The position numbers and the translations under genes are program-made. The notes beneath the pieces were generated by a model. The model was not told the DNA's origin, made no database searches, and saw nothing but the letters and a program-made list of their open reading frames with translations. A stretch of 64,000 bases of DNA from Rhodospirillales bacterium (GTDB lineage: Bacteria; Pseudomonadota; Alphaproteobacteria; Rhodospirillales; WMHbin7): positions 1-64,000 of the forward strand of contig JACRPC010000038.1 in assembly GCA_016214125.1 (NCBI GenBank). Reading direction: 5' to 3'. Below are positions 1 to 64,000 of this stretch, piece by piece. Position 1 is the stretch's first letter. Each line of letters begins with the position of its first letter.

Positions 1-108
1 CACTCGGCGCTGGGCTACCGGCCGCCGGTTGAGTTCGAGGAAAACCTGTTCCCCCAGCGGGCCGCTGGCCAGCGGCCCGCTGGGGTGGTTGACGCAACCT
101 GTCCCTAA
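1..108 (+). CDS. IS3-family transposase (OrfB), C-terminal end only
   Basis: The window opens inside this frame, which reads HSALGYRPPVEFEENL and runs to a TAA at 106-108. The HSALGYR.PVEFE block is the conserved C-terminal end of IS3-family OrfB (DDE integrase-type) transposases, so only the last 35 residues are here and the catalytic triad lies upstream of the window. A likely right terminal inverted repeat follows within 10 bases. Whether the full element is intact cannot be judged. Confidence 0.75.
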   Translation, partial: HSALGYRPPVEFEENLFPQRAAGQRPAGVVDATCP

Positions 109-114
109 TTACGC

Positions 115-139
115 TGTCTCACCCATGGGGTGCAGTCCA
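115..139. repeat. Probable right terminal inverted repeat of the IS3-family element
   Basis: Read on the minus strand, this block starts TGGACTGCACCCC, the kind of TG...CA terminus seen in IS3-family elements, and it lies 6 bases after the transposase stop. The IS would end at about base 139, followed by AT-rich DNA (140-215) unlike the GC-rich surroundings. The left end and target duplication are outside the window. Confidence 0.55.
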
Positions 140-216
140 TCATTACTTTTTTCTATATTTTCTTGTTTATTTTCAATATGATAATAAAACCATCGAACAA
201 TATTCCACGTCCCCCC

Positions 217-786
217 TCACCTCGCCACCCGCTCGGCGACGCCGTTGATCAGGAAGGAGAGCAGAAGGTCGATCGCCACCACCAGGCCGGCGCGCCACGG
301 GGGCAGGGCCAACAGGGTGGCGGCGATGAATCCCTCATAGACGATGATCGCCGCCAGCACCAGAAGCTGCACCAGCGCCACGCCGCCCCTTGGCATCAGG
401 CCCGAGGCGGCCAGCACCGCCGCCAACAGGCTGAGGTTCAGCGTGATCACATTGGCCCAATTGTAGGCCACGATGTAGCGCGGATAGACGGGCAGGCGCT
501 CGAGCAGGCGGGCCACCGTCACCATCAACAGCGGATAGGCGGCCCAGCCGATGACGTAGGCGATCGATTGGGCGGCCAGGAAGCGGCCCAAGCCGCCGCC
601 CGGCGGATGCTGCAGGTAATCGAGCAGCACCATGGCGAGATAGGCGGGCAGGCACAAGGCCGCCGCCCAGAAGCTCTTCCACACCGCGTCGATGGTGTTG
701 TCGAACAGCACCATGGCGCGCCGATCGCCCCTGGCCATCATCCAGGCGCCGAACAGGCCCTTGGCGATCTCCTCGCGGCGAATCAT
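217..786 (-). CDS. Polytopic inner-membrane protein of unknown function
   Basis: A 189-residue protein with about five hydrophobic segments (roughly residues 38-56, 68-90, 107-130, 135-155 and 160-182), ending in a short charged tail. I do not recognise a named family with certainty; the general look is of a small Yip1-like or conserved alphaproteobacterial membrane protein. The ATG overlaps the dapE stop as ATGA, so it is the last gene of a dapD-dapE operon and translationally coupled to dapE. Nothing in the sequence links it directly to lysine synthesis. The IS remnant and AT-rich DNA begin just past its stop. Confidence 0.75.
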
Positions 787-1913
787 GGCGTCCGCACGCG
801 CTCGATCACCGCCTTGTAGACGTCGGCCAGGCGGTCGAGATCGGCCAGCGTCACCCGCTCGTCGGCCTTGTGCATGGTGGCGCCGGCCAGACCGAACTCG
901 ACCACCGGGCAATGGTCCTTGATGAAGCGGGCGTCCGAGGTGCCGCCCGAGGTCGACAGTTCGGGATCGAGCCCCAGCACCTCGCGCACCGCGCCGGCGA
1001 CGGCGTCGGTCAAGGGGCCGGGATGGGTGAGAAAGGATTCGCCCGAAATCTCCACCGCCAGCTCCCAATCGCGGCCGACCGCGTCGAAAAGCTGGCGCAG
1101 ATGGCGCTCGATCCCGGCGCCGCTGTGCCGATCGTTGAAGCGGATGTTGAAGCCGGCCACGGCCTGGGCCGGCGTCAGGTTGGTCACCGGATTGCCGACG
1201 TCGATGGTGGTGAGCGCCACCGAGGAGGGCTCGAAATGGGCGCTGCCGTCGTCCAGGGGATCGTCGATCAGGGCCTTCAGCATGCGCACCAGGCGGGGCA
1301 GCGGGTTGTCGGCCAGATGCGGATAGGCGGCGTGGCCCTGGGCGCCTTTCACCGTGAGCCGGCCGTTGAGGCTGCCGCGCCGCCCCACCTTCATCGCCTC
1401 GCCCAGCTTCTTGGGGCTGGTGGGCTCGCCGACCAGGCAGGCGTCGAGCTTTTCCCCCTTGGCCTTCATCCATTCGAGAATCTTGATGGTGCCGTCGGTG
1501 GCGTGGCCTTCCTCGTCGCCGGTGATGAGCAGCGCGATCGAGCCCGGATGATCGGGCCCCAGCCGGGCCACCGCGGCGACGAAGGCGGCGATGGCGCCCT
1601 TCATGTCGACGGCGCCCCGGCCGAACAGCGTGCCGTCGATCACCGTGGCGGCGAAGGGATCGATGCTCCAGCCCTGGCCGGGCGGCACCACGTCGGTGTG
1701 GCCGGCAAAACCGAAGACCGGCTTGGCGGCGCCCCGGCGGGCGTAGAGGTTGCGCACCGACCCGAAACTGAGGTCGTGGCAGGAAAAGCCCAGCGCCGAG
1801 AGGGCCTCGATCAGCTTGTCGATCGCGCCGGCGTCGTGCGGGGTAAGGCTCGGGCAGCGGATCAGCGCCTGGGCCAGCGGCAGCGGATCGACAAGGCGGG
1901 CGGGGTCGCTCAA
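783..1913 (-). CDS. dapE: Succinyl-diaminopimelate desuccinylase
   Basis: DapE hydrolyses N-succinyl-LL-2,6-diaminopimelate to LL-diaminopimelate and succinate in the succinylase branch of lysine/meso-DAP synthesis. It is a cytoplasmic di-zinc M20 metallopeptidase. Visible motifs are [12 protein letters not shown] (metal His/Asp), GRGAVDMKG (bridging Asp), ITGDEEG (catalytic Glu-Glu pair) and the C-terminal [11 protein letters not shown]. The reading frame opens at a TTG that overlaps the dapD TGA (TTGA); this gives 376 residues, the normal length for the family. It sits between dapD and a membrane protein with overlaps on both sides, so the three are co-transcribed. Confidence 0.95.
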
Positions 1914-2737
1914 TCGCGCAACAGTTCGTTGATGGAGACCTTCGAGCGGGTCTTCTCGTCCACCCGCTTGACGATCACCGCGCAATAAAGGCTGGGGCCG
2001 GGCGCACCGTCGGGCAGGGTCTTGCCGGGCAGGGCGCCCGACACCACCACCGAATAGGCCGGCACCCGGCCCATATAGACCTCGCCGCTGGCGCGATCGA
2101 TGATCCGGGTCGAGGCGCCCAGATAGACGCCCATCGACAGCACGGCGCCCTTTTCCACCACCACGCCCTCGGCCACCTCGGCCCGGGCACCGATGAAGCA
2201 ATCGTCCTCGATGATCACCGGCCCGGCCTGCAGGGGTTCCAAGACGCCGCCGATGCCGGCGCCGCCCGAAATGTGGACGTTCTTGCCGATCTGGGCGCAG
2301 GAGCCCACCGTGGCCCAGGTGTCGATCATGCTTCCCGAATCGACCCGGGCGCCGACATTGACGAAGCTGGGCATCAAGATCACGCCGGGCGCGATGAAGG
2401 CCGAGCGGCGCACGATGGCGCCCGGCACGGCGCGAAAGCCGGCGGCGCGAAAGCGGGCCTCGTCCCAGGCGGCAAATTTCGAGGGCACCTTGTCGAACCA
2501 GGACGCGCCGCCCGGCCCGCCGGCGATCGGCGCCGAATCGTTCAAGCGGAAGGACAGCAGCACCGCCTTCTTCAGCCACTGATGAACCACCCAGGCTTCG
2601 CCTTGTTTTTCCGCCACCCGCAGCTCGCCCTTGTCGAGCCCGTCCAGCGCCGCCTCGACGGCGTCGCGCACCGGCCCCTTGGTGGCAAAGCCGATCTGAT
2701 CGCGGCTGTCCCAGGCTTGATTGATCGTGGCTTCCAT
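1910..2737 (-). CDS. dapD: 2,3,4,5-tetrahydropyridine-2,6-dicarboxylate N-succinyltransferase
   Basis: DapD transfers succinyl from succinyl-CoA to tetrahydrodipicolinate, opening the succinylase route to meso-DAP and lysine. The 275-residue protein has the expected length, an N-terminal helical part and a hexapeptide-repeat left-handed beta helix (residues about 100-240, with [19 protein letters not shown] and [15 protein letters not shown]). The start is placed at the ATG preceded by GGGGGAG; a frame open 16 codons further upstream is not needed. It is the first gene of the operon with dapE. Confidence 0.95.
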
Positions 2738-2910
2738 CGCAAGGCTCCCCCGAACGGCATGGCTGGATTGGACAAGCGCCACCATAGCCGCGGCTTTCGC
2801 CCTGTCAACGGGGGGAAAGGAAGCCGGCGGCGATGTGACGGCGCCGCTTGTCTTTTCCCCGTCCAGCGGGCAGGCTTTCCCCGATTCGCTTCCCAGCCCC
2901 TTCGGCGGAC

Positions 2911-5229
2911 ATGACCCTCTTCGAGGCCCTTCTCACGCTGGCCCTCGTCCTTGCCCTGGCGGGGGCGGCGGCCTTGGCGTGGCTGTTGGGCCGCATCAAC
3001 CAGCGTCTGGCGCAAGGCCGCGCCCTCACCTTGCGGCTGGCCGAGATGCTGGGCTTCGCCCCCAACGGCTATTATTGCTGGGACGTCGGCGGGGGCGAAA
3101 CCTGCTCGCGCCGCTTGGCGGTGATGCTGGGGCTGCGCGACGGCACCGCCACTCTCTTCGACGCCATCCCCCGCCATTTCGGCCCGCTCGACGGCGCCAC
3201 CCTGGCCGAGGCGGCGGCCAATTTGCGCCACGACGGCCAGGGCTTTGTCTTCGAAATGCCGCTGGCCGACGGCAGCCGGCGCATCCGCTTCACCGGCCAG
3301 CGGATCGCCGACGCCCAGGACCGCGTGCTGGCCGACGTGCTGTGGGCCGAGGACATCACCCAGAACACCGAAACCGTCGATCGCCTCTCGGCCGAGATGT
3401 TCGTGCTTCTGGCCGAGCGCGACCGGTTGCGCGGCCTCTTGAACGCGCTGCCGATGCCGGTCTGGCTGCGCGACGGCGATTTGCGCCTGGCCTGGTGCAA
3501 CCGCGCCTACGCCCAGGCGGTGGATGCGATCTCGCCGGCCGGCGCGGTCGCCGACGGGGCCGAGCTGGTCTCCGAGGCGGCGACGCTGGCCCAGGAGGCC
3601 AAACGCGAAGGCCAGCCGCGCGGCCTGGCGCGGCATCGGGTGGTCGAGGGCTCGCGCCGCTTGTTCGAAATCCTGGAAAGCCCGCTCACCGGCGGCAGCG
3701 CCGGTTTGGCGCTCGACGCCACCCGGCTGGAAGAGACCAAGGCCGAATTGGCCCGCCACATCGAGGCGCACGCCGCCGTGCTGGAACGGCTGGCGATCGC
3801 GATTGCCATCTTCGGCGCCGACACGCGGCTGGTCTTCCACAATCAGGCCTTCCTCGATCTGTGGAAGCTTGAGAAGGATTGGCTCGACCAAGCGCCCACC
3901 TATGTCGAGCTTCTGGAAACGCTCCGGGTCGAGCGCCGCCTGCCCGAGCAGGCCGATTTCTCGCTCTACCGCGACGAGGAGCTGCGCCGCTTCACCGGCC
4001 TGATCGAGCCCTTCGAGGACATCGCCCACCTGCCCGACGGGCGGGCGCTGCGCCGGCTGATCGCGCCGCACCCGTTCGGCGGCCTCCTCTTCACTTACGA
4101 GGACGTCACCGACACCCTGGCGCTCGAGCGCTCCTACAACACCCTGATCGCCGTGCACCGCGAGACCCTCGACCATCTGCGCGAAGGGGTGGCGGTGTTC
4201 GGGCCCGATGGCGCGCTCCGCCTGTTCAACCGGGCGCTGGCCCGGCTGTGGGCGATCCCGGCCGAGGAGCTGGAACGGGCGCCGCGCCTGCAAGCCTTCC
4301 TCGAGCGGCTGCGCCCGCTTTTGCCCGAGGCGGGCTTCGCAACCTGGCGCGAGCGTCTGGAACGCGCCTATGGCGAGCGGGCGGCGGAATCGATGCGGCT
4401 CGAAACGGCCGACGGCCGCGCCATCGATCAGGCGACCTTGCCGCTGCCCGATGGCGGCCTTTTGGTCGCCTGGAGCGACGCCACCGACAGCGCAAGGGTC
4501 GAGCGGGCGCTGCGCGAACGCGGCGAGGCCCTGGAAGCGGCCAACCATCTGAAAAGCGAATTCATCGCCAACGTCTCGGCCGAGCTGCGCGCCCCCTTGG
4601 AAACCGTGCTCGGCCACGCCGCCCTGCTCGCCACCGCCGATCACGGGCCGCTCTCGCCCAAGCAGGCCGATTACGTGGCGGGCGTCTTGGGCGCCGCCAA
4701 GGGCCTGAAGACCCTGATCGACGACATCGTCGATCTGGCGACCATCGAGGCCGGACGGATGACACTGGAATTGGATACCTTCGACATCAACGCCCTCTTG
4801 GCCGCCGTGCTGGGGCTGGTGCGCGAGGCGGTGAAGGCGAAAAGCCTGACGCTCGATTTCGATGCGCCTTCGGCGATCGGCTGGATGGCCGGCGACGAGC
4901 GGCGCTTGAAGCAGGTGCTCTACAATCTCTTGAGCAACGCGGTGAAGTTCACCCCGGCCGGCGGCACCATCGGCCTCTCGGTGGCGCGCGAGGAGGGACC
5001 CGAGGGCAACCGCCTGCTCTTTCGGGTCGCCGACACCGGAATCGGCATTCCCGAGGCCGAACAGGCCCGCCTGGCACAAAGCCTGGACGAGGGCCGCCCC
5101 GTGCGCCCCGGCGCCGGGCTGGGGCTGGTGCTGGTCAAACGCTTCGTCGAGCTGATGGGCGGCACGGTGGAAATCGCCTCGGCGCCCGGCCGCGGCACCA
5201 CGGTGACGCTTAGCCTGCCGGGGGGGTGA
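2911..5229 (+). CDS. divL: DivL-like multi-PAS sensor pseudo-kinase (H-box His replaced by Ala)
   Basis: The 772-residue protein has an N-terminal membrane anchor (residues 3-27), about four PAS-like segments (around 45-130, 165-265, 290-390, 410-510), then a histidine-kinase DHp/ATPase core. The H-box reads [10 protein letters not shown], with Ala557 where kinases have the phospho-accepting His; Caulobacter DivL has Tyr at the equivalent place and is the regulatory partner of CckA upstream of ChpT/CtrA. The ATPase domain keeps the N-box ([10 protein letters not shown]), G1 (DTGIGIP) and G2 ([18 protein letters not shown]), but the F-box region is eroded. Length and architecture match DivL (769 residues in Caulobacter). 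The start is the ATG at 2911; an upstream in-frame TTG at 2848 would add 21 residues without a better Shine-Dalgarno. The DivL assignment is by architecture; another PAS pseudo-kinase is possible. Confidence 0.75.
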
Positions 5230-5251
5230 GGGGGGGCGGGACGAAAAAGAC

Positions 5252-5320
5252 AGGGAAACGCCAAGACCACAAAGATCGCCAAGCGTTCATCCGTGTCGAT
5301 CCGTGTCGATCCGTGTCCCG
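5252..5320. repeat. Dispersed intergenic repeat, copy 1, with three tandem 10-mers
   Basis: The stretch contains AACGCCAAGACCACAAAGAT, then TCGCCAAGCGTT, then three head-to-tail copies of ATCCGTGTC(G/C) at 5289-5318. A second copy of the same core lies at about 5940-5985 on the other side of the HAD gene. This style of GCCAAG...ATCCGTGTCG repeat is non-coding. A short inverted repeat (GGGCGTG at 5355-5361, CACGCCC at 5382-5388) follows at the 3' end of the HAD gene. Confidence 0.6.
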
Positions 5321-5387
5321 ATCGACCAGGCCACCCCTATCATTCGTCATGGCCGGGCGTGACCACTAAGAAAGAAAACGCCACGCC

Positions 5388-5834
5388 CTAAAACCGCGCC
5401 AGCCTTTTCCAAAGACGAACGAACCAATTGCGCTGGCCGCGAAGGCGTTGGTAGACGGCGTCGAGATCGTCGACCCAAGCGCTCTCGCCGCCGCGAAAGC
5501 TTGCGACCAAAATTCCGATCCGTCCGCCCTCGGTGGCCGCCCGGCAATGTTTGGGGTCGTCGTCGATGATGGCGTCGGCGCCGATCCGCCGCAAATCCTT
5601 GATCGCCCCCCGGTTCTCGGGATCGTAATCCTCGCGGCAATAGAAGGCCGAGAAATAACGGGCGCAATCGTGCCAGGCCAAGATCTGCAGCGCCCGCGGG
5701 CGCGACGAACTCGTCCATAAGACCAACTCGTGACCGTCGTCCTTGAGCTTGCCAAGCAGGGTCAGCATGCCCGGCCTGATCGCGCGGCCGAAATCGTCGA
5801 AGATGGTGTTGTCCATGTCGACGGCAATTTTCAT
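5388..5834 (-). CDS. HAD-superfamily phosphatase-like protein
   Basis: A 148-residue cytoplasmic protein that starts MKIAVDMDNTIFDDFG: DxDxT is the HAD nucleophile motif I. LWTSSSRPRA is motif II (Ser/Thr), and DAIIDDDPKHC is the acidic motif. The cap is very small, which resembles 5'(3')-deoxyribonucleotidase-like or FCP1-like HADs, but the substrate cannot be read from sequence. The ATG at 5832-5834 is chosen because it immediately precedes motif I; the frame stays open upstream but without family similarity. The gene is isolated, flanked on both sides by copies of one dispersed repeat, and may have moved as a unit. Confidence 0.7.
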   Translation of the reverse strand: MKIAVDMDNTIFDDFGRAIRPGMLTLLGKLKDDGHELVLWTSSSRPRALQILAWHDCARYFSAFYCREDYDPENRGAIKDLRRIGADAIIDDDPKHCRAATEGGRIGILVASFRGGESAWVDDLDAVYQRLRGQRNWFVRLWKRLARF

Positions 5835-6532
5835 CGGATCGTTCCTTGCAAGCCCGCGCCACGGGCTTCGCCCCATCGGCGGGCCATTCTGCGCTTCCCG
5901 CCCCCCGCACCGGCAAGGACTATCGCCACCCGCGCCAAAACCGCAAAGGTCGCCAAGCGTTGATCCGTGTCGATCCGTGTCCCCATCGATCCTGAGACAA
6001 TGCCTTTCGTCATCACCCCCATCGCGGCGTTCCTCTCCGTGCGCTCCGCGTTCTCGGCGGTTTGCCTTAGCCCGATTGCCCGCCCGGCAATGCCGCCGAA
6101 GTTGCCAATAGTTTCCGCAGCCGCCCGAAATTTCTCTTGACATATTTCCGTAAATCAGCACAATATGCGAACTAAACCAAGGCCCCAAAGGCCGACGACC
6201 GCTGTAAGACAGGTCCGGAAACGCCGATTTCGCCCATTTTATCATGGCGTTAAGCCAAAATTTGGGCCGTTGATGCGAACGATTCCCAAAATGACGGAAA
6301 TTCGTCAATATCTTCAAGACGCTAATCATAAAAATGCTAAAAGAATGGGCCGAATTTGGGGGTGAATCGAACGATATCAACGGTTTAATCTGTTCAAAGC
6401 GGCGCAGGCCGGGCCAGGATCGGCATCAAGGCGGTGCGAACCGGGCGCAAAGCGTCGCAAAGCGGGACAAGTCCGGGCCGGATTGGACCCTATCCACAAA
6501 TGGCGCCCAACCCACGCCACCCGCCCTCATCC
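5835..6532. other. 698-base gene-poor stretch: repeat copy 2 then AT-rich DNA
   Basis: The part nearest the HAD gene holds the second dispersed-repeat copy. From about 6100 to 6400 the composition turns distinctly AT-richer than the surroundings. That stretch contains a perfect TTGACA (6136-6141) without a convincing -10, a short inverted repeat TGACG-N6-CGTCA (6292-6307) and the two similar blocks CCAAAATTTGGGCC and GGGCCGAATTTGGGG. An open frame of 66 codons at 6165-6365 has no recognisable product and no Shine-Dalgarno. I see no supported gene here. Confidence 0.5.
5940..6066. repeat. Dispersed intergenic repeat, copy 2
   Basis: The same core as copy 1 (CAAAGGTCGCCAAGCGTT, then two copies of ATCCGTGTC(G/C) at 5963-5982). 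It is followed at about 6024-6066 by a block that on the minus strand reads AACCGCCGAGAACGCGGAGC, a second common non-coding repeat style. Both copies have the same orientation and bracket the HAD gene. Confidence 0.55.
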
Positions 6533-9034
6533 CTATCCTCGCCTCTTGGCGTGCCGGGTGGGCCGTGCGGCCAGCGGGTCCTCGGGCCAGGGATGCTTGG
6601 GATAGCGGCCGCGCATTTCCGCCCGCACCTGGGGATAGGCGTTGGCCCAGAAGCTCGCCAGATCGGCGGTCACCGCCAAGGGCCGCCCGGCCGGCGAGAG
6701 AAGATGAAGGGCGATCGGCACCGCGCCCTCGAGAAGCGTCGGGCTGGTCCGCTGCCCGAACATCTCCTGCAGCTTGACCGCCAGCACCGGCGTTTCGCCC
6801 GTGCCGTAATCGAGCGCCAGACGCGAGCCCGAGGGCACGTCGAGATGGCTGGGCGCCAAGCGCTCGAGCTGGCGCGCCCGGTCGCGGTCGAGCCGCGCCC
6901 CCAGCGCCGCCGCCAGATCGATTTTCGCCAGATCGGCGGCGCGGGTGACGCCCCAGAGATAGGGCAGCAGCCAGGCGTCCAGAGATTCGAGCAGGGCGTC
7001 GTCCGACAGATCGGGCCAGCCCTGGCCGGGCCAATGCCGGGCGACGAAGCTTACACGCGCCCGCCAGCGTTCCAGATCGCGCGTCCAGGGCAGGGCCGCC
7101 AGACCCAGCTTGCGCACCCCGTCGAGCATCGCCTGCGCCTGGGCCTGGGGATCGGGATCGGGCAAGGGCTTGTCGTCCAGCACCAAGGCGCCCAGCTTGC
7201 GGGTGTGGCGCGACAAGACCGCCCGCTCGCGTTCGCTCCAGGCGATGGCCGACTGGGTCTTGATGTGCGGGGCGAAATCGCTTTCCAAGGTGGCGCGGTC
7301 GATCGGCGCCGCCAGGAAGATGCGGGCCTCTTGCGTCTTGCCGTCGAGATCGGCGGCGACCAGAAACTCGCACCCCGCCAAGGGGTCTTCGGGCGCCAGA
7401 CGGGCGCCGCGCCCATTGGCCAGACGGAACTCGCCATGACCGCCGCGCCGCTGGCCGATGCGGTCGGGATAGGCGAAAGCGAGCAGGCGGCCCGTCTCCT
7501 CGGCCGAACCGCCTTCGTCGTCGCCGATGCCGGCCTGACGGCGCAGATCGCGCGCCTGGGCCTTGATGCGTTGCATTGCCTCGCGGCGGACCGACGCCCC
7601 GGCCGGCCGTTCGGCCCGCCGATCGGCGATCAGCTCCAGGCGCAAGCGCAGATCGGCCTCGCGCACCCCGCTTAGGATGTCGCGCTCCGACAGCAGCGCC
7701 GCCAGATCGCAGGCCAGCCCGCCCAGCCCCAATTGCTGGCCCCGGCGCACCATATGGGCCAGACGCGGATGGAGCGGCAGCGCCGCCACGGCGCGGCCCT
7801 CTTGCGTGATCCGTCCGGCTTCGTCCAAGGCGTCGAGATCGCCAAGCAGGCCCACGGCCTGGGCGTAGGCGCCGGCGGGCGGCGGATCAAGCCAGGCCAG
7901 CCGGGCGGGATCGCTTTCACCCCATTGCGCCAGTTCGAGCGCCAGGGGGGCAAGATCGGCCTGGCGGATCGCCGGCGCGTCGAAAGGCTCCAGCGCCCGA
8001 TCCTCGGGCTCGGTCCACAGCCGGTAGGCGACGCCCGGCTCCAACCGGCCGGCGCGGCCGGTGCGCTGCTGGGCGGCGGCCTTCGAGACCTTGACGGTCT
8101 CCAGGCGGGTGAGGCCGGAATTGGGATCGAAGCGCGCCACCCTCTTGGCACCGCCATCGACCACCAGCCGGATGCCCTCGATGGTCAGGCTGGTTTCGGC
8201 GATGGTGGTGGCGAGCACGATCTTGCGGCGCCCCGGGGCCGCCGGCTTGATAGCGCGTTCCTGCTCGTCGAGCGAAAGCTGGCCGTAGAGCGGCGCCAGT
8301 TCGGCATCGGCGGGCAGGCCGCGTTCGACCAGCCGCTCGGCCACCCGGCGGATTTCCCCCTCGCCCGGCAGGAAGGCGAGCAGACTGCCCGGCTCTTCGG
8401 CCAGGGCGCGGCGGATCAAGGCCGCCATCTCGTCCTCGAAGCGGCCTTTGGGGGTCTTGTCCAGATAACGGATTTCGACCGGGAACTGCCGGCCCAGGGC
8501 CCGGATCAGGGGCGCGCCACCCAGAAGCCTCGCCACCGCCTGGCCATCCAAGGTGGCCGACATGACCAGGAGCCGAAGATCGGGCCTGAGCGCTTTTTGC
8601 ACCTCAAGGCAAAGGGCGAGGCCAAGATCGGTGTCGAGCGCCCGCTCGTGGAACTCGTCGAAGATCACCAGCCCGACGCCCGCCAGTTCGGGATCGGATT
8701 GCAGGCGCCGGGTCAGAATGCCCTCGGTCACCACCTCAAGCCGGGTTTCCCGAGACACCTTGCGCTCGAGCCGCACCCGATAGCCCACCGTAGCCCCCAG
8801 CGGTCGGCCGCTGCCCTCGGCCAATCGCGCCGCCACCAGCCGGGCGGCCAGCCGGCGCGGTTCGAGAAGCAGTATGGTCCGCTCGCCCAGCCAGGGCTGG
8901 TTCAACAGCGCCAGGGGAACGCGGGTGCTCTTGCCCGCACCGGGCGGCGCCTCCAGCACCGCCGATCGGCCTTGGGCCAAGGCCCCGACCAGATCGGCGA
9001 GAACGGAATCGACCGGAAGCGGCGTGGCATTCAT
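6533..9034 (-). CDS. hrpB: ATP-dependent helicase HrpB
   Basis: A DEAH-box helicase of 833 residues, the normal HrpB length. Near the N-terminus are Walker A APPGAGKST, motif II DEFH (IFDEFHERALD), motif III MSATLDG and the helicase-C motif QRTGRAGR, followed by the HA2/ratchet region and the HrpB-specific C-terminal domain (ALDYGTGETPVLAVKLQEMFG). HrpB proteins are presumed RNA helicases with no settled bacterial role. The ATG gives the canonical start just before the Walker A segment. The gene stands alone; 65 bases separate it from the reductase upstream. Confidence 0.95.
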   Translation of the reverse strand: MNATPLPVDSVLADLVGALAQGRSAVLEAPPGAGKSTRVPLALLNQPWLGERTILLLEPRRLAARLVAARLAEGSGRPLGATVGYRVRLERKVSRETRLEVVTEGILTRRLQSDPELAGVGLVIFDEFHERALDTDLGLALCLEVQKALRPDLRLLVMSATLDGQAVARLLGGAPLIRALGRQFPVEIRYLDKTPKGRFEDEMAALIRRALAEEPGSLLAFLPGEGEIRRVAERLVERGLPADAELAPLYGQLSLDEQERAIKPAAPGRRKIVLATTIAETSLTIEGIRLVVDGGAKRVARFDPNSGLTRLETVKVSKAAAQQRTGRAGRLEPGVAYRLWTEPEDRALEPFDAPAIRQADLAPLALELAQWGESDPARLAWLDPPPAGAYAQAVGLLGDLDALDEAGRITQEGRAVAALPLHPRLAHMVRRGQQLGLGGLACDLAALLSERDILSGVREADLRLRLELIADRRAERPAGASVRREAMQRIKAQARDLRRQAGIGDDEGGSAEETGRLLAFAYPDRIGQRRGGHGEFRLANGRGARLAPEDPLAGCEFLVAADLDGKTQEARIFLAAPIDRATLESDFAPHIKTQSAIAWSERERAVLSRHTRKLGALVLDDKPLPDPDPQAQAQAMLDGVRKLGLAALPWTRDLERWRARVSFVARHWPGQGWPDLSDDALLESLDAWLLPYLWGVTRAADLAKIDLAAALGARLDRDRARQLERLAPSHLDVPSGSRLALDYGTGETPVLAVKLQEMFGQRTSPTLLEGAVPIALHLLSPAGRPLAVTADLASFWANAYPQVRAEMRGRYPKHPWPEDPLAARPTRHAKRRG

Positions 9035-9099
9035 CCTAGAGCCGCGCCCGGCGAGGGCGATTGATAAGCGCTAGCGTGATGCCGATACTCTGCATCACC

Positions 9100-10164
9100 T
9101 TAGCGCGCACGTTCGTACTGCTTGGGCCAGGCGATCTTGTCGCCCAGAACCCGCGCCGCCCGCAAAGGCCAACTCGGATCGCGCAACAGCTCGCGGCCCA
9201 GGCTGATGGCATCGGCCTGGCCGGTGCGCAGCACATGCTCGGCCTGGCTGGGCTCGGTGATCATCCCCACCGCCGAGGTGGGGATGTGGGCGCGGGCCCG
9301 CAGGGCGGCGGCGAAGGGGGTTTGGAAACCCGGCCCGACCGGAATCTTGGCGTCGGGGACGTTGCCGCCGCTCGAACAATCGATCATATCGATGCCCGCT
9401 TCCTTGAGCGCCTGGGCCAACGCCACCGACTGTTCGAGATCCCAGCCGCCCTCGACCCAATCGGTGGCCGAGATGCGCACCATCACCGGCCACTCGGCGG
9501 GCCAGGCGTCGCGCACCGCCTTGGCGACCCGCAGGGGCAGACGCATCCGGTTGGCGAGCGGGCCGCCGTAATCGTCGCTCCGCCGGTTGGAGAGCGGCGA
9601 GAGGAACTCGTGCAGCAGATAGCCGTGCGCCATGTGGATCTGCGCCACCAGGAAGCCGGCTGCCAGCGCCCGCTTGGCGGCGGCCTCGAAGGCGGCGACC
9701 ACGGCGTCGATCTCGGCCTCGCTCATGGCGCGCGGCACCGGATGGCCGGGGGCGAAGGCCAGCGCGCTGGGAGCGATGGTCGGCCAGCCCATGGGCTCGC
9801 CGGGCGGACGGGGCTGATTGCCGTCCCAGGGCGCGGCCACCGACGCCTTGCGCCCGGCATGGGCAAGCTGGATAGCCGGCACCGCGCCTTCCTGGCGGAT
9901 AAAGGCGACGATCGGCTTCAGGGCCTGGAGCTGGGCGTCGTTCCAAAGCCCCAGATCGTGGGCGCTGATCCGCCCCTCGGCCGTCACCCCCACCGCCTCG
10001 GTGATCACCAGGCCGGCGCCGCCGGTCGCCCGGGCGCCGTAATGGACCATGTGCCAAGGGCTGGCCACGCCATCGGTGGCCGAGTACTGGCACATCGGCG
10101 CCATGAAAATTCGGTTGCGGATTTCCAGCTTGCGCAGCACCAGGGGCGTGAAGAGAAGGCTCAT
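9100..10164 (-). CDS. namA: Old-yellow-enzyme-type NADPH:flavin oxidoreductase (NamA/YqjM-like)
   Basis: A 354-residue FMN-dependent ene-reductase that would reduce activated C=C bonds with NAD(P)H. It starts with the FMN barrel strand MAPMCQYSATDG, whose Cys matches the regulatory Cys of YqjM/XenA enzymes. It then has QLAHAGRKAS (ligand-binding histidine region), HMAHGYLLHEFLSPLSN, RRSDDYGG and the C-terminal SLGRELLRDPSWPLRAA. The physiological substrate cannot be deduced. Its neighbours (hrpB, and a divergent TPR lipoprotein) give no pathway hint. Confidence 0.9.
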   Translation of the reverse strand: MSLLFTPLVLRKLEIRNRIFMAPMCQYSATDGVASPWHMVHYGARATGGAGLVITEAVGVTAEGRISAHDLGLWNDAQLQALKPIVAFIRQEGAVPAIQLAHAGRKASVAAPWDGNQPRPPGEPMGWPTIAPSALAFAPGHPVPRAMSEAEIDAVVAAFEAAAKRALAAGFLVAQIHMAHGYLLHEFLSPLSNRRSDDYGGPLANRMRLPLRVAKAVRDAWPAEWPVMVRISATDWVEGGWDLEQSVALAQALKEAGIDMIDCSSGGNVPDAKIPVGPGFQTPFAAALRARAHIPTSAVGMITEPSQAEHVLRTGQADAISLGRELLRDPSWPLRAARVLGDKIAWPKQYERAR

Positions 10165-10282
10165 CGTTTGGCTCCGGCTTTGGCGATCGGGGCGCCACTA
10201 TGGCAAACCCGCCTGCCCCCTGGCGAGCCGGAAATTTCGCCTTCCCTGTGGCGCCGGCCGCCGCTTCTGGCATAATCGGCCG

Positions 10283-11032
10283 ATGCGCACGCGACCGCTT
10301 CCCCTTCTGACCCTGCTCCTGGCCCTGGCGGCCTGCGAGGCGGTCGATCCCGACCGGCTGCCCTCGTCGGCCATCGATCCCACCCTCCGGGAAGCGGTGG
10401 CCGAGGCCGAACAGGCCCAGGATTACATGGCGGCCGCCAACTATTACCGCTCGCTCTTCGAGCGCAACCCCACCGATCTGGCGGTGGTGCTGCCCTATGC
10501 GCGCAGCCTGCGGCTGGTCGGTTTGTGCGAGGAATCGCTTGAGGTGCTGACGCCGCTGGTCGAGGTCAATCCCAAACACACCGCCCTGCTCTTCGAGATG
10601 GCGAAGAACCAGATCGGCGCCGCCAAGCCGGCCGAGGCCGTCGTCACCCTGAAGGGGCTGGTGGGGCTGGACAAGCGGATGTGGGAGGCCTGGTCGGCGC
10701 TGGGCGTCGCCCACGATTATCTGGGCCAGAACGCCGAAGCCCAGGAAAGCTATTTGCACGCGCTGGCCATCGCGCCCGAGAATCCGGTGGTGCTCAACAA
10801 TCTGGCGCTCTCCCAGGCCCGCACCGGCGCCCTGCCGATCGCCATCGCCACCTTGGAGCGCGCCGCCAAGAATCCGCGCGCCCGCGCCCAGGTGCGCCAG
10901 AACCTGGCGATGCTGCTGGCCCTCAGGGGCGACTCCGGTGCCGCCGAACGCCTGGTCCGTCAGGACCTGCCCACCGACATCGCCTTGCGCAACGCCGCGA
11001 TCTACCGCCTGATCGCCAAGCCCAATCCATGA
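10283..11032 (+). CDS. TPR-repeat lipoprotein (TadD-like)
   Basis: 249 residues. The N-terminus is a lipoprotein signal with lipobox LALAAC (Cys about residue 17), so the mature protein should be membrane-anchored. The rest is helical tetratricopeptide repeats (around residues 38-70, 73-105, 140-175, e.g. WSALGVAHDYLGQNAEAQ and PVVLNNLALSQARTG). It resembles TadD, the TPR lipoprotein of tight-adherence pilus systems, but no tad/cpa genes are in the window. The ATG at 10283 sits directly before the signal sequence. Its stop overlaps the start of the SUMF1-domain gene (ATGA), so the pair is co-translated. Confidence 0.75.
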   Translation: MRTRPLPLLTLLLALAACEAVDPDRLPSSAIDPTLREAVAEAEQAQDYMAAANYYRSLFERNPTDLAVVLPYARSLRLVGLCEESLEVLTPLVEVNPKHTALLFEMAKNQIGAAKPAEAVVTLKGLVGLDKRMWEAWSALGVAHDYLGQNAEAQESYLHALAIAPENPVVLNNLALSQARTGALPIAIATLERAAKNPRARAQVRQNLAMLLALRGDSGAAERLVRQDLPTDIALRNAAIYRLIAKPNP

Positions 11033-11805
11033 GACACCTTCTTCTCGCCCTCCTGGCCGTTCTGGCCGCCAGCGCCGCCCACGCCGCCGAGGCCTTCCGC
11101 GACTGCCCGCAATGCCCGGAGATGATCGCCATCAAGCCCGGCAGTTTCATGATGGGCGGCAACTGGGCCGAGAACGAGCGGCCGGTCCACACCGTCACCC
11201 TTACCAAACCTTACGCCATCGCCAAATACGAACTCACCTTCGACGAGTGGGAGATGTGCCGCGCCGCCGGCGCCTGCAGCCGCGACCCCGACGTCCATGC
11301 CTGGGGCAAGGGCCGCCAGCCGGTGATCAATCTGGCGATCGCCGACATCGCCCAATATCTGGCCTGGCTGTCGAAACTGACCGGCAAGACCTACCGCCTG
11401 CCCAGCGAGGCGGAATGGGAATACGCGGCCCGAGGCGGCATCGACGGCGCCTATTGGTGGGGCGAGACGATGAAGCCCGGCCACGCCAATTGCCGCGACT
11501 GCGGCGCCGACCCCTGGGGCGGCGACCGCGCCGCGCCGGTGGGCACCTTCCCGCCCAACCCCTACGGCCTGCACGAGATGAACGGCAATCTGTGGGAATG
11601 GACCGCCGATTGCTTCGCCCCCAACCACAATCAGGCGCCGACCGACGGCAGCCCGCGCCCCGGTCCCGACAATTGCCAGCGCGTCATCAAGGGCGGCGCC
11701 TGGTATTACTACGCCCCCCTGTCGCGCCCGGCCTCGCGGGCCCGCCAGGACCCCAGGCAATGGAGCTACACGGTGGGCGTCCGCCTGGTCCGCGAGATGG
11801 AGTAG
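11029..11805 (+). CDS. Secreted SUMF1/FGE-fold protein, probably not a formylglycine-generating enzyme
   Basis: 258 residues with a cleavable signal peptide (about 1-21, ending AHA-AEAF). The SUMF1 fold is clear: MIAIKPGSFMMGG, ENERPVHTVTL, YELTFDEW, RLPSEAEWEYAARGG, GLHEMNGNLWEWTADCF and the terminal GVRLVREME. The C-terminal region that carries the two catalytic cysteines in true formylglycine-generating enzymes reads SRPASRARQDPRQWSY and has no Cys, so sulfatase activation is unlikely. The fold is also used as a binding scaffold. The gene is coupled to an upstream TPR lipoprotein, suggesting that both act in the periplasm. Confidence 0.8.
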   Translation: MRHLLLALLAVLAASAAHAAEAFRDCPQCPEMIAIKPGSFMMGGNWAENERPVHTVTLTKPYAIAKYELTFDEWEMCRAAGACSRDPDVHAWGKGRQPVINLAIADIAQYLAWLSKLTGKTYRLPSEAEWEYAARGGIDGAYWWGETMKPGHANCRDCGADPWGGDRAAPVGTFPPNPYGLHEMNGNLWEWTADCFAPNHNQAPTDGSPRPGPDNCQRVIKGGAWYYYAPLSRPASRARQDPRQWSYTVGVRLVREME

Positions 11806-11879
11806 AGCCCGCCAATCTTTCTGGAAACCCAGCGGCTCTTGCGATATTTTCATCGGGAAACTTCGACGGGAGACATGGC

Positions 11880-12128
11880 ATGCATCGCTGGCCGGTCCAG
11901 AACGCCAAGGCCCATTTTGCTGATATGATGCGTGAAGCGGCCGCCTCCGGCCCGCAAGCCATTACCGTACGCGGTCAGGCCCGGGCCGTCTTGCTGTCCA
12001 TGGCGGATTACGAACGTCTCAAGGGCCGCAAGCCCTCGCTGGTTCAGTTTCTTCGTGACTCGCCGCTGTTCGCCACGCCGTTGCGCCTTACGCGCGACAA
12101 ATCCCCGGCCCGACGGATCGATCTGTGA
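11880..12128 (+). CDS. Phd/YefM-family antitoxin
   Basis: An 82-residue protein with the Phd/YefM N-terminal DNA-binding fold: WPVQNAKAHFADMMREA, then PQAITVRGQARAVLLSMADYERL. The C-terminal 30 residues, which wrap the toxin in this family, are basic and proline-containing. The start follows GGGAGA at a good distance. It overlaps the next gene as GTGA, the classic antitoxin-first arrangement, and probably represses its own promoter together with the toxin. Confidence 0.85.
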   Translation: MHRWPVQNAKAHFADMMREAAASGPQAITVRGQARAVLLSMADYERLKGRKPSLVQFLRDSPLFATPLRLTRDKSPARRIDL

Positions 12129-12538
12129 GTTATCTGATCGACACCTGCGCGCTTTCCGAACTGATCAAGCCGAAGCCTTCGGCCCCGGTCGTTGGCTGGT
12201 TCGAATCCACCCCACCGGAATCCCTGTTCCTTAGCGCGCTGACGCTTGGTGAAATCCGCAAGGGTGTCGAGCGGCTGAACGACGGGCGGCGGCGCTCTCG
12301 AATCATCGCCTGGCTTGAAGTCGAACTGCCGGGTTGGTTCGCCGATCGCGTCTTGCCGATTGATTCCGGCGTTGCCGACGAATGGGGACGGCTGATGGCA
12401 CGCGTGTTACGCCCGGTTCCCGCCATCGACAGCCTGATTGCCGCGACGGCGCTTCGTCACCGCCTGACCCTGGTCACCCGCAACACCGACGATTTCACCC
12501 CCACGGGCGTCGAGATCTTCGATCCCTGGAAGCCCTAA
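12125..12538 (+). CDS. PIN-domain toxin (VapC/FitB-like)
   Basis: A 137-residue PIN-domain ribonuclease starting at GTG, which overlaps the antitoxin stop. The conserved acidic residues are present: YLIDTCALSELIK (first Asp), LGEIRKGVERL (Glu), the block with AIDSLIAATAL (Asp) and LVTRNTDDF (Asp). This is the Mg-dependent active site of VapC-type endoribonucleases. The pairing with a Phd-type antitoxin resembles FitAB/VapBC modules. The target RNA cannot be predicted. Confidence 0.88.
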   Translation: MSYLIDTCALSELIKPKPSAPVVGWFESTPPESLFLSALTLGEIRKGVERLNDGRRRSRIIAWLEVELPGWFADRVLPIDSGVADEWGRLMARVLRPVPAIDSLIAATALRHRLTLVTRNTDDFTPTGVEIFDPWKP

Positions 12539-12592
12539 AAGTCCCGCCTTCGCCCTTGCCCGATTCCGGGCTTCGATTTATGATCCGCCCCC

Positions 12593-13549
12593 ATGAACGC
12601 CAACCCGTTCCCGCATCGCCACTTGCTGGGCATCCAGGGGTTGACGCCATTGGAGATCGGCCATCTGCTCGATCTCTCCGACGGTTTCGTCGATCACAAC
12701 CGCCAAGCGGAAAAGAAGCGCGAAACCCTCAAGGGCCGCACGATCATCAATCTGTTCTTCGAGAACTCGACGCGCACCCGCACCTCGTTCGAACTGGCGG
12801 CCAAACGGCTGGGCGCCGACGTCATCAACATGCAGGTCTCGACCAGCTCGGTCGTCAAGGGCGAAACCCTGATCGACACCGCCATGACCTTGAACGCCAT
12901 GCACGCCGACGTGCTGTGCGTGCGCCATCCCGACTCGGGCGCCGTCAAGCTGCTTTCCGACAAGGTCAATTGCGCGGTCATCAATGGCGGCGACGGCACC
13001 CACGAGCATCCGACCCAGGCGCTGTTGGACGCGCTTACCATCCGTCGGCGCAAGGGCCAGCTCTCGGGTCTGTTGGTCGCCATCTGCGGCGATGTGCTCC
13101 ATTCCCGCGTCGCCCGCTCGAACATCTATCTGTTGAACGCCATGGGTGCTCGGGTGCGGCTGGTGGCGCCCAAGACGCTCTTGCCCGCCAAGGCCGAGCG
13201 GCTGGGCGCCGAAGTCTTCCACGACATGGCGGCGGGCTTGAAGGACGTCGACATCGTCATGATGCTGCGCGTGCAGAACGAGCGCATGCAGGGCAGCTAC
13301 ATCCCCTCGATCCGGGAATATTTCCACTTCTTCGGGCTTGATTACGACAAGCTCAAGGAAGCCAAGCCCGACGCCCTCATCATGCATCCGGGGCCGATGA
13401 ACCGCGGCGTCGAGATCGACTCCGAGGTCGCCGACGACTTCGAACGCAGCGTCATCCGCGAGCAGGTCGAGATGGGCGTCGCCGTGCGCATGGCCTGCCT
13501 CGTCGTGCTCACCCGCAACCTGCCCTCGGCCAAGCCCAACCATGTCTAA
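12593..13549 (+). CDS. pyrB: Aspartate carbamoyltransferase catalytic subunit
   Basis: PyrB condenses carbamoyl phosphate with aspartate to N-carbamoyl-aspartate, the first committed step of pyrimidine synthesis. 318 residues. Signature motifs: [12 protein letters not shown] (carbamoyl-phosphate binding), [12 protein letters not shown], the loop [10 protein letters not shown] and [12 protein letters not shown] near the C-terminus. It overlaps the downstream pyrC-type gene by 8 bases, as expected for the PyrB/PyrC' complexes known in Pseudomonas. No pyrI regulatory-subunit gene is adjacent. Confidence 0.97.
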
Positions 13550-14855
13550 GGTCGCCTACATCAATGTGCGCCTCCTCGACCCGGCCAGCGGGCTGGACGG
13601 GCTGGGCGCGCTCCTGACCGAAGACGAGGCGATCGCCGATTTCGGCCCCAGCCTCTTTCGCGCCAGTTCGGGCTGGCGGGTTCCTTCCGGCATCCCGATC
13701 GTCGACGGCAAGGGCGCCTGTCTGGCGCCCGGTCTGGTCGACATGCGCGTGCAATTGCGCGAGCCGGGCGAGGAGCACAAGGAAACCTTCAAGACGGCGG
13801 GCGAGGCCGCCGTGGCCGGCGGCATCACCAGCATGGTCTGCCTGCCCAACACCGATCCGGTGATCGACGACGTCGCCAGCGTCGAGTTCGTCGCCAGGCG
13901 GGCCCGCAAGGTCGAACTCGCCAAGGTCTATCCCTACGCCGCCGCCACCCAACGCCTGGCCGGCAAGGAACTGGCCGAGATGGGCATGCTGGCCCAGGCG
14001 GGCGCGCTGGCCTTCACCGACGGCGTCCAGGCGATCGCCGACGCCCGGGTGATGCGCCGCGCGCTGGCCTACGCCGCCACCTTCGATCTTCTTATCGTCC
14101 AGCATCCCGAGGAACCGACGCTGGCCCAAGGCGGCGCCATGAACGCCGGCGAGACGGCGACCCGGCTGGGCCTGTCGGGCATTCCGCGCGAGGCCGAGGT
14201 GATCTTGCTCGAGCGCGATCTCAGGCTGGTGGCCGCCACCGGCGGGCGCTACCACGCCGCCCATCTGTCGACCGCGCCGGCGATCGAGGCGGTGCGCCAA
14301 GCCAAGCGCCAGGGGCTGCGCGTCACCGCCGACACCGCGCCGCCCTACTTCGCCTTGAACGAGTTGGCGGTGGGCGATTGGCGGACCTTCACCAAGCTCT
14401 CGCCCCCGTTGCGCGACGAGGCCGACCGGCTGGCGGTGGTCGAGGGGTTGAAGGACGGCACCCTCGACGCCATCGCGTCGGATCACGCGCCGCAGGACCA
14501 GGATTCCAAGCGCCTGCCCTTCGCCCAGGCCGCCTTCGGCGGCGTCGGTTTGGAAACTCTGCTGGCCGTGGCGCTCGAGCTGCACCACAACGGCGCCCTG
14601 CCGCTACTGCAGGTGCTGGGCCTGCTCACCCACAAGCCGGCCGACATTCTGGGCCTGCAGGCCGGGCGGCTGAAAAAAGGCGCGCCCGCCGATCTGGTGC
14701 TGTTCGATCCCGATGCCGCCTGGAAAGTGGTCGCCGACCGTTTCCGCTCGAAATCGAAAAACTCGCCCTTCGACGGCCGCCCGGTCCAGGGCCGCTGTCT
14801 GCGCACCGTCATCGATGGCCGCACCGTCTTTGCAGCCGAGGCCCAGGGCGGATGA
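13542..14855 (+). CDS. pyrC: Dihydroorotase homologue lacking the HxH metal motif (PyrC'/PyrX type)
   Basis: A 437-residue class I dihydroorotase-fold protein. Where active enzymes read DxHxHLREPG, this one has [10 protein letters not shown]: Arg69 and Gln71 replace both metal-binding histidines. VQHPEEP, AHLST and SDHAPQ are still present. In Pseudomonas, homologues with the same loss (PyrC') are inactive and act as the structural partner of PyrB. By that precedent this is probably a scaffold subunit, with the working dihydroorotase elsewhere in the genome. It overlaps pyrB upstream and plsY downstream (ATGA), so all three share a transcript. Confidence 0.85.
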
Positions 14856-15445
14856 TCCCGATTCTCGCCGCCCTGGGCGGCTATCTGTTGGGCTCGATCC
14901 CCTTCGGCCTGGTGCTGACCAAAATGGCCGGGCTGGGCGACATCCGCCAGATCGGCTCGGGCAATATCGGCGCCACCAACGTGCTGCGCACCGGCAACAA
15001 GGGCCTGGCCGCCGCAACCCTCATCCTTGACGCCGCCAAGGGCGGCATCGCCGCCCTGATTGCCCAGGCGCTGGCCGATCCCACCGCCGGCCTGATCGCC
15101 GGCCTGGCCGCCGTGCTCGGCCACAATTTCCCCGTCTGGCTTCGTTTCAAGGGCGGCAAGGGAGTGGCGACCTCGCTGGGCGTGCTGGTGGCCGTCGCCT
15201 GGCCGGTCGGGCTGGCCGCCATCGCCACCTGGCTGGCCACCGCCGCCTTGTTCCGCATCTCCTCGCTGGCGGCGCTCTTGGCCTTCGCGCTGGCGCCCAT
15301 CTATGCGTTCTTTCTGGTCGGACGCGATCCGGCAATCCTGGCCTTGCTCTTGGCGGCGATCGTCATCACACGCCACCACGCCAACATCCGCCGCCTGCTG
15401 GCCGGCCAAGAACCCCGGATCGGTGGCAAGAAGAAAGACGCCTGA
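14852..15445 (+). CDS. plsY: Glycerol-3-phosphate acyltransferase PlsY
   Basis: An inner-membrane enzyme that transfers the acyl group from acyl-phosphate to glycerol-3-phosphate, giving lysophosphatidate for phospholipid synthesis. 197 residues with about five hydrophobic segments. PlsY motifs: YLLGSIPFGLVLTK, the substrate-binding IGSGNIGATNVLRTGNKG, GHNFPVWLRFKGGKGVATSLG and ITRHHANIRRLLAGQE near the C-terminus. It is the last gene of the pyrB-pyrC'-plsY run. Confidence 0.96.
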   Translation: MIPILAALGGYLLGSIPFGLVLTKMAGLGDIRQIGSGNIGATNVLRTGNKGLAAATLILDAAKGGIAALIAQALADPTAGLIAGLAAVLGHNFPVWLRFKGGKGVATSLGVLVAVAWPVGLAAIATWLATAALFRISSLAALLAFALAPIYAFFLVGRDPAILALLLAAIVITRHHANIRRLLAGQEPRIGGKKKDA

Positions 15446-15460
15446 AAACCCAACCGAACC

Positions 15461-15484
15461 TTGAATATTCAATTGCTATAATAT
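15461..15484 (+). promoter_or_regulatory. Palindrome TTGAATATTCAA plus extended -10 TGCTATAAT
   Basis: A perfect 12-base palindrome (15461-15472) lies directly against TGCTATAAT (15474-15482), an exact extended -10. No good -35 is present at 17 bases, so the palindrome may be an activator or operator site. It lies 43 bases upstream of the start of the cNMP/rhodanese gene. Confidence 0.5.
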
Positions 15485-15526
15485 AAGGCCGGGACTAGGA
15501 TCGCAGGGCACTGCGAAAGGCCCGCC

Positions 15527-16579
15527 ATGGCGATTTACAGCCCCGATGCGCTGAGGGCGCTCAAGGACCAGCTTTACTACCCCTATTGCCATCTTTCCGA
15601 TTCCGGCATCGTGCGCCTTGAAGAGGCGGTGCGGCTGTTCCCCTTGAAGGCCGGCGAAAGCCTGTCGATCAAGGGCGATGGCGGCTGGCATTTTTTGTCG
15701 CTCTTGAAGGGCCGGGTGGCGGTGGCGGGACCGGGCGCCCGCCAGGCCCAGCTTTCCCCCGCCGACACCCGCGACCGGCCCTACACGGTGCGGCCGCGCA
15801 CCATCGAACTGGCCATCGACGCCTTGGAAGACTCGCTCGTCTGCTATGGCGATGGCGGGGCGATGGATTACCTTTTGTCGTGGGACGAGTTGGCGCGCTC
15901 GGAGGATGCCGGGCTCGATTCCGGGGCGCTCGATCAGGTGCGCCGCTCGATGGCCTTCCGCCGCCTGCCCCTGGAAAGCGTCGAGGAAGCCTTTCGGCGC
16001 ATGCGCCGTTGCGACGCCGCCGCCGGTCTGGAGATCTGCCGCCAGGGCGCGCCGCACGACACCTTCTATTTGATCGTCTCGGGGCGGGCGGAAATCTGGG
16101 AGATGGGGCTTTACGACGACGCTCCCCTGAAAACCGGCGAGATCGGCCCCGGCGACGCTTTTGGCGAGGACGCGCTGGTGGGCGAGGCGACCAGCGGCAT
16201 GACCGTGCGGATGATCGAGGCCGGCCAGCTTCTGTGCCTCACTCGGGCCGACTTCCGCGAACTGATCTCGAACCCGATGATCCGCGAGGTCGAGGCGCCC
16301 TTGGCCAAGGCGATGCTCGAGGCCGGCCACAAGCTGGTCGATGTCCGCTACGAGGAAGAGCATGAGGAAGGCCACATCCCCGGCGCCATCCTGCTGCCGC
16401 TGGTCAGTCTGCGCCGCCATTGGAACCGCCTGGACCCCGCCGACAAGCATGTCGTCTATTGCCGCTCCGGCAAGCGCAGCCTGGTGGCCGCCTTGCTGCT
16501 GGCCCAGCGCGGCATCGAGGCGGTGAGCCTGAAGGGCGGCATCCTCGACTGGCCCTATGCGGTGACGGCCAGCGAATAG
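15527..16579 (+). CDS. cNMP-binding-fold and rhodanese domain protein
   Basis: 350 residues. Residues about 20-120 form a degenerate first cyclic-nucleotide-binding-like fold. Residues about 140-250 form a second one (GLEICRQGAPHDTFYLIVSG, then GPGDAFGEDALVG). Residues about 255-345 form a rhodanese domain with active-site loop VVYCRSGKRS, so the sulphur-accepting Cys is present. The phosphate-binding cassette of the second cNMP fold lacks the usual P-R-x-A-S/T, so cAMP binding is doubtful. Such combinations suggest a redox or sulphur-responsive signalling protein; the role is unknown. It is monocistronic, under the palindrome/extended -10 promoter. Confidence 0.8.
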   Translation: MAIYSPDALRALKDQLYYPYCHLSDSGIVRLEEAVRLFPLKAGESLSIKGDGGWHFLSLLKGRVAVAGPGARQAQLSPADTRDRPYTVRPRTIELAIDALEDSLVCYGDGGAMDYLLSWDELARSEDAGLDSGALDQVRRSMAFRRLPLESVEEAFRRMRRCDAAAGLEICRQGAPHDTFYLIVSGRAEIWEMGLYDDAPLKTGEIGPGDAFGEDALVGEATSGMTVRMIEAGQLLCLTRADFRELISNPMIREVEAPLAKAMLEAGHKLVDVRYEEEHEEGHIPGAILLPLVSLRRHWNRLDPADKHVVYCRSGKRSLVAALLLAQRGIEAVSLKGGILDWPYAVTASE

Positions 16580-16615
16580 GGGCGCCGATTTTCGTGCAGG
16601 CTGAACCTTGCCGCC

Positions 16616-17290
16616 TCAGGGCGGCGCGTCGGGTGGTGGCGGCAGCGGTTGGCCGGTGAAGGGATCGATCCGATCTTCGAACAGGATTCTTTTAAAGTCC
16701 TTGGGAAGGAAGCGGTCAATCTTTGCTCGGATTATTTCCGGATCATCGCGCGTGATGGAATAATACGTCCAAGGTGCCGAATGGCCCCCTACAAGGCCGT
16801 CGCGTGTGCCGATGCGCGCGTAGTCCCGGCATTGCCATGAATTCTTTTCAAAATTTATTTCGGGCTCGCGGCCTGCCAGGCGGTAAAGCTCCATGATATC
16901 GAGTCGTGTTTGATGGAAAAGCTCTTCTCGAAAGGCCTGATAGACAAATTGAGGAGCGGTGAGGACACCATCTTCGACGCGGAAGTAATAGCTCAACGGC
17001 CACAACTTGCGGGGCCACAGGGAGAGCAACTGCTGCGCTTCGAACGTGAGAGCGCTTGGTTTCATGGCTCCAAAATTGTTGTTTACGCGGTCTTCGCAGG
17101 GCGGGCCAATAGACATCGGCTTGCCAAGGTTTTGAAAAAAGGCTCGGTCTTCTTGATACATAAAATAGGCGATGACGAGACTGACGATCCCGGTGAAACC
17201 GATGCCAAACAACAACAGCTTGGTCAGGCAGCCCTGAATGAGAATCTGGCCCTTGATCACCGCCTTTTTTATGGTTTGACCGATCGTCAT
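16616..17290 (-). CDS. Single-pass membrane protein, candidate immunity protein (copy 2)
   Basis: 224 residues with one hydrophobic segment (about 24-45) and a C-terminal domain that probably faces the periplasm. It is a paralogue of the 233-residue product of 17526-18227: shared blocks include LWPRKLWPLSYYFRVE, FVYQAFREELFHQTRLD and the terminal LFEDRIDPFTGQPLPPPPDAP. The last 60 bases are almost identical between the two genes at DNA level, so the duplication is recent. The ATG overlaps the stop of an 80-residue toxin-tail fragment (ATGA). I recognise no family; the immunity role is inferred only from the pairing. Confidence 0.7.
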   Translation of the reverse strand: MTIGQTIKKAVIKGQILIQGCLTKLLLFGIGFTGIVSLVIAYFMYQEDRAFFQNLGKPMSIGPPCEDRVNNNFGAMKPSALTFEAQQLLSLWPRKLWPLSYYFRVEDGVLTAPQFVYQAFREELFHQTRLDIMELYRLAGREPEINFEKNSWQCRDYARIGTRDGLVGGHSAPWTYYSITRDDPEIIRAKIDRFLPKDFKRILFEDRIDPFTGQPLPPPPDAPP

Positions 17291-17529
17291 GGCGCCATGG
17301 GTAGCCCACGTTTGTTGGGATTGTTCAGCGCGTCATTGATGCGATGGTTCGAATAATTTGGATCGATTGTGGCGTGGAACTTTTCCTTCCAAGGGGCCGA
17401 TCGTATTTCAAAAGGCGCGGCACCACCGGCCTTTTCAAACCGGTCGATCTCCTCGCGCGTCAGGGCCTTGCCGCCACCAAGCCCAGTCGGCAGGACCATC
17501 TCGTGGTTCTTGGCGAAAGCGGAGATCAT
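17287..17529 (-). CDS. Orphan copy of the C-terminal tail of the large 700-residue protein
   Basis: An 80-residue frame without a signal peptide. Residues 18-47 (GLGGGKALTREEIDRFEKAG onward to the IRSAPW block) closely match the last 60 residues of the product of 18224-20326. The N-terminal delivery-like module is absent. Both ends overlap neighbours by ATGA, so it is translated between the two membrane-protein genes. The arrangement resembles orphan toxin-tip cassettes in polymorphic toxin loci, but it may be a non-functional remnant. Confidence 0.6.
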   Translation of the reverse strand: MISAFAKNHEMVLPTGLGGGKALTREEIDRFEKAGGAAPFEIRSAPWKEKFHATIDPNYSNHRINDALNNPNKRGLPMAP

Positions 17530-18227
17530 GGCGCGGACTTTGCCGTCGGCGCGTCGGGTGGCGGCGGCAGCGGCTGGCCGGTGAAGGGATCGATCCGATC
17601 TTCGAACAGTTTCTTGCGGAAATTGCTGGGAAGAAATATGGCAAGAGGAATCCTCGGATCCGGCCCGTCACGGCTCAAAATAACGGTGTAGGTTGGGGAG
17701 TAGGATCGCCAATCATCAAAGGTCGCGATGTTGGAATAATCGTGACAAAATTGGCTCCATCTATCTCGATTTGTCTGGGGGTCCTTCGATATTTTATTTA
17801 GTTCCTTCACATCCTCGCCGGTTTGTTGGAGCATTTCTTCAAGGAAGCCGTAATAGACAAACGCCGGCGCCACGAAATGATTGCCTTCGAAGCGAAGGAA
17901 ATAGCCGATCGGCCAGAGTTTTCGCGGCCATTGGGCCAGGAGCGCCCGCGCTTCTGGCGTCAGCCGAACCCCTGGACTCATGTAACCATAGCTGCCATCT
18001 CCCCCGTACAAACAGGGCGCCCCGAAACGCATTTCCGTGCCAAGACGCTGGTAAATGTTCCATCTTTCCCACGTCCAGATAATTAGATAGAGGATGGAAG
18101 CGACGCACACCAACCAGAGCAGGCTGGTCAAACAACCTCCCCCAAACGGCAACAGGATCTTTAGGCAACGCTCGATCACCCTCTGCCAGACTGTGACCGG
18201 CACCGGCCCCATTTCTCCTTCCTTCAT
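17526..18227 (-). CDS. Single-pass membrane protein, candidate immunity protein (copy 1)
   Basis: 233 residues with a hydrophobic segment at about 27-52 and a presumed extracytoplasmic C-terminal domain. The paralogue at 16616-17290 shares WPRKLWPIGYFLRFEG, AFVYYGFLEEMLQQTGED and the KLFEDRIDPFTGQPLPPPP tail. It directly follows the 700-residue modular protein with a 4-base overlap. That is the position an immunity gene takes behind its toxin, which is why I suggest that role. No named family is recognised. Confidence 0.7.
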   Translation of the reverse strand: MKEGEMGPVPVTVWQRVIERCLKILLPFGGGCLTSLLWLVCVASILYLIIWTWERWNIYQRLGTEMRFGAPCLYGGDGSYGYMSPGVRLTPEARALLAQWPRKLWPIGYFLRFEGNHFVAPAFVYYGFLEEMLQQTGEDVKELNKISKDPQTNRDRWSQFCHDYSNIATFDDWRSYSPTYTVILSRDGPDPRIPLAIFLPSNFRKKLFEDRIDPFTGQPLPPPPDAPTAKSAP

Positions 18228-20326
18228 GGCACCATCGGCAGGCCTTCGCCCCTGCCCGACTCCTTAAAAAGGTCCTCGACTTTAATGCGCAGGTGAAATG
18301 GCTCGGTCCAGGGGGCGGACCGTATATCAAAGGGCGCGGCGCCTCCGGATTTTTCGAACCGATCGATCTCCTCGCGCGTCATGGCTTTGCCGCCAAACTG
18401 GGTTGGAACCAGCGGCACCTTGTCCTTGATCCAATTGGCGAGCCCATCCCCATTCTTGTTGAAATCGTATCGATCGTTCATGTGTTTGGTAAGTGTGGCG
18501 GAGATATTGATGTTGCCGTCCGACGTTCTGGTGAGCGTGACCTCTCCTTCGACGGAAACGTTCACCGTCCCCACGGCCCAGTAATCCTTGCTTGTCGGAT
18601 CGCTGCCGAGGCCATTTCTTACTCCTTCGATCTTGACGGTGCGGCTTGGTTCGTCGCTGGCCACAAACTCGGCGATCTGCTTTCCAAGCACATGCTTTGG
18701 ATCGATCAACGCCTGTTCGAGATTGGCGTCGGCGTCCTTCGAGGCTTCGAGCGTGCCGGGATATTGGCGCGCCTGATCGGCGCCCACCTGAAGCGGTTTC
18801 CCCGATTTGTCGAGATAGTGTTCGAGCAGGTCGGCGGCGAATTCTAAGCCCAGCGCCCGGCCTTTTTCGGCGGTTTTCCGCAACGCCTCTTCCGTCGTCG
18901 GTTCCGACATCGGCGTTGGGATGTTGGGATCGTTGATGGCGCCGGCACCGCCCACGGGCGGCATGAGGTGATCGGGATCGACGCCCAGGAGTTGGCGGGT
19001 GGGCGGACGCTCGGGCTTTGCCCCCTCGGCTTCGGGTTTGGGTTCGCCCCCCGCGCCCGGAGTCTGGCCGGAAGATTGGCCCGGTTGCGGCGCTTGGCCT
19101 TCGGGCGCGGTCGGCTGGTCGCTTTCGGCCGCGCTCGCCAGGAATTGAAGGGGGCCTGCGCCACCATCGGTTCGGCCATCGGGATAACGGCTCCTCACCC
19201 ACACCATCCGCCCGTTGCGGAAAACCAACCGGACGTCAGGGTCCCGATAGTAGGGCGGGGTTTGGTACCACGGGATTTCTTCTTCGATGGGCTCGCCAAG
19301 CAACCCAAAGGATGTGCGGCCTCCTCTCGAGCCCAAGGGGACATCAAGCATCACCGCTGCCTCGGGATCGACGGGATCGGCGTCCTTGGTCTTGACCTCA
19401 CCCTGGCTCTCGCCCGCGTTCTCGGTCTCGCCCTCGCCGATCTCGCCCGCGTCGTCGGGGCGGGCGGAAGGCGGATCGGCTTCGTCGTCGGGGGTGGGCG
19501 GCAAACGGCCCGCCCAGGCGCGCAGATCGTAAAGCAGCGTTCCCTCGCCCGCAGGCCAGATTTCTTCGGGCGCGTCTTGCTGGCGGATCGCCAGCGGCCC
19601 GATGGAGGGTATCGCCCCGCCGGCGAAGGTGGCGGCCAAATCCTCGGGCAGGCGATCGAGAATGCTCCAGGCCAGGCGGTGCGCCCGGCCGCGATCGCGT
19701 TGGCCCAGGCGAGCCAGGAGATCGTGATATTGCGCGATCGCCGGGGCGCCATCCTGTTCGATATGGCGCTGGGCGAAGGATGGGAAATCGCCGTCATTTC
19801 CCAGACCCAGCAGATGATCGGTAAGCCGGCTGTTGATGCGCGCGCTTTCGAAATCAAGTTCGGGCGCTGGGGGCAGCTTGAGGGCCGGGCGGCCGAAGCG
19901 GATCAGCCCCGGCTTGTCCAGGCCCAGCCTTTGGTGATGATCGTCGATTTCGTCGGGCGTGGGGGCCGGGAAACCTTGCAGCAACCCGCCCACCTTGCCG
20001 TGCAGGGCCTTCAAGGTGGGGCCTTTGGGCAGAATCAGCCCGTCGACATCGAGCCCGTGATCGGTCTGGAATTCGCGCAAGCCCTGATCGGCCCGGCTGC
20101 CCCAATAGCCGGTCGGGCCATCGGTGCGGTCGAGATCGAAATAGCCGGCATTGCCCAACAGCGATTCCACCTTGATGGTGTCGTCGCGGCGATTGCGGCC
20201 CTCCATTCCCACCGGTTCGAACAAGGTGAACCAATCCCGGTTCTGAAAGACATTGGGCCCGAAATCGAAATCCGAGCCTTGCGCATCAATCCTATCGCTT
20301 TCGTCCTCGAAGGTGAAGAGTGCCAT
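18224..20326 (-). CDS. Large modular protein with peptidoglycan-binding-like N-terminus; candidate toxin/effector
   Basis: About 700 residues with no signal peptide. Residues 40-110 (IKVESLLGNAGYFDLDRTDG through GLDVDGLILPKGPT) resemble a peptidoglycan-binding domain and match the product of 23516-25225 along about 200 residues. A long acidic Pro/Gly/Glu-rich linker follows (about 270-450, with AEGAKPERPPTRQLLGVDPD). The C-terminus has a strand-rich part ending in NDRYDFNKNGDG and then a GGKAMTREEIDRFEKSGG block that is duplicated in the next cassette. The shared N-terminus with differing C-termini is typical of delivered effectors; the activity is unknown. The ATG at 20326 is favoured over one 16 codons upstream because a promoter-like pair ends just before it. 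Confidence 0.65.
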   Translation of the reverse strand: MALFTFEDESDRIDAQGSDFDFGPNVFQNRDWFTLFEPVGMEGRNRRDDTIKVESLLGNAGYFDLDRTDGPTGYWGSRADQGLREFQTDHGLDVDGLILPKGPTLKALHGKVGGLLQGFPAPTPDEIDDHHQRLGLDKPGLIRFGRPALKLPPAPELDFESARINSRLTDHLLGLGNDGDFPSFAQRHIEQDGAPAIAQYHDLLARLGQRDRGRAHRLAWSILDRLPEDLAATFAGGAIPSIGPLAIRQQDAPEEIWPAGEGTLLYDLRAWAGRLPPTPDDEADPPSARPDDAGEIGEGETENAGESQGEVKTKDADPVDPEAAVMLDVPLGSRGGRTSFGLLGEPIEEEIPWYQTPPYYRDPDVRLVFRNGRMVWVRSRYPDGRTDGGAGPLQFLASAAESDQPTAPEGQAPQPGQSSGQTPGAGGEPKPEAEGAKPERPPTRQLLGVDPDHLMPPVGGAGAINDPNIPTPMSEPTTEEALRKTAEKGRALGLEFAADLLEHYLDKSGKPLQVGADQARQYPGTLEASKDADANLEQALIDPKHVLGKQIAEFVASDEPSRTVKIEGVRNGLGSDPTSKDYWAVGTVNVSVEGEVTLTRTSDGNINISATLTKHMNDRYDFNKNGDGLANWIKDKVPLVPTQFGGKAMTREEIDRFEKSGGAAPFDIRSAPWTEPFHLRIKVEDLFKESGRGEGLPMVP

Positions 20327-20360
20327 GGCGTTCTCATCGAATAAGGGAAATACCACCAGA

Positions 20361-20390
20361 CAAATAAGGAACAAACACGATACCTGTCAA
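20361..20390 (-). promoter_or_regulatory. Sigma-70-like promoter for the modular-protein operon
   Basis: On the minus strand a perfect TTGACA (20390-20385) is followed after 18 bases by TATTTG (20366-20361), about 35 bases before the ATG at 20326. The local AT-richness fits a promoter. The weak -10 is the main doubt. Confidence 0.4.
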
Positions 20391-20553
20391 GAAGATTTTT
20401 CACGCACCGAAAAATCAACGGGATTCGAAGGGGTTGGCGAAGGGGGCAAGCGTTCGGGGTTGCCGGGCAAGCCGGTGAGAGGCGCGACGGGCCGGCGACC
20501 AATTCTAGCCCAGAGGCGCGAAAGGCCGCGCTCCCCCCTTGACCAACGGCCTA

Positions 20554-20566
20554 ACTTGAATCAAGT
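20554..20566. promoter_or_regulatory. Inverted repeat ACTTGA-A-TCAAGT
   Basis: Perfect 6-base arms around a single central base, 29 bases upstream of the Rap1a-like gene start at 20595. It could be an operator or part of the promoter; a TTGACC lies at 20539-20544. No regulator can be named. Confidence 0.3.
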
Positions 20567-20594
20567 CTAAAGACAACGGTCAGGGAGGTTCGCC

Positions 20595-20978
20595 ATGCGC
20601 ATTCGATTGGCTTTCTTGGGCTTGCTCGCCGGTCTTGCCGGATTGACCCTATCGGCCCCCGCGCAAGCGGAATCCTTAGGTTGGCATTTGCGCAACGCCT
20701 GCGACTTGATGCCCGCCGTCTCGGAGGGCAAGACCCTTTCGCCCGAGGAATTCGGCTACGCCAACGAATGCCTGGGCTATTTCGAGGCGTTGATCGAATC
20801 GCAGGCCTATCTCAACGACCATGGCCGCAAGCCAATCTTCTGCTATCCGCCCAATGTGAGCGCCTATGAATCGGGCGTTGCTTTCGTCGATTGGGTGAAC
20901 GCCCAGCCGGTGTTGTTGAACGGCAAGGCGGTCAACGCCGCCCTCACCTACATGGCGCAGCGCCATCCGTGTAAGTAA
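20595..20978 (+). CDS. Secreted Rap1a/Tai-family protein, candidate immunity protein
   Basis: 127 residues: signal peptide (about 1-25, ending AQA-ES), then NACDLMPA, ANECLGYFEALIESQ, IFCYPPNVSAYESG and a C-terminal ALTYMAQRHPCK. The cysteine pattern and the order C...C.gy..g...C.P......hPC match the Rap1a/Tai group, periplasmic proteins that in Serratia neutralise type VI peptidoglycan amidases; many proteobacterial members have no known partner. GGGAGG precedes the ATG. It diverges from the 700-residue candidate effector, which supports but does not prove a defensive role. Confidence 0.7.
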   Translation: MRIRLAFLGLLAGLAGLTLSAPAQAESLGWHLRNACDLMPAVSEGKTLSPEEFGYANECLGYFEALIESQAYLNDHGRKPIFCYPPNVSAYESGVAFVDWVNAQPVLLNGKAVNAALTYMAQRHPCK

Positions 20979-20992
20979 AGAGCGGTTGAGAC

Positions 20993-22585
20993 TTAGGTAA
21001 GCGCTTCGCCCCTTGCGGCCTTGGTCACCAAGTCCAGGCTTTCGGCACGGCCGTAGAGGGCGAAGAAGCTGCCCAGACGCGGCCCCTGATCCTGGCCCAA
21101 GAGGATTTCGTAAAGCGCCTTGAACCAGGCCTTGAGGTCGGGGAAGGTTTGGGCGTGCGCCTTGCCGGTTTCGTAGACGGCGTTTTGCAAGGCTTCGGCA
21201 TCGGCCTGGGCGGGTAGCGCCGCCAGGCGCTGGGCCAGATCGGCCAGCGCCTTGGCCTCGTCGGCATTGGCCGGACGATAGATTTTCGCCGGCTTGACGA
21301 AATCCTCGTAGTAGGCGATCGCGAATCCCACCAGCCGATCCAAGAGCGGATGGGTTTCCGGGCCAGCGTCGGGTTTGTAACGGCGGATGAAATGCCAGAC
21401 CTTGGCGCGGTCTTCGGCGTGCGCCACCGACACCAGATTGAGCAGAAGGGCAAAGCCGATCGGCGTGTCCTCGGCCGGCGGCTGGCCGGCATGGATGTGC
21501 CAGACCGGGCTGGCCAGTTGCTCGGCCTCGCTTTGCGCCGGGTATTTGGCCAGCGCCGTCACGTAATCGTCGACGCAGCGCGGGATGACATCGAAGAACA
21601 GCCGCTTGGCGCGCTTGGGCGATTGGAACATGTACCAGGCCAGGCTTTCCGGCGGCGCGTATTTGAGCCAATCCTCGACCGCCAGCCCGTTGCCCTTCGA
21701 TTTCGAGATTTTCTGCCCCTGATCGTCGAGGAACAGCTCGTAGGTGAGGTTCTGCGGCGGGCGGCCGCCCAGCGCCTTGCAGATGCGCCCCGACAATTCG
21801 ACCGAGGGGATCAGGTCCTTGCCGCTCATCTCGTAATCGACCGCCAGCGCGTACCAGCGCATCGCCCAATCGGCCTTCCATTGCAGCTTGCAGCGCCCGC
21901 CGGTGACCGGCACCTCGACCAGGCTTCCATCCTCGTCTTGATAGACGATGGTGCCGGCGTCGACTTTGCGTTCGACCACCGGCACCTGCAACACCCGGCC
22001 GGTCTTGGCGCACAGAGGCAGGAAGGGGCTGTAGGTGGCGCGCCGCTCCGGCCCCAAGGTGGGCAGGATGACCTCGATCACCGCGTCGTAGCGCTCGAGG
22101 ATGCGCAGGGCCGCCTGGTCGAACCGGCCCGACTTGTACCACTCGGTGGCGCTTTGGAATTCGTAGTCGAAGCCAAAGGAATCGAGAAAGGCCCGCAGGC
22201 GCGCGTTGTTGTGGGCGCCGAAGCTTTCGTGGGTGCCGAAGGGATCGGGGATGGCGGTGAGCGGCTTGCCCAGATGCGGGCGGATCATCTCCGGATTGGG
22301 GACGTTGTCGGGCACCTTGCGCAGCCCGTCCATGTCGTCGGAGAAGGCGAAGAGCCGGGTGGGAATCCCCGGCGCCAGAAGCTGGAAAGCCCGGCGCACC
22401 ATGGTGGTGCGCGCCACCTCGCCGAAAGTGCCGATATGCGGCAGGCCCGACGGCCCATAGCCGGTTTCGAACAGCGCGTAGCCCTTGGCCGGAATCTCGC
22501 CCTTGAGGCGCTCGTCCAACAGCTTGACCGCCTCCTGGAACGGCCAGCCGCTGGAGGCGCGGGCAAGGGCAATGCGATCCGACAT
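20993..22585 (-). CDS. lysS: Class I lysyl-tRNA synthetase
   Basis: 530 residues of the archaeal-type class I LysRS, which replaces the class II enzyme in most alphaproteobacteria. Motifs: HIGH as [15 protein letters not shown] as KISKSKGN, and [12 protein letters not shown] typical of this family. It charges tRNA-Lys. The ATG at 22585 is the standard start. It lies inside the candidate effector region but is an ordinary housekeeping gene; its 3' end is 14 bases from the Rap1a-like gene stop, tail to tail. Confidence 0.96.
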
Positions 22586-22732
22586 GGGTAATCCAATAAA
22601 TGCGAACGAACGGTCACTCGTTGATAGGGCCAGGACCGCGCCCCGTCAACGTCCCCCTGTGATCGGGGTCACTGTGTCGGACCGCCCGGCGTTCGAAGAT
22701 GGCGTCCAGCGAGGGAAGCGGAGGGGACGGTC

Positions 22733-23164
22733 ATGGCGCGGCTGGATTGGGACGACACCTTCTCGGTGGGGGCGGCGATGATCGATCAGGATCACCGCCG
22801 GCTGTTGGGCGAACTCAACCGCTTGGCCGAAACGGTCGATCGCGGCGACACCAAGGGCGCCCGCGACGGCTTCGATTCCCTCTTCGAGGCGATCTTGCGC
22901 CATTTCGAGCGCGAGGAGCGATTCCTGCTGGCCCACCGCTATCCGGACGTCGAGACCCACCACCGCACCCATGCCTTCAAGGCCGAGCAGATCCTGACGG
23001 CGCGCGACCTGTGCGCCGCCCGCCTTGCCCATGGCGAAGGCCAAGAGGTGGTCGATTATCTGGTCGAATGGTTGGAGCGGCACATCCGGGTCGAGGACAT
23101 GGAATATGCCCGCTTCCTCGCCCGTCTGCCGCCCGCCTCGGCCCGGCCGGCATTGGCGAATTGA
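22733..23164 (+). CDS. Bacteriohemerythrin
   Basis: A 143-residue four-helix O2-binding protein with a di-iron centre. All expected ligands are visible: IDQDHRRL (His), HFEREERFL (His and Glu), DVETHHRTH (His pair) and ERHIRVEDMEY (His and Asp). Single-domain proteins of this kind are common in magnetospirilla and other microaerobes and may deliver or sense oxygen. The ATG follows GGGGACGGTC, an acceptable ribosome-binding site. It is monocistronic. Confidence 0.92.
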   Translation: MARLDWDDTFSVGAAMIDQDHRRLLGELNRLAETVDRGDTKGARDGFDSLFEAILRHFEREERFLLAHRYPDVETHHRTHAFKAEQILTARDLCAARLAHGEGQEVVDYLVEWLERHIRVEDMEYARFLARLPPASARPALAN

Positions 23165-23515
23165 GAGCGGAAGCTGGGCCTGGGACTGGGACTGGGCCTA
23201 GGTCCCGGTCAGGGCGCCTTCCTTTCTTTGCCCAGCCAAAACACCCTGAGGGCCGGGCAAAATTGGCACGTTCGTTCCGCCAAGTAGAACATTCGACAAG
23301 ACTACAGAGCAAATTCCCTTTTTCTTCGCCTTGGTGATATGATGTTCTTTTCGTTATCCCGCCAAGCGCCCTCATAACCCAATAATATCGATTATTCATA
23401 CCCTGTTCCGCCCCGCCATGGGCGGCTCCTAAATATGATATTTTTCCTTGACCGCGCCCCGGGGCCATGGCCTCGTTATGCTCTCTTTCCCTTTTCACGA
23501 GCTTAGGAGATTTGT
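23165..23515. other. 351-base intergenic stretch without a gene
   Basis: The first 60 bases carry a short run of CTGGGA repeats and a GGGAC...GTCCC hairpin (23188-23206) that could end the hemerythrin transcript. From about 23300 the DNA is AT-richer and contains the perfect inverted repeat AATAAT-ATCG-ATTATT (23381-23396). A good ribosome-binding site, AGGAG, precedes the ATG at 23516. I see no coding frame. Confidence 0.5.
23381..23396. promoter_or_regulatory. Inverted repeat AATAAT-ATCG-ATTATT
   Basis: Perfect 6-base arms around 4 bases, in the AT-rich leader about 120 bases before the lysozyme-like effector gene. A candidate operator; no known regulator consensus is matched. Confidence 0.3.
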
Positions 23516-25225
23516 ATGAGCAACGAGAACGACGGGGGCTGGGGCTCCTTCGATTGGATGTCCGGCGCCGAATCCGGTGGCGGTTCTGCGCCCGCCTTCG
23601 GCTGGCAGGGCGGTCCGGGCGGCGGCTGGGATGACCGCCAAAGCCGGATGGACGCCCTGTTCGGCGGGTCTGACTGGAACACCGATTTCTTCGATTTCCT
23701 CGATCCGGTGGGCCCCGATCAACCGAACCGGCGCGAGGATGTGATCAAGCTGGAAAGCCTGTTGGGCAATTCCGGCCATTACGATGTCAGCCGCACCGAC
23801 GGCCCCACCGGCTGGTGGGGCACGCCCTTGGAAGACGGCCTCAAGGACTATCAGAAGGAGAAGGGCCTGGAGGTGGACGGGCTGGTGCTTCCCAAGGGCC
23901 CGACCCTGGCCAGCCTCAAGGGCGATCTTGCCTCCAAGATGGGCGGCTTTCGCGCCCCCAGCGCCGCCGAAGTCGACCGCCATCACACCAACAACCGGCT
24001 GGGCGAGGGCGGGCTGTTGGTCGATCGGCCGCCGCCGCTGAAGTTCCACCCGGCACCAAATCTGCCGGAGCTGGAGGACGATGCTTTCGCCGCCAACCGC
24101 CGTTCTGCCGCCAATCTGGCCCAGATCGGCGATCCGGGCGATTTTCCCAATCTGGCCAAATTGGCGGTGGGTGATTACGGCGAGCAGGCGATCGCCGAAC
24201 TGCGCGATCTGGTGGGGCGGATCGGCGAAATCAATCCCACGATCGCCGATGCCTATGGCCGCGCCATCAAGAACGCGCTCGAGCCCGAACAGCGCGCAGC
24301 CTTTCTGGGCGGGCCCGAGCGACCCGATCCGCCCTTGGGCGTCTTGAAAACCGAGGCCGAGGCGCGGCTGGGTTCCTTCCCCAGCCTCGACGACGCCCGC
24401 CGGGCGCTGGCCGAGCAAATCGGCGGAGGGGAGGGATATCCGGACGAGGACGACACCCCTACTCCCGAAACCGTCGCCGAGGCCAATGGCCGCCACACCG
24501 ACGACACCGGTCCAATCGGTGATGCCGGCGCCGATGAGGCGCTTTTGACGCTCGACGACGCCGACGGCGAGAACGATGCCGATGGCGAGGACGGCAACCC
24601 TGCACCGTTGCGCATGGCCGCACAGCGCGGGGACAAACCATCCCAGGTACCCGCGAAACCTGGCGATGATTCGCCCATCCACCCCGAATTCCGCGAGAAA
24701 TTGCATCGCCATGAATCCGAAGGGAAGCCGAACCAGGGCTACGAGGCCAAGAATGGCGATGCCTTGGGGCGTTATCAAATGACACCGCCGGCGCTCAAGG
24801 ATGCCGGCTATATGGACGCCAAGGGGAAGTGGACCGGTAAGGACGGCATCAAGTCGGAACAGGATTTCTTGAAGAACCCTTCCATTCAAGAAAAGGCCCT
24901 GACCGAGTTCATGACCAAGGTGGAGGGGTATGTTAGAACTTCCAGCCTCAACTCAAAAGAAGGAAAGGAGATCGATGGCATTCGAAATAAATTCGAGGTC
25001 ACCGAAAACGGCATTATGGCGGCCGCACACCGCCGAGGTGCCAGTGCCACTGACGCCTATTTCCAACATCAAGAGAGGAATGGCTGGAAAAGCCAGTTCG
25101 AAAAAATTGATCCCGAATTAGCACGCAAGGCCGACCCCAAACATGACGGCCACCAGGCCAAGCAGGTCTTCATGTCGATCGAAACGCGGCTGCGCCAATT
25201 CGCCGACGTTCCCTATCGCCGATGA
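23516..25225 (+). CDS. Modular protein: peptidoglycan-binding-like N-terminus and lysozyme/transglycosylase-like C-terminus
   Basis: 569 residues, no signal peptide, Gly/Ser-rich first 45 residues. Residues about 75-130 (VIKLESLLGNSGHYDVSRTD to VDGLVLPKGPT) and the following helical region to about 270 match the N-terminus of the 700-residue protein at 18224-20326. An acidic linker follows (about 310-365), then a lysozyme-like domain (about 385-560): RHESEGKP supplies a candidate catalytic Glu and ALGRYQMTPPAL is the substrate-groove motif seen in transglycosylases. Such a protein would cleave glycan strands, but it needs an export route; a secretion-system effector is the simplest explanation. 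Other possibilities are a phage-derived or spore-like hydrolase. Confidence 0.7.
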   Translation: MSNENDGGWGSFDWMSGAESGGGSAPAFGWQGGPGGGWDDRQSRMDALFGGSDWNTDFFDFLDPVGPDQPNRREDVIKLESLLGNSGHYDVSRTDGPTGWWGTPLEDGLKDYQKEKGLEVDGLVLPKGPTLASLKGDLASKMGGFRAPSAAEVDRHHTNNRLGEGGLLVDRPPPLKFHPAPNLPELEDDAFAANRRSAANLAQIGDPGDFPNLAKLAVGDYGEQAIAELRDLVGRIGEINPTIADAYGRAIKNALEPEQRAAFLGGPERPDPPLGVLKTEAEARLGSFPSLDDARRALAEQIGGGEGYPDEDDTPTPETVAEANGRHTDDTGPIGDAGADEALLTLDDADGENDADGEDGNPAPLRMAAQRGDKPSQVPAKPGDDSPIHPEFREKLHRHESEGKPNQGYEAKNGDALGRYQMTPPALKDAGYMDAKGKWTGKDGIKSEQDFLKNPSIQEKALTEFMTKVEGYVRTSSLNSKEGKEIDGIRNKFEVTENGIMAAAHRRGASATDAYFQHQERNGWKSQFEKIDPELARKADPKHDGHQAKQVFMSIETRLRQFADVPYRR

Positions 25226-25249
25226 AGGGTATAGCGCCGAACCAAATCG

Positions 25250-25282
25250 CACCCGGGCCGGTGAAACTCACCGGTCCGGGTG
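25250..25282. terminator. Strong hairpin between convergent genes
   Basis: CACCCGG-G-CCGGTG pairs with CACCGG-T-CCGGGTG around a 5-base loop, giving a near-perfect stem. It lies 25 bases after the stop of the lysozyme-like gene and overlaps the last codons of the converging secreted-protein gene. There is no T-run, so its termination strength is uncertain. Confidence 0.5.
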
Positions 25283-25795
25283 TGAACGACCGTACCATCG
25301 GAATCGCGCGCTTGGCTGGCGAACCAAAACCTCGAAAACTTCTAACCGATTAATGAAATATCGAACCTCGCTCGGCAAATTTCGGAATGACTTTCGATCC
25401 GAAAAAACAATCTGCATTCCTTCCTCGATATCTATCGCAGCATGAATCGCGCCATTTTCCCAATCAATCAATATCACCGAGAAAAACTCCGGCCGAAAGG
25501 CGTCGATCCATCGTGAGCCTCGAAGTATTATGAAGGGGCTGCTGAGTTCAACATGGGCGATGCTCAAGTCGAATTTATTGAATTTTTCGTAATGTTCCCC
25601 GGTCAGCTTCTTGAGCGTCTCGGCCACATAGGGATCGTCGAGAATGGCACGGTGATTGTTGGTGCCGGCATATTGGGTCAAATGCGCCAGCTTGCCCCTT
25701 GTCTTGAAGTCGATGATCTCCGCCCCGGCCGGCAGCGAAAGCAAGGCCGTCGCTCCCAGCGCCGCCGCCACCGCCCAAACCCCGATCCGCCCCAT
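25268..25795 (-). CDS. Secreted protein of unknown function, converging on the lysozyme-like gene
   Basis: 175 residues with a clear signal peptide (about 1-25, LLSLPAGA-EI). The mature part is mixed alpha/beta, with blocks such as HVELSSPFIILRGSRW and FFSVILIDWENGAIHAAID, and no recognised family. The start ATG follows GTGGAGG. It faces the cell-wall-hydrolase-like gene tail to tail across a shared hairpin. A periplasmic inhibitor or immunity protein is possible, but convergent orientation is not the usual layout for such pairs. Confidence 0.65.
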   Translation of the reverse strand: MGRIGVWAVAAALGATALLSLPAGAEIIDFKTRGKLAHLTQYAGTNNHRAILDDPYVAETLKKLTGEHYEKFNKFDLSIAHVELSSPFIILRGSRWIDAFRPEFFSVILIDWENGAIHAAIDIEEGMQIVFSDRKSFRNLPSEVRYFINRLEVFEVLVRQPSARFRWYGRSHPDR

Positions 25796-25891
25796 CGAAG
25801 CCTCCACAACCCATGCGCGATTGCGCCAGCTTATCGCGGGCGGTGAAATCTGTCGAGTTCGGGGCAACAAGACCAGAGGGGAACCGGCCCG

Positions 25892-26710
25892 CTAGCGCCT
25901 AGCCGCGCTGGGGAAGAAGGCCGGCTCGCCCTTGATGCGGAAGGCGCCGATCGCCGCCCGGCCTTTGGGTCCGGTGAGCCAGTCGTGCCAGGCTCGAGCC
26001 GGAAGGGCTTTGACGTGCGGATGGCGCGCGGGATTGACGAGAATCGCCCCATAGGGATTGAAGAGCACCGGATCGCCCTCGAGCAGCACCGCCAGCCCGC
26101 GCCGGTTGGCGAAATTGGCCCAGCTTCCGCGATCGGCCAGCGCGTAGGCGTCAAGCCCGGCCGCGGTGTTGAGCGTCGGCCCCATGCCCGATCCGGTTTC
26201 CCGATACCATTGGCCCGACGCCGGTTTGACGTTGATGCCGGCCTCCTTCCACAGGCGCAATTCCAAACGATGGGTGCCGCTGTCGTCGCCGCGCGAGGCG
26301 AAGGCCGCCTTGGCAGCCGCGATCTTTTGCAGCGCCGCCTTGGCGCTGGTTTGGCCCTTCGCGCCGGCCGGATCGGCGGCGGGACCGACAAGAACGAAAT
26401 CGTTGTACATGACGTCGCGCCGATCGAGGCCATAGCCTTCGGCCACGAATTTGTCTTCGCCCGCCCGATCATGGACCAGAAGCGCGTCGGCATCGCCCTT
26501 CTCGCCCAACCGGAGCGCCTGGCCGGTGCCCACCGCCACCACCCGCACGGCAATGCCGGTCTCGGCTTTGAAAAGGGGCAGGAGATGGGCGAACAGGCCC
26601 GATTGCTCGGTGGAGGTGGTCGAGGCCAGGGTGATGAATGTCTCCTGGGCCCAAGCGGCGCCGCCGCTAAGGCCGAGCAGGGCGGCGATGAACATGAGTG
26701 CTCTTACCAT
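25892..26710 (-). CDS. tupA: Tungstate ABC transporter substrate-binding protein
   Basis: 272 residues with a signal peptide (about 1-21, GAAWA-QE). The mature N-terminus ITLASTTSTEQSGLFAHLLP is the TupA signature (TTST.dSGL), and GDADALLVHDRAGEDKFVAEG and SRGDDSGTHRLELRLWKEAG complete the anion-binding protein fold. TupA binds tungstate, used in some formate dehydrogenases and aldehyde oxidoreductases; molybdate is an alternative. The ATG follows GGGAGAT and overlaps the tupC end by 7 bases, so binding protein, ATPase and permease are one operon. Confidence 0.92.
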   Translation of the reverse strand: MVRALMFIAALLGLSGGAAWAQETFITLASTTSTEQSGLFAHLLPLFKAETGIAVRVVAVGTGQALRLGEKGDADALLVHDRAGEDKFVAEGYGLDRRDVMYNDFVLVGPAADPAGAKGQTSAKAALQKIAAAKAAFASRGDDSGTHRLELRLWKEAGINVKPASGQWYRETGSGMGPTLNTAAGLDAYALADRGSWANFANRRGLAVLLEGDPVLFNPYGAILVNPARHPHVKALPARAWHDWLTGPKGRAAIGAFRIKGEPAFFPSAARR

Positions 26711-27417
26711 GGCAGATCTCCCTTGAGGAACGCTTGCGCCGCCGGGCTGGCCGGGGCAGCGAAAAAGCGATCGGCCGGGGCCCGTTCGACCAAGCGGCCG
26801 CGATCGAGAAACAGCACCTCGTCGGCCAAGCGCCGGGCCTGGCCGAGATCGTGGGTGGTCATGACGATCTTGGTGCCGTCGGCGGCGATGGCGGCGATCA
26901 GATGCTCGACCGCCCGGGTCGCCCCGGGATCGAGGCTGGCGGTGGGCTCGTCGAGAAACAGCAGCTCGGGCGTCAAGGCCCAAGCGCGGGCCAGCGCCAG
27001 GCGCTGCTGCTCGCCGCCCGACAGCACGCGGGCCGGACGATCGGCCAGATCGACCAGACCGGCGCGGGCCAAAGCCTCGAGCCCTTGGGCGCGGCGCCGC
27101 CGCCAGGAAACGCCCCGCGCCGCCAGGGCGTAGGTGACGTTGGCCAGGGCCGAACGGCGCAACAGGACCGGGCGCTGGAAGACCATCGCCTGACGCCGGG
27201 CCGGATCGGGCGCCGCCCATTCCACCCGGCCCCGCGTCGGCGCCAACAATCCGTGGCAGAGCCGAAGCAGCAGGCTTTTCCCCGCCCCGTTGGGTCCAAG
27301 CACGATGGTCCGCGATCCGGCCTCAAGGCGAAAGCTCACGCCCTCGAGCAGGGTTTCGCCCCGGACCGCGAAGGCGAGGTCGGCGACCGCCAGGGGCAGG
27401 ATGCTGGGCGCACTCAT
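26704..27417 (-). CDS. tupC: Tungstate ABC transporter ATPase
   Basis: 237 residues. Walker A GPNGAGKS, Q-loop in MVFQRPVLLRR, ABC signature LSGGEQQRLALARA, Walker B LLFLDEPTASLD and switch His in TTHDLGQA. It powers import with the TupB permease. The start overlaps the tupB stop (ATGA). Confidence 0.93.
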   Translation of the reverse strand: MSAPSILPLAVADLAFAVRGETLLEGVSFRLEAGSRTIVLGPNGAGKSLLLRLCHGLLAPTRGRVEWAAPDPARRQAMVFQRPVLLRRSALANVTYALAARGVSWRRRRAQGLEALARAGLVDLADRPARVLSGGEQQRLALARAWALTPELLFLDEPTASLDPGATRAVEHLIAAIAADGTKIVMTTHDLGQARRLADEVLFLDRGRLVERAPADRFFAAPASPAAQAFLKGDLPW

Positions 27418-28112
27418 CGCTCGGCCATCGCCTCCTTGACCAACTGCGCTCCGCCATTGACCAAAAGCGACAACGCCAGCAGCACCAGACCCAGACCCAA
27501 GGCCAAGGCGAGATCGCCCTTGCTGGTCTCCAAGGCGATCGCCGTGGTCATCACCCGCGTCACATGATCGATGTTGCCGCCGACGATCATCACCGCGCCG
27601 ACTTCGGCGCTGGCGCGGCCGAAGCCGGCCAAGAGCGCGGTGACCAACGCCAGCCGCCCGTCCCAAAGCACGGTGGCGGCGGCCCGCACGCCCCCTACGC
27701 CCAGCGAGCGCAGTTGTTCGGCATATTCGGCCCACAGATCCTCGCAGCCCTGGCGGGTGAGCGCCGCCACGATCGGAGTGACCAGGATCATCTGGGCGAC
27801 GATCATCGCGGTGGGCGTGAAGAGCAGCCCCATCACGCCCAAGGGCCCCGAGCGCGACAGCATCAGATAGACCACCAGCCCCACCACCACCGGCGGCAGG
27901 CCCATGGCGGCGTTGACCAGCACGATCAGTGCGTGGCGGCCGGGAAAACGGGCCAACGCCAGCGCCGCCCCCAAAGGCAGGCCGATCAGCGCCGCCAAGG
28001 CGACGGCAAGCAGGCTCACCTTGAGCGACAGAAGAACGATCTCGACCAGGGCGGCGTCGAGGCGCAGCACCATGCCCAGGGCCAGACCGAAGGAATCGAC
28101 GATTTCATTCAT
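27414..28112 (-). CDS. tupB: Tungstate ABC transporter permease
   Basis: 232 residues with about five membrane spans and the permease coupling region (RQGCEDLWAEYAEQLRSLGV, then AAATVLWDGRLALVTALLAGFGRASAEVGAVM). The ATG at 28112 starts just before an amphipathic N-terminus; no strong Shine-Dalgarno is visible, and an in-frame start 21 codons upstream would add a basic extension. It is first in the tupBCA operon and diverges from fdhD across 110 AT-rich bases, so regulation of the two may be linked. Confidence 0.92.
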   Translation of the reverse strand: MNEIVDSFGLALGMVLRLDAALVEIVLLSLKVSLLAVALAALIGLPLGAALALARFPGRHALIVLVNAAMGLPPVVVGLVVYLMLSRSGPLGVMGLLFTPTAMIVAQMILVTPIVAALTRQGCEDLWAEYAEQLRSLGVGGVRAAATVLWDGRLALVTALLAGFGRASAEVGAVMIVGGNIDHVTRVMTTAIALETSKGDLALALGLGLVLLALSLLVNGGAQLVKEAMAER

Positions 28113-28222
28113 GCGTTTTGATGTATTTATAGGTGTTTTTTTCTTGCCGCAACGGAAAATTCGAAATAAACGCACAGAACCCAGGGATATCCAAGCCCTT
28201 GCCGCCGGGCGGGGCGCAACCC

Positions 28223-29059
28223 ATGATCCAAGCCATGAGCAAGACCACCCTCTTTCCCGATCCCCAGGATTCCCGTCTGGTGCGCAAGGTTGCCGGCCTC
28301 GACCAGGATGGGCGGCAAGTATCTCTGGCGGTGGCCGAGGAGCGCCCGCTCACCTTGTTCCTCAATGGTCAGGAGATCGTCACCCAGATGACGATCGGCG
28401 ACCATCCGCGCGAGTTGGCGGTGGGCTACCTTCTGAACCAACTGATGCTGCGGCCCACCGACCGCATCACCGCGATCGACCATGACGCCGCCATCGACAC
28501 CGTGGTGGTGCGCACCGAGCGGCGCACCGATTTCGAGGAGAAGCTGAAGAAAAAGACCCAGACCTCGGGCTGCGCCCAGGGCACCGTCTTCGGCGATCTG
28601 ATGGAGGATTTTGACGCCCACCGCCTGGCCTTGGACGGCTTTCGCCTTTCGGCCAAGACGCTGCGGGAACTGATCGGCGACATCAACGCCCGCCCCAGCC
28701 TCTATCGCACCGCGGGCGCGCTCCATGGCTGCGTGCTCTGCGACGCAAGCCAGCCGCTCATCTATATGGAGGATGTCGGGCGCCACAACGCGGTCGACAA
28801 GATCGCCGGCCTGATGGCGCTCGAAGGCGTCGCGCCCCAGGAAAAAATCCTCTACACCACCGGAAGGCTGACCAGCGAGATGGTGGTGAAGACGGTGCGG
28901 ATGGGCATTCCGATCCTGGTGTCTTGCTCGGGCTTCACCGCCTGGGGCGTCGAATTGGCCGCCAAGGCCAACCTGACTTTGATCGGCCGCGCCAAGGGAC
29001 GCAATTTCCTGGTGCTGGCGGCGCCCGAGCGCCTGATCCTCGAGGAGCCTGGGTCATGA
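28223..29059 (+). CDS. fdhD: Formate dehydrogenase accessory sulfurtransferase FdhD
   Basis: FdhD passes sulphur from a cysteine desulfurase to the molybdenum/tungsten cofactor of formate dehydrogenase. 278 residues from the ATG at 28223 (another in-frame ATG lies 12 bases later). Motifs: PRELAVGYLLNQ, ALHGCVLCDASQPLIYMEDVGRHNAVDK (shown in part), TTGRLTSEMVVKTVRMGIP and GFTAWGVELA. The sulphur-carrying loop reads TSGCAQG with only one Cys of the CxxC seen in E. coli. The stop overlaps mobA (ATGA). Confidence 0.9.
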   Translation: MIQAMSKTTLFPDPQDSRLVRKVAGLDQDGRQVSLAVAEERPLTLFLNGQEIVTQMTIGDHPRELAVGYLLNQLMLRPTDRITAIDHDAAIDTVVVRTERRTDFEEKLKKKTQTSGCAQGTVFGDLMEDFDAHRLALDGFRLSAKTLRELIGDINARPSLYRTAGALHGCVLCDASQPLIYMEDVGRHNAVDKIAGLMALEGVAPQEKILYTTGRLTSEMVVKTVRMGIPILVSCSGFTAWGVELAAKANLTLIGRAKGRNFLVLAAPERLILEEPGS

Positions 29060-29673
29060 AGGGCTTCGCCGGACTGATCCTGGCCGGCGGGCTGGGGCGA
29101 CGCATGGGCGGCATCGACAAGGGTTTGGTCGAACTCGGCGGCCAAACCCTGGTGGCCCGCACCATCGCCATCATCAAGCCCCAGGTCGAGCGGTTGGCGA
29201 TCAACGCCAACGGCGATCCTCAGCGCTTCGCCCAATTCGGCCTGCCGGTGCTGGCCGATTCGGTGCCCGGCTTCGCCGGTCCGCTGGCCGGCATCCTGGC
29301 CGGGCTGGAATGGCTGGAACGCGACATGCCGCAGGCCTGCTTCCTGGTCACGGTGCCCTGCGACACCCCCTTCCTGCCCACCGATCTGGTGGCGCGTCTG
29401 GCCCAGGCGGCCAAAGACGAAGGCGCGCTCCTGGCCTGCGCCGAATCCGACCATCAGCTTCATCCGGTGATCGGCCTGTGGCCGGTGGGCATCGCCAAGG
29501 CGCTCCGCCAGGCCCTGGTCGGGGAGGACATTCGCAAGATCGACCGCTTCACCCAGCGCTACCGCGTCGCCGCGGCCGATTTCCCGGCCAAGCCGATCGA
29601 TCCGTTCCTCAACGTCAACACGCCCGACGACATCGCCAAGGCCGAGGCGCTGCTTGGATCGGGTGCCGCCTAA
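29056..29673 (+). CDS. mobA: Molybdenum cofactor guanylyltransferase
   Basis: MobA couples GMP from GTP to molybdopterin, making the guanine dinucleotide cofactor used by formate dehydrogenases. 205 residues with nucleotide-binding LILAGGLGRRMGGIDKGLVE, then PCDTPFLPTDLV with the Mg-binding Asp, and FLNVNTPDDIAKAEALL at the end. Coupled to fdhD by an overlap. Its stop overlaps by 4 bases, tail to tail, that of the DUF2283 gene. Confidence 0.95.
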   Translation: MKGFAGLILAGGLGRRMGGIDKGLVELGGQTLVARTIAIIKPQVERLAINANGDPQRFAQFGLPVLADSVPGFAGPLAGILAGLEWLERDMPQACFLVTVPCDTPFLPTDLVARLAQAAKDEGALLACAESDHQLHPVIGLWPVGIAKALRQALVGEDIRKIDRFTQRYRVAAADFPAKPIDPFLNVNTPDDIAKAEALLGSGAA

Positions 29674-29870
29674 GCTACTTCGAAATTCATCCGTTTCAGT
29701 TCGGCATCAGGCAAGCGCTTGCGAACATCGAGGACTTCGATACCGACCACACGGTTCTTGGCGTCGAAATCGAGAACGATGCCGGGCGATACTTCGGCGG
29801 AATCGCGGATCGCCGCCTCGTCGAGACGGATGTAGAGCGCGTCGGTCTCTTGATCAAAACGAACTCTCAT
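29670..29870 (-). CDS. DUF2283 family protein
   Basis: A 66-residue protein of the typical DUF2283 form: RFDQETDALYIRLDE, then GIVLDFDAKNRVVGIEVLDV and a short basic C-terminus. DUF2283 genes often sit beside DUF4258 genes, as here, with an ATGA overlap. The function is unknown; an antitoxin-like role has been suggested for such pairs but nothing in the sequence proves it. Confidence 0.8.
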   Translation of the reverse strand: MRVRFDQETDALYIRLDEAAIRDSAEVSPGIVLDFDAKNRVVGIEVLDVRKRLPDAELKRMNFEVA

Positions 29871-30136
29871 TTTCGGTCCTTACCTAGAAAGCCACGCCGG
29901 TTTCGGTCAAAGAAGGCTGTTATTACCCTTGGGCTTTCATGGTTTGCAGTATACACCACACGCAAGACTCGGTCATCGCATTCCGTGATCGTCCCATATG
30001 CCCGTCGGAGAGACGGATCGTTTGGGTCAAATTCTGTCCATTCCGGTTGCCTTAAAACGCGTTCGATCCATTCCCTTTGGATTCCCCTTTCCGCCATCAC
30101 CGTTTCGGCATGGCGCGACAACTGGAGGTCTTTCAT
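29867..30136 (-). CDS. DUF4258 family protein
   Basis: 89 residues: LSRHAETVMAERGIQREWIE, then LRQPEWTEFDPNDPSLRRAY, DRVLRVVYTANHESPRVITA and a basic end. This is the DUF4258 fold, related to the BrnT/RelE-like toxin superfamily, with the expected N-terminal His and C-terminal Arg/Lys-rich strand. It overlaps the preceding DUF2478-DUF364 gene and the following DUF2283 gene, so it could form a two-component toxin-antitoxin-like unit read through from the metal gene. Confidence 0.75.
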   Translation of the reverse strand: MKDLQLSRHAETVMAERGIQREWIERVLRQPEWTEFDPNDPSLRRAYGTITECDDRVLRVVYTANHESPRVITAFFDRNRRGFLGKDRK

Positions 30137-31362
30137 GGCCGCCGCAGCGTCACCAGACGGCCGTGGCGCTTGAGGGCCTTGGCGGCGCCGCCTTCGGCCA
30201 CCGTGCGGGCCAGGCCTTCGGCATCTTCGATCACCAGGCCCGACAGAATCTCGATGCCGTACTCGAACAGGCGGGGCGACAGCGGCGTGCCCGGCCCGAC
30301 CAGCGCCACCCGTCGCCCGCGCGCCGCCGCCAACAGGCCGGGGAGCGTGTGATTGGCCAGCGTCGCCGCCGTGATGACGGCGGCCTCGACATTGGGCAGC
30401 AGCCAAGGCGCCGCCTGGGCCGGATACTCGCCCGGCGCGGGCGCCATCTCGACCAGACGCACGTCCTTGAGCCGATCGGTAAGGCCCGGAAAACGCCCAA
30501 TCACCGCCACCGGCCCGGCCAGGCCCGCATAGGCGTCGAGCCCGTTTTCCGAATCGCCCGCCAGATCGGTTCGATTGAGGGCGGCGTTGATCGCCGCCAC
30601 GCCCAGAGCGGCGCGGAAGGGATCGGCCTCGTCGACCCATTGGGCCATGCGCGCCAGTTCGAGACCCGCGAACGCGCCTGCCTCGGGCACCGCCCGGCAG
30701 CCCTCGCCGCCGCGCAAGGGGGTGCGGGCCAGCCCGACGCCGTCGGGGCCTTCGACCATCGTCCAATTCAAGCCGACCACGGCGCGGCGCGCCTTGCCCG
30801 GCCCCACCGCAAGGACGAGATCGGGATAGAGTCTGGCCGGACCCCACCAGCGCCACAGCGCCTCGGGCTCCGAGGGCACCAGCTCGCTTTGGCCGCCGGT
30901 GGCGGCGATCCAAGCGTCGAGATGCTCGGGCGCCACGGTGGTGAGGAGCGGGATGCCCTCGGCCACCAGGGCCAGCATTTCGGCGCGCAGCCCGCCGCCC
31001 TCGCGCTCAAGCTGGGAGAATTTGTTGACGAAGACCAGATCGGGCCTGGCCGCCCGATCGGCGATCAGGATTTCGGCCGCCTCGGCCATGCCCCGGGTGT
31101 CGACCGTGCAACTGGCCGCCTGGCCCAGATTCTGGTGGATCGACACCCGCCGGCCGGTGGCGATCCCCACCAGACTCATGCCGGTCTTGCGGCCGCCTTG
31201 GCGGGTGGTTTCCTGATAGAGCCCGCCCACCCGAAAGCCGCGCGCCTTGAGGGCGAGCGCGAAATCCTGGGCCGGGCGCAACGCATCGCCCTTGACGGCG
31301 ATCACCGCCGCCGGCCGAAGCGGCGGCGCCTGGTAGGGGCGGTTGGAAGCGGGCGTTGACAT
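30133..31362 (-). CDS. DUF2478-DUF364 fusion protein, molybdenum/tungsten-linked
   Basis: 409 residues in two parts. Residues about 15-170 match DUF2478, a nucleotide-binding-type domain found in molybdate operons: AVKGDALRPAQDFALALKA, GLYQETTRQGGRKTGMSLVG, LGQAASCTVDTRGMAEA, DLVFVNKFSQLEREGGGLRA. Residues about 210-400 match DUF364, a putative heavy-metal-chelating domain: NRTDLAGDSENGLDAYAG, VEMAPAPGEYPAQAAP, ITAATLANHTLPGLLAAARG and VGPGTPLSPRLFEYGI. I infer a metal handling or cofactor role from the surrounding tup, fdhD, mobA and ModE-type genes. No catalytic assignment is possible. Confidence 0.72.
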   Translation of the reverse strand: MSTPASNRPYQAPPLRPAAVIAVKGDALRPAQDFALALKARGFRVGGLYQETTRQGGRKTGMSLVGIATGRRVSIHQNLGQAASCTVDTRGMAEAAEILIADRAARPDLVFVNKFSQLEREGGGLRAEMLALVAEGIPLLTTVAPEHLDAWIAATGGQSELVPSEPEALWRWWGPARLYPDLVLAVGPGKARRAVVGLNWTMVEGPDGVGLARTPLRGGEGCRAVPEAGAFAGLELARMAQWVDEADPFRAALGVAAINAALNRTDLAGDSENGLDAYAGLAGPVAVIGRFPGLTDRLKDVRLVEMAPAPGEYPAQAAPWLLPNVEAAVITAATLANHTLPGLLAAARGRRVALVGPGTPLSPRLFEYGIEILSGLVIEDAEGLARTVAEGGAAKALKRHGRLVTLRRP

Positions 31363-31408
31363 GCTCCTTCTTCGCCCGTTTCATGGCGAAAGACAAGAAC
31401 GAGTCCGC

Positions 31409-31774
31409 ATGCCCAGATCGTCCAAGACCCCCCAGATCCGCCTTCTGATCGGCGCCGCCACGGCCCTGGGACCGGGCAAGGTCGAACTCTTGGAAGCGAT
31501 CGCCCGCACCGGCTCGATCTCGGCCGCCGCCCGCGCCATGGGCATGTCGTACCGCCGCGCCTGGGTCCTGGTCGAAGGCATCAACCAAAGCTTTCGCCGC
31601 CCCCTGGTCGTCACCGCCACCGGCGGCAAGGGCGGCGGCGGCGCCCAGGTGACCGAGGAAGGTCTCGATGTGCTTGGCCGCTACCGCGCCATGGAGGCCA
31701 AGGCCGCCCGCGCCATCGCGCCCGAACTGGCCGATCTGGCCGCCTTCCTGACCGAAATCGAGGACAGCCGATGA
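31409..31774 (+). CDS. ModE N-terminal-type winged-helix regulator
   Basis: 121 residues carrying only the DNA-binding half of ModE: ALGPGKVELLEAIARTGSIS, AAARAMGMSYRRAWVLVEGI, NQSFRRPLVVTATGGKGGGG and a C-terminal helix. The molybdate-binding TOBE domains are absent, as in many alphaproteobacterial relatives. It is next to tup, fdhD and mobA genes, so control of molybdenum/tungsten metabolism is plausible. It diverges from the DUF2478-DUF364 gene and overlaps chpT downstream (ATGA), which places a cell-cycle gene in the same transcript. Confidence 0.8.
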   Translation: MPRSSKTPQIRLLIGAATALGPGKVELLEAIARTGSISAAARAMGMSYRRAWVLVEGINQSFRRPLVVTATGGKGGGGAQVTEEGLDVLGRYRAMEAKAARAIAPELADLAAFLTEIEDSR

Positions 31775-32406
31775 CCGTCGATCCCCTTCGCCTGTCCGAA
31801 TTGCTGTGCGCCAGGCTGTTGCACGATTTGGCCGGGCCGATGGGCGCGCTTGCCAACGGCGCCGAGCTTCTGGCCGACGATCCCGATCCCGACACGGTGC
31901 GCGAAGCCGGCGCCCTGGTTGGGGCGACCGCCCAACAATTGGCACGGCGGCTGCGCTTGTTCCGTGCCGCCTTCGGCTGGGAGGGCGGCGCGCCCGCCGA
32001 TCCGCAGGAAGCCGGTCGGCTGCTCAAGGATCATCTGGCGCCGCTGGACGGTCAGGCCGAAACCCTGCGCCTTGAGTGGCGCGCTCCGACCGCAGGCTTG
32101 TCTCGGCCCCAGATCAAGTTGGCCTTGCTCCTGGCGCTCATGGCCGCCGAGAGCCTGCCCAGGGGCGGAGAGCTTGCCGTCGAGATTGGTCCGCAGGCGA
32201 TCGTCGTCGGCGCGCGGGGCGTGGGCGCAAAGCTTGAAACCAGCCAAGCGGCGATCCTGAAGGGCGAAGAGCCGGCCGAACTTTCGCCAAGAAACGCGCT
32301 GGGACTCGCGGTCCGCTTTCTGACCAATTCCGTCAAGGGTTATCTTGTCATCGAAGAAGCCAAGGACCACATCATGTTGAGAGTCGGTCTGGAGCAGCCA
32401 AAATAG
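31771..32406 (+). CDS. chpT: ChpT-like histidine phosphotransferase
   Basis: 211 residues. The N-terminal helix LCARLLHDLAGPMGALANGA holds the phospho-accepting His18 in the HD.xxP context of ChpT, which relays phosphate from CckA to CtrA and CpdR. The C-terminal part is a degenerate ATPase-like fold lacking nucleotide-binding motifs, as in Caulobacter ChpT. CtrA and a DivL-like protein are encoded in the same window. Its location just before cheA is close to the flagellar/chemotaxis genes that CtrA would regulate. Confidence 0.85.
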   Translation: MTVDPLRLSELLCARLLHDLAGPMGALANGAELLADDPDPDTVREAGALVGATAQQLARRLRLFRAAFGWEGGAPADPQEAGRLLKDHLAPLDGQAETLRLEWRAPTAGLSRPQIKLALLLALMAAESLPRGGELAVEIGPQAIVVGARGVGAKLETSQAAILKGEEPAELSPRNALGLAVRFLTNSVKGYLVIEEAKDHIMLRVGLEQPK

Positions 32407-32470
32407 GTATCGGACGAAATGAGTTGGCCTTTCCACGGGCTTGCCGCGCGTGTTATGAAGTTGGGTTTCC

Positions 32471-32495
32471 AGGGGTAATTCCCTTCCAATTGGAA
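32471..32495. promoter_or_regulatory. Palindromes upstream of cheA
   Basis: AGGG-GTAATT-CCCT is directly followed by the perfect 12-base palindrome TTCCAATTGGAA (32484-32495), which ends 44 bases before the cheA ATG. It is a candidate operator for the chemotaxis operon. No CtrA box is visible here. Confidence 0.35.
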
Positions 32496-32539
32496 CCGCT
32501 CCGCCTTCGAAGGGCGGCTGATATCGTGGAGAGCAGAGG

Positions 32540-35203
32540 ATGGATGACCTTCTCAGCGAATTTCTGACCGAGACCTCGGAAAGCCTGTCGACGCTCGACG
32601 TTGCCCTGGTCAATCTCGAGCAGAACCCCAACGATCGCGAGATTCTGCAGAACATCTTCCGCCTGGTGCACACCATCAAGGGCACCTGCGGCTTCCTGGG
32701 CCTGCCGCGTCTGGAACAGGTGGCGCATTCGGCCGAGAACGTGCTGGGCAAGTTCCGCGACGGCGAGCTTGAGGTCAACGCCGAGGCGGTCACCCTCATT
32801 CTCACCTCGATCGACCGCATCAAATCGATCCTGTCGCATCTCGAGCAGAACGAGACCGAGCCCGAGGGCAACGATCAGGACCTGATCGTGCGGCTCAACG
32901 CCATGGCCGAGGGCAAAGCGGCGCCGGCTGCCGCCCCGCCCCCGCCGCCTAAGGCCGCCGCCGCGCCGCCGCCCAAGGCCGAACCGGAACCGATGCCCGA
33001 GCCCGAGCCGGAGCCCGAGCCGGCCGCCAAGGCGGCGCCCGAACCCGACCATGAGGAGCATGGCGCCAGCACGCCGGCCTCGCCCTCGACCCTGCCCGCC
33101 ACCACCGAGGCCAAGGCGCCGGCCGGCGCCGCCGCCGAGGCCAAGGAATCGGCGGTCGCCGCCCAGACCATCCGCGTCAATGTCGAGCTTCTGGAAAACC
33201 TGATGACCTTGGTTTCCGAACTGGTGCTGACCCGCAACCAGCTTCTGCAGATGGTGCGCGGCCGCGACGACAGCGAATTTTCGGCGCCGCTGCAGCGCCT
33301 GTCGCACATCACCACCGACCTGCAGGAAGGGGTGATGAAGACCCGCATGCAGCCGATCGGCAACGCCTGGGCCAAGCTGCCGCGCATCGTGCGCGACCTC
33401 TCGGTGGAAACCGGCAAGAAGATCGATCTGCAGATGCTGGGCGCCGAGACCGAACTGGACCGCCAGGTGCTCGAACTCATCAAGGATCCGCTCACCCACA
33501 TGGTGCGCAACTCGGCCGATCACGGGCTGGAGGGCGTCGAGGAACGGCGCAAGGCCGGCAAGACCGAAGTGGGCAAGGTGGTGCTGAACGCCTATCACGA
33601 GGGCGGCCACATCATCATCGAAGTGTCCGACGACGGCCGCGGCCTCAACACCAAGCGCATCCGCGCCAAGGCGGTGCAGAACGGGCTGGCCAGCGAGGCC
33701 GAGCTTGACGCCATGACCGATTCCCAGATTCACCAGTTCATCTTCAAGGCCGGCTTCTCGACCGCCGAGAAGGTGACCAGCGTCTCCGGCCGCGGCGTCG
33801 GCATGGACGTGGTGCGGACCAACATCGAAAAGATCGGCGGCACCATCGAAATGAAGAGCGTCGAGGGTCGCGGTTCGACCTTCGTCATCAAGATCCCGCT
33901 CACCCTGGCCATCGTTTCGGCTCTGATCGTCGAATGCGGCGGCGAGCGCTTCGCCATTCCGCAGATCAGCGTTCTGGAACTGGTGCGGACCACCGGCACC
34001 TCGGAGAACGGCATCGAGATGATCAACAACGCGCCGGTGCTCCGCCTGCGCGACCGCCTGCTGCCGCTGGTGTCCTTGAAGAAGCTGCTGCGGCTGGGCG
34101 ACGACGACGATCTGTCGAAGCGCGAGACCTTTATCGTGGTCACCCAAGTCGGCACCTACACCTTCGGCATCATCGTCGACCGGGTGTTCGACACCGAGGA
34201 AATCGTGGTCAAGCCGGTGACGCCTATTCTGCGCAACATCACCATGTTCTCGGGCAACACCATCCTGGGCGATGGCAGCGTCATCATGATTCTCGACCCC
34301 AACGGCATCGCGGCCGCCACCGGCGAGATGGCGATGGGCACCGGCCAGACCGCCGAGGCCACCGCCGCCCGCGACCTGCACGGCCAGGAAAAGACCTCGC
34401 TTCTGGTCTTCCGCGCCGGCGGCGAGGATTTGAAGGCCGTGCCGCTGGCCCTGGTCGCCCGCCTGGAAGAGATCGACATCGGCACCATCGAGCATTCGCA
34501 CGGCAAGCCGGTGACCCAGTATCGCGGCCATCTGATGCCGCTCATCATGGTCAACGGCGCCTGCACCATGAAGGACAAGGGGCGCCAACCGCTCCTGGTC
34601 TTCTCGGACCGCGACCACACCATGGGCCTAGTGGTCGACGAAATCGTCGACATCGTCGAGGACGTGCTCAAGGTCGAACTGACCGTCGAGCAGCCGGGCA
34701 TCATCGGCACCGCCGTCATCGCCAACAAGGCCACCGACGTCATCGACGCCGGCTACTACCTGACCCAGGCCTTCGGCGACTGGTTCGGCGCCGCCGAGGA
34801 GGCAAGCTTCGGCGACCGTTCGGTCGCCAAGCGCGTGCTGCTGGTCGACGACAGCCTGTTCTTCCGCAACCTGCTGACGCCGCTCTTGTCGGTGGCCGGG
34901 TTCGACGTCACCGCGGTCGAAAGCGTCGACAAGGCCCTGCAATTGCGGGAGGCGGGAGCGAGCTTCGACATCATCATCAGCGACATCGAGATGCCGGGCA
35001 TGAACGGCTTCCAGTTCGCCGAGGCGGTGCGCGGCGACGCTCGCTGGATGACGACGCCGATGATCGCGCTCTCCTCGCACGCCACCGAGAAGGACTTCGA
35101 ACGCGGCCGCAAGGTCGGCTTCAACGACTACGTCGCCAAATTCGACCGTGACGCCCTTCTCCAGACCCTTGCCCAGACCGCCACCCATGGAGGCATGGCA
35201 TGA
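32540..35203 (+). CDS. cheA: Chemotaxis kinase CheA with two CheW domains and a C-terminal receiver
   Basis: 887 residues. P1 (1-105) has the phospho-His at 44 (RLVHTIKGTCGFLG). A Pro/Ala/Glu-rich linker covers about 125-210, then come P3 dimerisation, P4 ATPase (HMVRNSADHG, DDGRGLN, GRGVGMDVV), a CheW-like domain (about 455-590), a second one (about 610-745) and a REC domain (about 765-885: VLLVDDSLFFRN, ISDIEMPGMNG). The fused receiver may act as phosphate sink or adaptation module. It phosphorylates CheY and CheB. It is first in the cheA-cheW-cheY-cheB-cheR cluster and overlaps cheW by ATGA. Confidence 0.95.
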   Translation: MDDLLSEFLTETSESLSTLDVALVNLEQNPNDREILQNIFRLVHTIKGTCGFLGLPRLEQVAHSAENVLGKFRDGELEVNAEAVTLILTSIDRIKSILSHLEQNETEPEGNDQDLIVRLNAMAEGKAAPAAAPPPPPKAAAAPPPKAEPEPMPEPEPEPEPAAKAAPEPDHEEHGASTPASPSTLPATTEAKAPAGAAAEAKESAVAAQTIRVNVELLENLMTLVSELVLTRNQLLQMVRGRDDSEFSAPLQRLSHITTDLQEGVMKTRMQPIGNAWAKLPRIVRDLSVETGKKIDLQMLGAETELDRQVLELIKDPLTHMVRNSADHGLEGVEERRKAGKTEVGKVVLNAYHEGGHIIIEVSDDGRGLNTKRIRAKAVQNGLASEAELDAMTDSQIHQFIFKAGFSTAEKVTSVSGRGVGMDVVRTNIEKIGGTIEMKSVEGRGSTFVIKIPLTLAIVSALIVECGGERFAIPQISVLELVRTTGTSENGIEMINNAPVLRLRDRLLPLVSLKKLLRLGDDDDLSKRETFIVVTQVGTYTFGIIVDRVFDTEEIVVKPVTPILRNITMFSGNTILGDGSVIMILDPNGIAAATGEMAMGTGQTAEATAARDLHGQEKTSLLVFRAGGEDLKAVPLALVARLEEIDIGTIEHSHGKPVTQYRGHLMPLIMVNGACTMKDKGRQPLLVFSDRDHTMGLVVDEIVDIVEDVLKVELTVEQPGIIGTAVIANKATDVIDAGYYLTQAFGDWFGAAEEASFGDRSVAKRVLLVDDSLFFRNLLTPLLSVAGFDVTAVESVDKALQLREAGASFDIIISDIEMPGMNGFQFAEAVRGDARWMTTPMIALSSHATEKDFERGRKVGFNDYVAKFDRDALLQTLAQTATHGGMA

Positions 35204-35688
35204 ATCAGCTCGTCCCCGCCGGCAAACGCGCCCTCCAGGATCTCTCGACCGAGACCCAGGACTACGTCACCATGTTCATCGACGGCCAGATGTTCGGCAT
35301 TCCGGTGCTGACCGTCCAGGACGTCCTGGGCCCGCAGAAGATCACCCGCATCCCCTTGTCGCCGCCCGAAGTGGCCGGTTCGCTCAACCTGCGCGGCCGC
35401 ATCGTCACCGCCATCGACGTGCGCAAGCGCCTGGGCCTGTCGGCGCGCTCGGAAAAATCGACCAGCATGAGCGTGGTCGTCGACATGAGCGGCGAGCTTT
35501 ACAGCCTGATGGTCGATCAGGTGGGCGAGGTGCTGTCGCTCAAATCGGCCGCCTTCGAGCGCAATCCGCCCACCCTCGATCCGGTGTGGCGCGATTTCTC
35601 GGCCGGCATCTACCGCCTGGATGGTAAGCTCTTGGTCGTCCTCGACGTCGCCCGCCTGCTCGATTTCGGCAAGGGCGAAGGCGTTTGA
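35200..35688 (+). CDS. cheW: Chemotaxis coupling protein CheW
   Basis: 162 residues that link chemoreceptors to CheA. Typical SH3-like CheW segments: FGIPVLTVQDVLGPQKITRI, GSLNLRGRIVTAIDVRKRLG, YSLMVDQVGEVLSL and the end LLVVLDVARLLDF. Start overlaps the cheA stop. Confidence 0.95.
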   Translation: MNQLVPAGKRALQDLSTETQDYVTMFIDGQMFGIPVLTVQDVLGPQKITRIPLSPPEVAGSLNLRGRIVTAIDVRKRLGLSARSEKSTSMSVVVDMSGELYSLMVDQVGEVLSLKSAAFERNPPTLDPVWRDFSAGIYRLDGKLLVVLDVARLLDFGKGEGV

Positions 35689-35746
35689 TCTGGACAAACA
35701 GGCTAAAAACGTTCTAATTCATTCAATCTTGAAGCGTTGAGGCGCT

Positions 35747-36112
35747 ATGAAGTCCTGTCTGGTCGTTGACGACTCGAAAGTCATTCGTATGGTGGCCCGC
35801 AAGATCCTCCAGGAACTCAAGTTTGAGGTCGAGGAGGCCGCCGACGGCAAGCAGGCCCTGGATGCCTGCCTCAAAAGGCTTCCCGACGCCGTCCTGCTCG
35901 ATTGGAACATGCCGGTGATGAACGGGCTCGAATTCCTGATCGAGCTGCGCAAGCTGCCCGGCGGCGACAAGCCGAAGGTCGTGTTCTGCACCACCGAGAA
36001 CGACATCGAGCATATCCAGGAGGCGATCCTGTCGGGAGCCAACGAATACATCATGAAACCGTTCGACAGCGAAATCCTGCAAGCCAAGTTTTCGCAAGTC
36101 GGTCTTCTTTAG
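35747..36112 (+). CDS. cheY: Chemotaxis response regulator CheY
   Basis: A 121-residue single receiver: acidic pair D8/D9, phospho-Asp52 in LLDWNMPVMNG, Thr in CTTEND and Lys in MKPFDS. It would bind the FliM/FliN switch, FliN being encoded later in this window. The neighbours leave little doubt about a chemotaxis role. Confidence 0.92.
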   Translation: MKSCLVVDDSKVIRMVARKILQELKFEVEEAADGKQALDACLKRLPDAVLLDWNMPVMNGLEFLIELRKLPGGDKPKVVFCTTENDIEHIQEAILSGANEYIMKPFDSEILQAKFSQVGLL

Positions 36113-36135
36113 GTGCCGGGGTCGGGGGTCGGTTG

Positions 36136-37305
36136 ATGCAATTGGAAGTGGGCACACGCCAAGCCCAGGCTAGCGGGACCGAACCTTTCCGCGTCATGGT
36201 CGTCGACGATTCGGCGGTGGTGCGCGGCCTGATCACCCGCATGCTCGAGGGCGACAAGCAGATCGCCGTCATCGCCTCGGTCGGCAACGGCCAGATGGCG
36301 CTCAACGCCCTTGAAAAGAGCGACGTCGAGGTCGTGGTGCTCGACGTCGAGATGCCGGTGATGGATGGCCTGACCGCGCTGCCGCTTCTCCTAAAGCGCG
36401 ACCCCGACCTGCAGATCATCATGGCCTCGACGCTGACCATCAAGAACGCCGACGTCACCTTGCGCGCCATGGAATCGGGCGCCGCCGACTATTTGCCCAA
36501 GCCGACCTCGACCAAGGATTTGGGCGGCACCGGCGCCGGCAGCTTCAAGGACGATCTGATCGCCAAGATCAAGGCCTGGGGCGCGGTGCGCCGGCGCAAG
36601 CCGCCGCGCGCCAAGGGCCCCGGCGGCGCGCCCGAGCGCGCCAAGATCTCGGTCACCGCGCCCAGGCCGACGCAATCGCTGTACAGCGGCAAGATCACCC
36701 TTCGCCCGGCGCCGCCGATCATCGACCTGCCCGACGTGATCGCCATCGGCAGCTCGACCGGCGGTCCCCAGGCCCTGTTCGCCGTTCTGGGCACCATGAA
36801 GGGCGGCACCGTCAAGCAGCCGATCCTCATCACCCAGCACATGCCGGCCACCTTCACCACCATTTTGGCCGAACACATCTCGCGCCTGTCGGGGTGGGAG
36901 GCGGCCGAGGGCAAGGACGGCGAGACCATCCGCTCGGGCCGCGTCTACATCGCGCCCGGCGACTTCCACATGGTGGTGGAAAACAAGGTGACGGAAAAGG
37001 TGATCCGCTTGAACAAGAATCCGCCCGAGAATTTCTGCCGCCCGGCGGTCGATCCGATGTTCCGCTCGATCGCCGCCGCCTACGGCAAGAAGGTTCTGGC
37101 CCTGATCCTGACCGGCATGGGCCAGGACGGGCTGCAAGGCGGCAAGGTTCTGGTCGAGGGCGGCGGCACCCTGGTCGCCCAGGACGAAGCGTCGAGCGTG
37201 GTTTGGGGGATGCCGGGCGCGGTGGCCACCGCCGGCCTGTGCACCGCGGTTCTGCCGCTGCCCGAGATCGCGCCTTATCTTTTGAAAATCGCAGCGCGCA
37301 GGTAG
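36136..37305 (+). CDS. cheB: Chemoreceptor glutamate methylesterase CheB
   Basis: 389 residues: receiver (about 18-140, phospho-Asp in VVLDVEMPVMDG), a basic Pro-rich linker, then the esterase domain with catalytic Ser in IGSSTGGPQ, His in ITQHMPATFT and Asp in TGMGQDGLQGG. It removes methyl groups from MCP glutamates, opposing CheR encoded 3 bases downstream. The ATG at 36136 follows TCGGGGGTCGG; the frame continues upstream without CheB similarity. Confidence 0.95.
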   Translation: MQLEVGTRQAQASGTEPFRVMVVDDSAVVRGLITRMLEGDKQIAVIASVGNGQMALNALEKSDVEVVVLDVEMPVMDGLTALPLLLKRDPDLQIIMASTLTIKNADVTLRAMESGAADYLPKPTSTKDLGGTGAGSFKDDLIAKIKAWGAVRRRKPPRAKGPGGAPERAKISVTAPRPTQSLYSGKITLRPAPPIIDLPDVIAIGSSTGGPQALFAVLGTMKGGTVKQPILITQHMPATFTTILAEHISRLSGWEAAEGKDGETIRSGRVYIAPGDFHMVVENKVTEKVIRLNKNPPENFCRPAVDPMFRSIAAAYGKKVLALILTGMGQDGLQGGKVLVEGGGTLVAQDEASSVVWGMPGAVATAGLCTAVLPLPEIAPYLLKIAARR

Positions 37306-37308
37306 GCC

Positions 37309-38169
37309 ATGAAGCCGGACGATTTCGACTTCATCGCCAAGTTCATCAAGGACCGCTCGGGCCTGGTGCTGACCAGCGACAAGGCCTACCTGCTGGAAAG
37401 CCGCCTGATGCCCTTGGCGCGCAAACGAGGCCTAAAGGGCCTGGACGAGCTGATCCAGACCGTGCGCGGCAGCCGCGACGAAGCCCTGGCGCGCGACATC
37501 ACCGAGGCGATGACGACCAACGAGTCGTTCTTCTTCCGCGACATCAAGCCCTTCGACCAGTTCAAGGACATGGTGCTGCCGCATGTCCTGAAAAACCGCG
37601 CCGCCAAGAAGGCGCTTCGTATCTGGTGCGCCGCGTCCTCCTCGGGCCAGGAACCCTACACGATCGCCATGATCCTCAAGGAGGAGCAGGCGAAGTTCGC
37701 CGGCTGGAAGATCGAGATCGTTGGCACCGACATTTCGACCGAGATGCTGGAAAAGGCCAAGGCCGGCGTCTATTCCCAGTTCGAGGTCCAACGCGGCCTG
37801 CCCATCCAACTCCTGGTCAAATACTTCAAGAAGAAGGACGAGGTCTGGCAGATCGATGCCGCCATCCGCGCCATGGTCCAGTACCGGGAATGGAATCTGC
37901 TTACCGACCTGAAGCCCCTGGGCCAGTTCGATGTCGTCTTCTGCCGCAACGTGCTTATCTATTTCGATCAGCCGACCAAGTCGAAGGTGCTGGGCAACAT
38001 CGCCGGCCTGATGCCCGACGACGGATTCCTGTATCTCGGCGGCGCCGAAACGGTGTTGGGCATTTCCGACAAGTTCAAGCCCATTCCCAACCAGCGCGGC
38101 ATCTACGGCATCAACAAGGACCCGGCGGGCGCCCCGTCCGCCCCGCCCGGTTTCGGCGCCAAGACCTGA
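37309..38169 (+). CDS. cheR: Chemoreceptor methyltransferase CheR
   Basis: 286 residues. N-terminal helical domain (FIAKFIKDRSGLVLTSDKAY), then the SAM-binding domain with TTNESFFFRDIKPF, WCAASSSGQEPYTIAM, VGTDISTEML and FCRNVLIYF, all standard CheR motifs. It methylates MCP glutamates with S-adenosylmethionine. It closes the chemotaxis operon. Confidence 0.95.
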   Translation: MKPDDFDFIAKFIKDRSGLVLTSDKAYLLESRLMPLARKRGLKGLDELIQTVRGSRDEALARDITEAMTTNESFFFRDIKPFDQFKDMVLPHVLKNRAAKKALRIWCAASSSGQEPYTIAMILKEEQAKFAGWKIEIVGTDISTEMLEKAKAGVYSQFEVQRGLPIQLLVKYFKKKDEVWQIDAAIRAMVQYREWNLLTDLKPLGQFDVVFCRNVLIYFDQPTKSKVLGNIAGLMPDDGFLYLGGAETVLGISDKFKPIPNQRGIYGINKDPAGAPSAPPGFGAKT

Positions 38170-38176
38170 CCCGACC

Positions 38177-38200
38177 GGCCTTGTGGGCTTGCGCAAGGCC
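38177..38200 (+). terminator. Possible terminator after cheR
   Basis: GGCCTTG and CAAGGCC form a 7-base stem around a 10-base loop, 8 bases after the cheR stop. There is no T-tail, so it is only a candidate. Confidence 0.3.
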
Positions 38201-38278
38201 TTGGCGCCCGATTCCAGCCATTGATTTGCGGCCGGATCGTCGCCACCTTGAAACCGAGGCCAACGCGAAATTCTGGGA

Positions 38279-38761
38279 ATGACCGCCATGCGTTATGACC
38301 TGCCCGAATTTTTGGCTCACGCCGTCGCCCTTGAGCAGGAGGCGACCGAGCGCTATCGGGAGTTGGCCGAGGTCATGGAAGCGGCCGGCAACGAACCGGT
38401 GGCCGAGGTCTTTCGCGACATGAGCCGCTATTCGGCGCTTCATCGCGACGACATCCTGGCCCGCACCGACGACATGGAACTGCCGATTCTGCGGTCCTGG
38501 GAATATCGCTGGCGGGTGCCGCCCGAGGTGGGCGAGGATTTCGAGCCCTCGGCGATGGCCTCGCCGTATTTGGCGCTTGCCTATGCGCGCGGCAACGAAA
38601 TTCGCAGTATGCGCTATTATCAGGACGTCGCCAAGGCGGCGACCGATGCCCATGTCCGCCATCTCGCCATGGAATTCGCCAACGACGAAAGCAGCCATGT
38701 CGAGGCGCTCGACCGCTGGATCGCCCGCCTGCGGCTGATCGATCCCGCCACCGTCGATTAG
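38279..38761 (+). CDS. Ferritin-like (rubrerythrin-type) di-iron protein
   Basis: A 160-residue helical protein. Candidate ligands: LEQEATERY (Glu), YARGNEIRSMRYYQD (Glu) and FANDESSHVEALDRW (ExxH), the order expected for a rubrerythrin/ferritin-like four-helix bundle; the first ExxH reads RYSALHRDD and lacks the usual Glu, so metal binding may be incomplete. No rubredoxin domain. It ends by a 4-base tail-to-tail overlap with the glycosyltransferase gene. Role unknown, perhaps peroxide or iron handling. Confidence 0.75.
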   Translation: MTAMRYDLPEFLAHAVALEQEATERYRELAEVMEAAGNEPVAEVFRDMSRYSALHRDDILARTDDMELPILRSWEYRWRVPPEVGEDFEPSAMASPYLALAYARGNEIRSMRYYQDVAKAATDAHVRHLAMEFANDESSHVEALDRWIARLRLIDPATVD

Positions 38762-39942
38762 CCAAGCCGTTCGAGCAGCCGCTCGATCTGCTTGGGCCAG
38801 GCCAGCTCGGCCAGCCGCGCCGCCGCGTTGCCGGCCACCGCCGCCGCCCGTTCGGGATGGGCGAAAATCCGCTCCAGCGCGTCGACGATCTCCTCGATCT
38901 TCGATTCGCCCCAGCCGGCGGTCGAACGATGAAAAGGCGGCGTTGCGACCGACCCCTGGTCGCCCAGCACGAAGGCCAGGTTCGAATCGGCGAAATCGAG
39001 ATGGCCGGTGTTGGCGGAGAGAATCGTCGGCACCCCCGAGGCCAGGCACTCCATCGCCACCAGATTGGTGCCGGGCTCGGCCCGGTTGGGAAAGAGCGCG
39101 GCGTCGCATTCGCGGATCACCGAACCCAGAAGGGCGTTGGGAATCTCGCCCAGCACCCGGAAACTCCCGGGCGCCAAACCTTGCTCGCCGAGCCAGCCTT
39201 CGATATCGGGACCATCCTCTTTGAGGATCGGCGCCTTGGGATGATGGGGCGAGAGCGCCATCGTCTCGATCAGCTTCGGCCAGGAATTGAACCAGTTGGC
39301 GATCAGCAGCGCCTCGGGATGGCGGCGGTGGAATTCGCGGAAGGCGGCGACAACGATGTCTTGGCCCTTGCGGAATTCGAGCTTGCCGCCGGAAAAAACC
39401 AGAAAGCGGCCGGGAAACAGGCGGGCCTTGGGCGCCGGGTGGAAGATCGTGGCGTCGACGCCTTGCAGCACCAGGCGGACATTGGCCACGCCGGCCGCTT
39501 CGAGAAGAACCGCGTTCCAGGTCGAGCCGGCCACCACGGCGCGATAGCGCCGGGCGCGTTCGACCACCGCCTGATCGAGCGCCGGGTCGACGAAAAAGGT
39601 GATCCCCAGATCGCCGCGGCCCGTCACCTCGAAGGCGCGATGGGTGGGCACCAAATCCTCGCCCAGGGCGTGCAGCAGCGGAAAATCGACGTCCAGGCGA
39701 TCGCCGGGCCGGGCGGCGCCCAGGCGCTCGCGGAGGGCCGCCGCCTCCGCCTCCAACTGGGCGAAGAGCGGCGCCTCCAAAGGCGATGGGTGGAAGCGGA
39801 AGGGCGGCAGGCCAAGCACCGGCCTGGGGCCGCCGCGGGCCAGAAGCGCCCGCGTCACCTGGACGCCGTAAAGCCCCCAGCCGCTGATCGAACTCAATTG
39901 CCAAAGGATGCCGAGTCGCCCCGGCCCCGGCCCGACGCTCAT
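38758..39942 (-). CDS. GT4-type glycosyltransferase
   Basis: 394 residues with a two-domain GT-B look. The N-terminal part has [18 protein letters not shown]; the C-terminal donor-binding part has [39 protein letters not shown] and [16 protein letters not shown], the EPG/E motif of GT4 enzymes. Donor and acceptor are unknown. Its start overlaps the ctrA stop (ATGA), so it is expressed with the master regulator; a surface or flagellin glycosylation role is an inference from this linkage only. Confidence 0.85.
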
Positions 39943-40652
39943 TTCGAGGCGCGCTTGGCGCTCTTCTTCGGCGCGTCCTCGGGGTCGCGCAGCACATAGC
40001 CGCGGCCCCAGATGGTCTCGATGTAATTCTGGCCGCCGGTGGCCGCCGATAGCTTCTTGCGAAGCTTGCAGACGAAGACGTCGATGATCTTCAGTTCCGG
40101 CTCGTCGATGCCGCCATAAAGGTGGTTCAAGAAGGTTTCCTTGGCCAGCGTCGAGCCTTTGCGCAGGCTGAGGAGTTCGAGGATGCCGTATTCCTTGCCG
40201 GTGAGCTTTAAGGGCTCGTCATCGACATTGGCGGTTTGAGTGTCGAGATTGACCGTCAGGCGGCCGGTCTTGATCAGGGATTGGGCATGGCCCTTCGAGC
40301 GGCGCACGATCGCCTGCAGGCGCGCCAGGAATTCGCGCTTGTCGAAGGGCTTGGTCAGGTAGTCGTCCGCCCCGAACCCCAATCCCTTGATCTTCTTGTC
40401 GGTTTCGGCGAGGCCGGAGAGGATGAGGACCGGCGTGTCCTTTTTCGACAGCCGCAGGCGCTTCAGAACCTCGTAGCCATCCATGTCGGGCAGCATGAGA
40501 TCGAGCACGATGATGTCGTAATCGTAGAGCTTGCCGATCTCAAGCCCGTCCTCGCCCAAGGCGGCGGTATCGACCACCATGCCTTCGGCCTTCAGCATCA
40601 GCTCGATCGACTTGCTGGTCGCCGCGTCGTCTTCGACCAAAAGAACCCGCAT
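39939..40652 (-). CDS. ctrA: Cell-cycle/motility master regulator CtrA
   Basis: A 237-residue OmpR-type response regulator that matches CtrA closely: [18 protein letters not shown] at the start, phospho-Asp51 in [33 protein letters not shown], and the winged helix with [20 protein letters not shown] and [14 protein letters not shown]. In Caulobacter it is phosphorylated by CckA through ChpT under DivL control; in Rhodospirillales its main role is flagellar gene expression. A perfect CtrA box lies between it and fliI, allowing autoregulation. Confidence 0.96.
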
Positions 40653-40677
40653 GAAACGCCCTTCCCCAAGCGAAACG

Positions 40678-40692
40678 TTAACGCAAGCTTAA
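40678..40692. promoter_or_regulatory. CtrA box TTAA-N7-TTAA between ctrA and fliI
   Basis: TTAA-CGCAAGC-TTAA matches the CtrA consensus exactly. It lies 26 bases upstream of the ctrA ATG and 52 bases upstream of the fliI ATG, so it can serve both divergent genes. Confidence 0.75.
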
Positions 40693-40743
40693 GTGTCCTT
40701 GGCGTTCTATTCAAGCGGCTCTCCATCCATTAGGCTGGCCGTC

Positions 40744-42066
40744 ATGGTGTTGGTTCGCAACCTGCTTAACGAAATCGAGCATCTGCCCGACCACCGGGTC
40801 TTCGGAAAAGTGACGGCCGTGCAAGGGATGCTGGTCGAGATCGGCGGCGTTCAGGGCAATTTGTCGGTGGGCGACCGTTGCCTGATTAAGGCCCGGGGCG
40901 AGCGCCAGGTGATCGGCGAAGTGGTGGGGTTCCGCGACGGCCGCGGCTTGGTGATGCCCTTCCAACCCCTGGACGGAGTCGGGCTGGGCAGCCGAGTCGA
41001 GGTCGCCAACGCCGAAGCCATCCTTTATCCCGACGACACCTGGCTGGGCCGGGTGATCAACGCCATGGGCGAGCCGATCGACGGCAAGGGCCCCCTGCCC
41101 GGCGGCGACACCCCCTTCCCCATCCACAACCGACCGCCGCCGGCCCATTCCCGCCAGCGAGTGGCGGGCAAGATCGATCTCGGCATCCGCGCCATCAACA
41201 CCTTCCTCACCTGCTGCCGGGGCCAGCGCATGGGCATTTTTGCCGGCTCGGGAGTCGGCAAATCCTCGGTGCTGTCGATGATGGCGCGGCACACCTCGGC
41301 CGATGTCAGCGTCATCGGCCTGGTGGGCGAGCGCGGCCGCGAGGCGCGCGAATTCATCGAAGACGATCTCGGCCCCGAAGGCATGAAGCGCGCGGTGATC
41401 GTGGTCGCCACCTCGGACGAGTCGCCCCTGATGCGCCGCCAGGCGGCCTATGTCACGCTGACGGTGGCCGAATATTTCCGCAACGCCGGGCGCGACGTGC
41501 TCTGCCTGATGGATTCGGTCACCCGCTTCGCCATGGCGCAGCGCGAAATCAGCCTGTCGGCCGGCGAGCCGCCGGCCAGCAAGGGCTACACGCCCTCGGT
41601 CTTCGCCGAATTGCCGAAGCTGTTGGAGCGCGCCGGTCCGGGGGCGCCCGGCCAAGGCAGCATCACCGGTCTGTTCACCGTGCTGGTCGAGGGCGACGAC
41701 CACAACGAGCCGGTGGCCGACGCGGTGCGGGCCATTCTGGACGGCCATATCGTGCTTGATCGCGCCATTGCCGAGCGCGGCCGCTACCCTTCGGTCAACA
41801 TCCTGCGCAGCGTCTCGCGCACCATGCCCGCCTGCAACAGCGACGAGGAAAACGCCGTGGTCGGCCGGGCGCGCCGGCTGATCGCCGTCTATGAGGACAT
41901 GGCCGAACTGATCCGGCTGGGCGCCTATCGCCGCGGCAGCGATCCCCAGGTCGACGAGGCGATCAAATACTATCCGGCGATCGATGCCTTCCTGACCCAA
42001 ACCAAGAAGGAAGGCGTCGACCTCGCCACCGGCTACGCCCAGCTTGCCGCCATCCTGGCGCAATAG
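40744..42066 (+). CDS. fliI: Flagellar export ATPase FliI
   Basis: A 440-residue F1-beta-like ATPase that drives flagellar type III export. Walker A GIFAGSGVGKSSVLSMMA, Walker B in DVLCLMDSVTRFAMAQRE, GEPPASKGYTPSVFAELP and the ring-forming C-terminus. The ATG at 40744 is the first that gives normal length. The CtrA box upstream places it under CtrA; fliJ follows at 8 bases. Confidence 0.97.
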   Translation: MVLVRNLLNEIEHLPDHRVFGKVTAVQGMLVEIGGVQGNLSVGDRCLIKARGERQVIGEVVGFRDGRGLVMPFQPLDGVGLGSRVEVANAEAILYPDDTWLGRVINAMGEPIDGKGPLPGGDTPFPIHNRPPPAHSRQRVAGKIDLGIRAINTFLTCCRGQRMGIFAGSGVGKSSVLSMMARHTSADVSVIGLVGERGREAREFIEDDLGPEGMKRAVIVVATSDESPLMRRQAAYVTLTVAEYFRNAGRDVLCLMDSVTRFAMAQREISLSAGEPPASKGYTPSVFAELPKLLERAGPGAPGQGSITGLFTVLVEGDDHNEPVADAVRAILDGHIVLDRAIAERGRYPSVNILRSVSRTMPACNSDEENAVVGRARRLIAVYEDMAELIRLGAYRRGSDPQVDEAIKYYPAIDAFLTQTKKEGVDLATGYAQLAAILAQ

Positions 42067-42074
42067 GCCGAACG

Positions 42075-42503
42075 ATGGCCGGCAAGCTGACAACCCTGAT
42101 CCGGCTCAACAAATGGACGGTCGACGAGCGCCGCCGCGAATTGGGCCTGCTTCTGGCCCAGGAGGAGGCGCTCAATCAGACCCTGCAAAGGCTGTTCGAG
42201 GAATTGGCGGCCGAGCAGCGTTTCGCCGCCGAGCATGCGCTGGAAGGCGGCGCCCTTTATGGCGCCTACGCGCGCGCCCACATCACACGGCGGGACGGCA
42301 TCCGGACTCAGATCGCCGCCCTGGAAAAAGAAATCCTCGCGGCGCGCGACCGGCTGGCCGAGGCCTACCGCGAACTCAAGACCTACGAGACCGCCCAGGC
42401 CAACCGGGAAAAAGCCGAACGGCTGGAAGAAGGCCGCCGCGAACAGAAGATCCAGGACGAGGTCGGCCAGACCTTGCATCGGCGCCGGATTCAAACCACC
42501 TAA
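42075..42503 (+). CDS. fliJ: Flagellar export chaperone/stalk protein FliJ
   Basis: 142 residues, almost entirely charged coiled coil (e.g. KWTVDERRRELGLLLAQEEA and RDGIRTQIAALEKEILAARD), as expected for FliJ, which sits in the FliI ring and contacts FlhA. FliJ is poorly conserved; the assignment leans on position directly behind fliI. Confidence 0.85.
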   Translation: MAGKLTTLIRLNKWTVDERRRELGLLLAQEEALNQTLQRLFEELAAEQRFAAEHALEGGALYGAYARAHITRRDGIRTQIAALEKEILAARDRLAEAYRELKTYETAQANREKAERLEEGRREQKIQDEVGQTLHRRRIQTT

Positions 42504-42542
42504 GCCTCTGGACCCGAAATTTCATGCCTGGGAGGTCCGGTC

Positions 42543-43256
42543 GTGGTGCTCCGCTTTGTCCGTCTGTTTCTGGGCACGATCCTGGTGAGCCTGGCTGGCC
42601 GACCGGTCTTGGCCGAGGAGCGGCCGTCCGTGGTCGAACTCTTCACCTCGCAAGGCTGCAGCTCGTGCCCGCCCGCCGACGCCTTTCTGGGCGAACTGGC
42701 GCAACGGCCAAACGTGATTGCGCTCGCCTTTCATGTCGATTACTGGGATCGGCTGGGCTGGCGCGATCCCTTTTCCAATCCCGAGGCCACCGAGCGTCAA
42801 AAGCGCTACGCCCAGGCGCTTGGCCTGCGCACGATCTATACGCCCCAGATGGTGATCGACGGAACCATCGATGCGGTGGGATCGGATCGGACCAAGGTGT
42901 CGACGGCGCTGCGCGCGCCGAAGTCCAATCTTCCCTTGCGCCTGGAATTGCAGGGCCAGGAATTGGCAATCGCCGTTGGGCCGGGCCGGGAAGCCGAGCC
43001 CGCCGCCGTTATGGCCTTCGCCTATCGCCGCCAAGCCCGCACCGCCGTGGCCCGAGGCGAGAATTCCGGCCGGACGCTGTTGGAATACAATGTGGTTCGC
43101 GCCCGATTCGACCTGGGAGCATGGGCCGGCCCGGCCCAAAGCTATCGCCTGGCCGTCGACGCCCTACCCGCGGACGCCACCGACGTTGCCGTTCTTGTTC
43201 AGCGCGCACGCCAAGGGGCGGTCATCGGGGCGGCTACGACGAAAATTCGTGATTAA
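42543..43256 (+). CDS. DUF1223 thioredoxin-fold exported protein
   Basis: 237 residues starting at GTG with a signal peptide (about 1-23, PVLA-EE). It has the DUF1223 block VVELFTSQGCSSCPPADAFL with a CxxC pair, AFHVDYWDRLGWRDPF and IYTPQMVIDG. The fold suggests a periplasmic thiol-redox protein, but no function is established. It follows fliJ by 39 bases and could be read from the same promoter; a flagellar link is not shown. Confidence 0.85.
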   Translation: MVLRFVRLFLGTILVSLAGRPVLAEERPSVVELFTSQGCSSCPPADAFLGELAQRPNVIALAFHVDYWDRLGWRDPFSNPEATERQKRYAQALGLRTIYTPQMVIDGTIDAVGSDRTKVSTALRAPKSNLPLRLELQGQELAIAVGPGREAEPAAVMAFAYRRQARTAVARGENSGRTLLEYNVVRARFDLGAWAGPAQSYRLAVDALPADATDVAVLVQRARQGAVIGAATTKIRD

Positions 43257-43316
43257 GCCCGGCAAAATAGGCCCGGAACCGGCCCAGGGACGCGCCGCCG
43301 AGAATCGGGCATAATC

Positions 43317-43331
43317 TTACGGAAGCCTTAA
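43317..43331 (+). promoter_or_regulatory. Near-consensus CtrA box upstream of the pseudo-receiver/pentapeptide gene
   Basis: TTAC-GGAAGCC-TTAA differs from TTAA-N7-TTAA by one base. It lies about 100 bases before the ATG at 43432. Plausible given CtrA and flagellar genes next door. Confidence 0.4.
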
Positions 43332-43431
43332 TGTGGAATCCGTCGGCACGGGTCTTCTAGCCGGAAATTGACTCATGCTATGGTCGCCCACTTCATTCTT
43401 GTGCATCACCGAGGCGAACGATCTTAAAGGC

Positions 43432-45144
43432 ATGAATACGACCGCCGACCCAGCGCCCCCGACGGCGATCGACTGGACCACCCAGCGTCTGCTGATCCTC
43501 GACCGCGACGATCAGTTCCGCTTTCTGGCGCGCACCGTGTTCCAGCGCAAGAAGCCGCGCGAGGTGCTGAGCACCGCCTCGCTGGCCGAGGCCGTGCTCC
43601 ACATGACGTCGACCCCGGTCAACCTATGTCTGGTCGGCTTTACCGAGACCGAGACCAGCGGGCTTGAATTCCTGCGCTGGCTGCGCGACGGGCGATCGAG
43701 TCCCAACGCCAAGACGCCGGTGGTGGCGCTGACCGAATCCACCAACGGCCGCTTCCTGGCCGGCATCTGCAAGCTGGGCGTCGAAGGCCTCTTGCGCAAG
43801 CCTTTGTCGGAAGACGGGCTGATGCGCCGAATCACCAACATCATGAGTCAGCCGCGCCGGATCGTGATCGGCGAAGGCTATGTCGGGCCGGAGCGCCGCG
43901 AGGGCGATCCGGCTGCGCCCGCTCCGGCGCCGGCGCGCCGCAAGGACGACAAGACCGAAGTTGCCGACAGCGCCAGCGCCTTCAACAAGACGCCAAGCGA
44001 AGGCAAGCCGCCAGATTCGGTTTTTCCCTCTTCGACCAAGCCTTCGCCGCCGGCCGCGCCGCCCGTGCCCTCGGTTTCCCCGAGGCCCGGCGCCGCGTCG
44101 CCCGCAGCCGCTCCCAAACCGGGCGGCGCCGCCTCGGCGCCGCGCGGCGTGGTGCTGAAGTCGCCATCGCCCTTCAAGGCCGCCGCACCCAAGCCAGCCA
44201 ATGGCGGCACCAAACTCGATTTCGAGGGTGAGGCACCCCTGCCACCGGCCAAGCCCGCCGCCACCGGCAAGCTTGATTTCGAACCCCCGAGCGCCCCAGC
44301 CACCCGCACGCCGCCCGCCGCCACGGCCACCGCGGCGCCCAAACCGGTTGCCGCCGCCCCTGCCCCCGCCCGGCCTCCGACGCCGCCGGTTGCGCCACCC
44401 GCCCCACAAGCCGCCAAACCGACAGCGCCGCCCGCCCCACCACCCGCCACCCCGCCCTCGGCGCCACCCATGGCGGCGGCGCCCGCCGCTCCACCCAAAC
44501 CGATGCAAGCGGCGCCGGCCAAACCCGTGCCCGCGCCGGTGCCGATGGCGGCGCCGGCGGCGGCCGCTCCCCCTGCGTCGGCAGAGCCGAAATTCAATCT
44601 TGCCCAGGCGCTCGACGACCACGGCAAATGGGTCCGTTCGCGTGGGCTGGAAGGCAAGCGCGCCGTCTTCGAGGGCCTCGACCTGTCGGGTGAGGAGTTG
44701 TCGGGCGCCATCCTGACCCAGGCCGACATGCGCCGGGTGATCCTGGCCGGCGCCAAATGCCTGGAAACCGCCTTCGACGGCGCCGATCTGCGCTATTCCG
44801 AATTGACCGGCGCCATTCTCAACGAAGCCAATCTCGCCGTCACCCGCCTGCGCCACGCCCAATTGCCGGGCGCCGTGCTGGATGGGGCCAATCTGCGCGG
44901 CGCCGATCTGTCGGGCGCCAATCTGCGTGGCGCCAGCCTGAAGGGCGCCAGGCTGCATGGTGCCATCGTGCTTGACGCCCAGATCGCCGGCGCCGATTTC
45001 ACCGGCGCCGAGGGTCTGGTGCCTGCCCAGGTCGCCAAGATGAAGGGCGACGCCACAACCATCCTGCCCGCCGGTCTGCGGCTCAACTTGCCCGACGACC
45101 CGGCGCAAGCCAAATCACCGCCGAGCGCCCCGGAAGGACCTTGA
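43432..45144 (+). CDS. Pseudo-receiver, proline-rich linker and pentapeptide-repeat protein
   Basis: 570 residues. Residues about 18-140 have a receiver fold, but where the phospho-Asp should be the sequence is NLCLVGFTETETSGLEFLRW, so phosphorylation is unlikely. Residues about 165-385 are extreme Pro/Ala low complexity (PAPARPPTPPVAPPAPQ). Residues about 410-550 are pentapeptide repeats of the A(D/N)LxG type (GANLRGADLSGANLRGASLK), which fold as a right-handed beta helix. No signal peptide. This looks like a protein-interaction scaffold linked to motility by location. I recognise no characterised homologue. Confidence 0.75.
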   Translation: MNTTADPAPPTAIDWTTQRLLILDRDDQFRFLARTVFQRKKPREVLSTASLAEAVLHMTSTPVNLCLVGFTETETSGLEFLRWLRDGRSSPNAKTPVVALTESTNGRFLAGICKLGVEGLLRKPLSEDGLMRRITNIMSQPRRIVIGEGYVGPERREGDPAAPAPAPARRKDDKTEVADSASAFNKTPSEGKPPDSVFPSSTKPSPPAAPPVPSVSPRPGAASPAAAPKPGGAASAPRGVVLKSPSPFKAAAPKPANGGTKLDFEGEAPLPPAKPAATGKLDFEPPSAPATRTPPAATATAAPKPVAAAPAPARPPTPPVAPPAPQAAKPTAPPAPPPATPPSAPPMAAAPAAPPKPMQAAPAKPVPAPVPMAAPAAAAPPASAEPKFNLAQALDDHGKWVRSRGLEGKRAVFEGLDLSGEELSGAILTQADMRRVILAGAKCLETAFDGADLRYSELTGAILNEANLAVTRLRHAQLPGAVLDGANLRGADLSGANLRGASLKGARLHGAIVLDAQIAGADFTGAEGLVPAQVAKMKGDATTILPAGLRLNLPDDPAQAKSPPSAPEGP

Positions 45145-45192
45145 TCTTCGGCAGCCGCCTGACCACGTGTTGAGGAAACGCGAGGTCTCGCC

Positions 45193-45483
45193 ATGCCGAC
45201 CGATCAAACGGCGCCCAGCATCGTCGTCTGCATCAACGACCGCCTCAATCCAACCCGTCCTTCCTGCGCCGCCCGGGGGGTACGCCTCGCCGATCGTCTG
45301 GAAGCGGAATTGGCGGCTTGGGAGCCGCCGGTGCTTGTCGAACGCGTCCATTGCCTGGGGGAATGCGCCCTGGGGCCCAATTTGAGGATCGCGCCCGGCG
45401 GCCGGTTCTTCCATCGCGCAACGCCCGAAGCGATCCCCGAAATTCTGGCTGCCCTAATAGAACAAATCCAAACTAAACCCTAG
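45193..45483 (+). CDS. DUF1636-type (2Fe-2S) ferredoxin-like protein
   Basis: 96 residues with four Cys: VVCINDRLNPTRPSCAARG and HCLGECALGPNLRIAPGG. The pattern C...C...CxxxC is that of thioredoxin-like 2Fe-2S ferredoxins, here resembling DUF1636. Electron-transfer partner unknown. A terminator-like hairpin follows. Confidence 0.75.
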   Translation: MPTDQTAPSIVVCINDRLNPTRPSCAARGVRLADRLEAELAAWEPPVLVERVHCLGECALGPNLRIAPGGRFFHRATPEAIPEILAALIEQIQTKP

Positions 45484-45487
45484 CGCA

Positions 45488-45516
45488 CCTGTCGTCGCCA
45501 TCGACAGGCCCTTTCT
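45488..45516 (+). terminator. Probable terminator after the ferredoxin-like gene
   Basis: CCTGTCG and CGACAGG form a perfect 7-base stem around TCGCCAT, followed by CCCTTTCT. It lies 5 bases after the stop and separates this gene from the chemoreceptor. Confidence 0.5.
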
Positions 45517-45608
45517 GACTGACAATAATCAAGGCGTTAGAGCAATATTGAGTTACCATGCCGCGATAAGATGGGGCGGCTGGGACCCTTCGCGGGAGGG
45601 AGGATGTT

Positions 45609-47663
45609 GTGTTTCAATTCCTGAATAATGTCCGGATCGGAATCCGGGTCGCGGTGGCGCTTCTGATTCCGGTGGCCGGTTTGGTCGCCTTTTCCGGTTA
45701 TATCACCCTTGACCGATTGACGACCTTGCGCGAGATGGCGCGGCTGCAAACCGCGGCGCGGCTGGCGCCGGTGATCAGCGTGCTCGTGCATGAGCTGCAG
45801 AAGGAACGCGGCACTTCGGCCGGCTTCCTCGGCGCCAAAGGCCAGAAATTCGGCGATCGCCTGGTCGAGCAGCGCAAACTGACCGATCAGACCAACGCCG
45901 CCTACACCCAGGCGCTGGCCGATCTCGACGCCCGCAAGCTCGGCACCGCCTTTTCCGCCCGCCTCGACACCGCCGGCCAGATGCTTGGTCAATTGACCGA
46001 GCGGCGCGCCAAGATCTCCGACCTCTCTTTGCCGGCGGTCGAATCCGCCGCCTACTACACCGGTACCATCGCCCGCCTGCTCGATCTGGTGGCCGACATG
46101 GCCGCCATGAGCACCGATTCCCGCATGACCAGCATGATCACCGCCTACACCAGCTTCATGCAGGCCAAGGAACGGGTGGGGCTGGAGCGCGCCATGGGCT
46201 CGAACGCTTTTGCGTCCGGCAAGTTCGCCCCCGCCATCTACAAGCGCTTCGTCGAGGTGGGTGCCGAGCAGGACAGCTTCCTGTGGACCTTCAACGCCTT
46301 CGCCTCCGACGGGCAACGCCAGGCCTACAAGGCGACGGTGGCCGGCCGCGAGGTCGACGAGGTGGCGCGCATGCGCAAGATCGCCCATGACAGCCCGCAG
46401 ACCAACGATATGGGCGGCATCTAGGGCCCCTATTGGTTCGACACCATCACGGTCAAGATCAACCTGATGAAGAAGGTCGAAGACGGCATTGCCGCCGACC
46501 TCGGCGGCTTGGCCAACGCCATCGAGGCCGGCGCCAAGCGCGGCTTCGCCCTCACCCTGGGCCTTGCCGGCCTGTTGCTGGCGCTCACCATCCTCTTGGT
46601 CGGACTGATCGTGCGCGGCATCACCCGGCCTCTGGGCGGTCTCACGTCGGACATGGGCAAGCTGGCCGGCGGCGACAAATCGATCGCCATCGAGCAGGCG
46701 GCGCGCGGCGACGAGATCGGCGACATGGCCCGTGCGTTGCAGGTCTTCAAGGACAACATGATTCGCGCCGAGCGCCTGGAAGCCGACGCCCATGCCGAGC
46801 AGGAAAAGCAGCTCGAACGCGGCCGGCGCCTGGAAGCGGTTACCCATGCGTTCGAAGAGAAGGCGGAAGCGCTGGTGGCGCGCGTCGCTCAGGCGACCGA
46901 AAGCATTCTGGTCACCGCCCGCAAAACCGCCGAACGCTCGGAGACCAGCGGCAGCCGGTCGCTGGAGGTGGGCGAGGCGATCGGCGAGACCAATCAGCGG
47001 GTGGAATCGGTTGCCACCGCCACCGCCGAACTGTCGACCTCGATCAACCGCATCGCCGAAAAAGTCGGCCATTCGAGCGCCATCGCCGAGCGGGCGGTGG
47101 CCGGCGTCGAACACACCACCGAACAGGTGCGCGGCCTGTCGACCGCCGCCCAGCAGATCGGCACCGTGGTCGGCCTGATCAACGACATCGCCGGCCAGAC
47201 CAACCTGTTGGCGCTCAACGCGACCATCGAGGCCGCCAGGGCCGGCGACGCCGGCAAGGGCTTTGCCGTGGTCGCCAACGAGGTGAAGAGCCTGGCCAAT
47301 CAGACCGCCAAGGCCACCCAGGACATCACCGCCCAGGTCGAGGCGGTGCAGAAGGCGACCGAAGAGGCGGTGGGGTCGATCGCCGGCATCCGCGACGTGG
47401 TGATCGAGATGAGCGATGTCGCCCGGTCGATCGCCGCCGCCATTCAGGAGCAGGAATCGGCGACCGGCGCCATTTCCAACAACATCGGCGGCGTCGCCGA
47501 GCAGGCGCAACGGGTGGCGAAGAGCGTGGGCAGCGTCGCCCGATCCTCGGCCATGTCGTGCGGCGGCTCGATCAACGTCATCTGGTCGGCCAGGGAATTG
47601 GCGACCACCGTGCATGACCTTGAAGCGGAAATGAAGACGTTCGTCACCGAAGTGAACGCTTAG
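45609..47663 (+). pseudogene. NIT-domain methyl-accepting chemotaxis protein interrupted by an in-frame TAG
   Basis: Without the stop this is one 684-residue chemoreceptor: TM1 (about 10-30), a nitrate/nitrite-sensing-type NIT domain (about 45-275), TM2 (about 315-340), HAMP (RGITRPLGGL), then the signalling domain with the hairpin tip NDIAGQTNLLALNATIEAAR. A TAG at 46422-46424 (codon 272) cuts it between DMGGI and GPYWFDTITVKINL. Both halves are in the same frame and read as continuous homologous sequence. A GTG start at 45609 follows GGGAGG. The 5' half would give a 271-residue sensor stub; an ATG at 46467 could start the signalling half. A recent nonsense mutation, amber suppression or a sequencing error all fit. 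Confidence 0.8.
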
Positions 47664-47694
47664 ACGCGACGTTTGGGGCAGGGGGAGTCGGGTT

Positions 47695-47997
47695 ATGAAC
47701 TATACGATGAAAAACGCCGGCAGTGCCGTCGAGATCACCATGCGGGGCAGTTTCACCTTTTCCGACAACGAATCCTTCCGCGATCTGGTGACCCTGGTCG
47801 GCAAGGGCGAGATGAAATCTTACCGGCTCGACGTGGCCGGCCTGGATTTCATCGATTCGGCCGGGCTGGGCCTGCTGGTTCTGATCAAGGAGGCGGCCGA
47901 TCGGTCGCGCGTCGACATCCGGCTGCAAGGCGCCCAGGGCCAAGTGCGCAAGATGCTCGACATCTCCCAATTTGCCGAGGTCATCCCCTACGATTGA
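47695..47997 (+). CDS. STAS-domain anti-sigma factor antagonist
   Basis: A 100-residue SpoIIAA/RsbV-type protein: VEITMRGSFTFSDNESFRDL and LDFIDSAGLGLLVLIKEAAD, where the DSAGLG Ser is the phosphorylation site. Dephosphorylated, it would sequester the kinase-type anti-sigma factor encoded next. It follows the chemoreceptor and begins a three-gene partner-switching unit. Confidence 0.9.
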   Translation: MNYTMKNAGSAVEITMRGSFTFSDNESFRDLVTLVGKGEMKSYRLDVAGLDFIDSAGLGLLVLIKEAADRSRVDIRLQGAQGQVRKMLDISQFAEVIPYD

Positions 47998-48003
47998 CCT
48001 CCG

Positions 48004-48765
48004 ATGTTCGGCTCGGCCTTCTTCGACGGGCTGGCGCCCGGTCTGATCCAGGGCCTGCGGCGCCACGCCCTCGAGCCCTTCGGCGGGCCCGATCTTGCCC
48101 AGTCGATTCTGCGCCTGCGGCCCCGGCAGGCGGCCCGGCCGGTCGTTGCCCTGATCGACTGGACGGCCCAATTCGAGCCCATCGATCTGGCGGCCCTCGG
48201 CATCGATTGTTGCCTCGATACGGGCTTGAGCGAATTTCCGCCCAGCCTGGAGGTGGCGCTGGCCGGCACTGAGGACGGTGTCGCGGCCGCCCTGACCACC
48301 TTGACCGCCTACCGGCGCGACGTGGCCCAGGATTTTCTCGACTGGACGGTCCAGCGCGGACCGCGGCTGTCCGAGGACCATCGCGTCATCCTCCGCCAAG
48401 CGATGCAGGAAGCCCTGGCCAACGCCGTGCTGCATGGCAATCTTGGCCTACGCAATTTGCAGTCGGTTTCGGTGGAAAGCTATGCCGACTATCTGGGTTT
48501 GATCCAGGAGCGTTTGGGGGTGCGGCTCTATGCTGGACGACCGGTGGTGCTTGCCGCGCGCTGGCACGACCGGCACCTGACCCTCGCGGTCGAAGACACC
48601 GGCCGCGGCTTCGATCTCGCCCGCTCCATGAAGGCGGTGCCCGCCACCGCGCGGGGCGGGCGGGGCCTGGCGATCATTCATGGCCTGGCCGACCGCGTTC
48701 GCCTGTTCAACGAGGGACGGCGGATCGAAATGGAATTCGCGCTCGGCCGGGACGGCGCGGCATGA
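48004..48765 (+). CDS. RsbW-type ATPase (anti-sigma factor/serine kinase) with N-terminal extension
   Basis: 253 residues. Residues about 125-250 are a GHKL ATPase of the RsbW/SpoIIAB kind: MQEALANAVLHGNLG (N-box), VEDTGRGFD (G1) and RGGRGLAIIHGLADRV (G2). The first 110 residues are an extension, perhaps a partner- or target-binding part. It should phosphorylate the STAS protein upstream and bind a sigma factor or other target not in the window. Its stop overlaps the phosphatase gene (ATGA). Confidence 0.85.
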   Translation: MFGSAFFDGLAPGLIQGLRRHALEPFGGPDLAQSILRLRPRQAARPVVALIDWTAQFEPIDLAALGIDCCLDTGLSEFPPSLEVALAGTEDGVAAALTTLTAYRRDVAQDFLDWTVQRGPRLSEDHRVILRQAMQEALANAVLHGNLGLRNLQSVSVESYADYLGLIQERLGVRLYAGRPVVLAARWHDRHLTLAVEDTGRGFDLARSMKAVPATARGGRGLAIIHGLADRVRLFNEGRRIEMEFALGRDGAA

Positions 48766-50285
48766 ACGAGTCCCGGCCGATTCCTCCAGGCGGGTCCCGG
48801 ACCGGGCAGCCCTTCGAGCGGTTCGGCCATGGCATCGTCGTCGCCGTCGCCATCGTCGCCGCGCTTGGCCTAACCTTCCTCACCTATCTGCAAGCCGTCG
48901 AGCAGGAGCGCAACGTTCTGGCCCAGAACGAGCGCACCGTGGCCAAGTTTGCCAAGTCGGTCGACGAAAGCCTGGACGTCATCATGGTCACCGGCAACGC
49001 CGACATCGCGCGCGCCTTTGCCGACACCATGAAAACCCTGCCCGACATCGTCGATTTCCGGTTCTTCCGCCAGGACGGCCTCGAAGCCTTTCGTGACAAC
49101 ACGGTGATCGACGCGGTCAACCGGCGCTTGGGCGAGAACCGCTACGACCGGCGCAACGAACGCGGCCTGCCGCCCCGCGTTCTGGCCGTCGACGATCCCC
49201 ATCTTCTTGGTGTGCTCAAGACCGGCGAGGCGACAACCTATTACGAGCGCAGCCCCGAGGGCTCGCGCCTTTACACCATCCTTTGGCCGATCGATGAACA
49301 CCCGCCTTGCCTGCGCTGCCATGGCGAGCCGACCGGCATTCCCGGCCTGATCAAAATGACCTTTTCGCTTGCCGCCCTCGAAGCCGACATCGCCAAGGCA
49401 CGGACCTCGTCGATTTTCATCATTTTGCTGGTGATCGCCGCCATGATCGCCGTCGCCTGGGCCATGGTGCGCATGCAAAAGCGCCAATTGCAGGCCGATG
49501 TCGAGGCCTATCGCAAGAGCCTGGCGCGCGAGCTTGACGAGACCCGGGCCTTGCAGCAGCGCCTGCAGGAGGAATTGCTGCCCTCGCCGGCGGTGCTGGA
49601 GACGCTCGACGCCGATTTGGGCTTGGCGATCGGCGGCCAGGTCGAGATGGCGGAAACGATCGGCGGCGATCTCTGGGGCGTGCAGCCGCTTGGCGCGCAT
49701 CGCGTCGCGCTGTTCGCCGTCGATTTCTCGGGCCATGGCGCCCAGGTGGCGCACAACGCCTTTCGCTTCCAGACCCTGCTCCGCGAAACCGCCAATCTGC
49801 ACGACGATCCCGGACTTCTGCTCACCGCCTTGAACAGCCATCTGGTGACCATCTTGCCGCGCGGCCAGTACGCCGCCATGTTCTACGGCGTGCTCGATTT
49901 GGCATCCGACACCCTGGTCTATGCCGGCTGCGGCTATCCGGCGGTGCTGATCGGCCATCGCGGCGGCGGACCGGTCGCCATCCACCCGGTGCGCGGCCTG
50001 CCGCTTGGCATCAAGGCTGGCATGACCTACAGCGCCACCCGGCTGGCCTTTCCCGCCAACTCCTATCTGCTGGTTCACAGCGACGGCGCCATCGAATGCG
50101 CCCGCATCGACGGGCGGCGGATGGACAGCCCGGACATCGCGGCGCTTTTGGCGGCCTGCATGGAGCGCCACGGCACGCCCGCCGCCTTCATGGATTGTCT
50201 GGAGCCCTATCTGGTGCGGCCCCTGGCCGACGACCTGACCCTGGTCTGGGCCACCCGCGCCAAGAAAGTTCGTATCGACGATTGA
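48762..50285 (+). CDS. Membrane PP2C (SpoIIE/RsbU-type) phosphatase with CxxCH haem sensor
   Basis: 507 residues: TM1 (about 24-46), extracytoplasmic DUF3365-like sensor (about 50-205), TM2 (about 213-236), coiled linker (about 240-272) and the phosphatase (about 285-500). The sensor ends with PPCLRCHGEPTGIPG; CxxCH is a c-type haem attachment site, so a redox, NO or O2 signal is plausible. Phosphatase metal residues: GGDLWGV, VDFSGHG, HSDGAIE and ADDLTLVW. It would dephosphorylate the STAS protein and switch the partner-switching unit. Confidence 0.87.
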   Translation: MNESRPIPPGGSRTGQPFERFGHGIVVAVAIVAALGLTFLTYLQAVEQERNVLAQNERTVAKFAKSVDESLDVIMVTGNADIARAFADTMKTLPDIVDFRFFRQDGLEAFRDNTVIDAVNRRLGENRYDRRNERGLPPRVLAVDDPHLLGVLKTGEATTYYERSPEGSRLYTILWPIDEHPPCLRCHGEPTGIPGLIKMTFSLAALEADIAKARTSSIFIILLVIAAMIAVAWAMVRMQKRQLQADVEAYRKSLARELDETRALQQRLQEELLPSPAVLETLDADLGLAIGGQVEMAETIGGDLWGVQPLGAHRVALFAVDFSGHGAQVAHNAFRFQTLLRETANLHDDPGLLLTALNSHLVTILPRGQYAAMFYGVLDLASDTLVYAGCGYPAVLIGHRGGGPVAIHPVRGLPLGIKAGMTYSATRLAFPANSYLLVHSDGAIECARIDGRRMDSPDIAALLAACMERHGTPAAFMDCLEPYLVRPLADDLTLVWATRAKKVRIDD

Positions 50286-50295
50286 GGATGGATGG

Positions 50296-52119
50296 CTAAG
50301 CCAGCATGCCGCGCCGCGAACCGGTCGGCGCCTCGCGCGGGACCTCGACGAACCGGGCCTGGGCGTGAAACTGGATGGTGCCGCCCAGGCCGCAAGCCTC
50401 GCAGATGTTGGAGACGAGAACGGTGAGGTCGCGCCGCATCGCGCCCGGCAGGGCGGCCTGCGAACGCAGAATGAAATCGAGGCGTTTGCTTTTCTTCTGC
50501 ATCAGCCCGTCGAGCTGCAGCGGTCCCAGGCGGCTCATGTCCAGTTCGACCACGAAACGGGTGCCGCCGCCCTTGCCGCCGGCTTCGCCGGAACCCTCCT
50601 CGTCGCCCTTGGGATCGAGGGGCGGTTTGCTGACATAAAGCTGTACCGCCTCGATCGTCGGGCCGTTCACCACCGGCAGAGTGACGATCGACCATTCGGC
50701 GCCGCCGGCCCGGCCGCGATCCTTGGCGGAAATGCGCTCGAAATCCTTTTCCAACTGGCGGACGGTCTCGCGCCCCGAAGCGCGCTCAATGGCGCGCAGA
50801 TTGCCCTCGCCCAGCCAGGCCTTGAGGTCGCCCTGGCGGAACGCCGCCACATAAAGCGACATCGCCGCCGCCAGGCGCGGCCCGACTTGCGGTAGGGCAT
50901 AGAGCAGGCGTTGCGCCGACACCGGATCGTCGGCCCGCACCTCGGCCAGGGCCTGATCGAGCGTCGGCCAAGCCGAGGGCGGCAGCGCCGTGGCACCCTT
51001 GGCGGCCGCGCCCGCCTGAACCGGCGGCGTCTGCCCCACCACCTCCAAGGTTACCGCCGAGCCCGGCGGCAGCGCGGCCGGCGTCGTCGCCACCGCCACC
51101 AGCCCGACCGGCGTCTGCAGGATCGGCTGGCCGTTGGCGGTGTTGGGCGCCACCGTGCCCGACAACAGGACCGGAGCTTCGGGCGTGGCGGAAAGAATGG
51201 CACCCTGACCGGATTCGATGAGCGCGGTGGGAATCATCACCTGGGTGACGCGGGCGTAGGAGACCAAGGGCGGCGCGGCTTGCGGTGGCACCGGCGCCGG
51301 TCGGGGCGGCTCGGGTTGCGCATGCGGCGGCGTGTACCCCGACATCGAATCGTGGGCGCCGGCCGAGGCCTCGCCGCCACCCGGCGCCGAGATGGCGCCC
51401 GGCGTTTGGGTGGGTGCAACGCCCAGCACCGGCCCGCCGGGCGGCGGCTGGACGATCGGCAGCGGCGGGGGTGGCGTGGTCTGGGTGGCGACGGCGGCCT
51501 GGATCGCCGGCTGGGTCCCCGGCTGCACGCTCAACAGCCGCACCGCCATCGTGGTGCCGGCCGGCATCGGCTCGGGCATCGGCGACCAATCGACCGCCGA
51601 TCCCGCCGCCTGGGCACGCAGGACGGTGGCGGTCAAGGTGGGCGCCGGACCGATACCGGTCCGAAGTGTTGCCGTCTCGGCCGCCGTTGGACCGCCGGCC
51701 GCCAGCGGCTGGACCGGCGTTTGGGCCCCGCTGGCGATCGGCGCCGTGGTGGGCGTACCGCCGATCAACGCGTCGCCGCCGGGCGTGGTGAGGACCGGCG
51801 GCGCGATCGGCTGACCATCCACCCCCAACAGGCGGAATTGGGCGGTGGTGTCGCCGAGATTGGTGAGTTGCAGGTCGAGCGTTGCCCCCACCGCCAAGGG
51901 AAAGCCGGTGCGCAACGGAAAGGTTTGCCCCTGATCGGTGCGCAACAGCACCCCGCCCGGTTCGCGCCCGACCACGGTGGCGCGCAGGGTTTCGCCGGTC
52001 GGCAGATTGAGGATTTCGTCGGGGAGCCGTTCGAGAAGGACCGTTGCCGCCGCCTGCACCTGCCGAATCTGCTGCAGCAGGGCCTGCTCGACCGCACTGA
52101 TCGGCTGGACCGGACTCAT
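50296..52119 (-). CDS. fliK: FliK-like flagellar hook-length control protein
   Basis: 607 residues: N-terminal domain (about 1-100), a long Pro/Ala/Gly/Thr-rich middle, and a C-terminal Flg_hook-type region (about 490-595: FVVELDMSRLGPLQLDGLMQ, DFILRSQAALPGAMRRDL). FliK proteins measure hook length and switch export specificity. Position between the motility genes and flhG, with ATGA overlap to flhG, supports the call. The N-terminal part is not typical of enterobacterial FliK, so a second FliK-domain protein is possible. Confidence 0.7.
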   Translation of the reverse strand: MSPVQPISAVEQALLQQIRQVQAAATVLLERLPDEILNLPTGETLRATVVGREPGGVLLRTDQGQTFPLRTGFPLAVGATLDLQLTNLGDTTAQFRLLGVDGQPIAPPVLTTPGGDALIGGTPTTAPIASGAQTPVQPLAAGGPTAAETATLRTGIGPAPTLTATVLRAQAAGSAVDWSPMPEPMPAGTTMAVRLLSVQPGTQPAIQAAVATQTTPPPPLPIVQPPPGGPVLGVAPTQTPGAISAPGGGEASAGAHDSMSGYTPPHAQPEPPRPAPVPPQAAPPLVSYARVTQVMIPTALIESGQGAILSATPEAPVLLSGTVAPNTANGQPILQTPVGLVAVATTPAALPPGSAVTLEVVGQTPPVQAGAAAKGATALPPSAWPTLDQALAEVRADDPVSAQRLLYALPQVGPRLAAAMSLYVAAFRQGDLKAWLGEGNLRAIERASGRETVRQLEKDFERISAKDRGRAGGAEWSIVTLPVVNGPTIEAVQLYVSKPPLDPKGDEEGSGEAGGKGGGTRFVVELDMSRLGPLQLDGLMQKKSKRLDFILRSQAALPGAMRRDLTVLVSNICEACGLGGTIQFHAQARFVEVPREAPTGSRRGMLA

Positions 52120-52913
52120 GCCTGGGCCATCAGCGCCTCGGCGATCGCCTCGACATCCTGGGCGGCCTCGCTGTTGGGCGAGCGGATGAGAAGCGGCGTC
52201 TGGCTGCGAATGGTTTCCCGCACTTTGGCGTCGCGGCGAATGACGCCGGCCAAGGGCGGGCTGATCTTCAAAAATCCCTCGCAGGCCTTCTTCAGGGTGG
52301 CGTAGGTGCGTTCGCCTTCGCGCACCGAATTGGCCATGTTGATCACCACCCGCAGATCGCTGCTGGGGCGCTCCATATGCACGACCTTGATGAAGGCGTA
52401 GGCGTCGGTGAGCGACGTCGGTTCGTCGGTGCAGACCACCAGACAGACGGCGGCGGTTTCGGCGAACAGGCGCACCGTGCGCTCGACCCCGGCGCCCAGA
52501 TCGAGCACCACCCGATCGTAGGCGCCGGCCAGCAGCACCAGATCGTCGGAGAGAAGCTGCAAGCGGCTGGCCGGAATGCTGGCCAGGCTGCCCGACCCGG
52601 AGCGGCCGGCGATGACATCGAACCCGCCTTCCGGATAGGCGGTGGCCGCCTGGTTCAAGGTCAGCCGGCCGGCGATGACGCTGCCCAGATCGTGCTTGGG
52701 CATCAGGCCAAGCTGAATGTCGACATTGGCCAGGCCGAGATCGCCGTCGAACAGCAGGGTCTTGGCGTTGCGCCGGGCCAACGCCTGGGCAAGGGTGATG
52801 GAAAGCCAAGTCTTGCCGACGCCTCCCTTGCCCGAGGCGACGGCGATCAGGTTGCGCCCCTTGGCGCGCAGCGCCGGGCGGGAAGCAAGCGTGGGGGCGC
52901 TGGGAGTGCTCAT
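52116..52913 (-). CDS. flhG: MinD/ParA-type flagellar number regulator FlhG
   Basis: 265 residues. Deviant Walker A SGKGGVGKTWLS, LLFDGDLGLANVDIQLGL and LGAGVERTVRLFAETA. FlhG (FleN/YlxH) limits flagellar number and works with FlhF, encoded directly upstream with a 4-base overlap. Confidence 0.93.
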   Translation of the reverse strand: MSTPSAPTLASRPALRAKGRNLIAVASGKGGVGKTWLSITLAQALARRNAKTLLFDGDLGLANVDIQLGLMPKHDLGSVIAGRLTLNQAATAYPEGGFDVIAGRSGSGSLASIPASRLQLLSDDLVLLAGAYDRVVLDLGAGVERTVRLFAETAAVCLVVCTDEPTSLTDAYAFIKVVHMERPSSDLRVVINMANSVREGERTYATLKKACEGFLKISPPLAGVIRRDAKVRETIRSQTPLLIRSPNSEAAQDVEAIAEALMAQA

Positions 52914-53896
52914 GACACGGCCTCGGATACATGCGGAACGGGGGCCCGGGCCGCCTCCTCCTCGGGGAGAAGCAGGCGCGCCAGGGTGACGGGATTGATG
53001 GACGCAAGGCCGCCCGCCACATGCGGGCTGGTGGTCACCTCGCAGAACATCGCCTGCGCGGCGTCGATGGCGGCGAGAATGGCGCCCAGCCGACGGGTGG
53101 CGTCGAGCCGGGTGGCGAGAATTCGGGTGGCGCCCAGCTCAGCGTAGGCTTCGCCCATTTCGGCCGCCTCGGTGGTGTCGCCGCCGGCCGCCAGGACGAG
53201 GATCGGCTCGACCTCGGCCCGGGCAAGGTCGCCCAGATAATTGAGATCGCGCTCGCTGAAGGGATTGAGGCCCGGGGTGTCGACGAACACCAGATCGTGG
53301 CTGGCCTTGAGGTCGTCGAGCGTGCGCTTCAGGGCTTCCGGACTGCGCACGATCTTGAGATCGATCTCGAGAATGCGGGTGAAGGCGGCCAATTGCTCGG
53401 CGCCGCCGGCGCGCACCGTGTCGGTGGTGACCACCGCCACCCGCCGGTGCTTGAGAACCGAGCGCGCCGCCAGCTTGGCCACCGTGATCGTCTTGCCGGA
53501 GCCGGGCGGACCTATGAACAGGAAGGGCCGGGGCGCGCTCTTGTCGGGCAAGGGGGCAAAGGCGAAGGTGGCGTCGAGCGCTGCCGCGCAGGCCATCACC
53601 GGTTCCTCGACGTCGATCAGGCGCACGGCGTTGACCAGGCGCTCGGTCAGGCGGCCGGGAACGCCGTGAAAGGCCAGGGCCTCGCGCACCGCCTCCGCCA
53701 CCAAGGGTCGGGTGCCGCCGGCGAACAGGCGGGTGATGGTGTCGTCGTTCTCGTTGGACTCCAGGGCGGCGGTCACCCGCACTTGGCCGTCGGGATCGCG
53801 GTGGGTGGAGACGATGATGGCGTCCTCGCCCAACTCCTGGCGAACCCGGTGCATGGCCTCGGTCATGCCGGGCGCGATGTAGGTCTTCAACCGCAT
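52910..53896 (-). CDS. flhF: SRP-type GTPase FlhF
   Basis: 328 residues. N-terminal B region (KTYIAPGMTEAMHRVRQELG), then NG domain with FIGPPGSGKTITVAKLAAR, TTDTVRAGGAEQL, VDTPGLNPF and ATRLDATRRLG. FlhF sets flagellar position with FlhG. It lies 19 bases after flhA. Confidence 0.94.
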   Translation of the reverse strand: MRLKTYIAPGMTEAMHRVRQELGEDAIIVSTHRDPDGQVRVTAALESNENDDTITRLFAGGTRPLVAEAVREALAFHGVPGRLTERLVNAVRLIDVEEPVMACAAALDATFAFAPLPDKSAPRPFLFIGPPGSGKTITVAKLAARSVLKHRRVAVVTTDTVRAGGAEQLAAFTRILEIDLKIVRSPEALKRTLDDLKASHDLVFVDTPGLNPFSERDLNYLGDLARAEVEPILVLAAGGDTTEAAEMGEAYAELGATRILATRLDATRRLGAILAAIDAAQAMFCEVTTSPHVAGGLASINPVTLARLLLPEEEAARAPVPHVSEAVS

Positions 53897-53915
53897 GGGC
53901 GAGACCCGGCCGTCA

Positions 53916-56081
53916 TCAGATTTGTCCCAGGGTCTTGATGCGGGCCTTGGGGTGGATCTCGCTTTGCGACATCACCACCGTCATCGGCCGGAAGCGTTCG
54001 ATGATCGAGCGCACATAGGGACGGATCATCGGGCTGGTGAGCAGCACCGGCGTTTCGCCCTGCATGGCGAAGCGCTCGAAGTTTTGGCGGACCCGGCCGA
54101 TGAATTCCTGCAGCTTCGAGGGCGCCATGGAAAGCTGGCGCTCGTCGCCCGAGCCGATCAGCGATTCGGCGAAGGCCTGTTCCCATTCCGGCGACAAGGT
54201 GACGAGCGGAATGAAGCCCTGCTCGCCGGTGTTGCCGTCGCTGATCTGGCGCGCCAGCCGGGTGCGGACATGCTCGGTGATGGTCATCACGTTGCGGGTG
54301 TGGCCGCAGGCCTCGGAGATGCCCTCGAGGATGGTGGGCAGATCGCGGACCGACACCCGTTCGGCCAGCAGATTCTGCAAGACGCGCTGAATGCCGCCGA
54401 CCGTGATCTGGGTGGGGATCATGTCGGCCACCAGCTTCTGGTGTTCCTTCTCGAGTTCGTCCATGAGCTTCTGCGTTTCGGCGTAGGAGAGAAGCTCGCT
54501 CATATTGTCCTTCACCACTTCGGTCAGGTGGGTGGTGATGATGGTGGGCGGATCGACCACCGTGTAGCCGCGGAACAGCGCCTCCTCGCGCGCCGCCAGA
54601 TCGATCCAAAGCGCCGGCAAGCCGAAGGTGGGCTCGTGGGTCTTTTCGCCGGGCAGCGTGATTTCCTCGCCGCGCGGGTCCATGACCAGCAGCATGTCGG
54701 GGCGCAGATCGCCGCGGCCGGCTTCGACTTCCTTGATGTAGATGACGTAGGCGTTGGCCGGCAACTGCATGTTGTCTTGGATGCGCACGCTGGGCATGAC
54801 GAAGCCGATGTCGGACGCCAGCGCGCGCCTGAGCGCCTTGATTTGCTCGGTCAGCCGCTGGCCCTTGGGGCTGTTGATCAGCGAAAGCAGGCCGTAACCC
54901 AGCTCGAGGCGGACGAGATCGATCTTGAGGGCGGTGGAAATCGGTTCTTCGGCAATCGGCATTTCCTCGGCCGCGCTCGGCGCCGCTTCGGCTTCGGCCC
55001 GCTCGCGCTTGCGGCGCTGCGCCTTGGTCACCGTCCAGGCCAGCCAGCCGGCTCCGCCCGCCATCAGGAAGAAGGGCAGCGCCGGAATGCCGGGCAAGAG
55101 ACCCATGGTGCCCATCAGGAACGCCGCCATGCCGAGTGCCTTGGGATAGCCGCCAAGCTGGCGGGCCAGAGCCTTGTCGGGCGATTCGGAAAGGCCGGCC
55201 TTGGTCACCAACATGCCGGCGCCAACCGAAACGATGAGCGCCGGAATTTGGGTGACCAGCCCGTCGCCGACCGTGAGCTTGGTGTAGGTGTCGGCCGCCT
55301 TCAGGAAGGGCATGCCCTGTTGAAGGGTGCCGATGATGATGCCGCCGATGACGTTGATGAAGACGATCATCAGGCCGGCCACCGCGTCGCCGCGCACGAA
55401 TTTCGAGGCGCCGTCCATGGCGCCGTAGAAGGCGCTTTCCTCTTCCAGCTCCTTGCGCCGGGCCCGGGCGGTCGGCTCGTCAACCAAGCCCGACGACAAA
55501 TCGGCGTCGATCGCCATCTGCTTGCCGGGCATGGCGTCCAAGGTGAAGCGCGCCGCCACCTCGGCGATGCGGGTGGAGCCCTTGGTGATGACGACGAAAT
55601 TGACGATGATCAGAATGGAAAAGACGATGATGCCGATGATGAAGCTGCCGCTCATCACGAAATTGGCAAAGGCCTCGATGACGTGGCCGGCGGCCGCCGT
55701 GCCTTCATGGCCCTTGGCGAGAATGAGTCGGGTCGAGGCGAGGTTTAGCGACAGGCGCAGCATGGTGGCAATCAGCAGCACGGTCGGGAAGGCGCTGAAT
55801 TCCAGCGGCTTCGAGATGAAGATCGCCACCATCAGCACCAGCACCGAATAGGTGATCGAGATCGCGAAGGAGATGTCGAGCAGCCAGGTCGGCATCGGCA
55901 GAATCAGCACCACCAAGATGATGGTGAATCCGAGCGCAAAGGCGATGTCGCCGCGCTTCAGAGCGGCGGTGAATTGGTTGAGCGAGGCCACCGTGGCCGG
56001 CGCCAGATTGAGGCCGAATCCGCCCGGAGCGGGGGCTTCTTCGCCTCCTTCCGTCGCGATGCGCGCCGGCGCCTCGGCCAT
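53916..56081 (-). CDS. flhA: Flagellar export gate protein FlhA
   Basis: 721 residues: about eight N-terminal membrane spans (roughly 43-340), with the FHIPEP-region sequence including VVITKGSTRIAEVAARFTLD and GDAVAGLMIVFINVIGG, then the cytoplasmic ring domain (about 390-715). It is the nonamer gate of the flagellar type III apparatus that docks FliI/FliJ cargo. About 20 residues longer than usual because of an N-terminal Ala/Pro/Glu leader. Confidence 0.97.
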   Translation of the reverse strand: MAEAPARIATEGGEEAPAPGGFGLNLAPATVASLNQFTAALKRGDIAFALGFTIILVVLILPMPTWLLDISFAISITYSVLVLMVAIFISKPLEFSAFPTVLLIATMLRLSLNLASTRLILAKGHEGTAAAGHVIEAFANFVMSGSFIIGIIVFSILIIVNFVVITKGSTRIAEVAARFTLDAMPGKQMAIDADLSSGLVDEPTARARRKELEEESAFYGAMDGASKFVRGDAVAGLMIVFINVIGGIIIGTLQQGMPFLKAADTYTKLTVGDGLVTQIPALIVSVGAGMLVTKAGLSESPDKALARQLGGYPKALGMAAFLMGTMGLLPGIPALPFFLMAGGAGWLAWTVTKAQRRKRERAEAEAAPSAAEEMPIAEEPISTALKIDLVRLELGYGLLSLINSPKGQRLTEQIKALRRALASDIGFVMPSVRIQDNMQLPANAYVIYIKEVEAGRGDLRPDMLLVMDPRGEEITLPGEKTHEPTFGLPALWIDLAAREEALFRGYTVVDPPTIITTHLTEVVKDNMSELLSYAETQKLMDELEKEHQKLVADMIPTQITVGGIQRVLQNLLAERVSVRDLPTILEGISEACGHTRNVMTITEHVRTRLARQISDGNTGEQGFIPLVTLSPEWEQAFAESLIGSGDERQLSMAPSKLQEFIGRVRQNFERFAMQGETPVLLTSPMIRPYVRSIIERFRPMTVVMSQSEIHPKARIKTLGQI

Positions 56082-56102
56082 GACGACTGTCCTTTCCGCG
56101 GC

Positions 56103-57455
<1,353 letters not shown>

Positions 57456-57466
57456 GACGAATACCC

Positions 57467-57802
57467 CTAGCTGCGATCGGCCTTGATGATTTCGGTCATG
57501 GTCACACCCAAGCGATCCTCGACCACCACGACCTCGCCGCGCGCCACCAGCCGGTTGTTGACGTAGATGTCGATGGCCTCGCCGACCTTGCGGTCGAGTT
57601 CGACCACCGCGCCGCGGCCCAGCTTGAGAAGCTGGTGGACCTGCATGGTCGCCTTGCCCAGCACCGCCGACACCTGGACCGGAATGTCGTAGACCGCCTC
57701 GAGGTCGCGCGACGATCGCGGAACGTCCGGGATATCGGCCTGCTCCTCGTCCTGGTCGGCCCGCAATTCGTTGAGTTCGAGATTCTGATCGCTGTCTGCC
57801 AT
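57467..57802 (-). CDS. fliN: Flagellar motor switch protein FliN
   Basis: 111 residues with an acidic N-terminal tail and the SpoA (C-ring) domain: YDIPVQVSAVLGKATM, LLKLGRGAVVELDRKVGEAI and VEDRLGVTMTEI. Part of the C-ring with FliG, encoded in the same operon. Confidence 0.95.
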   Translation of the reverse strand: MADSDQNLELNELRADQDEEQADIPDVPRSSRDLEAVYDIPVQVSAVLGKATMQVHQLLKLGRGAVVELDRKVGEAIDIYVNNRLVARGEVVVVEDRLGVTMTEIIKADRS

Positions 57803-57811
57803 GATGCCTCC

Positions 57812-58561
57812 TTAGGTCTCGGCCGTCGCATCGGCCTCGGCCATGTCCGTGAGTGCGGGAGCCACCGGGCTTTCCGCGTCGCTTGCCGCCGTTGACGCCG
57901 CCTCGCCCGCCACATAGCGGTCGACCAACGTCTCCATTTCCGCCATCAGCCGTGCCTGGTCGCGCTCAGCGCCGCCATCGGCCCATTCCACCTTGCAATC
58001 CGCGGGCGCCAGGCCGGGACCGGCCGTCACCACCACCTTGCCCTCGAAGCCGCTGGCGGCGATGATGGCGTCGATGCGCGCCCGGATCGGCTCAACCATC
58101 GGCTCGGGCACCTTGACGACCACCCGTGGCTCGTTGCCCAGCCGCGACAGACTTTCCAGGACCAGCGTCTCGATCTCGACCAGGGCGCCGCGCCGCGCCA
58201 GTTCCGGCATCAGCTTGTGCACCAGGGCCATCGCCACCTGAATGGCGCCCTGACCGCGCGCCTCGTTGGCCCGCGACTGCTCGGCCAGCAGCGCCCCCAC
58301 CGTCTGGGCGATGATGAACAGAGCCTGGGCCTCGGCGGCGTCGCGCGCTTCGGTGGCCTCGGTCAAGCCCGCCTCGCGGCCGGCGGCGAAGCTTTCCTCG
58401 CGCGCCTGGTTCAATTCCTCTTCCGAATAGGTGGGTGGCGGCGGCTCGGTCGCCATCGCCTCGGCGTCCTCGATCTCCGGCACCGAAACCTCGATTCGCG
58501 GCTGCTCGGCCGGCTGGTCGAAATCGGTGTCGAACAGGAATTTGACGCCTTTCTTTGCCAT
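57812..58561 (-). CDS. fliH: Flagellar export regulator FliH
   Basis: 249 residues: N-terminal basic start (AKKGVKFLFDTDFD), Glu/Ala-rich coiled-coil part with EEELNQAREESFAAGREAGL, and C-terminal FliH/HrpE-like domain (PADCKVEWADGGAERD is the conserved DCRVEW-type motif). It binds FliI and links it to the C-ring. Assignment supported by position between fliN and fliG. Confidence 0.88.
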   Translation of the reverse strand: MAKKGVKFLFDTDFDQPAEQPRIEVSVPEIEDAEAMATEPPPPTYSEEELNQAREESFAAGREAGLTEATEARDAAEAQALFIIAQTVGALLAEQSRANEARGQGAIQVAMALVHKLMPELARRGALVEIETLVLESLSRLGNEPRVVVKVPEPMVEPIRARIDAIIAASGFEGKVVVTAGPGLAPADCKVEWADGGAERDQARLMAEMETLVDRYVAGEAASTAASDAESPVAPALTDMAEADATAET

Positions 58562-58579
58562 GGTGGATTTTTCGGCCCG

Positions 58580-59599
58580 TCAGTAGACGAGCTCGTCCTC
58601 CTCGCTGCCTTCGGAAATGACGATCTGGCCGCTGGCTGCCAGGTCTTTCGCCACCATGACGATGGCGCTTTGCGCCTCGTCGACGTCCTTGATGCGCACC
58701 GGGCCCAACGCCTCCATGTCCTCGCGCAGCATCTTGCCCAGGCGCTCGGACATGTTCTTGAAGAAGAGGTCCTTGACGGCGTCCGAGGCGCCTTTGAGCG
58801 CCATCGCCAGTTTCTCCTTTTCGACGTTGCGCAGCAGCACCTGGATGCCGGCGGCGTCGACCCGCGTCAAATCCTCGAAGGTGAACATCAACTGCTTGAT
58901 GCGCTCGGCCGATTCCCGGTTGCGCTCTTCCAGGGCGGCCATGAAGCGGGCCTCGGTGTTGCGATCGAGGTTGTTGAAGATTTCCGCCATCTGCTCGTGC
59001 GAATCGCGCCTTGCGGTGCGGGCCAGATTGCTCATGAATTCGGTGCGCAGCGTGCGCTCGACGCCGTCCAGCACTTCCTTCTGCACCGCCTCCATGCGCA
59101 GCATGCGCATCACCACTTCCATGGCGAAGTTCTCGGGCAACAGCGCCAGCACCCGCGAGCCGTGATCGGCCTTGATCTTGGACAGCACCACCGCCACCGT
59201 TTGCGGATACTCGTTCTTGAGATAGTTGGCGAGAACCTGCTCGTTGACGTTGCCCAGCTTGTCCCACATGGTGCGGCCGGCCGGGCCGCGGATTTCGTCC
59301 ATGATGCCCTCGACCCGCTCCTTGGTCAGGGCCTTGGCGAGCAGGCGCTCGGTCGAATCGAAGGAGCCGACCAGCGAGCCGGTCGAGGAGAGCTGATCGG
59401 CGAACTCGATGAACAGGCGCTCGACCACGGTGGCGTTGATGGTGCCGAGATTGGCCATGATCTGCGAGATCTCCTTGATCTCGTCGTCGTCCATCATCGA
59501 GAACAGCTTGGCGGTGTGCGTCTCGCCAATCGCCAGCATCAGGATCGCCGCCTTCTGCTGGCCGGTGAGCGCCCGGTAGTCTTCCTTGACCCGTGCCAT
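58580..59599 (-). CDS. fliG: Flagellar motor switch protein FliG
   Basis: 339 residues with N, middle and C (torque) domains: [40 protein letters not shown], and [20 protein letters not shown] with charged torque residues. It couples stator movement to the rotor and binds FliF, encoded directly upstream. Confidence 0.96.
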
Positions 59600-59617
59600 C
59601 GTCGCGTTCCTCTAAGT

Positions 59618-61261
59618 CTAGGACTCTTGGTACATCCAATTGCGCAGGATGGAGAGCGCCTCTTCCGGATGCTTCTCGACGATCTCGCCGATCTTGCGGA
59701 TCGACGACATCTTGACGCGGCCTTCCACCTTGTCGATGTCGATCAGCTCGTCGAGCGACTCCATCTCTTCTTCGGTCGGCACGCCCGGCGCCGGCGCCGG
59801 GCCGGCCAGGGCCGGGGCGGCGCCCGGCTCGGCCAACAGGCGGCGTCCGGCCTCGCCGGCGGCGGCGGGCACCGATTCGAAGGCGCGCGTCACCAGCGGG
59901 CGGACCACCAACAGGATGACGAGAATGGCGACCACGCTCAAGACCAGAATCTCGGCGATCCGCATGAGATCGGCCTTTTCGAGACCCAGGAAATAGGTGA
60001 CCGGCTTGACCGGCGGCTCCTCGTCGGCGCCGGCGAAGCGCATGTTGACCACCTCGACCGCGTCGCCGCGCTTGCTATCATAGCCGATCGCCGAGCGCAC
60101 CAGGGTAGCGATCTGCTCCATCTCCTCTTGCTTGCGGCCCTCGTAGGTGCGGTTGGGGAATTCGCCCGAATAGACGCCATCGACCAGCACCGCCACCGAC
60201 AGGCGCTTGACCATACCGGTCTCGCGGGTCTGGCTGGTGATCTTTTTCGAGATCTCGAAATTGACCAACTCGTCGTTGCGCTTTTCCTTGTTGCTGGTGC
60301 GGGTGGCGCCGGCGGTGGTGGCGTTGGCGTCGGGCAGGTTCTGCCCCACCGACACCGGCAGGCTTTCGCTGTCCTGGCCCTGGATGTCCTCGCTGATGGT
60401 GCGGGTCGAGCGCACGACCTGGCTGTCGGGATCGTACTTCTCTTCGTTGACCACCACCCGGTCGAAATCGATGTCGGCGCGCACCTCGGCGCGGACCTTG
60501 CCGGCGCCGACCGTGCGTTCCAAGAGATCCTCGACCTGGCGGGCGACCCGCTGCTCGTAAGCCAGGCGCATCTCTTCGGTGTTGAGGTTCATCAGCTCGC
60601 GGCCGTCCTCGAAGCCGCGCGACAGCAGCGTGCCGCGATCGTCGACGATGGAAATCCGCTGCGGCTTGAGCTTGGGCACCGCGGCGGCCACCATATGCTG
60701 GATCGCCGACACCTGCTGCTTGTTCAGCCGCTGGCCACCGGTCATTTTCAAGACGATCGAGGCCGAGGGGTCCTGGACCTCACGGCTGAAGGTCTCGCGC
60801 CTGGGCATCACCAGATGGACGCGCGCCGACTTGACGTTGGCGATCGAGCGGATGGTGCGGCCCAGCTCGCCTTCCAGCGCCCGGACCAGATTGAGGTTCT
60901 GCATGAAGCTGGTCGAGCCCAGCGGGTCCGACTTGTCGAAAATCTCGTAGCCGACCGAGACGCCGTTCGAGGGCAGCGACTGCTCGGCCAATTGCACCCG
61001 CATCTTGCCCACCTGATCGGAGGGCACCAGGACCTGGGTGCCGTTGGCGCGCAGCTCGTAGGGAATCTTCAGGCTTTCCAGCTTCGAGATCACATGCGCC
61101 GAATCGGCGGAATCAAGCTCGCCGTACAACAGCTCCATCTGCGGCGTCGACATGCGCGCGGTGACGAAGATGATGAAGCCGATCATGCCCACCCCCACCG
61201 CCACCATGGCGGCCAGACGCAGCGGGCCCAGATTGCGTAAGGACTGAAGAAAGGCGTTCAC
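59618..61261 (-). CDS. fliF: Flagellar MS-ring protein FliF
   Basis: About 547 residues: TM1 (about 16-38), YscJ/FliF ring domains (MELLYGELDSADSAHVISKL, EGELGRTIRSIANVKSARVH, LVMPRR), TM2 near residue 440 (EILVLSVVAILVILLVVRPL) and the FliG-binding C-terminus (RKIGEIVEKHPEEALSILRN). A GTG start at 61261 is chosen because AAGGA lies 8-9 bases before it; an in-frame TTG two codons upstream is too close to that site. First gene of the fliF-fliG-fliH-fliN-flbD-flhA run. Confidence 0.95.
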   Translation of the reverse strand: MNAFLQSLRNLGPLRLAAMVAVGVGMIGFIIFVTARMSTPQMELLYGELDSADSAHVISKLESLKIPYELRANGTQVLVPSDQVGKMRVQLAEQSLPSNGVSVGYEIFDKSDPLGSTSFMQNLNLVRALEGELGRTIRSIANVKSARVHLVMPRRETFSREVQDPSASIVLKMTGGQRLNKQQVSAIQHMVAAAVPKLKPQRISIVDDRGTLLSRGFEDGRELMNLNTEEMRLAYEQRVARQVEDLLERTVGAGKVRAEVRADIDFDRVVVNEEKYDPDSQVVRSTRTISEDIQGQDSESLPVSVGQNLPDANATTAGATRTSNKEKRNDELVNFEISKKITSQTRETGMVKRLSVAVLVDGVYSGEFPNRTYEGRKQEEMEQIATLVRSAIGYDSKRGDAVEVVNMRFAGADEEPPVKPVTYFLGLEKADLMRIAEILVLSVVAILVILLVVRPLVTRAFESVPAAAGEAGRRLLAEPGAAPALAGPAPAPGVPTEEEMESLDELIDIDKVEGRVKMSSIRKIGEIVEKHPEEALSILRNWMYQES

Positions 61262-61430
61262 GGCCAATTTCCTTATGCTTGGAAACTCTTGGCGGCCCCG
61301 AGGACCGAGGCTGCTCCAGGATCAGTGTTGAATCCGGGGAGTGAAGAAGAGGTTAACATAGGCAAATTTTGCCGGGCAGAAGCTGCCGCCCCGCCTTGCC
61401 GGAAGGGCCGGCTCCGTCTAGGTTTTCGCC

Positions 61431-61784
61431 ATGAGTGTCCGCCATATCTATCATCTTTGCCGATCCGAGGATTGGCAGGCCGGCGCCGCCCAGGGGCGCT
61501 ATGGGGGCGGAGCGACCGACCAAGGCGATGGATTCATTCATTTTTCGACCGCCTCCCAAATCGCCGACAGCGCCGCCCGCCACCGTCCGGGCGAACGCGG
61601 GCTGCTGCTCTTGACGGTGCGAATCGAACGCCTGCCGGCCGACCTGCTGCGCTGGGAGATTGCCGGCGATGGCGGGCTCTATCCCCATCTTTACGGACCG
61701 TTGCCGATCGAATCGGTGGTCGAGGTCACGGCCTTGGCCCTGGGCGAAGACGGCTTGCACGAATTCCCGCCCATTGAGGATTAA
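61431..61784 (+). CDS. DUF952 family protein
   Basis: 117 residues: IYHLCRSEDWQAGAAQGRYG, DGFIHFSTASQIADSAARH and GLYPHLYGPLPIESVVEV are the DUF952 signature blocks. Small cytoplasmic protein, fold related to ADP-ribosyl-binding/RES-like domains, no known activity. It precedes pyrD by 4 bases and is probably co-transcribed with it, diverging from fliF. Confidence 0.88.
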   Translation: MSVRHIYHLCRSEDWQAGAAQGRYGGGATDQGDGFIHFSTASQIADSAARHRPGERGLLLLTVRIERLPADLLRWEIAGDGGLYPHLYGPLPIESVVEVTALALGEDGLHEFPPIED

Positions 61785-61788
61785 CGGA

Positions 61789-62838
61789 TTGATCGATCTC
61801 TATAAATTGGCAAAGCCGCTGATCGGCGCCCTCGATGCCGAAAAGGCCCATCGCCTGGCAATCCGCGCCCTGGCCTTGGGTCTGGTCCCCGGCGATCGCA
61901 GCCCCGACGATCCGATCCTGGCGACCCGACTTTGGGGCCGCGACTTTCCCAATCCGGTCGGGCTGGCGGCCGGATTCGACAAGAACGCCGAAGTGGCCGA
62001 TGCCCTGTTGGCCCTGGGTTTTGGTTTCGTCGAGCTGGGCAGCGTCACCCCCCGGCCCCAGCCCGGCAACCCCCGGCCGCGGCTGTTTCGCCTCGACGAG
62101 GACCGGGCGGTGATCAACCGCATGGGCTTCAACAATGACGGGCTCGACGCCGTCGCCGACCGGCTTGCCCGCCGCACGCGCCGGGGGCTGGTGGGGGCCA
62201 ATCTCGGCAAGAACAAAGACACCGAGGACGCCGCCGCCGATTATGAAATCGGCGTCGCCCGGCTGGCGCCCTTGGCCGATTACCTGGTTATCAACGTCTC
62301 CTCGCCCAACACGCCTGGCCTGCGCGCCCTGCAAAGCGCCGCGGCCCTGGAAGCGTTGGTGCGCCGCGCCAAGGCGGCCATGCCCAAGGGGCAGGCGGCG
62401 CCGCTGCTGCTCAAGGTGGCGCCCGATCTCACGCCCGAGGACCGCGCCGACATCGCCCGCATCGCCCAAGCCGAGAAGCTGGATGGGCTGATCGTCACCA
62501 ACACCACGATCGCCCGGCCCGCTAGCTTGCGCTCGCGCCACAAGAACGAGAGCGGCGGTTTGAGCGGCCAGCCCCTGTTCGCCCCCTCGACCGCCGCTCT
62601 GGCCGATTTCCACCGCCTGACCGAAGGCCGCCTGCCGCTCATCGGCGTCGGCGGCATCGCCTCGGGCCAGCAGGCCTATGCGAAAATCCGTGCCGGCGCC
62701 TCGCTGGTGCAGCTTTATTCGGCGCTGGTCTTCGAAGGCCCCGGACTGGTCGGGCGGATCAAGCGCGAGTTGGCTGCCTCGTTGCGCGCCGACGGCTTTT
62801 CCACCCTCGCCCAAGCCGTGGGCGCCGATCATCGCTAA
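61789..62838 (+). CDS. pyrD: Dihydroorotate dehydrogenase (quinone), class 2
   Basis: 349 residues starting at TTG with GAGGATTAACGG before it. Class 2 membrane-associated N-terminal helix (YKLAKPLIGALDAEKAHRLA), then FMN barrel motifs LAAGFDKNAEV, GSVTPRPQPGN, NRMGFNNDG, NVSSPNTPGLRALQ (catalytic Ser in the VSSPN loop), TNTTIARP and GVGGIASGQQAY. It oxidises dihydroorotate to orotate in pyrimidine synthesis, complementing pyrB in this window. Confidence 0.96.
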   Translation: MIDLYKLAKPLIGALDAEKAHRLAIRALALGLVPGDRSPDDPILATRLWGRDFPNPVGLAAGFDKNAEVADALLALGFGFVELGSVTPRPQPGNPRPRLFRLDEDRAVINRMGFNNDGLDAVADRLARRTRRGLVGANLGKNKDTEDAAADYEIGVARLAPLADYLVINVSSPNTPGLRALQSAAALEALVRRAKAAMPKGQAAPLLLKVAPDLTPEDRADIARIAQAEKLDGLIVTNTTIARPASLRSRHKNESGGLSGQPLFAPSTAALADFHRLTEGRLPLIGVGGIASGQQAYAKIRAGASLVQLYSALVFEGPGLVGRIKRELAASLRADGFSTLAQAVGADHR

Positions 62839-62852
62839 CCCCAAAGGACATC

Positions 62853-63722
62853 ATGACCCTGCCCGTTTATCCCGGCCTGTCGGCGATCGCCGCCGCCTAT
62901 GACGGTTTCATTCTCGATCTCTGGGGGGTGATCCATGACGGCACCACGCCCTATCCGGGGGTCGTCAACACGCTCAAGGCCCTGAAGGCGGCCGGCAAGC
63001 GCGTCCTCATTCTTTCCAACGCACCCCGGCGCGCCCAGGTGTTGATCGACGGCCTCACCGGCATGAACATCGCCCGCGACCTCTACGGCCCGGTGATGAG
63101 CTCGGGCGAGGCGGTGCGCGACGAGTTGGAAAGCCGCGCCGATCCCGCCTTCGCCAAGCTGGGCACCCGGCTTTATCATCTGGGCCCGCCGCGCGATCGC
63201 AACATCTTCGACGGCCTGGCCGGCATCGTCGAGTCCGATCTGGCAAGCGCCCACTTCGTGCTCAACACCGGCCCGATCGAGTTCGATCATCAGGTGGCCG
63301 ATTACGAGGACGTGTTGAGCAAAGCCGCCGCCCGTCCTCTGCCGATGGTCTGCGCCAACCCCGACCGGGTGGTGGTGCGCCAAGGCAAGATGGTGATCTG
63401 CGCCGGCGCCCTGGCCGACCGCTACCGCGAATTGGGGGGCGTGGTGATCGATCGCGGCAAGCCCGATCCGGCCATTTACCGAACCTGCCTGGCCAAGCTG
63501 GGCGTTCCCGCCGCCCACGTGCTGGTGGTGGGCGATTCGCTGGAAACCGACATCGCCGGTGGGCTCAACGCCGGCTTGGATTGCGTGATGGTGGCGGGCG
63601 GCGTGCACCGCGAGGCCTTGGGCATACCTTGGGGCGCCATGCCCGATCCCGAAAAGGTGACGGCGCTGGCCACACGTCACCACCGCATGCCGAAGGCGGT
63701 GATCCCCGCCTTTGTTTGGTAG
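62853..63722 (+). CDS. HAD-IIA family phosphatase
   Basis: 289 residues of the TIGR01459/HAD-IIA type: YDGFILDLWGVIHDGTTPYP carries the DxWG.xhdG form of motif I in place of DxDxT, LILSNAPRRA motif II, DRGKPDPAIYRTCL Lys motif, VVGDSLETDIAGG acidic motif. Related to NagD-like sugar or nucleotide phosphatases. Substrate unknown. It follows pyrD by 14 bases and may share its transcript. Confidence 0.88.
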   Translation: MTLPVYPGLSAIAAAYDGFILDLWGVIHDGTTPYPGVVNTLKALKAAGKRVLILSNAPRRAQVLIDGLTGMNIARDLYGPVMSSGEAVRDELESRADPAFAKLGTRLYHLGPPRDRNIFDGLAGIVESDLASAHFVLNTGPIEFDHQVADYEDVLSKAAARPLPMVCANPDRVVVRQGKMVICAGALADRYRELGGVVIDRGKPDPAIYRTCLAKLGVPAAHVLVVGDSLETDIAGGLNAGLDCVMVAGGVHREALGIPWGAMPDPEKVTALATRHHRMPKAVIPAFVW

Positions 63723-63725
63723 GAG

Positions 63726-63962
63726 TTAGTGCACGCTCAAGGGCTCAAGATCGTTCTGGCGCACGGCAGCCAAGGCCAGTTCGCGCGCCGGCGCCCAGCC
63801 GATGCGGGTGCCGTCGGCGGCGTGGATGGTCCACACGGCCTGCTCGTCGATCACGCCCGCCTTGACGTAGGCGACCTGCTCGATGCCCCAGCTTACGAAA
63901 TCGCGGTGGCTGGTGGCGGGGCCCAAGGGGTTTGGGGGTTTCTTGTCAGCGGTGCTGGTCAT
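63726..63962 (-). CDS. DUF1150 family protein
   Basis: A 78-residue protein with WGIEQVAYVKAGVIDEQAVW, TIHAADGTRIGWAPARELAL and the closing RQNDLEPLSVH, the conserved ends of the DUF1150 family restricted to alphaproteobacteria. Often linked to small heat-shock genes elsewhere; here it faces the HAD-IIA gene, stop to stop, 3 bases apart. Function unknown. Confidence 0.9.
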   Translation of the reverse strand: MTSTADKKPPNPLGPATSHRDFVSWGIEQVAYVKAGVIDEQAVWTIHAADGTRIGWAPARELALAAVRQNDLEPLSVH

Positions 63963-64000
63963 GGCGCTTCTCCGTTCTGGGCGTCAAGAGCCCGCCTTCT

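Follow-up and report, generated by a model that had tools for sequence, protein, structure and literature searches.

A partner-switching gene unit with a predicted c-type haem sensor on its phosphatase, inside a motility cluster of a Rhodospirillales bacterium

Cache domains which bind haem have been described as the sCache_heme family (Deshpande et al., February 2026 preprint, PMC12889525), in which the helix with the CxxCH motif follows strand 3 and precedes strand 4. The outputs named for this family are histidine kinases, MCPs, GGDEF/EAL proteins and nucleotide cyclases; SpoIIE/PP2C outputs are unmentioned in the text (PMC12889525). Redox/NO/CO binding is described for the family, and its signalling member binds NO tightly and has no stable O2 complex (PMC12889525). 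In GSU0935, a haem c sensor of Geobacter, Met60 is the distal haem ligand and is displaced by NO and CO (PMC8396549). Partner switches have been studied in Pseudomonas aeruginosa (SiaABC(D) and HsbR/HsbA) and in Rhodobacter capsulatus (RbaV/RbaW/RbaY). The component families of the locus which we describe here are already known; what is new is its combination of input and output.

We have studied a window of 64,000 nucleotides from a Rhodospirillales bacterium. In positions 47695-50285 we have confirmed the three genes of a partner-switching unit, which code for a STAS protein, a SpoIIAB/RsbW-type kinase and a membrane PP2C phosphatase. Their tight order, noticed in an earlier note made from the sequence alone, is borne out by the coordinates and Pfam matches (Table 1) and by the spacing: STAS and kinase are separated by a gap of 6 bp, kinase and phosphatase overlap by 4 bp (ATGA). 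The same note placed the unit inside a motility cluster, and indeed it is surrounded by flagellar and chemotaxis genes: CheA, CheR, FliI, FliJ, FlhG, FlhA, a sigma-54 activator, FliN and FliG. Immediately ahead of both receptor and switch, positions 43375-45144 code for a receiver domain with a long Pro/Ala-rich linker and pentapeptide repeats.

Table 1. Position of the partner-switching genes, of the adjacent chemoreceptor and of the predicted haem-site residues in the window
Feature	Position	Strand	Evidence
NIT half of the upstream chemoreceptor (nitrate/nitrite-sensing)	45609..46424	+	PF08376 E 1.1e-55; ends at in-frame TAG
Rest of this chemoreceptor (HAMP and signalling half), in frame past the amber codon	46425..47663	+	HAMP 2.8e-07, MCPsignal 1.1e-33
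STAS antagonist protein, 100 aa	47695..47997	+	PF01740 2.4e-12
GHKL serine kinase, SpoIIAB/RsbW type, 253 aa	48004..48765	+	PF13581 (HATPase_c_2) 4.2e-14
Membrane PP2C/SpoIIE phosphatase with predicted periplasmic c-haem Cache sensor, 507 aa	48762..50285	+	SpoIIE 5.4e-30
Sensor module of the phosphatase (TM1, Cache, TM2; residues 21-236)	48822..49469	+	AlphaFold, WalK and GSU0935 matches
Met75 codon, candidate distal haem ligand	48984..48986	+	Invariant 104/104; aligned with GSU0935 Met60
CLRCH, predicted covalent haem c site, His187 proximal ligand	49308..49322	+	C, C, H invariant 104/104

The phosphatase has the sequence HPPCLRCHGEP in residues 180-190 (C183, C186, H187). The CxxCH motif lies between two predicted transmembrane helices (residues about 23-43 and 216-236), so that the sensor should be periplasmic, which is where haem c is attached. 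We have found CxxCH in 108 of 110 homologous sensor ORFs, that is in all the 108 complete ones; the other two are truncated or frame-broken. Met75 and the C, C and H of the motif are invariant in all 104 homologous sensors which were aligned, and a chance occurrence of CxxCH is rejected on these grounds. The earlier note had read PPCLRCHGEP as a CxxCH haem site and had named its lack of conservation in orthologues as a refutation. The opposite was found, and the site stands as a prediction from sequence. The genome also encodes CcmF, a protein of cytochrome c maturation.

The AlphaFold model of the sensor (pLDDT 88.5) has a Cache fold, in which the CxxCH helix (161-167) is found between strands 149-156 and 175-182, the third and fourth ones. 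Its best structural matches are the Cache domains of WalK (Z 13-15) and GSU0935 (Foldseek E 1.1e-4). With the Pfam profile PF11845 (Tll0287-like) the sensor, which is divergent, reaches 20.0 bits, under the cut-off of 24.1. A profile of 15 homologous sensors matches two Geobacter haem c sensors, GSU0582 (E 2.4e-06) and GSU0935 (0.0033); in the profile alignment Met75 coincides with Met60 of GSU0935 (3b42), numbered by counting from His144.

By analogy with these proteins a redox or gas input is likely, and the published members favour redox, NO and CO over O2 (PMC12889525, PMC8396549). Control by redox or by a gaseous ligand, as proposed in the earlier note, is a well-founded prediction; O2 is less favoured, since the published signalling sCache_heme protein has no stable oxy complex (PMC12889525). 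Among the COX1-type matches in the genome no NO reductase was recognised. For Desulfovibrio DcrA there are reportedly O2 and redox data, which keep O2 sensing possible.

The PP2C output sets this sensor apart from its relatives. Two diguanylate cyclases of the same genome carry homologues of the sensor (38% and 34% identity), as do 17 chemoreceptors in the order; homologues are also found in 49 named loci and in the phylum sample. The outputs of the 110 sensor ORFs are GGDEF in 67, MCP in 20 and histidine kinase in 4, with 18 unassigned or truncated; only one, that of the window, is PP2C. None of the 49 named loci, which were obtained with a closer alignment, has a PP2C output. The full-length phosphatase was also searched for in three overlapping samples, from the order (297 genomes), the class (385) and the phylum (397): apart from the query itself, matches cover either the sensor or the phosphatase, never both. 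Among about 1,000 distinct genomes the window protein is the only one which joins sensor and PP2C in one match. No relative of the whole phosphatase turned up in the named genomes, and plasmid records gave matches to the PP2C domain only. In these genome samples the fusion is rare; since it has been seen once, it is not checkable by conservation.

In the phylogenetic tree the window sensor is nested among cyclase sensors, with support 96/88 and a long branch (0.91). The closest paralogue of the phosphatase domain belongs to a unit on contig C19 of the same genome (41%). As the sensor nests among those of cyclases, the simplest reading is a domain shuffle, by which a cyclase-type sensor probably came to the phosphatase. 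Other sensors of this type are present in the genome. On contig C12 (locus L028, positions 7429-9237 and 9143-10864) there are two tandem HAMP-GGDEF proteins, each with the same CxxCH sensor; a PAS domain is recognised in the second one, and a gene for an ABC-transporter ATPase adjoins the pair. Two more CxxCH proteins on contigs C38 and C48 (L006 and L007) are above the PF11845 cut-off, which brings the proteins with haem c Cache-type sensors in this genome to five or more. A paralogue, L027, passes PF21563.

The active-site motifs of phosphatase, kinase and STAS protein are complete. The SpoIIE/PP2C domain scores 105 bits, with a cut-off of 25, and its metal-binding motifs GGD, VDFSGHG, SDG and ADD are all there; Pfam detects no HAMP domain between sensor and PP2C output. 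The STAS protein (47 bits with PF01740) has the sequence DSAG in residues 54-57, in which S55 is the predicted phosphoserine. The D-S motif is also present in the listed STAS neighbours of related kinase loci. The kinase has a predicted SpoIIAB/RsbW-type fold, that of a GHKL protein with N-box Glu/Asn and glycine boxes: residues E136, N140, D198, G200, G202, G219 and G221 (N-box, DxGxG, GxG) are invariant in 21 relatives. Residues 88-248 match SpoIIAB (VIA-align Z 12-13), RsbW (12), Leptospira LvrC (14.7) and SiaB (9.4). Ahead of the ATPase domain the kinase has a divergent N-terminal extension, to which the earlier note gave 110 residues. It is real, with about 90-100 residues, but it is not peculiar to this protein: the relatives also have divergent N-terminal extensions, and the C19 paralogue has a clear receiver domain. 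A receiver-like fold has been considered for the extension; in the predicted model residues 1-80 have mostly low confidence.

Altogether we consider it fairly probable that these genes form a partner-switching module, with a phosphatase controlled by a periplasmic c-type-haem Cache sensor. The architecture, the catalytic residues, the conserved residues of the haem site and the operon layout can be read in the sequence. The scheme which we infer adds haem binding, its ligand, the direction of the effect, the phosphosite and the target. After export, C183/C186 would bind haem c covalently; His187 would be its proximal ligand and Met75 probably its distal one. A change in haem redox state, or the displacement of Met75 by NO or CO, would send a signal through TM2 and a coiled-coil linker to the cytoplasmic PP2C domain, which would then alter the removal of phosphate from STAS Ser55, against the kinase. 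The phosphorylation state of STAS may in turn determine its binding to the kinase or to another target. The gene context suggests a target in chemotaxis or motility. Three candidate outputs compete: STAS might act on some regulator, like RbaV (PMC3999984), on the chemotaxis machinery, like CheS (PMC12654446), or on a sigma factor.

The chemoreceptor which precedes the unit has some bearing on this question. Its frame ends 31 bp ahead of STAS; it is interrupted by a single in-frame TAG (46422-46424) and is otherwise open to the end. The amber codon is found in a variable column of the alignment with homologous receptors, which have no such break (685 aa in L229 and L211); judging from the sequence it may be either a genuine stop or a mistake in the assembly. 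The earlier note had mentioned a broken nitrate-type receptor next to the unit, which is correct, given the NIT domain and the single TAG, but understated, as a receptor recurs directly upstream. In the order, STAS is directly upstream of the kinase in 44 of the 64 kinase loci. A chemoreceptor is found directly upstream of STAS in 26 of the 42 STAS-kinase loci which can be judged, all of them related by descent and not independent events. The distance from the stop of the receptor ORF to the STAS domain is mostly 14-62 bp. The receptors have sensors of type NIT (in the window, L211, L229, L235, L236 and L245), sCache_2 and others. In contig C19 of the same genome the order MCP-STAS-kinase-phosphatase is repeated. 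Since the arrangement recurs across the order, the receptor is not a mere neighbour. We have found no description in the open-licence literature of a link between partner switching and chemoreceptors in such a recurrent operon.

Several loci show related arrangements. In L218 (4153-7605) a NIT chemoreceptor and one STAS gene face a separate STAS-kinase-PP2C unit on the opposite strand, so that receptor and STAS can be paired independently of the kinase. On contig C24 of the genome of the window (L045, 4487-6613) a paralogous unit of STAS, kinase and receiver/PP2C is found near a large molybdopterin-oxidoreductase-like gene, identified by eye; it is possibly a second link of partner switching to respiration. 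Genes which by eye are hemerythrin-like are found near partner-switch units of other genomes, in L213 (9764-10186) and L226 (684-1133 and 2179-2595). A similar ORF of the window (22733-23164) is distant from its switch.

The switch might act on the chemotaxis machinery and not on transcription: STAS would bind CheA or the receptor array, like CheS of Sinorhizobium, and haem-dependent phosphorylation would tune the co-transcribed receptor. We regard this as a tentative possibility. It agrees with the adjacency of chemoreceptor and STAS in those 26 loci with diverse sensor types, against a baseline of 49 MCP domains in the 732 kb which the loci cover, and CheS, which is encoded in che clusters of alphaproteobacteria and consists of STAS only, does bind CheA (PMC12654446). 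However the argument from the loci is one of adjacency alone, many kinase loci have no receptor, the loci share descent and the receptor of the window has an amber stop. It is quite unlikely that chemoreceptor, STAS, kinase and phosphatase work as one unit, in which the phosphorylation of the STAS serine, set by haem redox state or NO, tunes chemotaxis toward nitrogen oxides.

A target in chemotaxis is as plausible as sigma control. The earlier note had suggested a sigma/anti-sigma pair. The kinase would be the anti-sigma factor and STAS would free a sigma factor for flagella or stress, on the model of SigB/SpoIIA or HsbR/HsbA-FlgM; we find this unlikely. It is true that the kinase fold is nearest to SpoIIAB, RsbW and LvrC, and that PA3347 binds FlgM in Pseudomonas (PMC8256260). 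However no FlgM was found with PF04316 in the genome, which is 98.9% complete and might have a divergent FlgM; this result argues against the Pseudomonas HsbA route. There is no sigma gene in the unit, and in R. capsulatus, the closest studied alphaproteobacterial system, a cognate sigma for RbaW was sought and not found (PMC3999984), so that the suggestion is unsupported. The haem site might also be vestigial, if the sensor, once taken over from a diguanylate cyclase, came to respond to another signal or to none. The long branch within the cyclase sensors and the single occurrence of the fusion would agree with such a loss, but every ligand residue is kept and the frame is open with a high GC3, which makes it very improbable. 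The module with a haem-controlled phosphatase is the reading which we prefer. If it is true, haem c sensors outside the cytoplasm have serine-phosphatase signalling as a further output, and redox or NO becomes a concrete input, open to testing, for the partner switches of Gram-negative bacteria. Through the recurrent chemoreceptor-STAS-kinase operon, a connection of partner switching with chemoreceptors can likewise be put to the test; this linkage is the part most worth following up.

The sensor resembles sCache_heme (DUF3365/Tll0287-like; GSU0582/GSU0935; Pfam Mcp40H-20_sensor) by its predicted periplasmic Cache domain between two TM helices, by a CxxCH helix which in the predicted model separates strand 3 from strand 4, and by a candidate distal Met as in GSU0935. 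It differs by its PP2C output and by having no HAMP. SiaABC(D) of P. aeruginosa (PMC7647112) also has a membrane PP2C with two TM helices, a GHKL kinase, SiaB, which matches the structure of the kinase described here, and a small antagonist. However SiaA has HAMP and another sensor, and the output is the cyclase SiaD; our unit has neither a GGDEF gene nor a SiaC-type protein. HsbR/HsbA (PA3346/PA3347) of the same species is also a partner switch tied to motility, but HsbR is a soluble response-regulator phosphatase/kinase which acts via FlgM, a protein not detected here. RbaV/RbaW/RbaY of R. capsulatus (PMC3999984) is an alphaproteobacterial set of STAS, kinase and phosphatase with no sigma identified; it governs the production of gene transfer agent and viability in stationary phase, and is not described as haem-sensing (PMC3999984). 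CheS of Sinorhizobium meliloti acts on CheA/CheY1 and is not described there with a dedicated kinase/PP2C pair (PMC12654446), but like the STAS protein of the window it is a STAS-only protein encoded among the chemotaxis genes of alphaproteobacteria.
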